Assembly (NCBI GenBank): GCA_903905455.1
Contig: CAIVGN010000029.1
Coordinates: 186,001 to 250,000 of the forward strand
Length of the DNA: 64,000 bases
From: an uncultured Archangium sp.
GTDB lineage: Bacteria > Myxococcota > Myxococcia > Myxococcales > Myxococcaceae
Direction: 5' to 3'
The first letter of the stretch is position 1. Each line of letters begins with the position of its first letter. Shown here one piece after another: positions 1-64,000 of the stretch. Under the pieces are notes generated by a model. It did no database searches, had not been told where the DNA came from, and saw only the letters and a list, made by a program, of their open reading frames with translations. Both the position numbers and the translations under genes were made by a program.

Positions 1-1
1 C

Positions 2-1105
2 CTCGCGCAGCTGCCGCTGGCCGACCTGATGCAAATCATGTCGATGAACCGCCGCACCGGGCGGCTCACGCTGCAGCACGGGCAGATCCGCGGCGAGATC
101 CAGATCGACCAGGGGCGCCCGGTCAACGCGCGGGTCAACGACATCGAGGGGGAGAAGGCGCTCTTCCGCCTCATCGGGTGGAAGGAGGGCACCTTCGCCT
201 TCGTGCCCGGCGCATCCCCGGGCCGCGCGAAGATCGACCGGGTGATGGAAGACGCGCTGCTCGAGGGCATGCGCCAGACGGACGAGCGCGAGCGGCTGCT
301 GGGCGTGCTCCCGGCGCTGAACCAGATGGTGGCCCTGGTGCCCGACGCCGGCGAGGTCATCGACCCGCACCCCGTCACCCGCGAGCTGCTCCGCGTGCTC
401 GCCCAGCCGCGGAAGATCTCCGAGCTGCTGGACCTCGCGGACGCCCCCGATCTCGACATTCTCGGCGCGCTGACCACGCTCATCGAGAAGGGCATCGTCC
501 AGCGCTTCGAGGCGGTGGGCGTGCAAGACGCGCCGCTGCTGGGGGCCGCCGAGATCCACGCCCTGCGCGGCCGGCTGCTGCGCGGTCGGCCGCACCGCAA
601 CGTGCTGGTGGCGAAGATCGTAGTGTGCGGCACGGGACCCAAGGCGGGGCGCTGGTTCCTCCGCTCGTTGCCCGGCCTGCGGCCCATCTCCTCCGACCCC
701 GCGTGCCTGCGCAGCAGCTTCGGCACCCTGGGCACGCTGGAGATCAGCGACGTGCTGAAGATCGACTTCGTCTTTGCCCCCACCGCCGAGGCCGCGCGCC
801 CGCTGTGGCGGCCCTTCCTCTCCGCCGCCCTGGGCGCGTTGATCCTCGAAGAGAGCGAGTCGGTGCTCCGCCTCGGTCGTTACTGCGCCTTCGAGCTGCG
901 CATGCCCATCGTGCTCGCCTCCGGGCCGGCGTCGGGAGGGATGAACACCGCCACCGCGCTCCCCACCGCGCTGCGCGGGGCCCCCGCCGGAGCCATGATC
1001 GTGAGCACCGACATCGCCGGGGCCGTTCGGACCCTGCTGCTCACCGCGATGCAGACGGCGACGGGCGAGCTCGGTGAATCCACCGCCGAAATGGGTGAAG
1101 CCTGA
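2..1105 (+). CDS. DUF4388 protein with a degenerate GTPase-like C-terminal domain (5' partial)
   Basis: The frame is open to the left edge and already reads as the start of a DUF4388 (PATAN-like) domain (LPLADLMQIMSMNRRTG just after the edge), so the gene begins upstream. The N-terminal part (about 100 codons) is the DUF4388 domain, a module common in myxobacteria and thought to act in signalling or gliding-type systems. A helical middle follows. From about residue 200 the pattern NVLVAKIVVCGTGPKAGRW resembles the first strand and P-loop of Ras-like GTPases, but the expected GK[ST] is replaced by KAGR, so nucleotide hydrolysis is doubtful. No neighbour clarifies its partner. Family assignment of the first domain is fairly firm; the pseudo-GTPase idea is inference. 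Confidence 0.75.
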   Translation, partial: LAQLPLADLMQIMSMNRRTGRLTLQHGQIRGEIQIDQGRPVNARVNDIEGEKALFRLIGWKEGTFAFVPGASPGRAKIDRVMEDALLEGMRQTDERERLLGVLPALNQMVALVPDAGEVIDPHPVTRELLRVLAQPRKISELLDLADAPDLDILGALTTLIEKGIVQRFEAVGVQDAPLLGAAEIHALRGRLLRGRPHRNVLVAKIVVCGTGPKAGRWFLRSLPGLRPISSDPACLRSSFGTLGTLEISDVLKIDFVFAPTAEAARPLWRPFLSAALGALILEESESVLRLGRYCAFELRMPIVLASGPASGGMNTATALPTALRGAPAGAMIVSTDIAGAVRTLLLTAMQTATGELGESTAEMGEA

Positions 1106-1189
1106 CCCCAAAGTGACGGGCCGACCCCGCGCCAGAGCTCTGACTCCGAGGGGAGCCGGTTGGCGCGAGGGCTGCACAGGTGAGCCCCC

Positions 1190-1345
1190 ATGCAGACCAA
1201 CACGCAGCTTCCCTCGATCGTCCTGATGGCCGCCAACGACCTGCCGGAAGCCCCGAGCGCCGTGCACGCCCGCCTGCGCACCCGCGAGCGCCGCCTGCGG
1301 GGGCCGAACTGGTCGCAGCCGTCGCCCGACAACCAGGTGGCCTGA
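1190..1345 (+). CDS. small hypothetical protein, 51 aa
   Basis: ATG-initiated frame of 51 codons starting MQTNTQLPSIVLMAAND and rich in Arg/Pro afterwards. It fits neatly between its neighbours: its TGA ends 3 bp before the convergent stop codon of the next gene. A weak purine stretch (ACAGGTGAG) lies about 9 bp upstream. No domain or signal recognised. The tight convergent packing is the main argument for reality; it could still be chance in GC-rich DNA. Confidence 0.35.
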   Translation: MQTNTQLPSIVLMAANDLPEAPSAVHARLRTRERRLRGPNWSQPSPDNQVA

Positions 1346-1348
1346 CCG

Positions 1349-1672
1349 TCAGAACGCTTCCCGCATGCCGGGGAGCAGCTGTAGGAGCTCGAACTCCGCC
1401 TCGTCGAGGGTGGTCAGCCGCTTCGACTTGAGGTGCTCGAGGGCGATCTCAATCTTCACTTCCCCCCCTTCCACGCTCGATTTCGTCAGCCGGGGTGCGC
1501 CTCCGGCCTGCCGGCAGCGGCTGATGTCGAGCTGCAGGGCCTTGAGCCGCTTCGAGAGCCGCATCGCGCGCCGGCCCTCGACCGAATCGAAGGTATGAAA
1601 GTGGCGATTGCGCGAGAGCGGGGCGCCCTCATCGAAGAGCCGCACCACGAGCTTGCGAACGAAGGGATCCAT
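1349..1672 (-). CDS. conserved-looking hypothetical protein, 107 aa
   Basis: Begins at ATG 1672 (MDPFVRKLVVRLFDEG); a longer upstream reading of this frame only overlays the TPR gene on the other strand and was discarded. The protein is soluble, mixed charge, with basic patches in the middle (RRAMRLSKRLKALQ) and an acidic, leucine-rich end (TLDEAEFELLQLLPGMREAF). No known domain recognised. It is divergent from the TPR lipoprotein gene with 36 bp between the starts, so the two probably share a compact promoter region. Confidence 0.6.
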   Translation of the reverse strand: MDPFVRKLVVRLFDEGAPLSRNRHFHTFDSVEGRRAMRLSKRLKALQLDISRCRQAGGAPRLTKSSVEGGEVKIEIALEHLKSKRLTTLDEAEFELLQLLPGMREAF

Positions 1673-1708
1673 CGACCGCGGATCGTAACATCGGTACTTT
1701 GCCGCCCG

Positions 1709-3028
1709 ATGCGACGACTGATGGTGGTGCTCCTCGCCGGCCTCCTTTTCTCCTGCGAGGAGCCCCAGAAGGCGGATGCCCGCCTGAAGGTGGAGGCCAC
1801 GACGGACTTCGTGGCCCAGGGCAAGTCGGAGCTGGCCGCCGGGCGCGCCGCGGCGGCGGCCAACGAGTTCAAGAAGGCCATCTCCGCGACCCCCGAGGAC
1901 GTGAACCTCTACCTGCTGCTGGCCGACGCCTACCGCATGGCCGGCAACGAAGCGGGCGCGACGTTGACCCTCAAGCAGGCCGAGTCGGTGGCCGGCGTGC
2001 AGGACCCCAGCATCCGCCGCCAGCGCGCCGACCTGTTGCTCAAGATGCACCAGGTGAAGGCGGCGATCGCCGAGCTGACGGCGATGCGCGACGACGACCT
2101 GCTCACCGACGCAGAGATCCTCGACCTGTGCCGGCTGCTGGCGCACCGGGGGCGCATCGACGAGGCCTTCAAGACGCTCGAGCGCATCCAGCTGCGATCG
2201 CCCGACGACGTCGAAGCGAAGACCATCGAGGCCGAGATCCTCTTCCTGAAGGGCGACGTGTTGCTCGCCGCGAAGATCATGGACCGGCTGCTGGCGCAGA
2301 ACCCGGGGCTCACCAGCGCCCGCATGTTGCGCGCCCGCTACTTCTTGAACGAGCAGCAGTACGACAAGGCCCAGCAGGACATGACGATGATCGACTCGAA
2401 GGACTCGAGGCGCATCGACGTGGTGACCCTGCGCGCCCGGGTGCTCAACGAGCTCGACCGCTCCGACGAGGCGGCCTCGCTGCTCGAGCAGATCGTCGAG
2501 GAGAACCCGAAAGATCCCGACAGCCTGGCGCTGCTCGCCGAGACCCGGTTGCTGCAGGGCAAGGGTGGCGAGGCGCAGGTGCTGGTGGACAAGGTGCTCT
2601 CCATGGAGCCGCGCTGGGCCCGGGCCCTCTACGTGCGGGGCCGCGCGCAGGAGCAGCAGGATCGCCTCGAAGACGCGCTCTCCGACTACCAGACCGCGCT
2701 CACCGCCGACGCCAACTTCGCCCCCGCGCTCAAGCGGGTGTGGCGCATTCACCAGCGCCTGGGCAACAAGGCCGACGCCATCTCCGCCCTCGAGGCGCTC
2801 TTCGCCCAGAACGACATCAGCGCCGAAGAGAAGGTGGCGCTGGCGAAGTACTACGCCGAGACCTGGGCCAACGTGGAGCGCGGGCAGCGGCTGATCACCG
2901 AGGCCCTCAAGCGCGACCCGAAGAACGCCGAGTACCTGGCGATCAAGGCCAAGCTCGCCAAGGGCAGCGCCCTCCTCAACAAGAAGAAGGGCGACGGCAT
3001 CCAGATCATCCGCGGTTCGCGGCGCTGA
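1709..3028 (+). CDS. TPR-repeat lipoprotein
   Basis: 439 residues. Starts MRRLMVVLLAGLLFSC, a short lipoprotein signal peptide with lipobox L-F-S-C (Cys16), so the mature protein should be lipid-anchored. The remainder is a string of tetratricopeptide-like helices, e.g. AAAANEFKKAISATPEDVN, EAFKTLERIQLRSPDDVEA and AISALEALFAQN. This is a protein-protein interaction solenoid, typical of outer-membrane assembly or secretion scaffolds, but the sequence does not identify the partner. ATG 1709 was chosen because it gives the signal peptide; in-frame codons upstream run antiparallel through the previous gene. Its TGA directly abuts the stop of the convergent M16 protease gene. Confidence 0.85.
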   Translation: MRRLMVVLLAGLLFSCEEPQKADARLKVEATTDFVAQGKSELAAGRAAAAANEFKKAISATPEDVNLYLLLADAYRMAGNEAGATLTLKQAESVAGVQDPSIRRQRADLLLKMHQVKAAIAELTAMRDDDLLTDAEILDLCRLLAHRGRIDEAFKTLERIQLRSPDDVEAKTIEAEILFLKGDVLLAAKIMDRLLAQNPGLTSARMLRARYFLNEQQYDKAQQDMTMIDSKDSRRIDVVTLRARVLNELDRSDEAASLLEQIVEENPKDPDSLALLAETRLLQGKGGEAQVLVDKVLSMEPRWARALYVRGRAQEQQDRLEDALSDYQTALTADANFAPALKRVWRIHQRLGNKADAISALEALFAQNDISAEEKVALAKYYAETWANVERGQRLITEALKRDPKNAEYLAIKAKLAKGSALLNKKKGDGIQIIRGSRR

Positions 3029-4321
3029 TCAGCGCAGCCACTTCGCGGCGCGCCGCAGCACCTTCTCGGCCTTCTTCTTCCCCGAGCGGGGCCCGACGGC
3101 CACGGTCACCAGCCGCTCCTCGGTGAGGTAGGTGCGCGCGAGGTGCTGGAGGTGCTTCAAGGTCAGCGACTTGAGCTCGGCCTTCTTCTTGGCGAACGAC
3201 TCCGCGGGCCGGTAGAGCTCGACGCCGCCGAACCAGCCGCACAGCTCGCTGGGTGAGTCCTGCAGGAAGTCGAGGTGCATGGCGAAGCGGGTCTTGGCGC
3301 GGCGCAGCTCCTCGGGCGCGATCTTCCCCGCGCGCAGGGTGCCCAGGGTGCGGAAGATCTCCTGGAAGACCTCGGCGAGGTTCTGCGGGGCCGACGCGCC
3401 GTCGATCTCGAAGGTGCCGGTGTCGTGGAAGGTCTCGATCATCGCCCCCACCGAGTAGGCCAGGCCGCGCTTCTCGACGATGTTGTGCGGCAACCGGCTC
3501 GAGAGCCCGTCATCGAGCACGCGGCGCAGCAGGCCCAGGCCCGCGGCGTCGGGGTGATCCTCGCGCACGGCGGGGAAGCTCATGCGGAACTCGACCTGGG
3601 CCTCGTCGAGGGTCACGTACTTGAAGCGCGGGCCGGTGGGCTTCAACTCCACGGGGGCCTCTTCGGCGAGGCGCGCGCCCGGGGGCAGGTGCTTGAAGGC
3701 CTTCGTCGCGGCGGTCAGCACCCGGTGCGACGTCACGGGCCCGGCGACGGCGACCACCATGTTCCCGCCCACGTAGGCGCGCTCGAAGTGCCGGCGCACG
3801 TCGCGCAGGTTGAGGGCCTTCACGGAGTCAGGCGTGCCGGCGATCTTCATCGAGAGCGGGTGGCCCTCGTAGAGGATGCGCTTGGTGAGGTTGTCCACGT
3901 CGACGTCGCGGCCCTTCTCGTCGACCTCGTCGAGCATCTCCTCGAGGATGATGCGCTGCTCGGTGTCGAGGTGCGTGAGCCGGGGGCGGGTGAGCATGTC
4001 GCCCAGGATGTCGAGCGACACCTCGACGCCGTCGGCGTGGGTCGGGGTGTAGAAGTAGCTCGAGTCACGCATGGTGACGCCGTTGAGGTTGCCGCCCTGG
4101 GCCTCGACGGCGGCGTTCATGCGCACCGAGTCAGGGAAGCGCCGGCTGCCCCGGAAGAAGAGGTGCTCGAGCATGTGGCTCACGCCGTTGGTGCGCTCGT
4201 CCTCGTGGCGGCTGCCGACGCGCACGTAGACCGCGCACATCACGCTGTGGAGGTGGGGCGTCTCGATGGTGACGACGGTGAGACCGGAGGGGAGGACGTC
4301 TTTGGAGACCGAGAAGCTCAC
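3029..4321 (-). CDS. M16 family zinc metallopeptidase (insulinase/mitochondrial-processing-peptidase type)
   Basis: 430 residues carrying the inverted zinc motif H49-x-x-E52-H53 (SHMLEHLFFRG) and the downstream acidic residues of the third-ligand region (EEMLDEVDEKGRDVDVD). Length matches the single-unit (about 45 kDa) bacterial M16 peptidases. No signal peptide is visible, so it is probably cytoplasmic, though some relatives act in the envelope. The start is GTG 4321, overlapping the TGA of the upstream histidine kinase gene (GTGA), which implies translational coupling. It ends flush against the convergent TPR gene. The substrate cannot be inferred. Confidence 0.9.
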   Translation of the reverse strand: MSFSVSKDVLPSGLTVVTIETPHLHSVMCAVYVRVGSRHEDERTNGVSHMLEHLFFRGSRRFPDSVRMNAAVEAQGGNLNGVTMRDSSYFYTPTHADGVEVSLDILGDMLTRPRLTHLDTEQRIILEEMLDEVDEKGRDVDVDNLTKRILYEGHPLSMKIAGTPDSVKALNLRDVRRHFERAYVGGNMVVAVAGPVTSHRVLTAATKAFKHLPPGARLAEEAPVELKPTGPRFKYVTLDEAQVEFRMSFPAVREDHPDAAGLGLLRRVLDDGLSSRLPHNIVEKRGLAYSVGAMIETFHDTGTFEIDGASAPQNLAEVFQEIFRTLGTLRAGKIAPEELRRAKTRFAMHLDFLQDSPSELCGWFGGVELYRPAESFAKKKAELKSLTLKHLQHLARTYLTEERLVTVAVGPRSGKKKAEKVLRRAAKWLR

Positions 4322-5859
4322 GCGCGGGGGAAGACCAGGATGAAGGTGGTGCCGCGGCCGAGAGTGCTCTCGACGTCGATCTGCCCGCCATGGGCCTCGA
4401 CGATCTGCCGGGACAAAGAGAGGCCCAGACCGGTACCTCCCTGCTTGGTGGTGAAGAAGGGCTCGAACAATTTTTCCCGGTGCTCAGGGGCGATGCCCAC
4501 GCCGGTGTCCGAGATGTGGACCTCGAGCAACCGCGTGTCGCGGGGGATGGCCTTCACGGTGAGGGTGCCGCCAGGCGACATCGCCTCGCGCGCGTTTCGG
4601 ATGAGGTTCAGGAAGACCTGGCGCAGCTGGCCCTCGTCGGCGGAGACGGGGAGATCGTCGGCCAGCTCGGTGACGATCTCCAGGCCCGCGCGCTCGAACT
4701 CCTCGTGGGCGAAGCCGAGCACCTCCTCGAGCATGCGCTTCAAGTCCTCCGCGCGCTTGACCGGGGTGGGGAGCCGCGCGAGCCGCAGGTAGTCCTCGGT
4801 GATCTCCGTGAGCCGGTCGACCTCGCGCATGACCGAGGCCAGCATGTGCTTGGCCTCCTTCATCTCTTCCACGGTCTTGAACTGCACGTCTTCGAGCTGT
4901 TCCTGCAGCATCTCGACGTTGAGGCCGATGGACGAGAGCGGGTTGCGGATCTCGTGGGCCACCTGGGCAGACACGCGGCCGATGGCGGCCAGGCGCTCGG
5001 CGCGCAGCAGTTCCTGCTGTTTCTGCTGGAGCTGGCTCTCGCGTTCCTTGAGCGCCTTCGCCATGGCGTCGAACTCGCGGGCGAGCACGGCGATCTCGTC
5101 GTCACCGTCGACGCCGATCTTCGCCTCGTAGTCGCCGCGGCGAATGCGCGAGACGCCGTCGATGAGGGTGCGCACCGGCCGCAGGCTGCGCGCCGCGATG
5201 CCGGTGGCGAGCAGGCCCACGCCAATGGCGACCACCGGCAACATGATGATCGCCACGCCGGTGCGCCGCTCCCGGTCCTGGGTCAGGCGCACGCGCTCTC
5301 GGATGCGCGACTCGAGCGAGCCGTGGAGCAGGCGGATGGTGGAGGACAACGAGTTCTCCATCTGCTGCAGGCGATCGAGGGCCGCATGCGCCTGCTCCCA
5401 GTCGGGGTTCGGCGACTCGAGCAGCGAGAAGGCCTGGTCGGCGACGATCTCGTATTCCGCGAAGCGCGTCTTGAGCTCGTCGAACTTCCTGGCCACGTCG
5501 GTGACGAAGGGCTTCTCTGCGTCGGGCGCGAAGTCGAGCACCCGCACCGCGGTCTCCTTGCCCGACTGGAGCCGGCCGGCCATCAACCCCGGGAAGTACA
5601 GCCGCGCCAGGCGAATGAGCGCCTTGCGGGTCTCCACCGAGGGCTCGTCCCGCAGCCGCGCCGTGTCCTTGGCCTGGTTCGCCTGGAAGGTCTCGATGGC
5701 TGCGACGGTCTGGGACAGGCCCAGGTAGCCCTCGGACACGAGGCGAATCTCCACCTGGTTCTGGCGCAGGGTGAAGACGGAGAAGCCCGAAACCGCCCCG
5801 AAGGTGACCAGCACCACGGCGTAGCCCAGGAAGATCCGTGTGGTGAGAGACAGCTTCAA
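4318..5859 (-). CDS. membrane sensor histidine kinase (HAMP-HisKA-HATPase)
   Basis: 513 residues: TM1 about 8-28, an extracytoplasmic helical sensor of about 170 residues, TM2 about 201-224, HAMP about 225-275, a coiled coil, then the H-box with phosphorylatable His302 (AQVAHEIRNPLSSIG). The ATPase domain has an N-box (NLIRNAREAM), G1 (DTGVGI) and G2 (GGTGLGLSLS). The best visible start is TTG 5859 (MKLSLTTRIF); no strong ribosome site precedes it, so the start is uncertain. No response regulator gene lies beside it; instead it is coupled to the M16 protease gene. Type 'orphan' kinase is therefore the safest label; the stimulus is unknown. Confidence 0.92.
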   Translation of the reverse strand: MKLSLTTRIFLGYAVVLVTFGAVSGFSVFTLRQNQVEIRLVSEGYLGLSQTVAAIETFQANQAKDTARLRDEPSVETRKALIRLARLYFPGLMAGRLQSGKETAVRVLDFAPDAEKPFVTDVARKFDELKTRFAEYEIVADQAFSLLESPNPDWEQAHAALDRLQQMENSLSSTIRLLHGSLESRIRERVRLTQDRERRTGVAIIMLPVVAIGVGLLATGIAARSLRPVRTLIDGVSRIRRGDYEAKIGVDGDDEIAVLAREFDAMAKALKERESQLQQKQQELLRAERLAAIGRVSAQVAHEIRNPLSSIGLNVEMLQEQLEDVQFKTVEEMKEAKHMLASVMREVDRLTEITEDYLRLARLPTPVKRAEDLKRMLEEVLGFAHEEFERAGLEIVTELADDLPVSADEGQLRQVFLNLIRNAREAMSPGGTLTVKAIPRDTRLLEVHISDTGVGIAPEHREKLFEPFFTTKQGGTGLGLSLSRQIVEAHGGQIDVESTLGRGTTFILVFPRA

Positions 5860-5941
5860 GGGCAGGGTGTCATTGACCGGGCGGGGAGGGAGCGACTAGG
5901 GTCCGGCGGCTAACCGTTTGTTTTATCAGCCAAATCCAACC

Positions 5942-7399
5942 ATGTCCCGTCTCATTCCGCTGATGTGTGTGGCCGTCGCCGTGGGGAGCCTGTGTGCCCA
6001 CGCCCAAAAGCCGCGTGTCGTGGTGGTCCCCTTTGTCCCTGGTGAGGGCGCGAGCGAGACGGCGTCGGCGAAGTTCCACGCCTTGTTGGTCGACGAGCTG
6101 AAGTCGCGCGCTGACGTGCTCGAGCTGGTGGCTGCGCCCGTGACCAAGGCGCTTCCGCCTCCGCCGGTGGCCGCGGCCCCCGTGGCGAGCGGCAAGAAGG
6201 GCCCGAGCGCCGAGGCGTTGAGCGCGCTGGAGTCGGGCAAGAAGGCCTTCGACGATCTGCGCTTCGAAGACGCCGTGCCGAGCCTGCGCAAGGGCATCGA
6301 CGCGATGCTCGCGGACCCCGCGACCGCTGACTACGAGGCCGTGACCGAGGCCTCCGTGAAGCTGGCCGCCGCCGCGTTCCGCATGGGCGAAGAGAAGGAC
6401 GCGAAGACGGCGCTGCTCGATCTCGCGCGGCTCTCACCCACCTACGAGCTGCCGCCCGGGTTTCCCCCGGTCTTCACCCGCGAGTTCGACAAGGCGAAGA
6501 AGCGCCTCGAGAAGCAGCCCAAGGGGACGGTGTCCATCGAAGGCCCGAACGGCTCGACCGCGTTCCTGGACGGCCGCGACCTGGGCATGGTGCCGGTGCT
6601 GGAAGAGAACGTTCCCGGCGGCGTGCACTACGTGAAGATCGAAGGCACCAAGGGCGAGCGCTTTGGCCAGACGGTCAACCTCACCGGCGGGATCATCAAG
6701 GTGAAGGGCAACTTCGGCGGTGGCGGGGAACGCGCCGTGGTGGTGCCGAAGTCGGGTGGCATCGCAGACCCGGCGATCGCCGTGATGGTCGACGACGCCA
6801 TGGCGGGCCGGCTCTCGGCCTACCTCAAGGCCGCCAACGCGGAGATCGCGCTCATCGGCTACGTCTACAAGACCAGCGACACGCAGCTGACCGCCGGCAC
6901 CGCGCTCTACTCGGCGAGGAAGTCGGGCTTCACCGCGTTGACCCCGGCGTCCTTCGATACCGACGTGCTCACCGCGAACACCGAGGCCTTCAAGCTCGGC
7001 GACGAGGTGGCCAAGCGGCTGATGTCGTTTGGCAACCCGGTGTCGTTGCCGCTGAACCTCGCGAGCCGTACCGCGAAGGCCGGCACGGGCACGATGGTCG
7101 CGCGCACCGACTCGCCGCGGACGGTGAACCCTGACGATCTCGACGCCGCGGGCCCGAGGGCGAAGAAGGTCGTGCTGGTGCCCAAGATTGAGAAGCCGGT
7201 CGATGTGGAGCCGGAACTTGTCCCCAAGGACGTGACCGTTGACGCCTCTGCGCCCGCCGCCAAGGCTGGTGTGTCCGGTTGGGTCTGGGTCGTCGTTGGC
7301 GTCGCGGTGGCTGGGGCTACAACGACCGCAGTGCTGTTGATCCACCCCGCGACGAGTCCTTTCAAGCCCGTGACGGGTACCGTCACGGCCACCTGGTGA
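5942..7399 (+). CDS. PEGA-domain secreted/envelope protein
   Basis: 485 residues from ATG 5942 (MSRLIPLMCVAVAVGSLCAHAQ), a Sec signal peptide. The N-terminal third contains helical repeat-like sequence (ALSALESGKKAFDDLRFEDAVPSL). A PEGA-like beta module follows around residues 190-235 (GTVSIEGPNGSTAFLDGRDLG). One hydrophobic segment lies near the C-terminus (GWVWVVVGVAVAGATTTAVLL), so it may be membrane-tethered at that end. The same layout is common in myxobacterial envelope proteins of unknown role. The stop is 5 bp before the Kelch lipoprotein start, so the two are likely co-transcribed. The 82-bp gap to the divergent kinase gene is AT-richer than its surroundings (GTTTGTTTTATCAG) and is the probable promoter region. 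Confidence 0.75.
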   Translation: MSRLIPLMCVAVAVGSLCAHAQKPRVVVVPFVPGEGASETASAKFHALLVDELKSRADVLELVAAPVTKALPPPPVAAAPVASGKKGPSAEALSALESGKKAFDDLRFEDAVPSLRKGIDAMLADPATADYEAVTEASVKLAAAAFRMGEEKDAKTALLDLARLSPTYELPPGFPPVFTREFDKAKKRLEKQPKGTVSIEGPNGSTAFLDGRDLGMVPVLEENVPGGVHYVKIEGTKGERFGQTVNLTGGIIKVKGNFGGGGERAVVVPKSGGIADPAIAVMVDDAMAGRLSAYLKAANAEIALIGYVYKTSDTQLTAGTALYSARKSGFTALTPASFDTDVLTANTEAFKLGDEVAKRLMSFGNPVSLPLNLASRTAKAGTGTMVARTDSPRTVNPDDLDAAGPRAKKVVLVPKIEKPVDVEPELVPKDVTVDASAPAAKAGVSGWVWVVVGVAVAGATTTAVLLIHPATSPFKPVTGTVTATW

Positions 7400-7404
7400 G
7401 TGTC

Positions 7405-9021
7405 ATGAAGCGACTGTTGTTGAGCGCGCTGCTGGGCGTGGGTCTGTTCGGTTGTGCGCCGAAAGAAGTGAACTACTCGGTCAAGATCGTCACCCAGAAC
7501 TGTGACCCGTCGGCGAACCCGTTCGAGGGCGTGCAGTTCCTCAGGGTGCGCGTCACGGGCACGGACATGGCGCCGCTGACCGCGACGTCGGCGGCCAACG
7601 CGGCGACGCCGGAGATCAAGATCCCCGAGATCCCCGCGGGGAACGGGCGCGTGATCGAAGTGCGCGCGTATGAGAACGACCCGGCCTCGGGTGGACGCGT
7701 GGTGTCCATCGGCAAGTCGGTGGCGTTCAACGTGCCGGACGTGGTGCCCGAAGACCTGATGGGCGCGCCGATCAACGTGAACGTGATCCTGCGCAAGGTG
7801 AACTCCTTCGCGCCCATCGTCTCGGCCGCGGCGCCGACCACGTGCCAGGCGTTGCGCGTTCCGCGCGCGGGCCACACGGCGACGCTGCTCAAGAGCGGCA
7901 AGGTGTTCATCGTCGGTGGCTACAACTTCAAGGCGGGGACCGCGGAGAAGAAGGCGCTGGCCGACGCGGAGATCTACAACCCGTCGACGGGCGCGTTCGA
8001 ACTGGCCAAGCCGATCTCCATTGGAGCGGTCGGTGAGTTCCCCCGCGCGTACCACACGGCGACGTTGCTCCAGAACGGCCAGGTCTTGATCTGGGGCGGC
8101 GAGTCGTACGGCAACGGGGTCAACAACACGCCGAACCTCTGGTCGCAGGTCTTCGGCTACGACGAAGGCGCGGACGAATACGGGATCTACCCCGGCCGCG
8201 TTCCCCCGGCGGCGCCCGTCATCGTCCGCTCGCACCACCGCGCGGCCATCGACAAGAACGGCAAGGTGCTGGTGGCCGGCGGCTACACGCGCAGCGGCTC
8301 GCTCATTCCCGCGGACGCGGTCGAGTGGCTCGACCCCGCGACGGCGACCAGCGACGCGGTCAAGGTGATCACCGGCGTGCAACTGCCGCGCATCGACCCC
8401 ACGGTCATGCCGCTCAAGCAGGGCGAGTTCATCGCCGTGGCGGGTGGCAGCGATAGCTCGTCAGTGAAGTCGGACATCACCTTCTTCAAGTTCGACGGCA
8501 CCACCTTCGGCAAGGTGACGCCCTCCACGCCTCCGCAGTTGTCGGGGGTGGGCCGCCGTGGGGCCGCCGGCGCCAACATCCGCGATGGCATGGACCTCAT
8601 CATTCTCGGGGGGTTCTCGAGCTCGACGATGGTCGCGCCACTCGGGTCGTCGGAGATCCTCTCGTCCTCGACGACGATCAGCCCGGGCCCCAACGACGTG
8701 GGCACGGCGCGCGGCGAGATCTGCGCCGTGACGCTGGCCGACGGCCGGGTGCTCGCCGTGGGTGGCCGTACGTCCGACTCCGGTGCGCCTGCGCGCTCGG
8801 ACGCCACGGCGGTGATGATCACCGCGGCCGAGACGGGCGGGGTGACCAGCGAGTCACGGCCGGCGCTGCCCAAGGCGCGCTACCACCACACCTGCACGGC
8901 GCTGAACGACGGCACGGTCTTGGTGACCGGCGGCATCAACGAGTTCTCGACCGGCGGCAACCAGACGTTCGAGATCCTCCAGGACGCGTACATCTACACG
9001 CCGACGCCGCTGACCGACTGA
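7405..9021 (+). CDS. Kelch-repeat (galactose-oxidase-like beta-propeller) lipoprotein
   Basis: 538 residues starting MKRLLLSALLGVGLFGC, with lipobox L-F-G-C (Cys17). After an N-terminal beta domain, recurring units of the form 'RAGHTATLLKSGKVFIVGGY', 'RAYHTATLLQNGQVLIWGG', 'RSHHRAAIDKNGKVLVAGGY' and 'RYHHTCTALNDGTVLVTGG' mark Kelch blades forming a beta-propeller. Such surface lipoproteins are abundant in myxobacteria and are usually binding modules rather than enzymes; no copper-oxidase Tyr/Cys pair is evident. It follows the PEGA gene by 5 bp. A two-hairpin repeat element immediately downstream probably ends transcription. Confidence 0.88.
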   Translation: MKRLLLSALLGVGLFGCAPKEVNYSVKIVTQNCDPSANPFEGVQFLRVRVTGTDMAPLTATSAANAATPEIKIPEIPAGNGRVIEVRAYENDPASGGRVVSIGKSVAFNVPDVVPEDLMGAPINVNVILRKVNSFAPIVSAAAPTTCQALRVPRAGHTATLLKSGKVFIVGGYNFKAGTAEKKALADAEIYNPSTGAFELAKPISIGAVGEFPRAYHTATLLQNGQVLIWGGESYGNGVNNTPNLWSQVFGYDEGADEYGIYPGRVPPAAPVIVRSHHRAAIDKNGKVLVAGGYTRSGSLIPADAVEWLDPATATSDAVKVITGVQLPRIDPTVMPLKQGEFIAVAGGSDSSSVKSDITFFKFDGTTFGKVTPSTPPQLSGVGRRGAAGANIRDGMDLIILGGFSSSTMVAPLGSSEILSSSTTISPGPNDVGTARGEICAVTLADGRVLAVGGRTSDSGAPARSDATAVMITAAETGGVTSESRPALPKARYHHTCTALNDGTVLVTGGINEFSTGGNQTFEILQDAYIYTPTPLTD

Positions 9022-9025
9022 CCTT

Positions 9026-9082
9026 CCCTCTCCCTGCGACCGCGGGGAGAGGGCCAGGGTGAGGGGCCGACCCCGTCACCCT
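9026..9082. repeat. REP-type palindromic repeat (copy A) at a convergent junction
   Basis: Two adjacent hairpins. Stem 1 is 9026-9037 with 9042-9053 (12 bp, one G-T wobble, 4-nt loop); its right half reads GCGGGGAGAGGG. Stem 2 pairs AGGGTGAGGGG (9056-9066) with CCCC-GT-CACCCT (9071-9082). It lies between two convergent genes and its last bases touch the stop codon of the minus-strand gene. The same core recurs at 18677 and 32250, so this is a dispersed family; a role as bidirectional terminator is inference. Confidence 0.8.
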
Positions 9083-12000
9083 CAGTGCCGCAACACCGCG
9101 CGCAGCCAACCCTCGAACTCCAGCTCCGAGGGAACCCGGCGCGCCTCGACCTGACCCACGATGGCCGCCGCCACCAACGGCTGCCCCGGCTTGAGCGGGA
9201 AGTCGTCATAGGCCCCTGACCCGTCACCATCGACGAGGATCGCGTTGGTGACCGCCCACGCGCGACTGCCCGACGCGGCGCACACGCCACCCGAACAACT
9301 CACGCCGTCCCACGCCATGGGAGCCAGGGTCCTCGAGGCGCTCGACGCGCGGGCCATGGCGACGAACCACGTATCCGCGGTGGCGGTGACCACGAACGTC
9401 TCCCGCACATGGACCCGGCGCGCGGCGAAGCCATTGAGCCCGGACACCGGCTCGAGGGTGAGCATGGTGGGATCGAAGGTCTTCTTGAGCGCGGCCTGGG
9501 CGGGCTTGAGGACGTCGTTCGACACCCCGTTGACCGCCTCGCGACCCGGCACATGGGTGTGCACCTCGATCGAATCGAACTGCATCCACTCCGGGGCCTG
9601 CACGTCGACGGTCAGTTCGATCGAGCCGCCGGCGTTCACCGAGACCGTGTCACCCACCTCGAACTCCGGGCCGGTGGGCAGGCCACCTGGATCCAGCTTC
9701 CGGGCAGTCAGCGTGATGAACGGCCCGCTGGAGAACGACGCCTTGCGCTGCTTCATGGCTCGCGTGAACGCGGCAGGAGTGAACGCGGACGGTGCATCCA
9801 CCCCGAGCTTGAGCCACGTGCGCCCGTACCCGCCGATCACGTTGTACGCGGAGTGCGTGTCGGAGACGCCGGTGCCGACCTTCAGCCACCCGCGCGACAT
9901 GAAGGTCATCCAGTCGTTGAGCACGCCCAGGTGGGGGCTGGTGCCGTTCATGATCTCCATCGCGTCGAAGTCGTTGTTGAAGAGCCTGGTGTCGACGGCG
10001 GTGGCGTTGGGGTGGGGCTCCTGGCGGAAGGTCGCGGGGTCCGCGTGGGTGGCCCCCGTGGCGGTGTCGATCTTGATCATCGTCAGCGCGCCGCCCGGAG
10101 CGCCGCGGGGGTGGTTCATCTGGATCACCGCCTCGGGGTCGGCGGCGCGAATGCCGGCGTACATCTGGTCGAGCCGCAGGGTGGGACCGTCGCCGCCCGC
10201 CCAGTCGAAGGCCCCGCCGTTGACCGTGTCGCGGCGGGTGAGGGGGAAGGTGTTGTGGTGGCCGAAGTCGAAGGGCGTGACCTCGCACCCGATCATCGAG
10301 GTCATCTGCCCGCCCAGCTGCAGCTGCTCGAGCACCGGCGCGTAGTCGGTGACGAAGTCGTGATCGGTCGACACCAGCACGTCGACGCCCTCGGCGGCGA
10401 AGCTCATGGCGCGCAGCGCGTTGCCCACGGCGCTGTCGGGGCTGCCCATGGCGTGCACGTGGAGATCGGCGCTCATCCACCCCGTGGTGTCGACGACCTG
10501 GGCGAGGGTGACCGCGACCGACTGATCGCTGGTGCGCAGATCCACCGCCTGGCCGCGCACCGGGTAGGTGTCGGGGAACGCCGAGTACTCCATGCCGCGG
10601 GTGACCAGCACCTCGTACTCGCCGGGCGGCAGGGGAATCGAAGCGCGCCCATCAGCGCCGACGAAGGCAGTGGCCTGGAGGTCTGAAGGCTGTGACTCGA
10701 CGTCAAGGTATGGCCGGTAGTTGATGAGCTGGTTCGTGCACGGCGGGTTGGCGCAGCGCACGTTGACCTTCGCGGTCAGCGGGCGGTTGAAGGGGTCCTT
10801 CACGGCGACCTGCAGCGACCGCGTGGCGCCCTGCTTGACGGTGATCATCGACTCGCCGTTGGCCGGCACCGAGACCGCGGTGAGCGCCTCGATCGCGGCC
10901 CCCAGCGTGGCGGTGCCCACGAGGTAGTTCCCGGGCTTCACGTCGGTCTTCGCGACGCCCAGGGCATCGGCCACCAGCAGTGTCTGCATGCGGCCCGACT
11001 CGGCGACCTTCACGGTGATGCGCGCGCCCGGGGCCGGGCTGCCGTCGGCCTTCTGCGCGGTCACCGTGAGCCGCGACTTCGGCGAAGCGTCGAGGGCGAG
11101 CATGGTCGAGGTGATCTCCGAGAGATCGCGGCCCACGAAGAAGTCGCGCAGGAAGGTGCGCTTGTCGCCGGGCAGCACGCCGAACGAGCCCGGCCTCCGC
11201 GCTGCATCCGGGTCGACCCAGGTGAGCAACCCGGCCTGGTTCTCGCCGTCACCGAGCACCGCGGCGACCCCGGCGACGGAGAGGAGCGCGTTAGAGGACG
11301 GCGTCTTCGCGTCGGTGAACTTGTACGCGCGGTACCCGTAGGCGACGGCGTCGGCCTGGTACCCGAACCACGGCATGGGGTCGACGAGGCAGTCCTTCGC
11401 GCCGAGCCCGTTGGTGCAGCCCTCGGGGTTGAAGACCTCGCTCACGCCGCCCTGCTCGAGGAGGTCGCCGACCTGCATCGACACGGTGTCCTTGCCGCCG
11501 TTGCAGAAGGCAGAGAGCACGCGCACCCGGTTCTCTCCGGGCGAGAGCACGTAATAGGTGGTCACCGTCAGCGGCAGGGGCTCGTCGGGATCGCGCACCA
11601 ACTGCACGTTGCCCAGGAACTGGGAGATCACGTTCTTCACGTTGACGTAGTCGACGACGGCGTCGGTGCCGGTCGCGGCGATCACCGCGTAGCCGCCCTT
11701 GCTCCCGTCGTTGAGCACCTCGACCTTCGAGACGTTCGCCGTGCGACCGAAGGCGTAGATGAGGCCCATCTTCCCGAACTCGTCGCGGCCTCCGCCCGTG
11801 GAGCGCTTGAGGTCGGCGTCGATGATCGTTCCGCCGTAGGGGATGGGGGCGATGGCGTGGCCGGGCTGCTGGATCACCACGCGGATGCGCTCGTTCTCGA
11901 GCAGCACGTCCCCCAGGCGGCCCTGGGCGAAACCACCACCGATGAGGTCCGCGCTCGCCTCGATGGTCTTCGCGCGCACCCCGGTGCCGACGTTCGCGAA

Positions 12001-12120
12001 GTGACCCAGGGCCGCGAGATCGACCTCGCACCGGCCGCTCACCTCGGGCTCGATCACCGGCTTCTTCTGGGGACAGGCACTGAGCAGCACCACCATCGAG
12101 CCCGCGAGCAGACGACGCAT
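9082..12120 (-). CDS. large CehA/McbA-type PHP-like metallohydrolase lipoprotein
   Basis: 1012 residues. The N-terminus MRRLLAGSMVVLLSAC has lipobox L-S-A-C (Cys16). The middle contains two or more carboxypeptidase-regulatory-like beta sandwiches (ARITVKVAESGRMQTLLVAD; PLPPGEYEVLVTRG). The PHP/CehA-type signature follows: DLHVHAMGSPDSAV, then STDHDFVTDYAPVL, MIGCEVTPFDFGHHN and QMNHPRG, supplying the metal-binding His/Asp set. A beta-rich C-terminal region ends near an Arg-rich tail. Related enzymes hydrolyse carbamate or phosphoester bonds, but the substrate here is unknown; it may be an extracellular enzyme on the outer membrane. ATG 12120 gives the signal peptide. Confidence 0.82.
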   Translation of the reverse strand: MRRLLAGSMVVLLSACPQKKPVIEPEVSGRCEVDLAALGHFANVGTGVRAKTIEASADLIGGGFAQGRLGDVLLENERIRVVIQQPGHAIAPIPYGGTIIDADLKRSTGGGRDEFGKMGLIYAFGRTANVSKVEVLNDGSKGGYAVIAATGTDAVVDYVNVKNVISQFLGNVQLVRDPDEPLPLTVTTYYVLSPGENRVRVLSAFCNGGKDTVSMQVGDLLEQGGVSEVFNPEGCTNGLGAKDCLVDPMPWFGYQADAVAYGYRAYKFTDAKTPSSNALLSVAGVAAVLGDGENQAGLLTWVDPDAARRPGSFGVLPGDKRTFLRDFFVGRDLSEITSTMLALDASPKSRLTVTAQKADGSPAPGARITVKVAESGRMQTLLVADALGVAKTDVKPGNYLVGTATLGAAIEALTAVSVPANGESMITVKQGATRSLQVAVKDPFNRPLTAKVNVRCANPPCTNQLINYRPYLDVESQPSDLQATAFVGADGRASIPLPPGEYEVLVTRGMEYSAFPDTYPVRGQAVDLRTSDQSVAVTLAQVVDTTGWMSADLHVHAMGSPDSAVGNALRAMSFAAEGVDVLVSTDHDFVTDYAPVLEQLQLGGQMTSMIGCEVTPFDFGHHNTFPLTRRDTVNGGAFDWAGGDGPTLRLDQMYAGIRAADPEAVIQMNHPRGAPGGALTMIKIDTATGATHADPATFRQEPHPNATAVDTRLFNNDFDAMEIMNGTSPHLGVLNDWMTFMSRGWLKVGTGVSDTHSAYNVIGGYGRTWLKLGVDAPSAFTPAAFTRAMKQRKASFSSGPFITLTARKLDPGGLPTGPEFEVGDTVSVNAGGSIELTVDVQAPEWMQFDSIEVHTHVPGREAVNGVSNDVLKPAQAALKKTFDPTMLTLEPVSGLNGFAARRVHVRETFVVTATADTWFVAMARASSASRTLAPMAWDGVSCSGGVCAASGSRAWAVTNAILVDGDGSGAYDDFPLKPGQPLVAAAIVGQVEARRVPSELEFEGWLRAVLRH

Positions 12121-12171
12121 GGCGCGGCTTGTACCCGCGAGCCGACGAACCGGTCACGACGCAAGTGGTCA

Positions 12172-12185
12172 TTCCCGCTCGGGAA
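12172..12185. promoter_or_regulatory. 14-bp inverted repeat in a divergent intergenic region
   Basis: TTCCCG-CT-CGGGAA, perfect 6+6 with a 2-nt centre, lies in the 105-bp gap between the divergent lipoprotein gene (start 12120) and the tail-anchored protein gene (start 12226), within a locally AT-richer stretch (GGGAAAATTGG). Position and symmetry suggest an operator; no cognate regulator can be named, although a LysR gene is nearby. Confidence 0.35.
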
Positions 12186-12225
12186 AATTGGCGTAGCGAG
12201 CCCCGATGGTACCGTCGGCCCACGC

Positions 12226-12789
12226 ATGCCAGCCGTGAGGACCCCAGAGGAGCTCCGAGCCGCCGTCGACTCGATGTTCCGCATTCGCGCGGTGGAGTCA
12301 CCGGCCGACGCGATCACCGGGCTGCGCAAGGTCTGGCACCGCGGCGCGCGCTTCGCCGAGCTGGTCAGCGAGATCGACGGGGCAGGTCACGTGGCCCGGC
12401 ACGAGTTCTCGTTGTTCGACGACGTGGTGATCTGGGAGCGCGGACGCGGGTTCCTCACGGGCGTGACCGATGCCGAAGGCAGCACGCGGGGCGCGGCGAA
12501 GGTGGCCTTCGACCTGACGAGTGACCCGGAGCGCGTCAACCGGGTCGCCGCGGCGCTGGGCACCTACAAGGGGCGCGACCGCATCATCGAGCACTTGAAG
12601 GACCTGGTGACGACGACGCAGCAAGGGCAGGCCCCGCTGCAGGATCTCGGCGTGGTCACCGGCAGCACCCGCATCCCCGACGACGTGCGGCTGGTGACGC
12701 CCCCCGCGCAACGGGTGCTCCCGTACCTGCTGATGGGGCTTGGCCTGATGGTCGTCGCCGTGGCGCTGGCCATCCTCGTCCTCAGGTAG
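12226..12789 (+). CDS. hypothetical protein with a C-terminal transmembrane anchor
   Basis: 187 residues from ATG 12226 (MPAVRTPEELRAAVDSMFRI). A soluble alpha/beta N-terminal region of about 160 residues precedes one strongly hydrophobic segment at the very end (YLLMGLGLMVVAVALAILVLR), the layout of a tail-anchored inner-membrane protein with its domain in the cytoplasm. No family recognised. Its TAG overlaps the stop region of the convergent LysR gene by 8 bp. Confidence 0.7.
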   Translation: MPAVRTPEELRAAVDSMFRIRAVESPADAITGLRKVWHRGARFAELVSEIDGAGHVARHEFSLFDDVVIWERGRGFLTGVTDAEGSTRGAAKVAFDLTSDPERVNRVAAALGTYKGRDRIIEHLKDLVTTTQQGQAPLQDLGVVTGSTRIPDDVRLVTPPAQRVLPYLLMGLGLMVVAVALAILVLR

Positions 12790-13690
12790 CGGCGCCCGCA
12801 GACTTCCCCGCGAGCAGGGCGCGCTTCGAGGCCAGCATCTTCGAGATGTACTCGGTCAACACGCGCACCCGCGCGGCGCGATGCACCCGGCGATCGGCCA
12901 CCACCCAGATGCCGCGCTGCAGCGCCGCGTCGAGCGCTCCGACCCGGCGCAGGGATCGATCGGCGTCCCCGAGGAAGCAGGGCACGAGCCCCAGGCCCAG
13001 CCCGGCGTTCACCGCGGCGAGGATGCCCAGCACGCTCGACTGGCGCAGCGACACCCGGGCCTGCGCGGCGTGCGTGGAGAGCCACTGCGACTCGGGGAAG
13101 CCGCGCGCCTCGGCGAGGTAGCCCACCACCTCGTGGCCCTTGAACCCCTCGGTCTCGAGTGGCCCCTTGCGGCGCGCGTAGTCGTTCGACACGTAGAGGC
13201 CCACGGCCAGGGTCGCGACCCGCTTCGCCACCAGCGAGGGGGTCTTCGTGGGCGCGGCCCGAATCGCGACGTCCGCTTCACCCTTGGACAGATCCACCTG
13301 GGTGTTCCCCACCAGCACCTCGAGCTCGATGGCCGGGTACGCGTCCTGGAAGACGCGCAGGCTGGGGAAGAGGAGGTGCTGGGCGAAGGCCTCGGTGGTG
13401 CTCAGGCGAACGCGCCCCTCGAGGCGTTGGTCGTCTCCCGAGACCCAGCGCTCGGCGTCGAGGGCAGCGGTCTCCATCTGCTGGGCGCGGGCGACGAGCT
13501 CCTTGCCGAGGCGGGTCATGGTGACGCCGGCGCCGGTGCGCTCCACGAGGCGCGCCGAGAGCGACTGCTCGAGGGCTGCGAGGCGGCGGCTGAGCGTGGT
13601 GTGGCTCGTCTTGAGCCGCGCGGCGGTGGCGCTCAGCGAGTGGTCGCGGCTCACCTCGAGCAGCACACGGAGATCGTCCCAGGTGTCCAT
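12782..13690 (-). CDS. LysR-family transcriptional regulator
   Basis: 302 residues from ATG 13690 (MDTWDDLRVLLEVSRDHSLS). The N-terminal winged helix-turn-helix (ATAARLKTSHTTLSRRLAALEQSLSARL, written here as key region residues 20-48) is typical, followed by the linker helix and a periplasmic-binding-like effector domain (VRLSTTEAFAQHLLFPSL onward). It is divergent from the aminotransferase gene, the usual LysR arrangement with a target gene, so control of that gene and possibly the mutase operon is plausible. The effector is unknown. Confidence 0.9.
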   Translation of the reverse strand: MDTWDDLRVLLEVSRDHSLSATAARLKTSHTTLSRRLAALEQSLSARLVERTGAGVTMTRLGKELVARAQQMETAALDAERWVSGDDQRLEGRVRLSTTEAFAQHLLFPSLRVFQDAYPAIELEVLVGNTQVDLSKGEADVAIRAAPTKTPSLVAKRVATLAVGLYVSNDYARRKGPLETEGFKGHEVVGYLAEARGFPESQWLSTHAAQARVSLRQSSVLGILAAVNAGLGLGLVPCFLGDADRSLRRVGALDAALQRGIWVVADRRVHRAARVRVLTEYISKMLASKRALLAGKSAGAAT

Positions 13691-13781
13691 GCGGTGCAGT
13701 TTTGCACAGGCGTTGTGCAACCAGGTGCGGGGACCATTCGCCCCGACGGGGGTAGGTTGCCCACGTTTCGTCGGAGCCGAT

Positions 13782-13818
13782 CCGAAGTGGCGCCCTTCGG
13801 GGGAGGGCGTCACTTCGG
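13782..13818. promoter_or_regulatory. strong hairpin in the leader of the aminotransferase gene
   Basis: CCGAAGTGGCGCCCT (13782-13796) pairs with AGGGCGTCACTTCGG (13804-13818): 15 bp with one mismatch and a 7-nt loop. It lies 42 bp upstream of the aminotransferase ATG and within the 170-bp LysR/aminotransferase divergent gap. No T-tract follows, so it is not a classic terminator; it could be a leader hairpin affecting translation or mRNA stability, or an operator. Confidence 0.6.
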
Positions 13819-13860
13819 TTCGCGCGCCGGACCGGGCCCCGAAGTAGGGTGCGCCGCTCC

Positions 13861-15033
13861 ATGGAGAGCGCCCGCGTCGCCGGCTTCGGCACCTCAGTCT
13901 TCAGTGAAATGTCCCGCCTCGCCGTGCAGCACCAGGCGGTCAACCTCGGGCAGGGGTTCCCCGACTTCGATGGGCCGAAGGAGATCGCCCAGGCGGCCAT
14001 CGACGCCATCACCTCCGGGGCGAACCAGTACGCGGTGGGGCAGGGGAACCCGGTGCTGCGCACAGCCATCGCGGCCCACAGCCAGCGGTTCTACGGCCAG
14101 CAGGTCGACCCGATGACCGAGGTGGGCGTCACCTCCGGCGCCACCGAGGCGATCTTCGCGGCCGTGCAGGGGCTCACCAACCCGGGCGACGAGGTGGTGC
14201 TCTTCGAGCCCTTCTACGACTCGTACCTCGCCAGCGTGCAGATGGCCCAGGCGGTGCCGCGCTTCGTGCGCCTGCGAGCCCCCGATGCGGCGCACTCGAC
14301 GTGGTGGTTCGACGACGCGGAGTTGGTGGCCGCCTTCTCGTCACGCACGAAGCTGGTGATCGTCAACACGCCCCACAACCCCACCGGGAAGATCTTCACC
14401 CGCGCCGAGCTGGAGCGCATCGGCGAGCTGACCCGGAAGCACGACGCGGTGCTGCTCAGCGACGAGGTCTACGAGCACCTGGTGTTCGACGGCGGCACGC
14501 ACCTGCGCCCCGCCACGCTGCCGGGCTTCCGCGACTTCACCCTGACCGTGAGCAGCGGCGGCAAGACCTTCTCGTACACCGGCTGGAAGATCGGCTGGCA
14601 CCTCGGCCGCAAGGAACTGGTGAGCGCGGTGCAGAAGGCCCACCAGTGGATCACCTTCTGCGCGGCGGCCCCGTTCCAGGTGGCGATCGCCAAGGGCCTC
14701 GAGCTGCCCGACTCGTACTTCACGGGCTTCGTCGAGAGCTACACCCAGAAGCGCGACTTCCTCTCCGGGGCGCTGACCAAGGCCGGCTTCGAGGTGCTGC
14801 CCTGCGCGGGGACCTACTTCCTCATGGCGCGCACCGACCGGCACCGGAAGGCGGGCGAGGATGACGTGGCCTTCTGCAAGCGCCTGCTGCTCGACCACGG
14901 GGTGGCCTCCATTCCCCCTTCGGTTTTCTACTCGAAGGAGCACGCCCCGGACGTCCACGGGATGGTCCGGTTCGCGTTCTGCAAGACCGACGCGGTGCTC
15001 TCCGCAGCGGCTGAACGGCTCGCCCGTCTGTAG
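13861..15033 (+). CDS. PLP-dependent class I/II aminotransferase (methionine/kynurenine-aminotransferase-like)
   Basis: 390 residues. Fold-type I features: substrate/cofactor region NLGQGFPDFDGP, VTSGATEAIFAAVQG, the Asn-containing NTPHNPTGK, the Asp of LSDEVYEHLVFD, and the PLP-binding Lys in SGGKTFSYTGWKIGW. This pattern is closest to the YbdL/kynurenine aminotransferase group that uses methionine, glutamine or aromatic 2-oxo acids. A GTG 12 bp upstream is also in frame, but ATG 13861 places MESARVAGFG at the conserved N-terminus. The icmF start follows 13 bp after the stop, suggesting co-transcription; a role in supplying 2-oxo acids to the downstream pathway is inference. Confidence 0.88.
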   Translation: MESARVAGFGTSVFSEMSRLAVQHQAVNLGQGFPDFDGPKEIAQAAIDAITSGANQYAVGQGNPVLRTAIAAHSQRFYGQQVDPMTEVGVTSGATEAIFAAVQGLTNPGDEVVLFEPFYDSYLASVQMAQAVPRFVRLRAPDAAHSTWWFDDAELVAAFSSRTKLVIVNTPHNPTGKIFTRAELERIGELTRKHDAVLLSDEVYEHLVFDGGTHLRPATLPGFRDFTLTVSSGGKTFSYTGWKIGWHLGRKELVSAVQKAHQWITFCAAAPFQVAIAKGLELPDSYFTGFVESYTQKRDFLSGALTKAGFEVLPCAGTYFLMARTDRHRKAGEDDVAFCKRLLLDHGVASIPPSVFYSKEHAPDVHGMVRFAFCKTDAVLSAAAERLARL

Positions 15034-15046
15034 TAGGTGAGCGGGC

Positions 15047-18000
15047 GTGCAGCCCGCCTCGAACGAGTCCCCGTACAAGCCGCGTCACCACGTCCGCATC
15101 GTCACCGCCGCGTCGCTGTTCGACGGCCATGACGCCGCGATCAACGTCATGCGCCGCATCATGCAGTCGTCCGGCGCGGAGGTGATCCACCTGGGTCACA
15201 ACCGCTCGGTCGCCGAGATCGTGAACTGCGCGATCCAGGAAGACGTGCAGGGCATCGCGATCACCTCGTACCAGGGCGGTCACGTCGAGTACTTCAAGTA
15301 CATGATCGACCTGCTGAAGAAGGCAGGCGCGAACATCAAGGTCTTCGGCGGCGGGGGCGGCACCATCCTCCCCACGGAGATCGAGGAACTGCACCGCTAC
15401 GGCGTCGCGCGCCTCTATTCGCCCGACGACGGCCGCGCGATGGGCCTGCAGGGGATGATCGACGACCTCATCCGGCAGTGCGACTTCGAGAAGCGGGCCC
15501 CGGAGTTCAAGGCCACCTTGCCGGCCCTCGCACAGCGCGCCCCGGACACCATCGGCTCGTTGATCACCATCGCCGAGAACTTCCCCGAGGCAGGCGACGG
15601 GCTGCGCACCGCCCTCAAGGCCCTGGTCAAGCCCAACGTGCCCGTGCTGGGCATCACCGGAACCGGCGGCTCGGGCAAGTCGAGCCTGGTCGACGAGTTC
15701 GTCCGGCGCTTCCTCGCCGACTTCCAGGACAAGACCATCGCGGTGATCTCCGTCGACCCGTCGAAGCGGAAGTCGGGCGGGGCGCTGCTGGGCGATCGCA
15801 TCCGCATGAACGCCATCGACGACGTCCGCGTGTACATGCGCTCCCTGGCGACGCGGCAGTCGAACCTCGCGTTGAGCAAGCACGTGCGCGAGTCGATCGA
15901 GATCTGCCGCGCGGCGGGCTTCGACCTGATCATCGTCGAGACCTCGGGCATCGGGCAGTCCGACACCGAGATCACCGAGCACGCCGACGTCTCGCTCTAC
16001 ATCATGACCGCCGAGTACGGCGCGGCCACGCAGCTCGAGAAGATCGACATGCTCGACTTCGCCGACATCGTGGCCATCAACAAGTTCGACAAGCGCGGGT
16101 CGCTCGACGCCATGCGCGACGTGCGCAAGCAGTGGAAGCGCAACCACAACGCCTTCGAGCTGGCCGACGAGCAGGTGCCCGTGTTCGGCACCATCGCCTC
16201 GCAGTTCAACGACCCGGGCATGAACCGGCTGTACCGCGCGGTGATCGAGAAGGTCGCCGCCAAGACCGGCGCGCCGCTCACCTCGCACCTGGAGATCACC
16301 GCGGGCATGAGCGAGCAGGGGTGGATCATCCCCCCCGCGCGCACCCGCTACCTCGCGGAGATCGTCGAGACCTGCGAGGGCTCCGACGCCTTCGTGCGCG
16401 CCCAGGCGGCCATCGCCCGGCGCCTGTACCAGCTGCACGGCACCATCGAGACCCTGCGGGCGAACATCGGCAAGAAGCGCCTGGAGATCGTCGAGCCGCG
16501 CACCAACGCCGACGTGGTGCTGGTCACCCAGAAGGTCGAAGGCGAGCCCGCGTTCCTCGGCGAGCTGGTCTCGCTGTACCAGGAGCTCGAGAGCCGGCTG
16601 GCGCCCGAGTGCCGCAAGCTGCTCGCCGAGTGGCCGGCCACCAAGCGCCGCTACGCCGCCGCGAAGTACCAGTACCAGGTGCGCGACAAGGTCATCGAGC
16701 TGGACCTCACCACCGAGTCCATGTCGCACCTGAAGATCCCCAAGGTGTCGCTGCCCAAGTACGAAGACTGGGGCGATCTCCTCACCTGGCTGCTGCGCGA
16801 GAGCCCCCCGGGGCAGTTCCCTTTCACCGCCGGCGTGTTCCCCTTGAAGCGCGAGGGTGAAGACCCGGCGCGCATGTTCGCCGGCGAAGGGGGCCCGGAG
16901 CGCACCAACAAGCGCTTCCACTACGTCTCCCGCGGGCTGCCGGCCAAGCGCCTCTCGACGGCCTTCGACTCGGTCACGCTCTACGGCGAAGACCCCGATC
17001 ACCGCCCGGACATCTACGGCAAGGTCGGCAACTCCGGCGTGTCGATCGCCAGCGTGGACGACGCGAAGAAGCTCTACTCGGGCTTCGATCTCGCGGACCC
17101 GTCGACCTCGGTGTCGATGACCATCAACGGCCCGGCGCCGATGCTGCTGGGGTTCTTCTTGAACGCGGCCATCGACCAGCAGTGCGAGAAGTGGATCCGC
17201 GCCAACGACAAGGCCGCGGAGATCGAACAGAAGATCGAAGCGCTCTACGCCAAGCGCGGCCAGCCCCGGCCCCGGTACCAGGGTACGCTGCCCGAGGGGA
17301 ACGACGGCCTGGGCTTGATGCTGCTGGGCGTCTCAGGTGACGAGGTGTTGCCCGCCGAGGTGTACGCGAAGATCCGCGCGGCCACGCTCTTCCAGGTGCG
17401 CGGCACGGTGCAGGCAGACATCCTCAAGGAGGACCAGGCGCAGAACACCTGCATCTTCAGCACCGAGTTCGCCCTGCGCATGATGGGCGACATCCAGCAG
17501 CACTTCATCGACGAGAAGGTGCGGAACTTCTACTCGGTGTCGATCAGCGGGTACCACATCGCCGAAGCGGGGGCGAACCCGGTCAGCCAGCTCGCCTTCA
17601 CGCTCGCCAACGGCTTCACCTTCGTCGAGTACTACCTGTCGCGCGGCATGTGCATCGACGACTTCGCGCCCAACCTCTCGTTCTTCTTCTCGAACGGAAT
17701 GGACCCTGAGTACACGGTGCTCGGGCGCGTGGCGCGGCGCATCTGGGCCCGGGCGATCCGCGACAAGTACGGCGGCAACGATCGCTCGCAGAAGTTGAAG
17801 TACCACATCCAGACTTCTGGCCGGTCGCTGCACGCGCAGGAGATCGCCTTCAACGACATCCGCACCACGCTCCAGGCGCTGCTCGCGCTGCAGGACAACT
17901 GCAACTCGCTGCACACCAACGCCTACGACGAGGCGATCACCACCCCCACCGAGGAGAGCGTGCGGCGGGCGCTGGCAATCCAGCTGGTGATCAACAAGGA

Positions 18001-18499
18001 GTTCGGCCTCTCGAAGAACGAGAACCCCATCCAGGGCTCGTTCATCGTCGAGGAGCTGACCGACCTCGTGGAGGCCGCGGTGCTCAACGAGTTCCGGGCG
18101 ATCTCCGAGCGGGGCGGGGTGCTCGGGGCGATGGAGCGCATGTACCAGCGCTCGAAGATCCAGGAAGAGTCGCTGTACTACGAGACCCTCAAGCACGACG
18201 GGCAGCTGCCGATCATCGGGGTGAACACCTTCCTCGATCCAAAGGGCTCGCCGACGGTGGTGCCGCCGGAAGTGATCCGCGCCACGAAGGAAGAGAAGGA
18301 CTACGCGATCACCGCGCGTGACGCGTTCTGGAAACGCAACGCCGAGGTGGCTCCCAAGACCCTCGAGGCGGTGCAGCGCGCGGCCCTCGATGGCGGGAAC
18401 GTCTTCGGGGCGTTGATGGAAGCCTGCAAGGTCTGCACGCTCGGGCAGTTGTCCGGCGCGCTCTACAAGGTCGGCGGGCAATACCGCCGGAACATGTGA
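15047..18499 (+). CDS. icmF: fused isobutyryl-CoA mutase (IcmF): B12 domain + G-protein chaperone + mutase
   Basis: 1150 residues, GTG start. Order: B12-binding domain (residues about 15-145, cobalt-ligand motif D26-G-H28), linker, MeaI-type P-loop GTPase (GTGGSGKSS at 205-213; EIDTSGIGQ-like switch [13 protein letters not shown]), then the adenosylcobalamin mutase barrel from about 560 ([48 protein letters not shown]). This is the diagnostic IcmF architecture and full family length. It interconverts isobutyryl-CoA and n-butyryl-CoA (some relatives act on pivalyl- or isovaleryl-CoA), with the built-in GTPase guarding cofactor loading. It lies directly before mutA with a TGATG overlap, so both B12 mutases share one transcript. 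Cytoplasmic. Confidence 0.95.
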
Positions 18500-20033
18500 T
18501 GACAGCTCAGTTCCCGAAGGTGACCGCGGCTGATTGGCGTGCCCAGGTCGAGAAGGATCTCGCCGGGGCGTCGTTCGAGAAGACGCTGGTGGCGAAGACC
18601 GCCGAAGGGCTCGCGGTCGAGCCCCTGTACACGCAGGCCCCCGCGCTCCAGATCCCCGGAATGCCCGCCCACTTCTCCCTCTCCCTGCGCCAGCGGGGAG
18701 AGGGCGGGGTGAGGGGCCCAGGTCGAGCACAGCCCCTCACCCGGCCTGCGGCCGACCTCTCCCCGCAGTCGCAGGGAGAGGTAACGATCCACTCGGATCC
18801 GCCGGAAGACCTCACGTCCCCCTTCATCCTCGACCGTGACCCGCTCGGACCCGACTTCCTCGCGACCGCGAAGCGCGTCGACGCCGACTACCCTCACGGC
18901 ACCGCGGGCCTCATCTCGACCCTGACCCACCACGACGCCGGCGCCGACGCCGCCGACGAACTGGCGATCGCGCTGGCCGCCGGAGTCGCCGCCCTCGAGT
19001 CCCTCCTGCAAGCCGGCTTCACCGCCCCGCGCGCAGCCCGCCAGCTCGCAGTCCAGCTCGCCGTCGGCCGGGACACCTTCAACGAGCTTGCGAAGCTCCG
19101 CGCCCTGCGCCTGTGCTGGAACAAGCTCCTCACGGCCGCTGGCGCCCCGAACACCAAGCTGCTCATTCACGCGGTCTGCTCGAGCCGCACGATGACCCAG
19201 CGCGACCCGTGGGTGAACATGCTGCGCGGCACGACCCAGGTGTTCGCGGCGATCCTCGGCGGCGCGGACGTCATCACCCCCACGGCCTTCGACCAGGAGC
19301 TCGGGACGCCCTCCGAGCTCGGCCTGCGCGTGGCGATGAACACCGGCCTGGTGCTGCGCCACGAGAGCCTGCTGGGTCACGTGATCGACCCGGCGGCCGG
19401 CTCGTACTACCTCGACACCTTCACCGACGCCCTCGCGCGCGAGGCGTGGAAGCGCTTCCAGGCGATCGAAGCCGCCGGCGGCATCATCCAGGCCCTGCCC
19501 ACCCTCGAGGCCCACATCGCGGCCACCTGGCAGCAGCGCCTCGAGTCGGTCTCCAAGCGCCGCACGCCGATCCTCGGGGTGTCCGAGTTCGCGAACCCCG
19601 ACGAGAAGCTCCCCCTGCCGGCCCGCGCCTTCACCGGCCCCGGGCACCGGGACGCGGAGGTCTTCGAGCAGCTGCGCCTGCGCGCCGACGCGAAGTCCCC
19701 CCACGCGATCCTCGTCACCCTGGGCACGCTGGCCGAGTCCCGCGCCCGCGTGGGCTTCGCCTCCAACTTCCTCTCGGCCGGCGGCATTCGCACCCGCGAG
19801 ACCACGGCCGACGAGAAGGCCGTGGTGGCCTGCCTGTGCGGCACCGACGAGCGCTACGCCACCGAGGCCATCGCGCGCGCGATGGCCCTCAAGGCCGCGG
19901 GCTGTACGCGGGTGCTGATGGCCGGTCGCCCCGGCCCCAACGAAGCGGCGCTGCGTGAAGCGGGCGTCGACGGCTTCATCTTCCTCGGCTGCGATCTCAT
20001 CGCCTCGCTCAACGAACTCCTGGACGTGTACCC

Positions 20034-20037
<4 letters not shown>
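18499..20037 (+). CDS. mutA: methylmalonyl-CoA mutase small subunit, carrying an in-frame palindromic repeat
   Basis: 512 residues from ATG 18499, overlapping the icmF stop by one base. It matches the non-catalytic MutA chain: N-terminal [19 protein letters not shown] and [10 protein letters not shown], a barrel region ([57 protein letters not shown]) and a degenerate B12-like domain lacking D-x-H-x-x-G. It pairs with MutB to convert methylmalonyl-CoA to succinyl-CoA. Residues about 60-95 ([18 protein letters not shown] onward) are translated from a 105-bp repeat element and have the Arg/Gly/Pro-rich look of non-native sequence, placed in the N-terminal extension just after [13 protein letters not shown]. 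The overall length is shorter than actinobacterial MutA (about 620-640). Confidence 0.92.
18677..18781. repeat. double inverted REP element (copy C) inserted in frame in mutA
   Basis: 105 bp = 35 codons. Hairpin 1: CCCTCTCCCTGC (18677-18688) with GCGGGGAGAGGG (18693-18704). Then GGTGAGGGG (18708-18716) pairs with CCCCTCACC (18733-18741). Hairpin 2: CCTCTCCCCGC (18756-18766) with GCAGGGAGAGG (18771-18781). It is two copies of the repeat seen at 9026 and 32250 in head-to-head orientation (a BIME-like unit), but inside an open reading frame with no stop or shift. Confidence 0.88.
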
Positions 20038-22165
<2,128 letters not shown>

Positions 22166-22169
<4 letters not shown>

Positions 22170-23173
22170 CGCGGAAGAAGCAGCGGCTGTCCCTCGAGGA
22201 GTTCGAGGCGGGCGTGCGCGCGGGCGATCGCGCGGTGCTCGCCCGGGCCATCACCCTCATCGAGAGCCGCGAGGCCCACGACGGGGCCCTGGCGCAGACC
22301 CTGCTCACCCGGTTGCTCCCGCTCACCGGCCGCGCGCGCCGGGTGGGCATCACCGGCGTGCCCGGGGTGGGGAAGAGCACCTTCATCGACGAGCTCGGCA
22401 CCCGGCTCACCGGCCGCGGGCTGAAGGTGGCGGTGCTGGCCATCGACCCCACCAGCAGCCTTTCGGGCGGATCCATTCTCGGCGACAAGACGCGCATGGC
22501 CCGGCTCGCGGTGAACCCGGCGGCCTTCATTCGCCCCTCGCCCAGCGGCCTGACGCCCGGTGGGGTGGCCCGGCGCACCCGCGAGACGATGCTCCTGACC
22601 GAGGCCGCGGGCTTCGACGTGGTGCTGATCGAGACCGTGGGGGTGGGGCAGGGCGAGACCACCGTGGCCGAGATGGTCGACTTCTTCCTGGTGCTCATGT
22701 TGCCGGGCTCGGGGGACGAACTGCAGGGCATCAAGAAGGGCATCCTCGAGCTGGCCGATCTCATCGCGGTGAACAAGGCCGATGGCGACGGCGCCGATCG
22801 CGCCCGCCTCGCACTGGGCGATCTCAAGGCCGCGCTGCGCTACCTCCCGCACCGCCGCCCCGACTGGACCACGCGCGCGGTGGCCGTCTCGGGGCAGACC
22901 GGCGCCGGCCTCGACGAGCTGTGGGCCTCGGTGGAAGAGCACCGCGCCGCCCTCGAGGCCTCCGGGGGGCTGGCCCGCTTGAGGGCCGAGCAGGGCCGAT
23001 CGTGGATGTGGGCCCTGATCACCGAGCGCCTGGAGCGGGCCTTCCGCGCCCACCCGGCCGTCGCCGCCCAGCTGCCCACCCTCGAGGCGGCCGTGCTCGA
23101 GGGGACGACCACCCCGACCGCCGCCAGTGACGGGCTGCTCGCCGCCTTCGGAGTCGCCCCCCTTCGGGAGTGA
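22166..23173 (+). CDS. meaB: MeaB-type GTPase chaperone of methylmalonyl-CoA mutase
   Basis: 335 residues from ATG 22166 (ATGA overlap with mutB). Walker [10 protein letters not shown] (64-72), the G3 family signature [36 protein letters not shown] and base-recognition NKAD are those of the MeaB/ArgK SIMIBI GTPases. MeaB gates adenosylcobalamin transfer to, and protects, the mutase; the C-terminal dimerisation arm is present ([17 protein letters not shown]). Older annotation as an Arg/ornithine transport kinase is unlikely given the context. It ends the core mutase run; a weak terminator-like hairpin follows. Confidence 0.96.
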
Positions 23174-23175
23174 CG

Positions 23176-23201
23176 AAACCCATCGGTGATGATGGTTTTT
23201 T
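23176..23201 (+). terminator. weak rho-independent terminator-like hairpin after meaB
   Basis: AAACCCATC (23176-23184) pairs with GATGGTTTT (23191-23199) with one mismatch and a 6-nt loop, and the 3' side runs into T6. It lies 3 bp after the meaB stop in one of the few AT-rich stretches of the region. The stem is short, so read-through into the next genes is likely. Confidence 0.5.
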
Positions 23202-23246
23202 CGAAGTTCGCGTGGCAGCGGATCAACGAATAGAGTCCGCCGCGAC

Positions 23247-24365
23247 GTGCCAAAACTCTGCAGTTTCTTCGCGATCTACACCGATGGAGCCGGGCTCCAT
23301 GAGTCCTTCCCGTCGCCGGCGGGCACCGACGTCTTCCTCGGGGAGATGGGCACCTTGTTGCTGCCCGGGCCCCAGGACGAGCTCTTCGGACCGCACGTCA
23401 CGATCTTCAACCGCATGAAGCCCAGGCGCGGGTTCCTGCTGGGTTTTCAGCGCAAGGTGAAGGGCCGCGCCGAGCCGTTCTTCTCGCAGGTGCGCGAGGC
23501 GGTGCTGGCGGCGACGGCGGGCGTGAAGGGCATGGCCATCGACGTGCTGCGGCTCTGGCCGTTCCCCCTCGAGACGGCCGCCGACGCGCTGCCCGAGCAC
23601 ATGCTGGCCGAAGACCTGTTCTCGGTGGGCTTCACCGACATGGGCGAGCACGGGGTGCGCGCCGAGACCATCGGCCTCTCGAAGCTCGGCCAGCGCGAGA
23701 TCACCTTCGAGTTCGTCGACCCCACCTTGATGGAAGAGGCCGCCTTGATGTGCGGGCACCTCGCGGACTGGCTGCTGGAGCACGGCCGCCGCCTGGAGCA
23801 CGGGCAGGCGATGTCGTTCGGCTTCGATCGCATCTCGTTCTACGCGGCCGAGGGTGACGCCGGCGGGCCGTTCCGCGGCTGGCACCCCCCGCTGGTGCAG
23901 AAGCTGTTGCCCCCGGAGATCTTCGACGGCGTGGGCGTGCTCGAAGTGCGCGCCTCGCCCCCGGGCAACCACGACCACCTCGAGGATCTCTCGGTGCCGC
24001 TGCGGCGCTCGATGGAGCAGCGCATGCTCCTCGAGGAGCTGGATCTCACCGGCGACTCGCCGCACGCCACCAGCACCGCCCAGGTGAAGGGCTTCGTCAG
24101 CGAGCTCAAGTCGCTGGTCGCGGTGCGGGACGAGTCGCACTCGTCGCGGGACAGCGGCTGGCGCTTCCGCAGCACGGTCGAGGGAGATTCCGGGGAGATG
24201 GGCGTGATGTCGCTGGTGGATCTCGCCCGCCGGGCGCCCGAGCTGGTGCGCTTCCTCGCGCTGCCCCACGGCGTGAAGATCACCTGGAACGGCGACGGCC
24301 GGCTGGAGCTCGACCGGTCGCGCGTCGAGCTCGACGACGACGATCCCGACGACCTGCTGTCATGA
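23247..24365 (+). CDS. hypothetical protein, 372 aa, in the mutase gene cluster
   Basis: GTG start (MPKLCSFFAIYTDGAGLHESF). No signal peptide or membrane segment; the sequence is mixed alpha/beta with an N-terminal beta region (TDVFLGEMGTLLLPGPQDELFG) and an acidic tail (RVELDDDDPDDLLS). No domain recognised. It is separated from meaB by 73 bp including a weak terminator, but overlaps the methyltransferase gene by ATGA, which in turn overlaps HMG-CoA lyase, so these three form one translation unit. A link to acyl-CoA metabolism is only by position. Confidence 0.75.
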   Translation: MPKLCSFFAIYTDGAGLHESFPSPAGTDVFLGEMGTLLLPGPQDELFGPHVTIFNRMKPRRGFLLGFQRKVKGRAEPFFSQVREAVLAATAGVKGMAIDVLRLWPFPLETAADALPEHMLAEDLFSVGFTDMGEHGVRAETIGLSKLGQREITFEFVDPTLMEEAALMCGHLADWLLEHGRRLEHGQAMSFGFDRISFYAAEGDAGGPFRGWHPPLVQKLLPPEIFDGVGVLEVRASPPGNHDHLEDLSVPLRRSMEQRMLLEELDLTGDSPHATSTAQVKGFVSELKSLVAVRDESHSSRDSGWRFRSTVEGDSGEMGVMSLVDLARRAPELVRFLALPHGVKITWNGDGRLELDRSRVELDDDDPDDLLS

Positions 24366-25069
24366 GCGGCGCGTTCTTCGGGGAGCTGTATCTCCGCTCC
24401 ACGCGGCCCTTCCTGTCAGACCCGGTGACCGAGGCCGAAGCGCGGTTCCTGCGTACCAACCTCCCGACGACGGGCCGGCTGCTCGACCTGGGCTGCGGCC
24501 ACGGCCGGCACCTCGCGCAGATCCCCGGCACCTTCGGCGTGGATCGCGATGCGCTCTCGCTGGTCGAGGCCCGGGCTCACGGGCTCGTCGCGCGCAGCGA
24601 CTTCACGCGGATCCCCTTCAAGACCGCGGCCTTCGAGGGCGCGTGGTGCTGGTACAACTCGCTGGGCACCTTCGAAGACGACCAGGTGCCCGTGGTGCTG
24701 CGGGAAGTGGCGCGCTGCCTCGAGCCCGGAGCGACCCTGGTGATTCACGGGTCGAACCGCCAGAAGGCCGCCGCGCAACCCGAGGCCGGCTACGACGGGG
24801 AGATCGGGGGAGGGGACCACCTGGTCGAGAAGGCCCTCTTCAACCCGAAGAAGAAGCGCGACGAGATCACCCGGCGCCTCACCTGCCAGGACGGCCGCGT
24901 GCTCGAGGCCTCGTTCTTCATCCGCTACTATGACCTCGACGAGTGGCGGGCCCTGCTGGCAGAAGCCGGCTTCCAGACCCGCTGGTGCGTCGGCGGCATC
25001 GATGGCGCGGCATTAGATGACACCTCGACCGACGTGATCGTCGGAGCCCAAAGGCGTTTCAGCGAATGA
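24362..25069 (+). CDS. class I SAM-dependent methyltransferase
   Basis: 235 residues. The SAM-binding motif I is clear (RLLDLGCGHGRHL, followed by the acidic VDRD), with motif II/III region (WCWYNSLGTFEDDQVPVVLREVARCLEPGATLVIHG) as in the UbiE/Methyltransf_11/25 group. Soluble and small, so probably a small-molecule methyltransferase. ATGA overlaps join it to the preceding unknown gene and to HMG-CoA lyase. The substrate cannot be inferred. Confidence 0.85.
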   Translation: MSGAFFGELYLRSTRPFLSDPVTEAEARFLRTNLPTTGRLLDLGCGHGRHLAQIPGTFGVDRDALSLVEARAHGLVARSDFTRIPFKTAAFEGAWCWYNSLGTFEDDQVPVVLREVARCLEPGATLVIHGSNRQKAAAQPEAGYDGEIGGGDHLVEKALFNPKKKRDEITRRLTCQDGRVLEASFFIRYYDLDEWRALLAEAGFQTRWCVGGIDGAALDDTSTDVIVGAQRRFSE

Positions 25070-26022
25070 GCCTCCTCGGTAGCGCCCCAAAGCGAGTCGA
25101 TGTCTACGAGGTCGGCCCGCGCGACGGCCTGCAGAACGAGCTGCGCACGCTGGCCACCGCCGACAAGGCGCGGCTCATCGAGGCGTTGATCAACTCGGGC
25201 ATGAAGCGCATCGAGGTCTCGAGCTTCGTCTCGCCGCGGTGGATCCCCCAGCTCGCCGACGCCGAGAAGCTGATCGCCCTGCTGCCCCGGCGCGACGACG
25301 TGACCTTCACCGCGCTGGTGCCCAACCTGAAGGGCCTCGAGCGCGCCAAGGCCGCCGGCCTGCAGGAAGCGGCGGTGTTCCTCTCCGTCACCGAGAGCCA
25401 CTCGAGGAAGAACATCAACAAGTCGGTGGCCGAGGCGATCAGCACCGCCCGCGAGGTGGCCGAAGGGGCGCGCAAGTCCGGCATGAAGGTGCGCTGCTAC
25501 CTGTCGACGGTGTGGGGCTGCCCGTACGAAGGCCTCACCCCGGTCGGCAAGGTGGTCGAGGTGGTCAAGCAGCTGGCGGACATCGGCTTCTACCAGCTGT
25601 CCCTGGGGGACACGATCGGGGTGGGCACGCCCACGCAGACCGCCGAGCTGGTGACCGAGATCGGAAAGGTGCTGCCGCTGCCGCAGATCGCCCTTCACCT
25701 GCACGACACCCGGGGCACGGCGCTGGCCAACGCGCTCATCGGCCTGTCCATGGGCATCACCACCTTCGACTCGAGCATCGGGGGGCTGGGCGGCTGTCCC
25801 TACGCCCCGGGCGCCGCCGGGAACCTCGCGACGGAAGACCTCGTGTACATGCTCAACGGCATGGGCGTGCAGACGGGCATCGACCTCAACCGGCTCGTCG
25901 AGGCCGGGGAGCTCGCCCAGGAGCTGATCGGCCGGAAGCTGTCGGGCAAGTACCTGCAGGCGGCGCTGGGCGAGCGGGAGAAGCAGGCCAGCCGCGCGCG
26001 CAACGAGCGGGTCGTCAGCTAG
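25066..26022 (+). CDS. mvaB: hydroxymethylglutaryl-CoA lyase
   Basis: 318 residues with the HMG-CoA lyase/TIM-barrel pattern: VYEVGPRDGLQNE (metal and substrate residues), EVSSFVSPRWIPQLADA, the HLHDTRGTALAN metal-binding His pair and GGLGGCPYAPGAAGN with the catalytic Cys of the lid loop. It cleaves HMG-CoA to acetyl-CoA and acetoacetate, the last step of leucine degradation. It starts inside the methyltransferase stop (ATGA) and is the last gene of the co-directional run that begins with the aminotransferase. Cytoplasmic. Confidence 0.95.
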   Translation: MSLLGSAPKRVDVYEVGPRDGLQNELRTLATADKARLIEALINSGMKRIEVSSFVSPRWIPQLADAEKLIALLPRRDDVTFTALVPNLKGLERAKAAGLQEAAVFLSVTESHSRKNINKSVAEAISTAREVAEGARKSGMKVRCYLSTVWGCPYEGLTPVGKVVEVVKQLADIGFYQLSLGDTIGVGTPTQTAELVTEIGKVLPLPQIALHLHDTRGTALANALIGLSMGITTFDSSIGGLGGCPYAPGAAGNLATEDLVYMLNGMGVQTGIDLNRLVEAGELAQELIGRKLSGKYLQAALGEREKQASRARNERVVS

Positions 26023-26032
26023 CGAACGCAGG

Positions 26033-28156
<2,124 letters not shown>

Positions 28157-28235
28157 GACCGACCTCGAATAGGGCCATGGGTCCAAAAACTCCAGCGAAT
28201 CCGCGTGGCTTTTCTTCGGGCTGCAACTTGTCTAG

Positions 28236-29708
<1,473 letters not shown>

Positions 29709-29730
29709 TCGGGGCAGGGCGGGGCGCGGC

Positions 29731-30318
29731 TTACTTGTCGCGCTTGCGCTTGGTGTCCTTCACTTCGACGGTCTTCTCGGCGTTGGCGAGCTTGGTGAGC
29801 AGCGCGTCCTTGTCGTCGAGATCGAGCTTCTCGATGGCGGTGCGCAGGGTATCGAAGTTGAGGCGCGCGGCCTTCACGGCCTTGCCGTCCTTGTAGTCGT
29901 CGACCACCGGGAGCTGGATGATCTCGCGGACCAGCCCCTCGAAGTCGAGGCGCACGTCGGCGGCCGACTGCACGCAGCCGTCGCGGGCGGCGATGATCTG
30001 CTGGCTGCCTTCCTGGTAGGCGAGGTCGGGGTTGCGCGAGAGCGCCTCTTCGAACTTGGCGGTGCGGCCCTTCACGCGCTCGAAGAGGTCCGTGTAGATG
30101 GTGATGCGCTTCTCTTCCGGCGCGCTGTCGTCCCGGGCCTTCGAGAGCTCCGACGTGATGTCGTCGCACTTCATGCCCTTGAGCTCGTCGGCCGTGGTCG
30201 AGACCAGGGCCTCGCTGCGCTTCGTCTCGCGCTCGAGGCGCTCGTCACTCGTGATCTCTTTGACGCAACCGGAGAACAGCAGGGCGGTCGACAGGGCGGC
30301 AACGATGCGCTTGCTCAT
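29731..30318 (-). CDS. small helical lipoprotein of unknown function
   Basis: 195 residues. [18 protein letters not shown] is a lipoprotein signal peptide (lipobox F-S-G-C, Cys18). The mature part is strongly helical and charged ([17 protein letters not shown]-like N-terminus, a central [23 protein letters not shown]) and ends Lys/Arg-rich (KDTKRKRDK). No family recognised. It lies antisense between guaB and guaA, converging with guaB (22 bp) and divergent from guaA (65 bp). Confidence 0.75.
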
Positions 30319-30383
30319 TGGCGCGGGAGTCTTGAAGGGATAGAGCCGTTCGTCAACGTCGGTCTCACCGCACGGAGCCCTCG

Positions 30384-31934
<1,551 letters not shown>

Positions 31935-31947
31935 CCTCGAGCCGCAC

Positions 31948-32247
31948 ATGGCCGCCCGGAAGAAGAAGGCACCGAAGCCCGACGCGCGAACCGTCGCCCT
32001 CGCGTGGTTCGCGAACCTCTCCAACCGGATCTCCGACGCGCAGGTGCCTGAGCTCAAGGCTCTGATCGGCGAGGCGCGGGACTACGATCTGGTGGGGCTG
32101 ACCGACGCCCTGGGTGACGACGCCCAGGTGCTGGCCCTCAACGGCGCAGCCAACGCGTTGATCCAGGCGGGGCTCGACACGCACGGCGCGGCGAGCCCCC
32201 AGGGGTTTCAGCTCCAGGTGCTCAGGGACATCCTGAACGACACCTGA
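31948..32247 (+). CDS. small hypothetical protein, 99 aa
   Basis: ATG 31948 gives MAARKKKAPKPDARTVALAWFANL: a basic tail followed by a compact helical protein (SDAQVPELKALIGEARDYDLVGLTDAL-type amphipathic helices). It starts 13 bp after guaA, so it is probably on the same transcript. No domain recognised. A REP-type hairpin follows immediately after its stop. Confidence 0.65.
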   Translation: MAARKKKAPKPDARTVALAWFANLSNRISDAQVPELKALIGEARDYDLVGLTDALGDDAQVLALNGAANALIQAGLDTHGAASPQGFQLQVLRDILNDT

Positions 32248-32249
32248 CT

Positions 32250-32288
32250 CCCTCGCCCCGCAAGCGGGGAGAGGGCCGGGGTGAGGGG
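32250..32288. repeat. REP-type palindromic repeat (copy B) at a convergent junction
   Basis: CCCTCGCCCCGC pairs with GCGGGGAGAGGG (one mismatch, 2-nt loop), followed by CCGGGGTGAGGGG. This is the same bipartite core as at 9026 and 18677, and in the same orientation relative to the plus strand. It fills the gap between two convergent genes, one base from the stop codon of the S46 peptidase gene. A transcription end point is likely but inferred. Confidence 0.8.
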
Positions 32289-32289
32289 A

Positions 32290-34368
32290 CTACTTCCTCA
32301 GCTCTTCCACCAACCGCTTGGCCCCGTACACCTTGTCGAGGGCCTCGACCAACGCGGCCGAGTGCACGGCGACGGTGCGGTTGACCGATTCATCGAACCC
32401 ATAGTCCCCGCCGAGCGACTGGATGTTCCCGTCGAACACGAGGCCCACCACTTCGCCCTTCTGGTTGACCATGGGGGAGCCGGAGTTGCCGCCGATGATG
32501 TCGTTGGTGGTGACGAAGTTGAACGGCACGTCCATGCCGAGCTTCGCCTTCGCGGAGAGCCAGGTCTTGGGCAGCGCGAAGGGGTCCGCGCCGGTGTGCC
32601 GGTCAAACGCCCCCGCGATGGTGGTGAACGGCTTCACCTGCGCTCCGTTCTCCTCGTAGCCCTTCACCGCGCCGTAGGAGAGCCGCAGGGTGAACGTGGC
32701 GTCGGGGTAGATCGCGTCGCCGTAGACGGCGAAGCGGGCCTTGGCGAGCAGCTCCTGCTGCTTCTTCATGGGGCCGTCGACCTCCTCCTCGTACTTCTTG
32801 CGGATCGCGCGGGCCTCGGGGTCGAACGAGCGGGCCAGCTCGATCATCGGGTCCTTCGAGGCCTCGATCTTCGCCTTGCCGCCGTCGAACAACTCCTTGC
32901 GGAAGCCCCCGGTGGCGTTGCCGTTCTTGTCGGTCTTGATGTCCTTGAGCTTGGTGCCCTTCACGGCGGCCTTCGCGATCTCCGCGGGGCTCTTCAGGCC
33001 GAACACGCGCTTGATGACCGGGTGATCCGGGCCGAGCTCTTCGCGCATCTTGGTGAGCGAGAAGGTGAGGGTGGCGATCTCCATCTCGTCGTACACGGGG
33101 CGGTTGGCGAGGATGCCCTGCTTGAACTGGGGCAGGCGGGCCTCGGTGAACTCCTTGAGGCGCTGCGAGTTCTCCTTGCCGCTCTCCTCGCCGTAACGGA
33201 CCAGGCCGCGGGCCATGCCGAAGAGGTCCGAGATGGGGCCGCGCTCGAGCGCGTTGAATTCCTTGCGGTAGCCCTGCTGCTTCTTCACCAGGCCGGCGAT
33301 GGTGTCCCAGGCGCCGCCGTAGAGCTTCTCGAGCTCGGGCTTCGCCTTCACCCTGGCGCGGAAGTCCTGCTCGTTCTTGATGAGCAGCCCGTAGAAGGCC
33401 TTGTCGGCGAGGGCGGCGTGGCGGCCCTTGTAGGCCTTGAGCCCGTTCTCGACCCCGAAGAGCAGGTCGTTCGAGTGGCGCTTCTGCTCGGCGCCGCGCT
33501 CCTGGTACTGGGTGATGAAGCCGCGGAGCTCGGCCATGCGGATCAGCGTCGCCGGCATGCGCATGTCGCGATCGTCGTCGAGCTGCGCCGAGGTCAGGGT
33601 GCGCGAGGTGCCACCGGGGTTGCCAGAGACGAAGGTGACGTCGCCTTCCTTGATGGTGCCGTCGGACCACGCGAGGTGGTGCTCCATCTTCATCGGCTTG
33701 CCATCCGCCGCGTAGATGCGGATGAAGGACACGTCGAGGTCGTAGCGGGGGAACATGAAGTTGTCGGGGTCACCGCCGAAGAAGGCGATCTGGTCCTCGG
33801 GCGCGAACACCAGGCGGATGTCCTGGAGCCGGCGGTACTTGTAGAGATCGTACCGGCCGCCCCGGAAGAGGGTGACCACCTCGCAACGGAACTCGTCCGA
33901 GGTCGCGCAGTCCTTCTCGATGGCCGCGATGGTGCCGCGCTGCACCTCGGAGAACTTCTCGGGGGCGACCTCCTTCGTCGAGTCCTGCACCCGCTTGGTG
34001 ACGTCCGTGATCTCGGCGAGCTGGTTGAGCTCCATGCCGGGGCAACGCGCTTCGTCGGCCTGGGTCTTGGCGAAGAAGCCGTCGCGGTTGAAGTCCTTCT
34101 TGGTGAGGCCCGAGAGGTTCTCGATGCACTCGCGCGCACAGTGGTGGTTGGTCATCACCAGGCCGTCAGCCGAGACCACCGAGGCCGAGCAGCCACCGGC
34201 GATGCGCACCGACGAGAGCCGCAGGTGATCGAGCCAGTCCTTGCCAGGCTCGAAGCCGTACTTCGCCTTCACCTTGGCGGCGGGGAAACTGTTGTACGTC
34301 CACATGCCTTCATCGGCGAAGGCGGCGGCGGCACAGAGCACGGCCGCGGCGAGCGACAGCTTCTTCAA
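32290..34368 (-). CDS. S46 family dipeptidyl-peptidase (DPP7/DPP11-like), secreted
   Basis: 692 residues. TTG 34368 is the start: AAGGAG lies 6 bp upstream and it produces a clean signal peptide (MKKLSLAAAVLCAAAAFADEG). The chymotrypsin-like S46 pattern is complete: GGCSASVVSADGLVMTNHHC (His75/76), the Asp region RYDLDVSFIRIY, and catalytic Ser629 in GGNSGSPMVN. Length matches DPP7/DPP11 (about 700-720). These periplasmic enzymes release dipeptides from oligopeptides, fitting a proteolytic, amino-acid-consuming bacterium. It converges on the guaA-linked small gene with a REP between. Confidence 0.93.
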   Translation of the reverse strand: MKKLSLAAAVLCAAAAFADEGMWTYNSFPAAKVKAKYGFEPGKDWLDHLRLSSVRIAGGCSASVVSADGLVMTNHHCARECIENLSGLTKKDFNRDGFFAKTQADEARCPGMELNQLAEITDVTKRVQDSTKEVAPEKFSEVQRGTIAAIEKDCATSDEFRCEVVTLFRGGRYDLYKYRRLQDIRLVFAPEDQIAFFGGDPDNFMFPRYDLDVSFIRIYAADGKPMKMEHHLAWSDGTIKEGDVTFVSGNPGGTSRTLTSAQLDDDRDMRMPATLIRMAELRGFITQYQERGAEQKRHSNDLLFGVENGLKAYKGRHAALADKAFYGLLIKNEQDFRARVKAKPELEKLYGGAWDTIAGLVKKQQGYRKEFNALERGPISDLFGMARGLVRYGEESGKENSQRLKEFTEARLPQFKQGILANRPVYDEMEIATLTFSLTKMREELGPDHPVIKRVFGLKSPAEIAKAAVKGTKLKDIKTDKNGNATGGFRKELFDGGKAKIEASKDPMIELARSFDPEARAIRKKYEEEVDGPMKKQQELLAKARFAVYGDAIYPDATFTLRLSYGAVKGYEENGAQVKPFTTIAGAFDRHTGADPFALPKTWLSAKAKLGMDVPFNFVTTNDIIGGNSGSPMVNQKGEVVGLVFDGNIQSLGGDYGFDESVNRTVAVHSAALVEALDKVYGAKRLVEELRK

Positions 34369-34461
34369 GGGCGACTCCTTTGGTGAGCTTCGGGTACGGA
34401 GTCGCCCGTCTACCTCAGGCCTGCTTCGGCGGGTTCGCGATCTCACCACCGGGGCGCCAGG

Positions 34462-35796
<1,335 letters not shown>

Positions 35797-35834
35797 GGGA
35801 ATCCCCCGATCACGCCCCCATCAAGGACCCATGT

Positions 35835-35877
35835 CGCAGTGTGCGCAACCCCACCACATGTCGGCACGCCGGATGCT
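35835..35877 (+). promoter_or_regulatory. sigma-54 (-24/-12) promoter with upstream inverted repeat
   Basis: TCGGCACGCCGGATGCT (35861-35877) fits the TGGCACG-N4-TTGCW consensus at 14 of 16 positions, with the invariant GG (35863-35864) and GC (35875-35876) separated by exactly 10 bp. Transcription would start near 35888, about 26 bp before the stress-protein ATG. Upstream, CGCA-GTG-TGCG (35835-35845) is a short inverted repeat suitable as an activator site. The adjacent sigma-54 activator gene supports the call. Confidence 0.75.
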
Positions 35878-35913
35878 TTGAGTCTGACCACCCCAGTTTC
35901 GAGGAGATCTCCC

Positions 35914-36843
35914 ATGAGCATCGTCTGCGCGACCCATTTCACAGATTCTTCGAATGACGCGGTGCACGTCGCCGCGGCGCTGGCCCAGCGGACGCGGCAG
36001 GAGGTCTTGTTGGCGAGCGTGCTCCCCGCGCTGCAGCTCAGCGACGCGCTGGGCCATCGCAAGGAGATCGACGTCACCGACAATCTCGAGACCGCGGCGC
36101 AGTTGCTGCGCTCCGAGGGAATCAAGGCCGAGGCCGAGTTGGTGCACGGGGCCGTCGACAGCGCCCTGGCCCGGCTGTGCGCGAGGCAGCGGGCGCAGTT
36201 GTTGGTGGTGGGTGACTCGTCCCGCGGGGGACGGCCCCTCTTCGGCAAGCCCATCGACCGGCTCCCCTACGAGCTCTCGATCCCGTTGCTGGTGGTGCGC
36301 AGCGCGCGGCCCTTCGAAGATTGGGCCCAGGGGAAGGGGCCGCTGCGCGTGCTGTTGGCCATCGATCACACCTGGCGCTCGGAGCTCGCGAGGAACTGGA
36401 TCGAGCGCCTCGCGGAGTACGGCCCGCTGGAGGTGATCGCCACGCACGTCTGGTCTCCCGACGAGGAGGCGGCGCGGCACGGCCGGGGTCCCGTGCGCGA
36501 CGAGGCGAGCGAGCAGGCGATGGCGCGGCGGCTGCGCGAAGACTGCGAGGCGGCGCTCGAGGGCCTGCCCTCGAACGTCACCCACCGCGTGCACCTGGAG
36601 ATTGGGCGAAAGCACGTGGCCGAGTTGCTGGTGCAGGTGGCCGCGCGCGAGCAGGCCGACCTGATCGTGCTCGGGACCCACCCGCAGCACGGCGTGCTGG
36701 GGCTGCTGAGCTCGGTGTCCCACGCGGTGCTGGCGAAGGCGCTGATGTCGGTCGCCTTCGTGCCGGAGCAGTCGGGCCTCGAGGCCGCGCGCAGCCCCGA
36801 ACTGCTCGCGCGCCAGAAACAGGGGTTCCAGTTGGCCCGGTGA
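35914..36843 (+). CDS. tandem universal stress protein (two UspA domains)
   Basis: 309 residues from ATG 35914, preceded by GAGGAG. Two UspA folds: residues about 1-135 (MSIVCATHFTDSSNDAVHVA ... IPLLVV) and about 145-290 (LRVLLAIDHTWRSELARN ... MSVAFVP). The second keeps a VLGTHPQHGVLGLLSSVSHAVL segment resembling the ATP-binding loop but without the exact G-2x-G-9x-G[ST] pattern. Cytoplasmic stress-response function is inferred from the family. Transcribed from the sigma-54 promoter and followed 18 bp later by a CLC antiporter gene, so the two probably act in the same response. Confidence 0.88.
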   Translation: MSIVCATHFTDSSNDAVHVAAALAQRTRQEVLLASVLPALQLSDALGHRKEIDVTDNLETAAQLLRSEGIKAEAELVHGAVDSALARLCARQRAQLLVVGDSSRGGRPLFGKPIDRLPYELSIPLLVVRSARPFEDWAQGKGPLRVLLAIDHTWRSELARNWIERLAEYGPLEVIATHVWSPDEEAARHGRGPVRDEASEQAMARRLREDCEAALEGLPSNVTHRVHLEIGRKHVAELLVQVAAREQADLIVLGTHPQHGVLGLLSSVSHAVLAKALMSVAFVPEQSGLEAARSPELLARQKQGFQLAR

Positions 36844-36861
36844 CCCCTACGATGGGGGGCC

Positions 36862-38118
36862 TTGAACGTCTTCCCCCACCGAGAACGCTGGCTGACCCTC
36901 GGACAGTGGCTCGTCCTGGGCGCGGTCGTCGGCGTGGGCTGCGGGGCCGGGTCGGCGCTGTTCCTGTGGCTGCTCGAGCTCGCGACGGGGTTTCGCGGCG
37001 CGCATGAGTGGCTGGTGTTCACGCTGCCTCTCGCCGGCCTGGGGATCGGCTGGCTGTACGAGCGCTTCGGCGGCCCGATCAAAGGCGGCAACAACCTCGT
37101 CATCGACACCATTCACGACGGCGGCCCCGAGCTGCCCCTGCGCATGGCCCCCATGGTGCTGCTGGGCACGGTGTTGACGCATCTCTTCGGCGGCAGCGCG
37201 GGGCGCGAGGGCACGGCGGTGCAGATGGGCGCGAGCCTCACCGACTGGCTCTCGCACCGGCTCCAGCTGAGCGGGCCCCTGCGGCGGCAGTTGCTGGCGG
37301 CCGGCGTCGCGGGCGGCTTCGGCTCGGTCTTCGGGACGCCCATCGCGGGCACGGTCTTCGGGCTCGAGTTCATCGTGCTGGGGCGCATCGAGTACGGCGC
37401 GCTGGTGCCGGCGCTGGTGGCCGCCCTGGTCGGGGATCTCGCCACCCGCGCCCTGGGCATCACGCACACCGCGTACCCCCACGCGCCGCAGCTCGCGTTG
37501 ACCCCGCTGGTGTTGGCGAAGTGGGCGATCTTCGCGCTCGTGGTGGCAGCGACCACGGTGGCCTTCATCGAGCTGACGCACTTCCTCAAGAAGCAGGGCG
37601 AGCAGCGCGTGAAGCGGCTGCCGGTGCGCATGTTCCTCGGCGGGCTGACGGTGGTGGCCCTGTGGCAGTTGCTGGGTACCAGCGACTACCTGGGCCTGGG
37701 CGTGCCGACCATCGTGCGCGCCTTCAGCGATCCCTCGCTTGCGGGCTGGGCCTTCGCCGCGAAGCTGCTGCTCACCGCGGTGACCCTGGGCGCCGGCTTC
37801 CTGGGCGGCGAGGTGACGCCGCTGTTCTTCGTGGGCGCGGCGCTGGGCAACGTGCTGGCGCAGGTGCTGGGCCTGCCGCTGGAGCTCGGGGCGGGCGTGG
37901 GCATGGCCGCGGTCTTCGCGGCCGCCTCGAACACGCCGCTGGCCCTGTCGATCATGGCCATGGAGCTGCTGGGGGCGGACGTCTTCCCCCACGTGGTCAT
38001 CGTCAGCGTGCTCGCGTACCTGATGACGGGGCACCGCAGCATCTACCCGTCGCAGCGCGCGATCTTCTCGAAGAGCGGAAGATCGTTGACTGAACCGACC
38101 AGGCTTCGCGATCTCTAG
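36862..38118 (+). CDS. CLC-type anion/proton antiporter, probably fluoride type (CLC-F)
   Basis: 418 residues, TTG start preceded by a GGGGGG run. About ten hydrophobic segments with the CLC fold and no C-terminal CBS domains. The usual Cl--coordinating GSGIP loop is replaced by GGNNLV (75-80), and the gating motif is GREGTAVQ (Glu116) rather than GREGP. Asn-rich GNNL and GREGT are the signatures of the CLC-F branch that exports fluoride in exchange for protons; that sub-assignment rests on motif recall. The next gene converges with a 4-bp overlap. No crcB fluoride riboswitch is visible in the 18-bp gap; expression likely follows the sigma-54 promoter upstream. Confidence 0.82.
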   Translation: MNVFPHRERWLTLGQWLVLGAVVGVGCGAGSALFLWLLELATGFRGAHEWLVFTLPLAGLGIGWLYERFGGPIKGGNNLVIDTIHDGGPELPLRMAPMVLLGTVLTHLFGGSAGREGTAVQMGASLTDWLSHRLQLSGPLRRQLLAAGVAGGFGSVFGTPIAGTVFGLEFIVLGRIEYGALVPALVAALVGDLATRALGITHTAYPHAPQLALTPLVLAKWAIFALVVAATTVAFIELTHFLKKQGEQRVKRLPVRMFLGGLTVVALWQLLGTSDYLGLGVPTIVRAFSDPSLAGWAFAAKLLLTAVTLGAGFLGGEVTPLFFVGAALGNVLAQVLGLPLELGAGVGMAAVFAAASNTPLALSIMAMELLGADVFPHVVIVSVLAYLMTGHRSIYPSQRAIFSKSGRSLTEPTRLRDL

Positions 38119-38816
38119 AAGCTCTGATCGGCGAAGTGGAAGTACAGCGTGCGCGCGTTGCTGCTCAGGGGCCGGATGACGATGGCCCCGTCGTAGCCGT
38201 AGCCGTCGCCGAAGTGCACGTTGTGGATGCCGTCGGGGCCGTAGCCGGTGGCGAAGATCGACACGTGGTTCACGCCCGCCAGCTCGGTGGTGATCTTCCC
38301 CGCCAGGGTGGTGAGGGGGAAGGCGGTGAACTGGCCCGCGGTCAGCCCCAGCGCGCGGTAGCCCAGCGGCACGTTGGGGTGCCAGCCTTCGACCCACGAG
38401 AACGGCCACGGGGCGCCATCGCGCGCCAGGTAGAAGACGTTGCCGCCGGTGTTGTCGTGCACGTTGACCGCGACGTCGTAGACCGCGCCGTTGGCCTGCA
38501 CCTGGAGATGCACGTGGTCCGAGTCCCCGTTGCAGGTGCGGGCCCCCGGGGCGACGATCGCCACCAGCGTGCCGTCCAGGCGGCCGTGCTGCGCCGTCAG
38601 CGCGTTGCCCAGGGTGTTGGTGCAGGTCCTCCGGGTCGCGGTGCCGTCGGGCTGGCCGGCGTCGGGCACCACGAACGGCCCTGCATCGGGGACGACGACC
38701 GGGCCGGCATCGACGACCGGGTCGACCGGGACGACGGGCCCGCCATCTTCGAGGGTCTCGACGGGGAGATCGCAGCCCACCAACAGCGCGACGAACAGGG
38801 AGATCACTGAACGCAT
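38115..38816 (-). CDS. DAG-linker lipoprotein of unknown function
   Basis: 233 residues from ATG 38816 (MRSVISLFVALLVGC; lipobox L-V-G-C), though an ATG 12 bp further upstream is also possible. A low-complexity linker of Val/Pro and Asp-Ala-Gly repeats (VVDAGPVVVPDAG) precedes a beta-rich domain of about 170 residues (HVHLQVQANGAVYDVAVNV; GDGYGYDGAIVIRPLSS). The domain vaguely resembles YukJ/DUF2278-type proteins, but I would not rely on that. Surface-exposed binding protein is a fair guess. Confidence 0.7.
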   Translation of the reverse strand: MRSVISLFVALLVGCDLPVETLEDGGPVVPVDPVVDAGPVVVPDAGPFVVPDAGQPDGTATRRTCTNTLGNALTAQHGRLDGTLVAIVAPGARTCNGDSDHVHLQVQANGAVYDVAVNVHDNTGGNVFYLARDGAPWPFSWVEGWHPNVPLGYRALGLTAGQFTAFPLTTLAGKITTELAGVNHVSIFATGYGPDGIHNVHFGDGYGYDGAIVIRPLSSNARTLYFHFADQSF

Positions 38817-38914
38817 CGAAGGCGGCATATCCGCAACGCGCGCTTCGGGCAAAGGGGCCCGGGGGCGCACCGGATCAGTGGCCATGGCCGCTGCGGTCGA
38901 AGACGTCGAGGCCG

Positions 38915-39196
38915 TCAGGCGGGTGCTGGATCCGACGCGTGGTGGACGCCTCGCGCGTCGACCCGCAGCACCCAGGTGCTGCCCTTGCACGCCAGCCAGT
39001 CGGGTGCGACCTCGACGATCCCGCTGGCGAGGAGCTCGTCGGGCTGCCCCTGGTCGTCCACGTCCGGCTCGACCGCGGTGATCAGCATCCCGGCCACGAG
39101 AGTCACCTGGGCGCCATGCTCGTCGCGGGCCCAGGCCTCATGCGAAAGGCACAGCAGGCCGTCGGAGAGCCCGTTGAAGTCGGCCTTCAGTCGCAT
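38915..39196 (-). CDS. small hypothetical protein, 93 aa
   Basis: ATG 39196 preceded by GGAG 5 bp upstream (GCAGGAGCTCC). The protein (MRLKADFNGLSDGLLCLSH) is a small beta-rich acidic domain with LVAGMLITAVEPDVDDQG and ends in a His/Ala-rich tail. No family recognised. It sits between two lipoprotein genes on the same strand, 27 bp after the upstream one, so it may be co-transcribed with it. Confidence 0.65.
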   Translation of the reverse strand: MRLKADFNGLSDGLLCLSHEAWARDEHGAQVTLVAGMLITAVEPDVDDQGQPDELLASGIVEVAPDWLACKGSTWVLRVDARGVHHASDPAPA

Positions 39197-39223
39197 GGAG
39201 CTCCTGCCTCACCCGCGAACAAC

Positions 39224-40414
39224 TCAGAGGTTCAGCACCAGGTACTTGAGCACCTGCGCCACGTCGTTGCCGGACTGCGCCACGTTGTGGAACGAAGTGT
39301 AGACCACGTTGCCACCCGGCTGCCCCGCGGCGCCCGTGCGCACGCGAACCGCCAGCGGCACGTTGGAGCGCGTCTGGCCGGCCGAGTTGCAGGCGACGTC
39401 AGGGCAGGTGACCACGCCGTTGGCCGAGACGAGCACCTCGCCGGTGGTGCCCGACATCAGGCCCCAGTGGAGGCTGTTGGCGCCGGCGATCTTCGGGAAG
39501 GTGATGTCGAGGGTCGACTTGCCCAGGAACTGCGCGAGCCCGGTGTCGATGATCTTCGCCGACACCGTCTGCGGCGCGTAGCCCCGGAGCACGTTGGCGT
39601 TGAACGGGTTGTTCACCGGCGCGTTGCCCTGGGTGAGGAAGCCGATGTCGCTGGGCGCCGCGGCCACCGAGAAGACCAGCGCCCAGTCGGAGCTGTAGAT
39701 GGACCCGCCGGCCTGCACGTAGGCGCGGAGGTTCTGCTTGATGCGCGCGGAGTTGGGCCCCAGGTCGATGGTGGTGCCGCTCGACTTCGCCGCGGCGCAG
39801 TCGATGAACACCAGGTCGTACTTCTGCAGTTCGGTGAGGTTCGAGAGGAAGGGCTCGGCCTCCGAGGTCCACGTCGAGGTGTCGCCACCGAAGAGGGTGA
39901 ACTGCAGCCGCAGCGAGGTGAGGAGATCCTCGATCTTGTCGCCCGCGCCGGTGACCACCGCGATGCGCACCGCCTTCTGCTCCACGCACAGCTGGTTGTC
40001 GGGGATGGCCGTCGCCGCCATGGCGCGCACGTTGACCGCCGTCGCCTGGGTGAAGGCGCCCAGCACGACCTGCACGTTCCAGTCGCCGGGGGGCACGCCC
40101 ATCAGGGTGAAGGTGCCGTCCTGGGCCGAGGTCGTCTCGACGTGCAGCGGCATGCCGTGGCAGTCGGTGCCGTCGAGGAACACCCTCGCGCCGTTCACCC
40201 AGGTCTGGAGATCGGGTGCGCACACGCGGCCGGTGACCGAGCCTTCGTCGCCACAGGCCGGCAGGCCGGCGTCCACCACCACGGGCCCCGCGTCAATGCA
40301 GCGCTCAGGCTGCGCTTCGCAGATGTCGATGACCGGACGGATCGGCGTCGGGCCACAGGTACACGCGGGGGTGACGGCCAACACGAAGAAGAACGGAATC
40401 AGGAGGCGCAGCAC
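39224..40414 (-). CDS. lipoprotein with carboxypeptidase-regulatory-like and ThuA/GATase-like domains
   Basis: 396 residues, GTG start (MLRLLIPFFFVLAVTPAC, lipobox T-P-A-C at Cys18). A Cys-containing DAG linker (CIDAGPVVVDAGLPACGDEG) is followed by a transthyretin/carboxypeptidase-regulatory-like module (about 60-135; TTSAQDGTFTLMGVPPGDWNV) and a flavodoxin-like alpha/beta domain (AVRIAVVTGAGDKIEDLL; YDLVFIDCAAAKSSG; LRAYVQAGGSIYSSDWA), reminiscent of ThuA/glutamine-amidotransferase-like folds without an obvious catalytic Cys-His pair. Likely an outer-membrane surface protein; function unknown. The 65 bp upstream are AT-rich and contain AACAT/ATGTT inverted arms (40464-40486). Confidence 0.75.
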   Translation of the reverse strand: MLRLLIPFFFVLAVTPACTCGPTPIRPVIDICEAQPERCIDAGPVVVDAGLPACGDEGSVTGRVCAPDLQTWVNGARVFLDGTDCHGMPLHVETTSAQDGTFTLMGVPPGDWNVQVVLGAFTQATAVNVRAMAATAIPDNQLCVEQKAVRIAVVTGAGDKIEDLLTSLRLQFTLFGGDTSTWTSEAEPFLSNLTELQKYDLVFIDCAAAKSSGTTIDLGPNSARIKQNLRAYVQAGGSIYSSDWALVFSVAAAPSDIGFLTQGNAPVNNPFNANVLRGYAPQTVSAKIIDTGLAQFLGKSTLDITFPKIAGANSLHWGLMSGTTGEVLVSANGVVTCPDVACNSAGQTRSNVPLAVRVRTGAAGQPGGNVVYTSFHNVAQSGNDVAQVLKYLVLNL

Positions 40415-40479
40415 GATGTGACCCCGTAGCCGAAATCGCGGGGTGGGATCGAGTCACGACATCAACATCTTGAATTAAC

Positions 40480-40986
40480 TCATGTTTTGAAATCCGACAG
40501 CGAAGCCCGCCGTCCTTCGCGAGGCGGGAGCCCCGACTCCAGGTCCGCCGAGAGTTGACGCAAGGCCCGCTTCACCGTGGTCACGCGCGCGGGTCCCAGC
40601 GCCCCCAGCAGGCGCTCCACCGCGGCCTCGACGGTCGCCGGGGTGGGGTGATCGAGGCCGCGCCCCTTCGCCGTCAGCCCCAGCGCGAGGCGACGCTTGT
40701 CGCCCGGGTCCCGGCGCATGGTCACCAGCCTCTTGGCCTCCAACCGCCGCAGCGCCGCCGACACCGTGCCGCGATCGAGGTGGAGCACCTTCGCGAGTTG
40801 CCCGGGGGTCATGCCCGGGTACTTGCCCAGGCACCGGATGAAGAGCCGCTGCTGCGCGGTCACGCCCAGGGTGCGGTCCATGTGCAGCGAGACGCGCTCC
40901 ACGGCGTGGTTGAACTCCCAGAGGTGCTGGAGGAAGTCGAGCGCGGGCTCGAGGGGAAACTGCGCTTCCCGGGGGGCGGCCTTCAT
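40480..40986 (-). CDS. MarR-family transcriptional regulator
   Basis: 168 residues. Winged helix core: LGVTAQQRLFIRCLGKYPGM, TPGQLAKVLHLDRGTVSAALRRLEAKRLVTM (recognition helix) and wing RDPGDKRRLALGLT, flanked by dimerisation helices. It starts 21 bp after the trehalose-6-phosphate synthase gene on the same strand, so the two form an operon. A perfect 14-bp palindrome at 43244 upstream of that operon is a candidate operator, which would give autoregulation. The ligand is unknown. Confidence 0.9.
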   Translation of the reverse strand: MKAAPREAQFPLEPALDFLQHLWEFNHAVERVSLHMDRTLGVTAQQRLFIRCLGKYPGMTPGQLAKVLHLDRGTVSAALRRLEAKRLVTMRRDPGDKRRLALGLTAKGRGLDHPTPATVEAAVERLLGALGPARVTTVKRALRQLSADLESGLPPREGRRASLSDFKT

Positions 40987-41007
40987 CGTGCGGGCTTCTA
41001 GCGAAAC

Positions 41008-43221
<2,214 letters not shown>

Positions 43222-43243
43222 GGCTCCCGAGTAATCCCCATCA

Positions 43244-43257
43244 GTTGGATATCCAAC
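43244..43257. promoter_or_regulatory. perfect 14-bp palindrome, candidate MarR operator
   Basis: GTTGGATATCCAAC is its own reverse complement. It lies midway in the 58-bp gap between the divergent trehalose-6-phosphate synthase (start 43221) and GH15 (start 43280) genes, 22 bp from either start codon, where a dimeric repressor could block both promoters. The MarR gene of the same operon is the obvious candidate binder; that link is inference. Confidence 0.6.
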
Positions 43258-43279
43258 ACATTCGACCTCTGGAGCCGCG

Positions 43280-45046
43280 ATGCCTCTCGAAGACCTTGGC
43301 TTGATCGGGAACTGCCAGTTGTCCGCGCTCGTGCGGCGGGACGGGGCGATCGTCTGGGCGTGCATGCCGCGCTTCGACTCGCCGCCGGTGTTCGGGGCGC
43401 TGCTCGACGACGAGGGAGGCGGCCAGTTCCACATCGGCCCCGCCGACGGAGGGGCAGGGGTGCAGCGGTACCTGCCCAACACCAACGTGCTGGAGACGCG
43501 CTTCGAGTCGCCCGAGGGGGCCTTTCGGGTGCTCGACTTCGCCCCGCGCTTCCTCCTCTTCGAGCGCAGCTTCCGGCCCACCAAGCTGGTGCGCATCGTC
43601 GAGCCGATCCGGGGCACGCCGCGCATTCGCGTGTCCTGCGACCCGGTGCTCGGCTGGTCGAAGAAACCGGCCTCCCGGGAAACCGGCTCGCACCACCTCT
43701 CGTTCGGCGGCTACGACACGGAGCTGAGGCTGACCACCGACGCGCCCCTGTCGTACCTGAACGGGGAACCCTTCGCGCTCACCGGCCGCAAACACTTCGT
43801 GCTCGCCTGGGGCGCCCCGGTCGAAGAGGCCCTGGCCCCGCTGTGCGAGCGCTTCCTGCGCGAGACCGTGCGCTACTGGCAGCAGTGGGTGAAGCACTGC
43901 GACATTCCGCCGCTGTACCAGGAGGAGGTCATCCGCTCGGCGCTCACCCTGAAGCTGCACTGCTTCGAGGATACCGGGGCCATCGTCGCGGCGATGACCA
44001 CCTCCATCCCCGAGGCGCCGGGCTCGGGGCGCACCTGGGACTACCGCTACTGCTGGCTGCGCGATGCGTTCTACGCGCTGGGCGCCTTCCGGTACCTCGG
44101 CCAGTTCGAGGAGCGGGAGCAGTTCCTCAACTTCCTGCTCAACGTGGCGTCGTCGAGCCCCAACCTCGACCTCGCGCCGCTGTACCGCATCGATGGTCGG
44201 TCGGATCTCGCCGAGCAGACCGAAAGCGCCTGGACGGGCTACCGGGGTGAGCAGCCGGTGCGCGTGGGCAACGCCGCCGCCGAGCATCGCCAGAACGACG
44301 TCTTCGGGGAGATGGTGCTGGCGCTGACGCCGCTGTTCCTCGACGCGCGGTTCCGCGAGCAGGTGACGCCGCAGGTGCTCGACCTGGTGACGCGGCTGGC
44401 GCGCAAGGCGGTGAGCGCCGCGGGGCAGCCCGACGCCGGCATCTGGGAATACCGCACCGAGTGGCGCCCGCAGACCTTCAGCTCGGTGATGTGTTGGGCG
44501 GCCGCGGATCGCATGAGCCGCATCGCCCAGGTCCACCGGCCCGAAGATGCCGCCGAGTTCAGCGCCGCGGCCGTGCACATCCGGGAGATGCTGCTCTCGC
44601 AGGCCATCGCCCCGGGGCGGAACTGCCTGGCGGCCGACTTCGGTGGCACCGAGGTCGACGCGGCGTTGCTCCAGGCGGTGAGCTTGCGGCTGCTGCCTCC
44701 GGGAGACCCCCGCATGCACGCCACCGTCGACGCGGTGCGGGCCGATCTCGAGCACCAGGGCTGGCTCAAGCGCTACCGCACCGACGACGGCTTCGGCGTG
44801 CCCTCGGTGGCCTTCATGCTCTGCACCTTCTGGTTGATCGAGGCGCTGGGCACGCTGGGCCGGCTCGACGAAGCGCGGGCCCTGATGGAGCGGGTGCGGC
44901 ACGTGAACGCACCGCTGGGGCTGCTCGCCGAGGACCTCGACCCCACCACGGGCGTGATGTGGGGGAACTTCCCGCAGGCGTATTCGCACGTGGGGTTGAT
45001 CCACGCCGCGTTCGCCGCCAGCCCACGGTGGTCAGACTTCGCGTGA
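43280..45046 (+). CDS. glycoside hydrolase family 15 protein (glucoamylase/trehalase-like)
   Basis: 588 residues, ATG start. N-terminal beta-sandwich typical of bacterial GH15 (LEDLGLIGNCQLSALVRRDG; WACMPRFDSPPVFGALLD) and an (alpha/alpha)6 barrel with RTWDYRYCWLRDA (substrate site) and PDAGIWEYR (general-acid Glu), plus the C-terminal FPQAYSHVGLIHAA block. Bacterial GH15 members of this type cleave trehalose or alpha-glucans; beside a trehalose-6-phosphate synthase, trehalase is the better guess. No signal peptide, so cytoplasmic. Divergent promoter with the synthase/MarR operon. Confidence 0.93.
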   Translation: MPLEDLGLIGNCQLSALVRRDGAIVWACMPRFDSPPVFGALLDDEGGGQFHIGPADGGAGVQRYLPNTNVLETRFESPEGAFRVLDFAPRFLLFERSFRPTKLVRIVEPIRGTPRIRVSCDPVLGWSKKPASRETGSHHLSFGGYDTELRLTTDAPLSYLNGEPFALTGRKHFVLAWGAPVEEALAPLCERFLRETVRYWQQWVKHCDIPPLYQEEVIRSALTLKLHCFEDTGAIVAAMTTSIPEAPGSGRTWDYRYCWLRDAFYALGAFRYLGQFEEREQFLNFLLNVASSSPNLDLAPLYRIDGRSDLAEQTESAWTGYRGEQPVRVGNAAAEHRQNDVFGEMVLALTPLFLDARFREQVTPQVLDLVTRLARKAVSAAGQPDAGIWEYRTEWRPQTFSSVMCWAAADRMSRIAQVHRPEDAAEFSAAAVHIREMLLSQAIAPGRNCLAADFGGTEVDAALLQAVSLRLLPPGDPRMHATVDAVRADLEHQGWLKRYRTDDGFGVPSVAFMLCTFWLIEALGTLGRLDEARALMERVRHVNAPLGLLAEDLDPTTGVMWGNFPQAYSHVGLIHAAFAASPRWSDFA

Positions 45047-45047
45047 C

Positions 45048-45530
45048 TCAGCGACGCTGACGGCGCGCCCACCAGGGCGAGACGGCGCCCAGCAGCAGCG
45101 GGGCCGGCACCGTGGAGCAACCACCGGCAGGCTGCGGCGTGTTGTCGACACCAGCGTCGGCTGCGGGAGGGGAGCCCGCATCGACCACAGGGGTCCCGGC
45201 GTCGGCCGGGGTGCCCGCATCGACTGCCGGAGTCCCCGCGTCCACCGGCGCCAGGTGACATTGCCGTCGTCGCACGCCTCGCCGCCGGCAGTGTCCTTCC
45301 AGCCATCACCGCAGGCCGAGCACATGCACTGGTCGGGGTTGTGCTCCCAGGGCACCTGGGTCGCGAGGCAGTGGGTGTTCACGCAGACCACGAAGGTCGC
45401 GCCCGGGGTGCAGTCGGGGCGGCGACGGCGGCGCTGAGATCGGCGGCCGAGCAGGTCTTCATCGTTCCAAGGAGCATGCCCCCGTCCGGGTACCTCGCGC
45501 CGTTGAGTGCCAGCAACGAACGCGGCCGTC
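45048..45530 (-). pseudogene. frameshifted remnant of a Cys-rich MYXO-CTERM surface protein
   Basis: Three reading frames must be stitched together. Frame A (about 45420-45530) gives ALNGARYPDGGML and MKTCSAADLSAAVA. Frame B (about 45255-45420) gives DCTPGATFVVCVNTHCLATQ, then CMCSACGDGWKDTAGGEACDDGN, a myxobacterial disulfide repeat. Frame C (45048-45260) gives PVDAGTPAVDAGTPADAGTP linkers and ends GGCSTVPAPLLLGAVSPWWARRQRR (described as Gly-Cys motif, hydrophobic stretch, Arg cluster), a MYXO-CTERM-like sorting tail. Two frameshifts and no proper N-terminus mean it cannot be made intact as read, unless the sequence has errors. Its stop is 1 bp from the convergent GH15 stop. Confidence 0.7.
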
Positions 45531-45533
45531 CCT

Positions 45534-47660
45534 CTATGGGGCGTGTCCGCGCTCGAGCCAATGCGCCCGGACCAACGCCGCGACCCGGGGATCATCCGGG
45601 GCACTCCGACTCAGCGCGATGACCAACGGGTCCAATCGATTCAGGTCGTGGAGGCCGGCGCGGATCTCGAGCGCCCGGGCCCAGGCCTCGAGCGCCGGTT
45701 CGGGCTGGTTCAGCTCGATGAGACTCAGGGAACGTTCGTGTTCGGCGAACGGTGCTGCCGGTGGCCAATGACTCCTCAGCCAGTCGGCGTCGGCCAGCGA
45801 GCCCTGGGGATCTCCCCAACGCCGGCGTGCACTGGCCAGCGCGTAGCGCACGCTCGCCGCGTCATGGAGCGCTGAGAGTTCCTGATCCCAGCGCGCGACG
45901 TCCGTCTTCTGGCCGACGTCACCGGCGGCGACCAACCTCGCGAGGAGATCGAGGCGACCGGGGTGCTCCTGATTTGAGACCTCGAGTTGGGCGACGGCTT
46001 CCCCTGGACGGCCCAGGCGCAGCAGGCAATCGCTGGCGATCAGCCGAGGGTCGATGGACCGGTCACCCAGGGCCCAGACGAACCCCGACTTCGCGGCTCG
46101 ATCGGCCAGCGCCAGCGCGGCATCGCAGTCACCCGCCGAGGCCCACAAGGCGGCCGCGAGCGTGGCGTCCACCGCCGAAGAAGTCCCGTAGCGGGCGACG
46201 GCGAGCTGGGCTGCGAGGCGCGCCACGTCGGGGTCATCGGCACCAACACCGACCCCATGCGGCGAGGTCGGCCAGAAGGAGTCGGGGACAGCCGCTTGCT
46301 CATCGAGGTACCGGTCGCGCGCCGCCGACGGGATGGTGGCGCTGCCGGCAGCGCTCGCCTCGATCGCGTTGAGGCGCTCAACCATGCGATCGCTCGACCG
46401 GACTGAGGGCAGGGCCAGGAAGATCAGGGGGGCCGCGAGGGCAGGGACGACCCAACGCCGACGCCGCTCCTGCCACGCGGTCGCGCACCCGAGCCCCACC
46501 AGCGCCGCCAACCCGGGCACGAGGCTCACCGCGTATCGGCCATGGAAGTAGAAGAGCAACGCGACGGCCAGCGAGGCCGCCCAATGCAACGCCCACGGCG
46601 TCGCGGCCACCGAGCGCGTGCCCAGGAGCACCAGCAGACCGCCGAAGGCCAGCAGGGTGATCCAGCGCAGCGGAAGGCCATGGGGGCCGCGGAGCAACGC
46701 CTGCACCGCGGGGATGTCGTACTCGCCCGCGGGAGGGGCCACGAAGGCGACGGCCTTGTCGAACAGCTGCCCCAGCGCGGCCCTCGGCTCGAGGCGAAAG
46801 AAGGCGACGGTGCGCTCGAGCCAGAACGCCTCGGCGTCGGCGGCGCTCACGCGCTGCGGTTCGCTGACGCGCGCGAGCTCCCGGTACAGCTCGTGGGCGT
46901 AGTCGGGAGGGTGCGGACCAGTCGCCGTGGCCTGCGCCTCGACGATCTTGAGCAACGACGGAAAGCTGGCGCCGAAGCCGAGTGATTCCGGACGGTGGGA
47001 TTGGTGGAAGACCTGCCCCGCGCTCATCGTGCCGCGGAGATCGTGACCGGACTTCGCCCGCAACAGGAGCGAGGGCAACGCGGCGACGACTGCCGCCGTC
47101 AGCCCGAAGGCGGCGAGGCTGCGCCACGAGGTCCTCCGCCAGGCGAGCCACCCCACGACGAGCACGCCGAAGAGCAGCGCCGTCGGCCTGAGGCTCACCG
47201 CGAACCCCAACGCGAGGCCCGCCAACGCCACGCGGCGTGGCGAAAAGGGTGGCCATTCGAGCAGTGCGATGGTCGCCGCCAGGGCCGCGCCGAGCAGGAG
47301 ATCCGGCTCCAGCACCGCGCCGTAGACCACCCATTGCTGCGCCACCGCGAGCACGCCGGCGCCGATCCACGCCGCGAGCAACCCGGACCTGCGTCGAAGC
47401 AACTCGAACAGCACCGCGACCGTCACGGCACCAACCCCGGCCTGAAACCAGCGCACGAGCGTCGGGGAGGCCAACACGTGCAGCAGCAGGTACGCCGGAC
47501 TCGCGTCGCCGACCTGGGCTGCCGTGACGTCACCGCGGGCCAGGGCCACCGCGAGGTTCGGGTACTTGCCGAAGACCCAGCCCGGAGACACCAGGGCCGT
47601 CGCCACGAGCGACGTCGCGGCCAGGGCGAAGGAGGCTGGGTGAACGCCGCGGACCGTCAT
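45534..47660 (-). CDS. polytopic membrane protein (dolichyl-mannosyltransferase-like) with C-terminal TPR region
   Basis: 708 residues. About ten hydrophobic segments in residues 1-430 (FALAATSLVATALVSPGWVF; VLEPDLLLGAALAATIALLE; ALHWAASLAVALLFYFHGRY) follow the layout of GT-C/ArnT/PMG glycosyltransferase-like proteins, with an acidic Glu-Pro-Asp after TM4 and long periplasmic loops. The last 200 residues are soluble and TPR-like (AAALWASAGDCDAALALADRA; LRLGRPGEAVAQLEVSNQEHP). A lipid-linked sugar transferase is plausible but unproven. The stop lies directly upstream of the MYXO-CTERM remnant. Confidence 0.75.
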   Translation of the reverse strand: MTVRGVHPASFALAATSLVATALVSPGWVFGKYPNLAVALARGDVTAAQVGDASPAYLLLHVLASPTLVRWFQAGVGAVTVAVLFELLRRRSGLLAAWIGAGVLAVAQQWVVYGAVLEPDLLLGAALAATIALLEWPPFSPRRVALAGLALGFAVSLRPTALLFGVLVVGWLAWRRTSWRSLAAFGLTAAVVAALPSLLLRAKSGHDLRGTMSAGQVFHQSHRPESLGFGASFPSLLKIVEAQATATGPHPPDYAHELYRELARVSEPQRVSAADAEAFWLERTVAFFRLEPRAALGQLFDKAVAFVAPPAGEYDIPAVQALLRGPHGLPLRWITLLAFGGLLVLLGTRSVAATPWALHWAASLAVALLFYFHGRYAVSLVPGLAALVGLGCATAWQERRRRWVVPALAAPLIFLALPSVRSSDRMVERLNAIEASAAGSATIPSAARDRYLDEQAAVPDSFWPTSPHGVGVGADDPDVARLAAQLAVARYGTSSAVDATLAAALWASAGDCDAALALADRAAKSGFVWALGDRSIDPRLIASDCLLRLGRPGEAVAQLEVSNQEHPGRLDLLARLVAAGDVGQKTDVARWDQELSALHDAASVRYALASARRRWGDPQGSLADADWLRSHWPPAAPFAEHERSLSLIELNQPEPALEAWARALEIRAGLHDLNRLDPLVIALSRSAPDDPRVAALVRAHWLERGHAP

Positions 47661-47699
47661 CGGAGGCAGGAACTAGCACAGCGATGGCGACGGCCCTCA

Positions 47700-47816
47700 C
47701 GAAGCCCACGCCCGGCAGAGGCGCTCGCCCACGTCCTCGACGGCTCAGAGCGGCACTTCCGAGAACTCGCCGGTGACGGCAAGCAGAGCGGCGCGCTCAA
47801 CGTGCTGGCCCGCTGA
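47700..47816 (+). pseudogene. possible C-terminal remnant of a lost gene
   Basis: In the 162-bp gap between two minus-strand genes, the plus strand reads AEALAHVLDGSERHFRELAG and then DGKQSGALNVLAR before a TGA at 47814-47816. This stretch has normal amino-acid composition, unlike shadow frames, but no start codon of its own; upstream it merges into noise over the neighbouring gene. It may be the tail of a deleted gene. Weak evidence. Confidence 0.25.
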
Positions 47817-47822
47817 TGCTGC

Positions 47823-48893
47823 TCAGTGCGAGTGCCCGTGGTGCACGTCGTCGGCGTGCTCGTGGGCATGTTCGATCGGCTCGTGCGCGTGCGGGTGGGA
47901 GTGCTCGCCGTCCACCCGGCCCTCGTGAGCGTGCGCGTGGTGCCCATCGTCATGCCGGTGCGCGTGCTCGTGTTCGGTCGCGTGATGATGGTGCGGGTGC
48001 TGATGCCGCTCCGAGGCGTGGAGCGCCACGCCCACGCCGAAGAGCACCGCGGCCACTGCGGTGCTCCAACCGATGTGAGCGGGCACCATGAGCAACCCCA
48101 CCGCGGCGCCGATGAAGGGCGCGAGCGCGAAGACGGACGCCGTGCGGGCGGCGCCGATGCGTCGCTGCGCCAGCAGGTAGAGCCGCAAGCTCACGCCGTA
48201 GCCCGTCGCGCCCGCCAGCAGCAGCACCCCCGCGCGCCATGCCACGGGGACGGGCTCCCCGAAGAGGAGCGACAGGATCAGCGTCAGCGTCGCGCCGAGC
48301 GCCCCTTTGGCGGCCACCACGCTCAGCGGGCGAAGTTCGGCGAGCCGACGCGAGGCGGTATTGTCGACACCCCAGGCGACGGTGGCGCCCAGCACCGCCA
48401 GTACGCCCGGCAGGCTCGTCCCGACGCTCCCCTGGACCTGCAGCGACAGCATGACCCCACCGAGGGTCATCAACCCGAGCGCGAACACCACGCGGCGACC
48501 GAGGAACTCGCGATAGACGAGGCGCGCGAAGAAGACGGTGAAGACCGCCTCGAGGTTGAGCAACAAGCCCCCCGTCACGGGTCCGGTCCTCTGAATGCCC
48601 CAGGCGAGGAGCGTCGGCGCGACGGCCGCTCCGGCGAGCGCCATCACCAGCAACGGGGGCAGGGCAGCCTTCGTGAGCGGCGCGCCGGCCTCCCGCCCGA
48701 GCCATTTCTGAGCGAGCGAGGCGAGACTGGCCCCGAAGTAGAGCAGCGCCGCCGTGCTGTACGCCCCGACGCCCGCGCCTGCCCAGCCCAACACGGGAAT
48801 GGTCAGACCGAAGGCAGTCGCGGCCACCAGGGCCAGCAGCACCCCGACCGCGATGGGCCCCAGCCGCAGGTGCTCGTCGTGGGAGGTCATCAT
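47823..48893 (-). CDS. DMT/EamA-family transporter with a His-rich C-terminal tail
   Basis: 356 residues from ATG 48893 (MMTSHDEHLRLGPIAVG). Ten hydrophobic segments in two EamA repeats (AFGLTIPVLGWAGAGVGAYS; VTGGLLLNLEAVFTVFFARLVYREFLG; ATVAWGVDNTASRRLAEL; TASVFALAPFIGAAVGLLM). The final 60 residues are cytosolic or periplasmic and extraordinarily rich in His, Asp, Glu and Ala (HQHPHHHHATEHEHAHRHDD; ends HGHSH), with more than 20 His, a metal-binding composition. The substrate is unknown; the tail argues for transition-metal handling or metal-sensing of the carrier. Confidence 0.85.
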   Translation of the reverse strand: MMTSHDEHLRLGPIAVGVLLALVAATAFGLTIPVLGWAGAGVGAYSTAALLYFGASLASLAQKWLGREAGAPLTKAALPPLLVMALAGAAVAPTLLAWGIQRTGPVTGGLLLNLEAVFTVFFARLVYREFLGRRVVFALGLMTLGGVMLSLQVQGSVGTSLPGVLAVLGATVAWGVDNTASRRLAELRPLSVVAAKGALGATLTLILSLLFGEPVPVAWRAGVLLLAGATGYGVSLRLYLLAQRRIGAARTASVFALAPFIGAAVGLLMVPAHIGWSTAVAAVLFGVGVALHASERHQHPHHHHATEHEHAHRHDDGHHAHAHEGRVDGEHSHPHAHEPIEHAHEHADDVHHGHSH

Positions 48894-48945
48894 GATGCCA
48901 ATGCGCGTGACGAGGCCCAAGAGGGTGATGAAGCGGAGGCAGGAA

Positions 48946-49150
48946 CTACCACCGCCCCAAGCCGGGCCGGCCAAACATCGTGCTCATCAGGTAATCGTGC
49001 GTGAACAGCAGTCGACCCAGATGACGCACGTCCTGCGCGGATTCCTCCTGATCCGCGCAGCCCAGGAGGTGCAGCTTCGTGGCGTCCTGAAGATCGATGA
49101 GGTCCGGGACCGCGAACTCGTCTCGGAGGCCGGCAGGGAGGCCTTCCCAG
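48946..49150 (-). pseudogene. truncated gene: C-terminal 65 or so residues of a hypothetical protein
   Basis: Reading the minus strand from about 49150 gives CWEGLPAGLRDEFAVPDLID, LQDATKLHLLGCADQEESAQ and DVRHLGRLLFTHDYLMSTMF, ending GRPGLGRW with TAG at 48946-48948. The composition is that of a genuine soluble protein, but no ATG/GTG/TTG precedes it in frame before a stop near 49210, so the 5' end is missing or shifted. It precedes the DMT gene on the same strand. No family recognised. Confidence 0.45.
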
Positions 49151-49271
49151 CACCCGGAACCCAGGCTCCAGCGACACCCAATCCAACATCGGCTCAGTTT
49201 ACATAACGCTCATTATCCGACGTTGCCTTGTGGGGTTCTCCGAGGGGAAAGCCGTGTATCAGTGCCGGTCC
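49151..49271. other. intergenic stretch with an AT-rich promoter-like patch
   Basis: Between the truncated minus-strand gene and the lipoprotein start at 49272. The segment TCAGTTTACATAACGCTCAT (49192-49211) followed by TATCCG is markedly AT-rich for this genome and probably contains the promoter of the lipoprotein gene, but no pair of -35/-10 boxes with correct spacing is convincing. Nothing else is visible. Confidence 0.35.
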
Positions 49272-49805
49272 ATGCGTTCAGTGATCGTCGTCTCGGGTCT
49301 GCTGCTCCTGGTCGGATGTCCCGCCCAGACCGTGAAGATCCCCGAGGTCGTCGACGCCGCCGTGGCCGAGCTCGACGCCGGCCCGATCGACGCCGGGCCT
49401 CCGGTGCCCGCGAGCCTCGAACCGACCGTGACCGCGGGCCTGCCTGATGGTGGCGTGGTGGCTGTGACGGCGAAGGCCGAGCTCGACGCTCCGACGTCGC
49501 TGACCATCACCCTGCCAATCAAGCTGAAGGACTTTCGAATCCGGCTGCTGGATTGGCGAGACCAGCTGGTGGTGTCCGACGACGAGCTGATGGCCGACGG
49601 GCTCACCTACCTCATCAGCTTGCCGACCCCCCTCAAGACCGGCCGGCCCTACAGCCTGGTGCTGGACGCCGAGTTGGGCCCCATCGTGACCTCCGAGATC
49701 GGCGGCACTTTCAACGACTGGGAACTCGAGTTCCGGGTCGCCGGCGAAATCGTCCCAGATCCTCAATCGAAGAACGCGCCCAAGAAGAAGCTCAAGAAGC
49801 GCTGA
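49272..49805 (+). CDS. lipoprotein of unknown function
   Basis: 177 residues from ATG 49272 (MRSVIVVSGLLLLVGC, lipobox L-V-G-C, Cys16). A DAG-type linker (AELDAGPIDAGPPVP) is followed by a beta-sandwich-like domain (SLTITLPIKLKDFRIRLLDW; PYSLVLDAELGPIVTSEIGG) and a Lys-rich end (NAPKKKLKKR). No family recognised. The hibernation-factor gene follows 28 bp later and may be co-transcribed. Confidence 0.75.
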   Translation: MRSVIVVSGLLLLVGCPAQTVKIPEVVDAAVAELDAGPIDAGPPVPASLEPTVTAGLPDGGVVAVTAKAELDAPTSLTITLPIKLKDFRIRLLDWRDQLVVSDDELMADGLTYLISLPTPLKTGRPYSLVLDAELGPIVTSEIGGTFNDWELEFRVAGEIVPDPQSKNAPKKKLKKR

Positions 49806-49833
49806 CGGACCCGGCCTTGCATCCCCTGCGGGC

Positions 49834-50181
49834 ATGAACATCCAACCGCACGTCGTGTTTCGGGGACTTCATTCCACGCCGGCACTCACCGCACGCATCG
49901 ATGAGGAGTTAGGCCAACTCGAGGAGCTCTTCGACGGGATCATCAGCTGCCACGTCGCCGTCGAGATCCTGAACCACCGGCACCGCAGCGGCCGCCACGT
50001 TCACGTGCGCGTCGAGCTGGTGGTGCCCGGCAAGACCCTGGTCGTGGGCCGCGAACCGGTGGACCACCAGGATCACCAGGACCCGATGACGGCGATCAAC
50101 GAGGCCTTCCCGATCATGCAGCGCCAGCTCCGCGAGTTCGAACGCGAGCGCCACGGGCACCACCGCGCCACGTCGTACTGA
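49834..50181 (+). CDS. short ribosome hibernation-promoting factor (HPF/RaiA family)
   Basis: 115 residues: beta-alpha-beta-beta-beta-alpha pattern of the sigma-54-modulation/HPF family (VVFRGLHSTPALTARIDEEL; CHVAVEILNHRHRSGRHVHV; LVVPGKTLVVGREP; AINEAFPIMQRQLREFER). Without the long-form C-terminal dimerisation domain it corresponds to the short HPF/YfiA class, which binds the 30S decoding region and inactivates ribosomes in stationary phase. The His-rich surface (DHQDHQD, RHGHH) is somewhat unusual. Cytoplasmic. Confidence 0.85.
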   Translation: MNIQPHVVFRGLHSTPALTARIDEELGQLEELFDGIISCHVAVEILNHRHRSGRHVHVRVELVVPGKTLVVGREPVDHQDHQDPMTAINEAFPIMQRQLREFERERHGHHRATSY

Positions 50182-50195
50182 AGCACCGGCTCACG

Positions 50196-51017
50196 TCAAA
50201 GTGACAGCACCAGCCGACTGACGTCGTACAGCACGTCGCCGCGTTCGAAGATTGGAGCGCGTTCGACGTGCTGCCAGGCGTTGAGTTCCGCGATCCGCCA
50301 CAAGGTCCACTCCAGCACCGACCTCAGGTTGATCGCGTCGTAGAGGTTGTATTCGACGAGCAGCCGCAGCGCGCCGAGTTCCTTTGCCAACGTCCACTCG
50401 CGCCACAGGCGGATCGCGTCGAGCCCCTTGACCCCCTTGAGGTGCGGAGGCCTGGCGATGCCGATCGCGTCTTCGACCCCCTTGAGGCCCCCTTTCAACT
50501 TCGCGTGGCGAATCAGGAAGCGGAGATCGAGGTGCAGCACCGGCGTCGGGAAGTCCGCGAACGCCTTGCGCAGCACCGGCACGTCGTAGACCGAGCCGTT
50601 GAACGTGACCCAGATCGGGCTCCTGGCGAGCCGCGCCGGGAACTGGTCGAGATCGACGCCCCGGCGAAACGACGCCACGCCCTCCCGGTCCATCACGCCC
50701 ACCACGGTCGGCTCGTTCTCGCCGTCAGCCTCGATGTCGAAGAACGCCGCCTGGTCGAGGAAGTCCCCGTAGAGCCGCCAGTGTTCCCGGGCCGGCACCA
50801 GGGCCGCCAGTTCCACGAGTGAGCGTTTGTTCAGTGCCGCCCGGGTCTTGCCGATGGCCTCGAGCAGCTCGCGATCCAGCCGTTCGCCCATGACCTGGCC
50901 CCTGGCGGCGGCCGCCTCGAAGTCAGCCCAGGTGGCGAGATCGCGGGCCCAGAGATCGCGCTCCCGCCACGGCCCGACGCCCTTCGTGAGTTGAAAGGTG
51001 CGTTCGAGAAAGCGCAT
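50196..51017 (-). CDS. YprB-type ribonuclease H-like 3'-5' exonuclease
   Basis: 273 residues. The N-terminal segment (LERTFQLTKGVGPWRERDLW) precedes an RNase H-like exonuclease fold with motifs ExoI AAFFDIEADG (Asp/Glu), ExoII WVTFNGSVYDVPVLRKAF, and ExoIII-like YNLYDAINLRSV. This matches the YprB_N/RNase_H_2 family, a DnaQ-like nuclease group of poorly defined role. It starts 3 bp after the Nudix gene stop, so it is the last gene of the der-yfgM-bamB-nudix run. Confidence 0.85.
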   Translation of the reverse strand: MRFLERTFQLTKGVGPWRERDLWARDLATWADFEAAAARGQVMGERLDRELLEAIGKTRAALNKRSLVELAALVPAREHWRLYGDFLDQAAFFDIEADGENEPTVVGVMDREGVASFRRGVDLDQFPARLARSPIWVTFNGSVYDVPVLRKAFADFPTPVLHLDLRFLIRHAKLKGGLKGVEDAIGIARPPHLKGVKGLDAIRLWREWTLAKELGALRLLVEYNLYDAINLRSVLEWTLWRIAELNAWQHVERAPIFERGDVLYDVSRLVLSL

Positions 51018-51020
51018 CGC

Positions 51021-51431
51021 TCAGCGGGTGGGCACTTCGCCCGACACCAGCGAGCCCAGCAACGGCAGGTCGGCCTCGCAGAACGGCAACGCCTGCATCT
51101 CCACCGGGGTGCAGAACCGGATGGCCTGGGCGCCCAGGGCCTTCGGGTCACCCTTCCGGATCTCCGCGGCAAACAGCTCGAGCTGCACCGTGAGATCGTC
51201 GTAGTCGTGGGTGGTGCTCCAGAGCCGGCGGCCGACGGCCAGTTCCACGTCCAGCTCCTCGACGCACTCCCGGGTCAGGGCGACCTCGTCGGTCTCGCCC
51301 GCCTCGACCTTGCCGCCGGGGAACTCCCAGAGGTTCGCGCGGCTCTTGTCGGGGAGCCGCTGCTGGACCAGGAACCGCGAGGGATCCTTCGGGTCGGAGA
51401 TCAGCGCCGCGACGACCCGAATGGTCTTCAT
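51021..51431 (-). CDS. MutT-type Nudix hydrolase
   Basis: 136 residues from ATG 51431 (MKTIRVVAALISDP). Complete Nudix box: GGKVEAGETDEVALTRECVEEL (G-x5-E-x7-R-E-x2-E-E), residues about 39-60, preceded by LWEFPG. Size and the N-terminal strand fit 8-oxo-dGTP diphosphatase (MutT), which removes oxidised dGTP, though related enzymes act on other nucleotides. It overlaps the bamB stop by ATGA and precedes the YprB-type nuclease, making a small nucleic-acid-maintenance pair. Confidence 0.9.
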   Translation of the reverse strand: MKTIRVVAALISDPKDPSRFLVQQRLPDKSRANLWEFPGGKVEAGETDEVALTRECVEELDVELAVGRRLWSTTHDYDDLTVQLELFAAEIRKGDPKALGAQAIRFCTPVEMQALPFCEADLPLLGSLVSGEVPTR

Positions 51432-52612
51432 CCGCCCGTGCTGACCATCTGCAGGGCGAACACCGTGCCCAGGTTCGACATCACGTAGAGCCGGTTGCCG
51501 AAGCGGGGGCTCGAGGCGCTGGTGGGCGCCGCCGTGACGCCCCGCCCCGGGTTCCACATCGAGCGCACCTTGCCGGAGGTCGGCTCGACGAAGGCCAGCG
51601 AGGTCGAGGTCGGCACCACCACGTAGCCGCGCGACATGGTCAGCGAGCGGCCGGCGTTGACGCCCTTCCCCTTCGAGGTGCGATCGCTCAACTCCAGCGA
51701 CCACAGCATGCGCCCCTTGCCCATGTCGAAGGCGCTCAGGGCGCCGTCACCGGTGGCGAAGAGCACGTTGCCGCGCGCCAGCAGCGCGGTGAGGCCGCCG
51801 TGGGCGGTGCTCCACTGCAGGTCGCCGGTCTTGGCGTCGAGCGAGGACACGCCGTCCTTGTAGCTGGCGACGAAGAGGTGGCCCTCGGCGATCACCGGGG
51901 TGGTGTCGACGTCGAGGAACTGGGTGCCGCCGGTGACCGAGAGGCGCTTTTCCCAGCTGGCCACGCCGGTGGCGAGCTCGAGGGCGGCCACGTAGCCGTC
52001 GGCGAAGCCCATGTAGACGAGGCCATCGGCGGACACCGGGCGCGAGGTGCCGCGCACCGTGAAGCCCGAGGGCGCGTCGCGGCGGTACTGCCAGATCCAC
52101 GCGCCGGTCTCGACGTCCACGGCGAACACCGTCTCCGACTGCGAGGCGACGAGCACCTTGCCGTCGACGATGGTGGGCGAGGTGACGAGCTCTTCGTTGG
52201 CCTTGAACTGCCACACCGACTCGCCCGAGAGCGCACGGAAGGCGTAGAGCACGCCGTCACCGCCGGCCACGTAGACGATGCCGCGGTGGACGGTGGGGCC
52301 CGAGACGAACCGCCCCTTGGTCTTGAACTCCCACTCGACCTTGCCATCGCTGGGCGACAGGCAGCGCACGAAGCCGTCACGGGTGGTGACGAAGATGCGC
52401 TCGGTGTCGGGGTCGACGGCCGGGGAGGCGGGCTCGCTGGGCTGGTACTCGAGCAACCCCAGCTTCACGAGGGGCGTGGTCCACGCCACCTCGTAGATCG
52501 CCGGGAACGACACGTGCGCCATCGCGCGGGGCACGGTCGGGTCATCGTTGAGAGGGATCGCCTTGCAGCCGGCGATCACGAGCGCAACCGCGGGCAGGAG
52601 GCGGCGGATCAC
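51428..52612 (-). CDS. bamB: BamB-like outer-membrane assembly lipoprotein (PQQ beta-propeller)
   Basis: 394 residues. GTG 52612 yields a lipoprotein signal (VIRRLLPAVALVIAGC, lipobox I-A-G-C). Repeated PQQ-type blades follow: RIFVTTRDGFVRCLSPSDGK, GIVYVAGGDGVLYAFRALSG, KVLVASQSETVFAVDVETGA, LVYMGFADGYVAALELATGV and HLFVASYKDGVSSLDAKTGD. BamB binds BamA and helps insert outer-membrane beta-barrels. The neighbours der and the YfgM-like gene reproduce the proteobacterial yfgM-bamB-der cluster, strengthening the assignment. Starts 7 bp after the YfgM-like gene. Confidence 0.88.
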   Translation of the reverse strand: MIRRLLPAVALVIAGCKAIPLNDDPTVPRAMAHVSFPAIYEVAWTTPLVKLGLLEYQPSEPASPAVDPDTERIFVTTRDGFVRCLSPSDGKVEWEFKTKGRFVSGPTVHRGIVYVAGGDGVLYAFRALSGESVWQFKANEELVTSPTIVDGKVLVASQSETVFAVDVETGAWIWQYRRDAPSGFTVRGTSRPVSADGLVYMGFADGYVAALELATGVASWEKRLSVTGGTQFLDVDTTPVIAEGHLFVASYKDGVSSLDAKTGDLQWSTAHGGLTALLARGNVLFATGDGALSAFDMGKGRMLWSLELSDRTSKGKGVNAGRSLTMSRGYVVVPTSTSLAFVEPTSGKVRSMWNPGRGVTAAPTSASSPRFGNRLYVMSNLGTVFALQMVSTGG

Positions 52613-52619
52613 GCGACCC

Positions 52620-53408
52620 TTACTTTCCGGCGTCGATGGCCGGGAGGACCGGGGCGGGCTTGGGCACGTCGACGCCCTGCGAGACGAGCAGCGCGATGCG
52701 CTCCTTGGCAAGGCGGGCGGCCGCGGTGTTCGGGGCGGCGCCTTCGATCTCCGAGAGGGTCTTCGCGGCGGCCGCGGTGTCCCCCTTGAGGAGCAGCATG
52801 CGGGCGCGGTGGTACAGGCCCATGCCCTTCATGAAGTCGGTCTTGTTCTCGCGGGCCAGCGCGTCGAACGCACCCAGCGCGTCGTCGTACTTCTTCTGCG
52901 CCTCGAGGGCGTAGCCGCGGGCCTCGTAGGCCGCGGGACGCAGCGGGTCGGTGGCCTCGGTCTTCGCGAGGTATTCCTCGACGAGGGGGAGCGCCTGCTC
53001 GGCCTTGCCCTGCCGCAGCAGCGCCTGGCCCAGGGGCAACGCCGCCGAAACGGCCGCCTTGGTGCCCGAGCGCTTGGCCCGGAAGTCGTTGAGCGACTTG
53101 ATGATCGCCTCGTCCTTCTCGGTCTCGGTCTTGAACGGGGGCTCTTCGCCGGCCTTGGCCTCGGTCACGGTGGAGCTGACCGTGCGGTCGAGCACCTTGA
53201 GCGCCGCGCCGAAGTCGCGCGAAGCGTCGGCCTCACCACGGCCGCTCATGGACACGGCAATGGAGATCACCAGGCCCACGCCCAGCACCCCGCCGACGCC
53301 CATGATCACCTGGCGACCATGCTTCTCGAGAAAAGGCACAGCCTCATTGCCCAACTTCTGGAAGTCGTCGGGCTGCTTCAGGTCGTTCTGGTCGTCTTTG
53401 TAGGACAT
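52620..53408 (-). CDS. YfgM-like inner-membrane TPR protein
   Basis: 262 residues. Soluble N-terminus (MSYKDDQNDLKQPDDFQKLG), one TM segment about 35-53 (VIMGVGGVLGVGLVISIAV), then periplasmic TPR-like helices (LPLGQALLRQGKAEQALPLV; AYEARGYALEAQKKYDDAL; ARMLLLKGDTAAAAKTLSEI). This is the layout of YfgM/PpiD-associated translocon proteins, and it lies directly before bamB and after der. A small hairpin AGGGG-N7-CCCCT (about 53421-53437) sits in the 57-bp gap to der. Confidence 0.8.
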   Translation of the reverse strand: MSYKDDQNDLKQPDDFQKLGNEAVPFLEKHGRQVIMGVGGVLGVGLVISIAVSMSGRGEADASRDFGAALKVLDRTVSSTVTEAKAGEEPPFKTETEKDEAIIKSLNDFRAKRSGTKAAVSAALPLGQALLRQGKAEQALPLVEEYLAKTEATDPLRPAAYEARGYALEAQKKYDDALGAFDALARENKTDFMKGMGLYHRARMLLLKGDTAAAAKTLSEIEGAAPNTAAARLAKERIALLVSQGVDVPKPAPVLPAIDAGK

Positions 53409-53465
53409 CGCGCGGGCTCTCTAGGGGTGGGTTTCCCCTGTGTCAACGTGTGGATACAGAGACGA

Positions 53466-54881
53466 CTACTCGCCGCGGCGCTTGCTCATCTCGCGCGCCT
53501 TGAAGCGTTTTCCTGCGGCCTTGCGCTTCTCCTGCCCCGGACGCTCGCGCCAGAACAGCCGCACGGGCACCTTGAGGTGGAACGCCTTGCGCAGGTACCC
53601 GATGACGTAGCGCGCGTAGCGGTCGGGGATGCCCTTGGGCTGGTTCACCATCATGGTGAAGGCCAGCGGCGCGGTGGCCACCTGGGCGGAGTAGTAGATG
53701 CGCAGCTGCTTGCCGCCCACGATGGGCAGCGAGTGCTCCGAGGTGACGTGCTCGACGATCTTGTTGAGCTGGTTGGTCTTGGCGCGGAAGTACTGCTGCT
53801 GGAAGAGCTCGAGGGCGATCTCCAGCACCTTCTTCACCTTCTCGCCGGTCTTGGCGGAGATGAAGACCATGGGCGCCCAGTCGACCCAGTCGAGGTACCA
53901 CTTCACCTCGGCGCGGAAGCTCTCTTCCTTCGAGGTGCCGCGCACCAGGTCCCACTTGTTGACGCAGATGATCAGCGCCCTGCCCTTGGCCTCGGCGAGC
54001 GCGGCGATCTTCCGGTCCTGGTCCACGGCGGGCTCGGTGGCGTCGATGAGCAGGACCGCCACGTCGGAGTCTTCGGCCGCGCGCAGCGCCCCGAGCACCG
54101 AGAAGCCCTCGACGCGCTGGGTGATGGATGACTTGCGGCGGATGCCGGCGGTGTCCGTGAGCACGAACTTGCGGCCCATGAACTCCAGCTCGGAGTCGAT
54201 GGGGTCGCGGGTGGTGCCGGCCACGGGGCTGGAGATCACCCGCTCTTCACCGAGCAGCGCGTTGACCAGGGTCGACTTGCCCACGTTGGGGCGCCCCACG
54301 ATGGCCACGCGGATGGCGCGGTCCTCGTCGGGCACGTCTTCGATGGCCTCGACCGGCTCGACGTCGCTGGGCGGCAGCTTGGGGATGGCGAACTCGAGGA
54401 GATCGATGAACCCCTCGTTGTGCTCGGCCGACACCGGGAACGGGCGGCCCAGCCCGAAGCGGTGGAAGTCGGCGACCATCTCTTCGGCGTCGGCCCGGCC
54501 GTCGGTCTTGTTGATGACCAGGATCACCGGCTTGGACGACTGGCGGAGGTACTTGGCGACCTCCTGGTCGACGTTGGTCGGCCCGGTGCGGGCGTCGCAC
54601 ACGAAGAGCACCAGGTCGGCCTCTTCGACGGCGGCCTGCGCCTGCTGGCGGATGTACCGCGCCATGGGGTCTTCGTGCTTCTCGTCGGGGATGAAGCCGC
54701 CCGTGTCCACCACGGTGACCAGGCGCCCTTCGAGCTCCACGTCGGCGTAGTGCCGGTCGCGGGTCACGCCGGGCATGTCCTCGACGATGGCGCGCTTGCG
54801 GCGGATGAGGCGGTTGAACATGGTCGACTTGCCGACGTTCGGCCGGCCGACGATGGCGATGAGGGGGCGTCCGCGCTTCAT
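53466..54881 (-). CDS. der: ribosome biogenesis GTPase Der (EngA)
   Basis: 471 residues from ATG 54881 (MKRGRPLIAIVGRPNVGKST), overlapping the era stop by ATGA. Two tandem G domains: first GRPNVGKST, DTGGF, NKTD; second (about 200-375) VGRPNVGKSTLVNALLG, DTAGIRRKSS, NKWDLV. A C-terminal KH-like domain (LRIYYSAQVATAPLAFTMMV) and basic tail follow. Der is needed for 50S subunit maturation. Family-typical length. Confidence 0.97.
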   Translation of the reverse strand: MKRGRPLIAIVGRPNVGKSTMFNRLIRRKRAIVEDMPGVTRDRHYADVELEGRLVTVVDTGGFIPDEKHEDPMARYIRQQAQAAVEEADLVLFVCDARTGPTNVDQEVAKYLRQSSKPVILVINKTDGRADAEEMVADFHRFGLGRPFPVSAEHNEGFIDLLEFAIPKLPPSDVEPVEAIEDVPDEDRAIRVAIVGRPNVGKSTLVNALLGEERVISSPVAGTTRDPIDSELEFMGRKFVLTDTAGIRRKSSITQRVEGFSVLGALRAAEDSDVAVLLIDATEPAVDQDRKIAALAEAKGRALIICVNKWDLVRGTSKEESFRAEVKWYLDWVDWAPMVFISAKTGEKVKKVLEIALELFQQQYFRAKTNQLNKIVEHVTSEHSLPIVGGKQLRIYYSAQVATAPLAFTMMVNQPKGIPDRYARYVIGYLRKAFHLKVPVRLFWRERPGQEKRKAAGKRFKAREMSKRRGE

Positions 54882-55873
54882 CGCTTCATCTCCTGGGTGT
54901 AGCCCAGCTTGCGCAGCCCATCCTGGCGCTCCGTCCACCGGGGCTCGACCTTGACCTGCAGCGCGAGGAACACGTGCGTGCCAAAGAGCCGTTGAATCGC
55001 CATGCGGGCATCGGTGCCGATGGTCTTGAGCATCTCGCCGCGCTTGCCGATGAGGATCGCCTTCTGCGAGTCGCGCTCCACGAAGATGTTCGCGTGGATC
55101 TTGATGAGCCCCTCGAGCTTCGGCTTGGGGGGCGTGCCGGGCTTGGGCGCCGCGGCCTTCTTCTGCTTGGGCTTCTTCGGGGGCGGCTTGTGGCGCTCCT
55201 CCTCGTCGAAGACCTCGACCACCACGCCCACCGAATAGGGCACTTCCTGGTGGCAGTGGCGCAGCACCTGCTCGCGGATGAACTCCGAGACCAGGGTGCG
55301 CTCTTCCTGGTCGGTCAGCATGTCGGCGGGAAAGAGCGGGTCACCCTCGGGCAGGTGCTTGAGCACCTGCTCGAAGAGATGATCGAGGCCCTCGCCGTGC
55401 CGCGCCGCCACGGGGATCACCTCCGCGAAGGGGAACTCCTTGCGGTACAGATCGATGAGCGGCAGCAGCAACACCTTCTTGATGGTGTCGATCTTGGTGA
55501 GCACGAGGATCACCGGCTTGCCGAAGGTCTTGAGGCGCTCGAGCACCGCCCGGTTGCCGGGCGAGATGTGCAGCTCGGTGTCTTCCTTCAGGCCCTCGGT
55601 CTCGACGAGGAAGAGCACGAGATCGCTCTCCTCGGCCGCGTTGAGGGCGGCGTCGACCATGAACTTGTTGAGCGCGCCCTTTGCCTGGTGGATGCCGGGG
55701 GTGTCGAGGAAGGCGACCTGGCCGCTTTCCTTGGTCAACACGCCGAGAATGCGGGTGCGCGTCGTCTGGGGCTTGGGCGAGACGATCGACACCTTTTCGC
55801 CCAGCATTCTGTTGAGCAACGTGCTCTTGCCGACGTTCGGTCGGCCAATCAACGCGGCGTATCCGCTGCGCAT
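54878..55873 (-). CDS. era: GTPase Era with a Lys/Pro-rich insertion
   Basis: 331 residues. G domain: G1 IGRPNVGKSTLLN, G3 DTPGIHQ, G4 TKID; C-terminal KH domain with VERDSQKAILIGKRGEMLKT. Era binds 16S rRNA and is required for 30S assembly. A segment at about 224-256 (EERHKPPPKKPKQKKAAAPK onward) is not part of the usual 300-residue Era and lies between the G/KH hinge strands. GGAG stands 8 bp before ATG 55873, and an 8-bp-stem hairpin lies upstream. Coupled to der by ATGA. Confidence 0.95.
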   Translation of the reverse strand: MRSGYAALIGRPNVGKSTLLNRMLGEKVSIVSPKPQTTRTRILGVLTKESGQVAFLDTPGIHQAKGALNKFMVDAALNAAEESDLVLFLVETEGLKEDTELHISPGNRAVLERLKTFGKPVILVLTKIDTIKKVLLLPLIDLYRKEFPFAEVIPVAARHGEGLDHLFEQVLKHLPEGDPLFPADMLTDQEERTLVSEFIREQVLRHCHQEVPYSVGVVVEVFDEEERHKPPPKKPKQKKAAAPKPGTPPKPKLEGLIKIHANIFVERDSQKAILIGKRGEMLKTIGTDARMAIQRLFGTHVFLALQVKVEPRWTERQDGLRKLGYTQEMKR

Positions 55874-55894
55874 GGGGTGCTCCGGAGGTGATCG

Positions 55895-55921
55895 GGAACT
55901 CCCGCAACCAGCGAGTTCCCT
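55895..55921. promoter_or_regulatory. perfect 8-bp-stem hairpin upstream of era
   Basis: GGGAACTC (55895-55902) pairs with GAGTTCCC (55914-55921) across an 11-nt loop, in the 90-bp gap between the cyclophilin stop (55964) and the era start (55873). No T-run follows on the minus strand. It could attenuate read-through from the cyclophilin genes or act as an mRNA processing site; unproven. Confidence 0.5.
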
Positions 55922-55963
55922 TGAGAGTCGGAGGCCCCCTTACACCTTTTCGCCCGGTTCCGC

Positions 55964-56515
55964 TTACGGCGTGTTGGAGATCGTCAGCTTCTTCACCACC
56001 ACCGGGCTCCGGGGGCGGTCGTCGGCGTCCTTGGGCAGCACGTTGGCGATGCGGTCGGCCACGTCCTGGCCCTGGATGACCTCGCCGAAGATGGTGTGCT
56101 TGTTGTTCAGGTTCGCCGTGGTGGTCACGGTGATGAAGAACTGGCAGCCGTTGGTGTTGGGGCCCGAGTTGGCCATGGCCAGGAGCCCCGCGCGGTCGAA
56201 GCGGCGCCCGGACTGGAACTCGTCTTCGAACTTGAAGCCCGGCTTGCCGCGACCGGTGCCGGCCGGGTCACCACCCTGGATCATGAAGTTCTTGATGCAG
56301 CGGTGCATCACCGTGCCGTCGTACAACGGCTTGTTCTTCATGGCCTCGCCGCTGACGGGGTGGGTCCACGGCTTTTCCCCGGTGGCCAGGCCGACGAAGT
56401 TCTCGACGGTCTTCGGGGCGTCCCTGGGGAACAGGTGCACGAGGATCACGCCCTCGCTGGTGTCGAACCGGGCGTACAGCTCGTGGCCGGCGCGTGCTTC
56501 TTCCATCATTCCCAT
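55964..56515 (-). CDS. cyclophilin-type peptidyl-prolyl isomerase, cytoplasmic
   Basis: 183 residues without a signal peptide; the start (ATG 56515, or an ATG 6-9 bp inside) is uncertain. Cyclophilin core: FPRDAPKTVENFVGLATGEK, FMIQGGDPAGTG (catalytic-site QGGD), FEDEF, LLAMANSGPNTNGCQFFITV, LNNKHTIFGEVIQG. It accelerates Xaa-Pro isomerisation during protein folding. First of three adjacent paralogues, each with a different localisation signal. It lies 30 bp after the lipoprotein paralogue. Confidence 0.93.
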   Translation of the reverse strand: MGMMEEARAGHELYARFDTSEGVILVHLFPRDAPKTVENFVGLATGEKPWTHPVSGEAMKNKPLYDGTVMHRCIKNFMIQGGDPAGTGRGKPGFKFEDEFQSGRRFDRAGLLAMANSGPNTNGCQFFITVTTTANLNNKHTIFGEVIQGQDVADRIANVLPKDADDRPRSPVVVKKLTISNTP

Positions 56516-56545
56516 GACTCGAATCTCGCTGCGAAGAGGGGGTGG

Positions 56546-57190
56546 TTACGGCGTTTCCGAAATGGTGATGCTCTCGATGACCACGGGCTCGAGCGGGCGA
56601 TCGCCCGGAGCCTTGGGCACCTTCGAGATGGCCTCGACCACCTCGTACCCCTTTACGACTTCGCCGAAGATCGTGTGCTTGTTGTTCAGGTAGGCCGGGG
56701 TGGAGGTGGTGATGAAGAACTGCGAGCCGTTGGTGGCGGGGCCCGCGTTCGCCATGGCCAGCAGCCCCACGCGGTCGAAGGTCTTTCCCGACTGAACCTC
56801 GTCTTCGAACTGGTAGCCGGGGTTGCCGGTGCCGGTGCCGAGCGGGTCACCACCCTGGATCATGAAGCCGTCGATGACGCGGTGGAACACGGTGCCGCTG
56901 TAGAGGGGCACGCCGCGCTTCATCTCGCCGGTGGCCGGGTGGCGCCACTCGCGCTCGCCCGTCGAGAGCCCGACGAAGTTCTTCACCGTCTTGGGGGCGT
57001 CCTTCGAATAGAGCTTCACGGTGACCGCGCCCAGGCGGGTCTTGATCGTGGCGTAGAGCTCGGTCCCGGCGGAGACCTTGTCGGTCCACGCGCCCTGCCC
57101 CGTGGCCGCCGCGGTGCTGCCGGCGCCGTCCTTCTTGCAGCCGACGAACGCCAGGGCGCCGAGGGCGAACAGCACGACGAGGGAGCGCAT
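56546..57190 (-). CDS. cyclophilin-type peptidyl-prolyl isomerase, lipoprotein
   Basis: 214 residues from ATG 57190 (TGATG overlap with the preceding paralogue; a GTG 3 bp upstream is alternative). MRSLVVLFALGALAFVGC has lipobox F-V-G-C; mature protein begins CKKDGAGST and so is envelope-anchored. Core motifs: YSKDAPKTVKNFVGLSTGE, FHRVIDGFMIQGGDP, FEDEVQSGKTFDRVGLLAMA, NGSQFFITTSTPAYLNNKHT. Close relative of the flanking paralogues. Confidence 0.93.
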   Translation of the reverse strand: MRSLVVLFALGALAFVGCKKDGAGSTAAATGQGAWTDKVSAGTELYATIKTRLGAVTVKLYSKDAPKTVKNFVGLSTGEREWRHPATGEMKRGVPLYSGTVFHRVIDGFMIQGGDPLGTGTGNPGYQFEDEVQSGKTFDRVGLLAMANAGPATNGSQFFITTSTPAYLNNKHTIFGEVVKGYEVVEAISKVPKAPGDRPLEPVVIESITISETP

Positions 57191-57798
57191 CACTTCTGAC
57201 CTCCGGCCGCCCTGGGGGCCTTGTCGCTGATGGTGACCTTCTTCATCACGGCCTTCTCGAGGCCGTTCATCTTCGAGATCAGCTCGACCACGTCGTAGCC
57301 GGTGACCACCTCGCCGAAGATGGTGTGCTTGTTGTTGAGGTGGCCGGGGGTGGAGGTGGTGATGAAGAACTGCGAGCCGTTGGTCGCGGCGCCGCGGTTG
57401 GCCATGGCCAGCAGGCCGACCTTGTCGAACTTGCGACCGGACTTGAACTCGTCGTCGAAGGTGTAGCCGGGGCCGCCACCGCCGGTGCCCTCGGGGTCAC
57501 CGCCCTGGATCATGAAGTTCTCGATCACCCGGTGGAAGAGCAGGCCGTCGTAGAAGGCGCGCCTGGTCTTCTTGCCGCTCCTGGGGTCGAGGAACTCCTT
57601 CTCACCCGACGCGAGGCCCACGAAGTTGGCGACGGTGTTGGGCGCGTCCTTCGAGAAGAGGCGCAGTACGATGTCTCCCTGCCCCGTGGAGATGGTGGCG
57701 AAGAGGTCCTTGCCGCCCTTCGCGAGAGTGGTGAACTTGCCCTCGCCGGCCGAGGCGAGCGTCGAGAAGAGGAGAACCGGCAGCAGCAGTCGCGTCAT
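57190..57798 (-). CDS. cyclophilin-type peptidyl-prolyl isomerase, exported
   Basis: 202 residues. MTRLLLPVLLFSTLASAGEG is a Sec signal peptide cleaved after Ala-Ser-Ala, so the enzyme is periplasmic. Core: FSKDAPNTVANFVGLASGEK, FHRVIENFMIQGGDP, FDDEFKSGRKFDKVGLLAMA, SQFFITTSTPGHLNNKHTIF, with a basic C-terminal extension (VMKKVTISDKAPRAAGGQK). It is the first transcribed of the three and starts 48 bp after rnc. Confidence 0.93.
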   Translation of the reverse strand: MTRLLLPVLLFSTLASAGEGKFTTLAKGGKDLFATISTGQGDIVLRLFSKDAPNTVANFVGLASGEKEFLDPRSGKKTRRAFYDGLLFHRVIENFMIQGGDPEGTGGGGPGYTFDDEFKSGRKFDKVGLLAMANRGAATNGSQFFITTSTPGHLNNKHTIFGEVVTGYDVVELISKMNGLEKAVMKKVTISDKAPRAAGGQK

Positions 57799-57846
57799 GG
57801 GCGCGAACCGTAGCCACGCGCCTGTCGATCGTCACCGGGAGAAATG

Positions 57847-58575
57847 TCAGGCGCGCGTGGCGAGGATGGCCAGCGTCTTCTCGGCGGCCCCCTGCTCGGC
57901 CTCTTTCTTCGAGCGCCCGGTGCCGCGCGCGAAGAGCTCGCCGTTGATGCTCACTTCGATCTCGTAGACCTTCTCGTGCTCGCGGCCCGACTCGCTGACG
58001 ATGCGGTAGCGGGGGCTGGCCTTGAAGTGCACCTGGGCGGCTTCCTGGAGCAGGGTCTTGTAGTCCCGACCCTGGCGGCCCTCGGCCACCCCGTCGAGCG
58101 CGTCGCCGAAGAAGGTGTCGATGAAGGCCAGCACCGCGGTCATGCCGTTGCCCACGTACAGCGCGCCGATCACCGCCTCGAGGGCGTCGGCGAGCAGCGA
58201 GCTCTTCTCGCGCCCCCCGGTCAGCTCTTCACCCCGCCCCAGCAGCAGCAGCTCGCCCAGGCCCATGGCCCTTGCCACGCGGGCCAGGCCCTCTTCGTTG
58301 ACGATCAGCGCCCGCAGCTTCGAGAGCTCGCCCTCGTCGGCCCTGGGGAAGCGCTCCATGAGCCGGTGGCTGATGGCGAGATCGACGACCGCGTCACCGA
58401 GGAACTCGAGGCGCTCGTTGTCTTCGATCGCCTCCTTCTGCTCGTTGCAGAAGCTCTTGTGGGTGATGGCCACCAGGGCCTGGGTGGTGTCGGCGAAGGA
58501 TTGTTTGGCGTGGGCCTCGAGGAGCGCGAGACGCTCCTTCGGGGGCAGCTTCGAGGGCTTCAGGGTGTCGCTCAT
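57847..58575 (-). CDS. rnc: ribonuclease III
   Basis: 242 residues: signature NERLEFLGDAVVDL with the catalytic acidic residues, a second acidic site (LLADALEAVIGALYV), and a C-terminal double-stranded RNA-binding domain (YKTLLQEAAQVHFKASPRYR; GTGRSKKEAEQGAAEKTL). It processes rRNA precursors and other structured RNAs. Starts within the stop of the upstream gene (ATGA). With era downstream, after the cyclophilins, this is a variant of the common rnc-era cluster. Confidence 0.97.
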   Translation of the reverse strand: MSDTLKPSKLPPKERLALLEAHAKQSFADTTQALVAITHKSFCNEQKEAIEDNERLEFLGDAVVDLAISHRLMERFPRADEGELSKLRALIVNEEGLARVARAMGLGELLLLGRGEELTGGREKSSLLADALEAVIGALYVGNGMTAVLAFIDTFFGDALDGVAEGRQGRDYKTLLQEAAQVHFKASPRYRIVSESGREHEKVYEIEVSINGELFARGTGRSKKEAEQGAAEKTLAILATRA

Positions 58576-59480
58576 CCTGAAGTGACCTCGACCTCGTCGA
58601 AGGGCACGGCCATCAGGTCCGAGACGAAGCCGCGAATGCCGGGGAACTCGTCGAGCTCGAAGCGGTCGGCCCAGATCTTCCCGGTGGGGCCGGCGAGCAG
58701 GCCGCGGAAGGTCTTGCCCTGCACCCGGGCGGCGGCGAAGCGCAGGTTCTGCTCACCCACGCGCACGTCGGCGACGACCTCCATGGGGCTGCGCGGGGGC
58801 ACGAGGCAGTCGCCGAAGGCCGCGAAGAGCTCCTTGAAGGGCAACGACGAGTCGTTGGGCGCCTGGGCGATCATCGTGGGGCTGCTGGTGATGGTCGCCG
58901 GGCCCTCGGCGTTGGAGCTGCTGGGCGACGAGACGGTCTCCACCACCACGTCGCTGAAGAGCGCGAAGAGGAAGTCTTCCAGGGCGCGGCGGTCGAAGAA
59001 CTCGCTGAGCTCGAAGACGTTCTGGGTGGCGTTGGTGAGCTCGATGTCGCCGTTGAGCGTGCGCACGATGCGGAACTGGCCGGTGCGGCTGGCGCCGATG
59101 GTGAACTTGAGCGGCGGGCGCTCGAGATCGGCGGTCAGCTGCAACGAGGCCGGGTCGACCCGGGGCGAGATGCCCAGGGAGGTCAGCTCGTTGCTGCGGC
59201 GCTCGAGTTGGTAGAGGTGATCGTTCAGGGTTTGAACGACCAGGTCCTCCAGCCGGCTGCCGGGTGAGAGGTAGGCGACGTTGATGGGTTGGGAGCCGAC
59301 GAACTCCGACGGCCCCACGTAGAGCAGGCGGTCACCCATGACGGTGAACGACACCCGCTCGATGACCTTGCGGCTGAGGGGGTTGATGGCCTGGCCACCG
59401 TTGAGCACGAGCTCGGCCTCGACGACGCCGTCCGACTCCGCCACATCCAACCCGAGCTGTTCGAGGAAGGCTCGATCCAT
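58572..59480 (-). CDS. hypothetical protein, 302 aa
   Basis: MDRAFLEQLGLDVAESDGVV start. Soluble, beta-rich, with no signal peptide. Repeated short beta segments (VSFTVMGDRLLYVGPSEFVG; LKFTIGASRTGQFRIVRTLN; MEVVADVRVGEQNLRFAAAR) and a Ser-rich loop (VSSPSSSNAEGPATITSSP). No family recognised. ATGA overlap with rnc implies coupled translation, and the acyl-CoA dehydrogenase gene ends 12 bp upstream, so all belong to one minus-strand unit. Confidence 0.75.
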   Translation of the reverse strand: MDRAFLEQLGLDVAESDGVVEAELVLNGGQAINPLSRKVIERVSFTVMGDRLLYVGPSEFVGSQPINVAYLSPGSRLEDLVVQTLNDHLYQLERRSNELTSLGISPRVDPASLQLTADLERPPLKFTIGASRTGQFRIVRTLNGDIELTNATQNVFELSEFFDRRALEDFLFALFSDVVVETVSSPSSSNAEGPATITSSPTMIAQAPNDSSLPFKELFAAFGDCLVPPRSPMEVVADVRVGEQNLRFAAARVQGKTFRGLLAGPTGKIWADRFELDEFPGIRGFVSDLMAVPFDEVEVTSG

Positions 59481-59492
59481 GAGCCGCCGACC

Positions 59493-60635
59493 TCAGCCTT
59501 TCAGGACGTCTCGCGCAATGATCGAACGCTGAATCTCGCTGGTTCCTTCGCCGATCTCGCAGAGCTTGGCGTCGCGGAGGTAGCGCTCCACGGGAAATTC
59601 GCGGGTGTAGCCATACCCGCCGTGGATCTGCACGGCCTTGTTGCAGGCCCGGGTGGCGGCCTCGGAGGCGAAGAGCTTCCCCATGGACGCCTCGCGCGTG
59701 TACGGCTTGCCGGCGTCGGCGAGGGTGGCGCTGCGGAAGACGAGCAACTGGGCCGCGTCGATCTCCGTCTGCATGTCGGCCAGCATCCAGCGGATGGCCT
59801 GGAAGTCGCCGATGGCGCTGCCGAAGGCCTGGCGGTCCTTGGCGTACTTCACCGACTCTTCGATGGCGCCGCGGCCCAGGCCGCAGGCCAGCGCGCCGAT
59901 GGTGATCCGGCCGCCGTCGAGGATCTTCATGGTGTCCACGAAGCCCATGCCGACCTCGCCGAGGCGCTGAGAATCAGCGACCTCCACGTGGTCGAGGTGG
60001 AGCTCGGCGGTGTCCGACGAGCGCATGCCCAGCTTGCCGTGGATCGACTTCTGGCTGAAGCCCTTGAGGCTCTTGTCGAGGATGAAGGCGGTGATGCCCT
60101 TCTGGCGCTTGGCCGCGTCGGTGACCGCGAGCACCACGAAGACGTCGCCCACGGTGCCCTGGGTGATGAACATCTTCGAGCCGTTGAGCACCCAGGAATC
60201 GCCCTTCTTCACCGCGGTGGTCTTCATGCCCGCGGAGTCGGAGCCGCTGCCCGGCTCGGTGAGCGCCCAGGCGCCCAGCCACTCACCGGTCGCCAGCTTG
60301 GGGAGGTACTGCTGCTTCTGCCGCTCGTTGCCGAACATGCGGATGTGCGAGGTGCCCAGGCCATTGTGCGAGGCCACCGTGAGCGCGAGCGAGCCGTCGT
60401 AGCGGGCCACCTCTTCGACCACCACCGCGACCGCCAGCGCGCCCATGGCCGCGCCGCCGTATTCCTCACCGATGCGAATGCCCAGCAGCCCCAACTGGCC
60501 CATCTCGCGGACGATCTCGAGGGGGAACTTCTCGGAGTGGTCCCACTCGCGGGCCTTGTCCTTCACGCGCTTCTCGCAGAAGTCGCGCACGGTCTTCTTC
60601 AGGGCCTGGATGTCGTCGGGAAGCTCGAATTCCAT
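59493..60635 (-). CDS. acyl-CoA dehydrogenase (short/branched-chain type)
   Basis: 380 residues from ATG 60635 ([20 protein letters not shown]). Flavin-site blocks [20 protein letters not shown] and [20 protein letters not shown], family block [20 protein letters not shown] (QIHGGYGYT), and the catalytic-base region [19 protein letters not shown] with Glu in the position used by short- and medium-chain enzymes. It introduces the alpha-beta double bond in acyl-CoA, FAD-dependent, passing electrons to ETF. A methylglutaconyl-CoA hydratase gene lies upstream on the same strand beyond a repeat element, fitting branched-chain or fatty acid oxidation; exact chain specificity is not readable. Confidence 0.93.
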
Positions 60636-60731
60636 GGGCGGGCGTATACCGACTTCGACTCGTCGTGACACGACCAACGACCAGACGCAGCGCGTTGAAT
60701 CCGTAACGGTCAGGATGTCTCCGGGTGCACC

Positions 60732-60865
60732 GCGGCTTCGATGGGAGGCGTGCGTCTCCCGCGATCGGCAGAGGTCGTCTCTGTGTTTGGGTGCCCGGGA
60801 TCGCCCCAATCCCTTCCTTTCCCCCCGGGGAAAGGGGAGCGCTCATCTGCCGCGCGGGCTAGACG
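60732..60865. repeat. left arm of a 549-bp inverted-repeat element
   Basis: 134 bp from GCGGCTTCGATGGG to GGCTAGACG, matching the reverse complement of 61148-61280 at roughly nine in ten positions by eye. It contains its own palindrome (CCTTTCCCCCCGGGGAAAGG, 60816-60835). It begins 97 bp upstream of the acyl-CoA dehydrogenase start. See the right arm and spacer. Confidence 0.85.
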
Positions 60866-61147
60866 AGCGCACAGAAATTCGGGGCCGGGCCTCCATTTTC
60901 AGGAACGGTCGGGGTTGCCTGATCCACCGTCGGACCTCGACGGTTTTCGTGAGAGGCGACGCGGGGCGCTGAAGCAGCAGCAACGTGAAGCAGCAGGTGC
61001 TGCCTTCGGCAGCCACGACAGGAAGTCAGATGTTGCTGCCTGGGCGGTGGATCAGGCGCATGCCAAGACCATCGAGAAGAAGCGTCGGCGATCTGCGCTG
61101 CGGTCGGTCCTGCACCTTGAGGCCTTGCCCCATTCGACTCTGAATCC
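60866..61147. other. spacer of the inverted-repeat element, with nested inverted repeats
   Basis: 282 bp with no convincing gene. Nested pairs: CCTGATCCACCG (60918-60929) with CGGTGGATCAGG (61045-61056); GCAGCAAC (60977-60984) with GTTGCTGC (61032-61039); and a central hairpin GCTGCC-TTC-GGCAGC (60999-61013). Short frames on both strands exist but start inside the arms and have repetitive Arg/Gly-rich composition. Confidence 0.6.
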
Positions 61148-61280
61148 CGTCTAGCCGCGCGGCAGATGAGCGCACCCCTTTCCCCGGGGGGAAAGGATGG
61201 GATTGGGGCGATCATGAGCACCCAAACACCGAGACGATCTCTGCCGATCGCAGGAGACGAACAGCCCCCATCGAAGCCGC
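61148..61280. repeat. right arm of a 549-bp inverted-repeat element
   Basis: 133 bp (CGTCTAGCCGCGCGG to TCGAAGCCGC), the inverted partner of 60732-60865. It also holds the internal CCTTTCCCCGGGGGGAAAGG palindrome. It ends 15 bp before the stop codon of the hydratase gene, so the element exactly fills the gap between the hydratase and the acyl-CoA dehydrogenase. No transposase or target duplication is recognised. Confidence 0.85.
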
Positions 61281-61295
61281 CCGTCCTGCCCACCC

Positions 61296-62063
61296 TCACC
61301 TCCCGCGGTACACCGGCGGCCGCTTCTCCGCGAAAGCCTTGAGCCCCTCGATCCGATCCTCCGTCCCGATCGTCTGCGCGTACTTCTGCTGCTCCACCGA
61401 CAACGCCGCGTCGAGATCCAGGTGCGCCCCCTCGTCAATCGCGTGCTTCGCCAGCGCCACGGCAATCGGCGCGTTCTGGCAGATCACCTTCGCCAGCCCC
61501 TGCGCGTCTTCCTGGGTCCCGATGCGCGACGCGAGCCCCAATCTGACCGCCTCATCCGCCGCGACCCGTCGCCCGGTCAGAATGAGCTCCTTGGCCACGC
61601 CCTTCCCCACCAACCTGGGCAACCGCTGCGTCCCACCCGCCCCGGGAATGATCCCCAACTTCACCTCGGTGAGCCCCATCTCGGCCTCCGCGGAGATCAC
61701 CCGCACGTCGCAGCACAACGACAACTCCGTCCCGCCCCCGAACGCCGCCCCGTTGACGAAGGCGATGAACACGCAGTCGGACAACTCGAGCGCCCGAAAG
61801 GTCTGGCGCATCAGCGACAGGAAGGCCCTCACCTCGTCAGGCGTCATGGTGGCGCGCTCCTTCAGGTCGGCCCCCGCGCAGAACGCCTTCGTCCCCGCAC
61901 CGCGCACCACCACCGCCCGCACCGACCGGTCCGCCCCGGACACCCGCGCCACGTTCGCCGCCAGCTCCGTCACCATGGCCCGCGACAACGCGTTGCGCTT
62001 CGCCTCGCCGTTGATGGTCCAGGTCTCGAACGGCCCGTGCGACTCGATCATGAATTCGGACAT
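61296..62063 (-). CDS. methylglutaconyl-CoA hydratase (AUH/LiuC-like enoyl-CoA hydratase)
   Basis: 255 residues from ATG 62063, GGGAG 9 bp upstream. Crotonase fold: oxyanion-hole strand [32 protein letters not shown] (first acidic residue), [20 protein letters not shown] (second Glu), [11 protein letters not shown]. The end, [20 protein letters not shown] then RPPVYRG, is strikingly like the AUH/LiuC 3-methylglutaconyl-CoA hydratases rather than generic EchA. That enzyme makes HMG-CoA in leucine breakdown, which the lyase at 25066 would then cleave. The sub-assignment is inference from remembered family patterns. Confidence 0.88.
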
Positions 62064-62096
62064 ACGGTGCAACTCCCGTTGGGTAAGTTCCGCGCC

Positions 62097-63962
62097 ATGC
62101 AGATGCGCGCACGTTGGATAGCCCGACTCCCACCGCTCGTCGTCAGCTTCATCGCGCTCCTCGGCACCACCGCCCTCGCCCGCGTCGGCGGCGGTGAGCA
62201 CTTCGACTCCGGCAACTCGTCGTCCGACTCCGGGGGCGACGCCAGCTTCCTCATCGACATCCTGGTGTGGCTCATCTTCCGCCACCCCACCGTCGGCATC
62301 CCGCTGACCATCATCCTCATCGTCGGCTACTTCATCTGGAAGAAGGCCAACGACGGCGACACCTCGACCCGCAAGGCCATCGACAAGGCCGAGGCCGAGG
62401 CGCGCACCCACGTCACCGCGTCGGCCGTCGACGGCTGGGTCAGCGCCCTCAAGGCCAAGGACCCGAACTTCGATCTCATGAAGTTCTTCGACCGCACCAA
62501 GCGCGAGTTCCTCGAACTCCAGGACGCCTGGTTCAAGCGAAACCTCGAGCCGGTCCGCAGGTACCTCTCGGACGCCACCTTCCAGCGCCTCGTCACCCAG
62601 GCGAAGTTGATGGAGTTGCTCGGGGTGCGAGACGCCCTCGCCGATCCCCAGGTCCTCGACCTGCAGATCATCGGCCTCGAGCAGAACGACGCCTTCGACA
62701 CCGTGCACATCCGCGTCACCGCCCAGGTCTGCGACGACGACGCCCCGGCGAATTTCTCCGACGTGCAGGCCCAGGTGCTCGCCAAGAAGAAGAAGCCCGA
62801 GCAGTTCACCGAGGTCTGGTCCTTCGTGCGCAAGCCGGGCGCGCAGACCAGGGTCGAAGGCGACGTCAGCCAGGGCAAGTGCCCCAACTGCGGCGCGGAG
62901 TTCAGCGGCGGCGCGGCCAACACCTGCGAGTTCTGCGGGGCCATCGTCAACAGCGGCCACTACGACTGGGTGCTCGCCGAGATCACCCAGGGCTCCCAGT
63001 TCCAGCCCCACCCCCAGGTGCCCGACGGCTTCGCCAAGGCCCGCCAGACCGACCCCACCCTCACCACCGAGGCCCTCGAAGACCGCGCCTCCCTCATCTT
63101 CTGGAAGTGGGTCGAGTCCCAGACCCTCTCCGACGTGGGCCGCCTCGCCAAGGTGGCCAGCCCCTCCTTCCAGGACGAAGTGAAGGGCGGCCTCGACCAC
63201 CTCGCCTCCCAGGGAAAGCAGAAGTTCTTCGTCGAGTGCTCGGTCGGCGCGGTCAACACCCAGCAGCTCTCGCTGCTGGATGGCAAGGACGTCGCCGCCA
63301 TCGAGATCCGGTGGAGCGCGAAGATCGGCATCGGGCCGAAGGGCGGCAAGCCCCCCGCGCTCCCCAGCCAGCCCCAGCGCTACGTGATGCTCCTCGAGCG
63401 GGCCTCGGGCGCGAAGTCCACCGACACCGGCATGTCGACCAACCGTTGCCCCACCTGCAACGCGCCGCTCACCGACAACGGCCAGCCCACCTGCGAGTTC
63501 TGCGGGGCCCAGCTCGCGTCGGGCGAGAAGGACTGGGTGATGCAGGACTTCGGGAGCTGGGAATGGTGGCGCTCGAAGGGCGGCCAGCCCGCGGCCTCAC
63601 GCACCTCGTCCGTCGCCCAGCGCGTGCCCGACAAGGACGAACGCGAACGCCTCGTCTACCTGATGGCCGCCATGGCCATGGCCGACGGCGTCGTCGACGA
63701 GAAGGAAAAGGCGCTGCTCAAGATGGCCTCCGAGCGCTGGAGCGTGCCCTGGGCGAACGTCGAGCTGGCCCTCAATGCGCCCCCCACGTCCATGTTCAAC
63801 AAGCTCATCGTCAAGGGCTCCTCGGAGGCCGAGTCGTTCCTGCGCGAGCTGGTGCAGGTCGCCCTCGCCGACGGGAAGATCGACTCCCGCGAGAAGAAGA
63901 TGCTCGAGGCCGCCGCCACGCACCTCGGCCTGCAGGGGCGCCTCGGCGAGTTCCTCAAGTAG
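62097..63962 (+). CDS. Tim44-like membrane protein with two zinc ribbons and a TerB-like domain
   Basis: 621 residues from ATG 62097. Signal/TM region ([20 protein letters not shown]), a Gly/Ser-rich acidic stretch, a second hydrophobic block about 51-81 ([20 protein letters not shown]), then a Tim44-like domain about 100-235 ([40 protein letters not shown]). Two short zinc ribbons: Cys262/265/277/280 ([13 protein letters not shown]) and Cys451/454/466/469 ([13 protein letters not shown]), with a second Tim44-like segment between them ([20 protein letters not shown]). A helical TerB-like end ([40 protein letters not shown]) closes it. Function unknown. Divergent from the hydratase gene. Confidence 0.85.
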
Positions 63963-64000
63963 TCACTCGACGGTGGCGATGCGCCAGCCCTCGTCTTCGC
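63963..64000 (-). CDS. 3' end of a minus-strand gene (partial)
   Basis: On the minus strand the last bases read EDEGWRIATVE followed by TGA (63965-63963), a natural-looking protein C-terminus. Its stop directly abuts the convergent stop of the Tim44-like gene at 63962. Too short to identify. Confidence 0.5.
   Translation of the reverse strand, partial: EDEGWRIATVE

Follow-up and report, generated by a model that had tools for sequence, protein, structure and literature searches.

Most transposons leave a target-site duplication, HUH/Y1-type enzymes leave none and read hairpins, and group IIC introns insert behind genes, near terminators, likewise without a duplication. MITEs have been described with arms of 15 to 30 bp and a total size of 70 to 300 bp, and the REP repeats and the TIR repeats of TIRYT transposases have been reported to lie mostly behind genes (PMC3733652). 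The 549-bp stretch considered here (positions 60732 to 61280 of the window, i.e., of the whole 64-kb stretch of DNA that was analysed) probably represents one copy of a palindromic, non-autonomous mobile element. Its family is most likely previously undescribed and lineage-restricted; the general kind, a non-autonomous dispersed palindromic repeat, is known. In its behaviour the family is MITE- and BIME-like, and by strict membership tests it belongs to neither class. We regard it as a variant of the known kind because its arms are long and rich in hairpins, because no duplication accompanies it and because it is placed at stop codons.

The element lies between the genes of an enoyl-CoA hydratase and an acyl-CoA dehydrogenase, as stated in the original prediction, and the features of the locus are the following.

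59493 to 60635, minus strand: acyl-CoA dehydrogenase (PF00441, PF02771, PF02770)
60732 to 61280, no strand: whole element (own-genome search; ends fixed by comparing the flanks of the copies)
60732 to 60865, plus strand: left arm, L type (inverted-repeat search, BLAST, arm comparison)
60734 to 60771, plus strand: left terminal module GGCTTCGAYGGGAGGNNTNCGTCTCCYGCGATCGGCA (alignment of 59 ends; pattern scans)
60816 to 60835, no strand: hairpin CCTTTCCCC-CC-GGGGAAAGG in the left arm (palindrome scan, covariation)
60866 to 61146, no strand: spacer, about 281 bp, in which short inverted repeats are nested (repeat search, copy alignment)
61147 to 61280, minus strand: right arm, R type, inverted (inverted-repeat search, BLAST, arm comparison)
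61177 to 61196, no strand: the same CCTTTCCCC/GGGGAAAGG hairpin in the right arm (palindrome scan, covariation)
61241 to 61278, minus strand: right terminal module, inverted (end alignment; pattern scans)
61296 to 62063, minus strand: enoyl-CoA hydratase (PF00378, E value of 1.9e-53)

The hydratase stop codon is 15 bp from the element and the dehydrogenase start about 96 bp from it; the claim that the element fills the gap precisely is thus accurate on the hydratase side and not on the dehydrogenase side. By inverted-repeat search, the arms (60732 to 60857 and 61155 to 61280) are 126 nt long and 90% complementary, and when gaps are allowed in BLAST they extend to 134 bp at 90.3%, in agreement with the earlier estimate of about 134 bp and a match near 90%; in other copies, the arm homology reaches about 175 to 180 bp. 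Each arm features one 20-nt palindrome CCTTTCCCC-NN-GGGGAAAGG, of which chance alone would give 0.02 in the whole window, and a perfect 13-nt inverted repeat (60917 to 60929 and 61045 to 61057) is nested in the spacer. Both the palindrome inside each arm and the nested repeats had been foreseen, as had the lack of a gene in the element, where no open reading frame was found. In particular, no conserved reading frame was found in the spacer, where single-base indels differ between copies and, by breaking the frame, rule out a coding spacer; an inversion of the spacer suggested by the first alignment reflected the orientation of the locus only. Within the terminal module, CGTCTCC..GCGATCGGC is near invariant in the alignment (n = 59 ends), and the ends of the element consistently read G-rich-GGCTTCGA.

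In the 8.6-Mb assembly of the same genome (251 contigs), the search returned 96 stretches that match the element, of which 14 are close to full length. Grouping of the end-pattern sites and the matches gave 40 places plus one solo end. Contig ends cut 18 of the 40 places, leaving nine halves from the left side and nine from the right, which match nine further copies beside the 22 assembled ones, and the real copy number is therefore about 31; 18 contig ends of the assembly are due to the family. The BLAST check proposed with the original prediction thus yields dispersed copies, and the combination named there as counting against the element, no other copies together with no conserved folding, does not hold. 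Among the 15 copies that are complete or almost so, pairwise identity is 83 to 93% (mean, 88%). Several copies (L018, L019 and L020) have internal deletions at the palindromes, and the short forms L031 (146 bp) and L032 (127 bp), which retain both ends, could be the product of post-insertion deletions at a palindrome. Upstream of an ordinary gene, we also noticed a solo 36-bp terminal module lacking a partner arm (L096, 2975 to 3010; G000:C238:34974), possibly what remains of a copy that was excised or deleted.

The element was not found in five congeners, the BLAST search of 59 relatives returned one borderline 55-bp match lacking the element structure, and a single one of 96 family genomes, G018 of another genus, gave a weak but real match. 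With a covariance model of the arm, matches among 145 genomes of the order were confined to the own genome and G018, the element being absent from the other 143; in the plasmid and phage collections, no match was found. A Gemmataceae match from the collection scan covers 25 bp only, apparently within coding sequence, and the matches in G097 and G034 are short and devoid of an inverted repeat structure of this kind. The G018 element is 313 bp long and occurs in at least three copies, which are 85 to 94% alike. Its last 120 bp align to the arm with about 72% identity and a local score of 74 (shuffle maximum, 29), in a colinear arrangement of terminal GCTTCGA, CGTC motif and hairpin, the hairpin sequence differing again (CCTTCTCCC/GGGAGAAGG). 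No overall inverted repeat was found in the G018 element, which carries one homologous arm. Thus, a family absent from the congeners is nonetheless related to one in another genus. The arm model also gave a weak fifth match in G018 (L132; G018:C377:3721-3859; E value of 0.007).

The same two genes are 87 bp apart in the congener G004 and 155 bp apart in G003, where the element is absent. Since both align continuously over the joined flanks (76% identity for G004 and 73% for G003), the site is taken to be empty in the congeners, in a comparison made between species. Directly behind the hydratase stop, the gap of G004 (L059, G004:C211) contains an unrelated hairpin, CCCCTCGACTCCGCTCGGGG. In G005, the same gap (L063, G005:C23, about 91682 to 92471) is occupied by two small genes, which look like a VapBC-type toxin-antitoxin pair with a PIN-like toxin; it follows that the gap between hydratase and dehydrogenase takes different insertions across species.

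As for the placement of the copies, the flanking frames were called by a codon-based method, which gives crude gene calls. A confidently called gene ending at the element was present in 30 flanks, with 29 of the 30 stops within 47 bp (median, about 15). A stop within 47 bp was found at no fewer than 25 of the 40 places, versus 29% of intergenic bases (about 12 expected), the size of the excess being approximate, as the null derives from one 64-kb window with crude gene calls. Relative to the gene ending there, both orientations of the element occur. In G018, two copies are flanked by convergent genes, whose stops are 9 and 5 bp away from one copy and 10 and 7 bp away from the other. The data do not separate target choice from the removal of harmful insertions as the cause of this placement; if it is target choice, the family would be a naturally occurring system that inserts behind genes without doing harm.

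The single-strand RNA fold of the element has an energy of -414.6 kcal/mol (z of -26.6; none of 20 shuffles equal), in line with the large stem expected earlier for a transcript. This very stable fold, together with a long-stem pairing of 97.8%, slightly above the 97.2% of shuffles, would favour a structured non-coding RNA or double-stranded RNA having the giant stem as its functional form, which we nevertheless judge to be very improbable. In fact, the arms of the same copy are 0.829 alike, compared to 0.825 for arms of different copies (P = 0.24), and this permutation test led us to reject the giant stem. Likeness is 0.87 among left arms, 0.87 among right arms and 0.825 between left and right; with the permutation result, it follows that the arms are old separate lineages and that the long stem has not been kept pair by pair. 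Moreover, several left arms show the change of TTTC/GAAA to TCGC/GCGA with the opposite arm unchanged, so that the local hairpin is kept and the long-stem pair is lost. No plausible Rfam family was found, the only match being mir-15 (E value of 0.033; 20.4 bits, far below the gathering score of 57.3). The suggestion of a structured RNA forming one very large stem is therefore not borne out, as the arms of a copy do not covary, and the proposed covariance analysis upheld only the short hairpins within the arms. These local hairpins covary: in 20 sequence-pair cells both sides have changed, with 99.5% paired, counts that exceed the number of independent events because the rows are related; none of 500 shuffles reaches this value, and no slid version comes near it. 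In other copies, the hairpin stem shows paired changes of TTTC/GAAA to TCGC/GCGA or TCTC/GAGA. Conservation differs between sites, and does so even for singleton changes (P = 2e-4), which could result from selection on the copies or gene conversion, rather than from simple decay after insertion. It is on such uneven conservation, on the double-sided covariation and on the location close behind stops, often between convergent genes, that one might build the reading of functional bidirectional 3'-end elements, which would end or insulate transcription or stabilise mRNA and whose copies and hairpins selection would keep. We consider this unlikely: the family is limited to one species and one relative genus, the congeners manage without it at this locus, the main hairpin is not followed by a T-run, intrinsic-terminator-like sites are weak (three versus 0.6 expected, all of them away from the main hairpin), and the hairpins may serve transposition instead.

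The separate lineages of the left and right arms also bear on a BIME-like composition, a sub-reading that does not exclude the mobile element. Here, the repeated unit would be a REP-like arm of 120 to 180 bp, and the 549-bp form would consist of two such units in head-to-head arrangement, connected by a linker, which spread jointly thereafter. This origin is a tentative proposal, plausible without being the favoured expectation: the G018 element with its single homologous arm agrees with it, as does a location behind genes like that of REPs (PMC3733652), whereas the unit is far longer than REPs (20 to 40 bp), clear free single arms are missing from the own genome, apart from the solo end at C238:34974, and there is neither a GTAG tag nor a Y1 transposase. 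The earlier idea of paired REPs thus stands insofar as the arm behaves as a unit, which forms a head-to-head pair in this element and occurs alone in the other genus, and falls short in length, tag and Y1 transposase.

The mobile-element reading, which had been among the options of the original prediction and is the best supported of them, is based on about 31 copies at 83 to 93% identity in one genome, on the absence from five congeners and 143 of 145 genomes of the order with a related element in G018, and on the placement close behind stops in both genera; mobility in trans is suggested by the dispersal with ends shared by short and long forms, and by the empty sites in the congeners. A transposase acting in trans would have recognised the terminal modules, perhaps also the small hairpins, and the same enzyme would have placed the copies behind genes. 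An HUH/Y1-type mechanism appears most likely: a single-strand enzyme of this type (RAYT/TIRYT-like), or another non-duplicating one, would fit better than a DDE transposase, given that no duplication is seen and that the ends are rich in hairpins. The enzyme may since have been lost, or its gene may fall into a gap of the assembly. On this view, the large inverted repeat would consist of two head-to-head arm units and would not be a functional giant RNA stem; effects on neighbouring mRNAs, by stabilising or ending the transcript, would be secondary, and the element might act as an RNA or a terminator as a by-product. Against the mobile reading, there is no target-site duplication, with no consistent direct repeat in 17 two-ended copies, and movement is deduced from distribution, since no transposase with matching ends and no Y1_Tnp were found. 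Scanning by end patterns gave no autonomous copy in the assembly, in which gaps remain, but only family copies and the one solo remnant. The copies are about 12% diverged and therefore give no support for recent activity. The uneven site conservation and the possible origin of the short forms by deletion likewise count against the mobile reading. A RAYT partner was discarded, as PF01797 is not found in the own genome and the Y1 gene of G003 lacks matching ends; the latter, which codes for a transposase of the Y1 type and lies close to the start of its contig (L109, G003:C48:229-552), has no element ends in the 2 kb covered.

Compared to MITEs such as Correia/NEMIS, Chunjie and MITEAba12, the family is similarly non-coding and intergenic, with terminal inverted repeats, tens of dispersed copies and size variants having both ends. 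Different from them, it shows no target-site duplication in the 17 copies and no parent IS sharing its ends in the gapped assembly, its location is tied to stop codons, and its arms measure 130 to 180 bp and its total 549 bp, beyond the described sizes (PMC3733652). With REP/BIME repeats and TIRYT TIRs it shares palindromic units paired head to head in alternating orientation, and an extragenic position, mostly behind genes in gaps whose flanking genes converge or run in the same direction (PMC3733652), as well as the absence of a duplication expected for HUH enzymes. However, the unit of 130 to 180 bp is several times longer than the short palindromes of 20 to 40 bp with a GTAG or CGTC tag; GTAG is lacking, CGTC is found about 20 bp inward from the end of the element and not beside the hairpin as a palindrome tag would be, and the assembly has no Y1 transposase. 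Insertion behind genes without duplication also recalls group IIC introns, but the element has an overall palindrome and neither an Rfam intron match nor an intron signature. The family adds a large, hairpin-rich, duplication-free member to the small set of bacterial dispersed palindromes. A bolder reading, to which we give a low probability, is that of a new class of mobile palindromes which would target a few bases behind stops without duplication, by means of a novel hairpin-reading enzyme, and exist in single- and double-arm forms across genera.

Two further repeats were noticed in the window. A second, shorter REP-like hairpin repeat, CTCCCTCTCCCTGCG..CGGGGAGAGGG, is present in three copies in the 64 kb (9019 to 9058, 18670 to 18709 and 32241 to 32280), and positions 56038 to 57559 contain three copies of a 293-bp direct repeat, 74 to 78% identical, which are apparently tandem paralogous genes.
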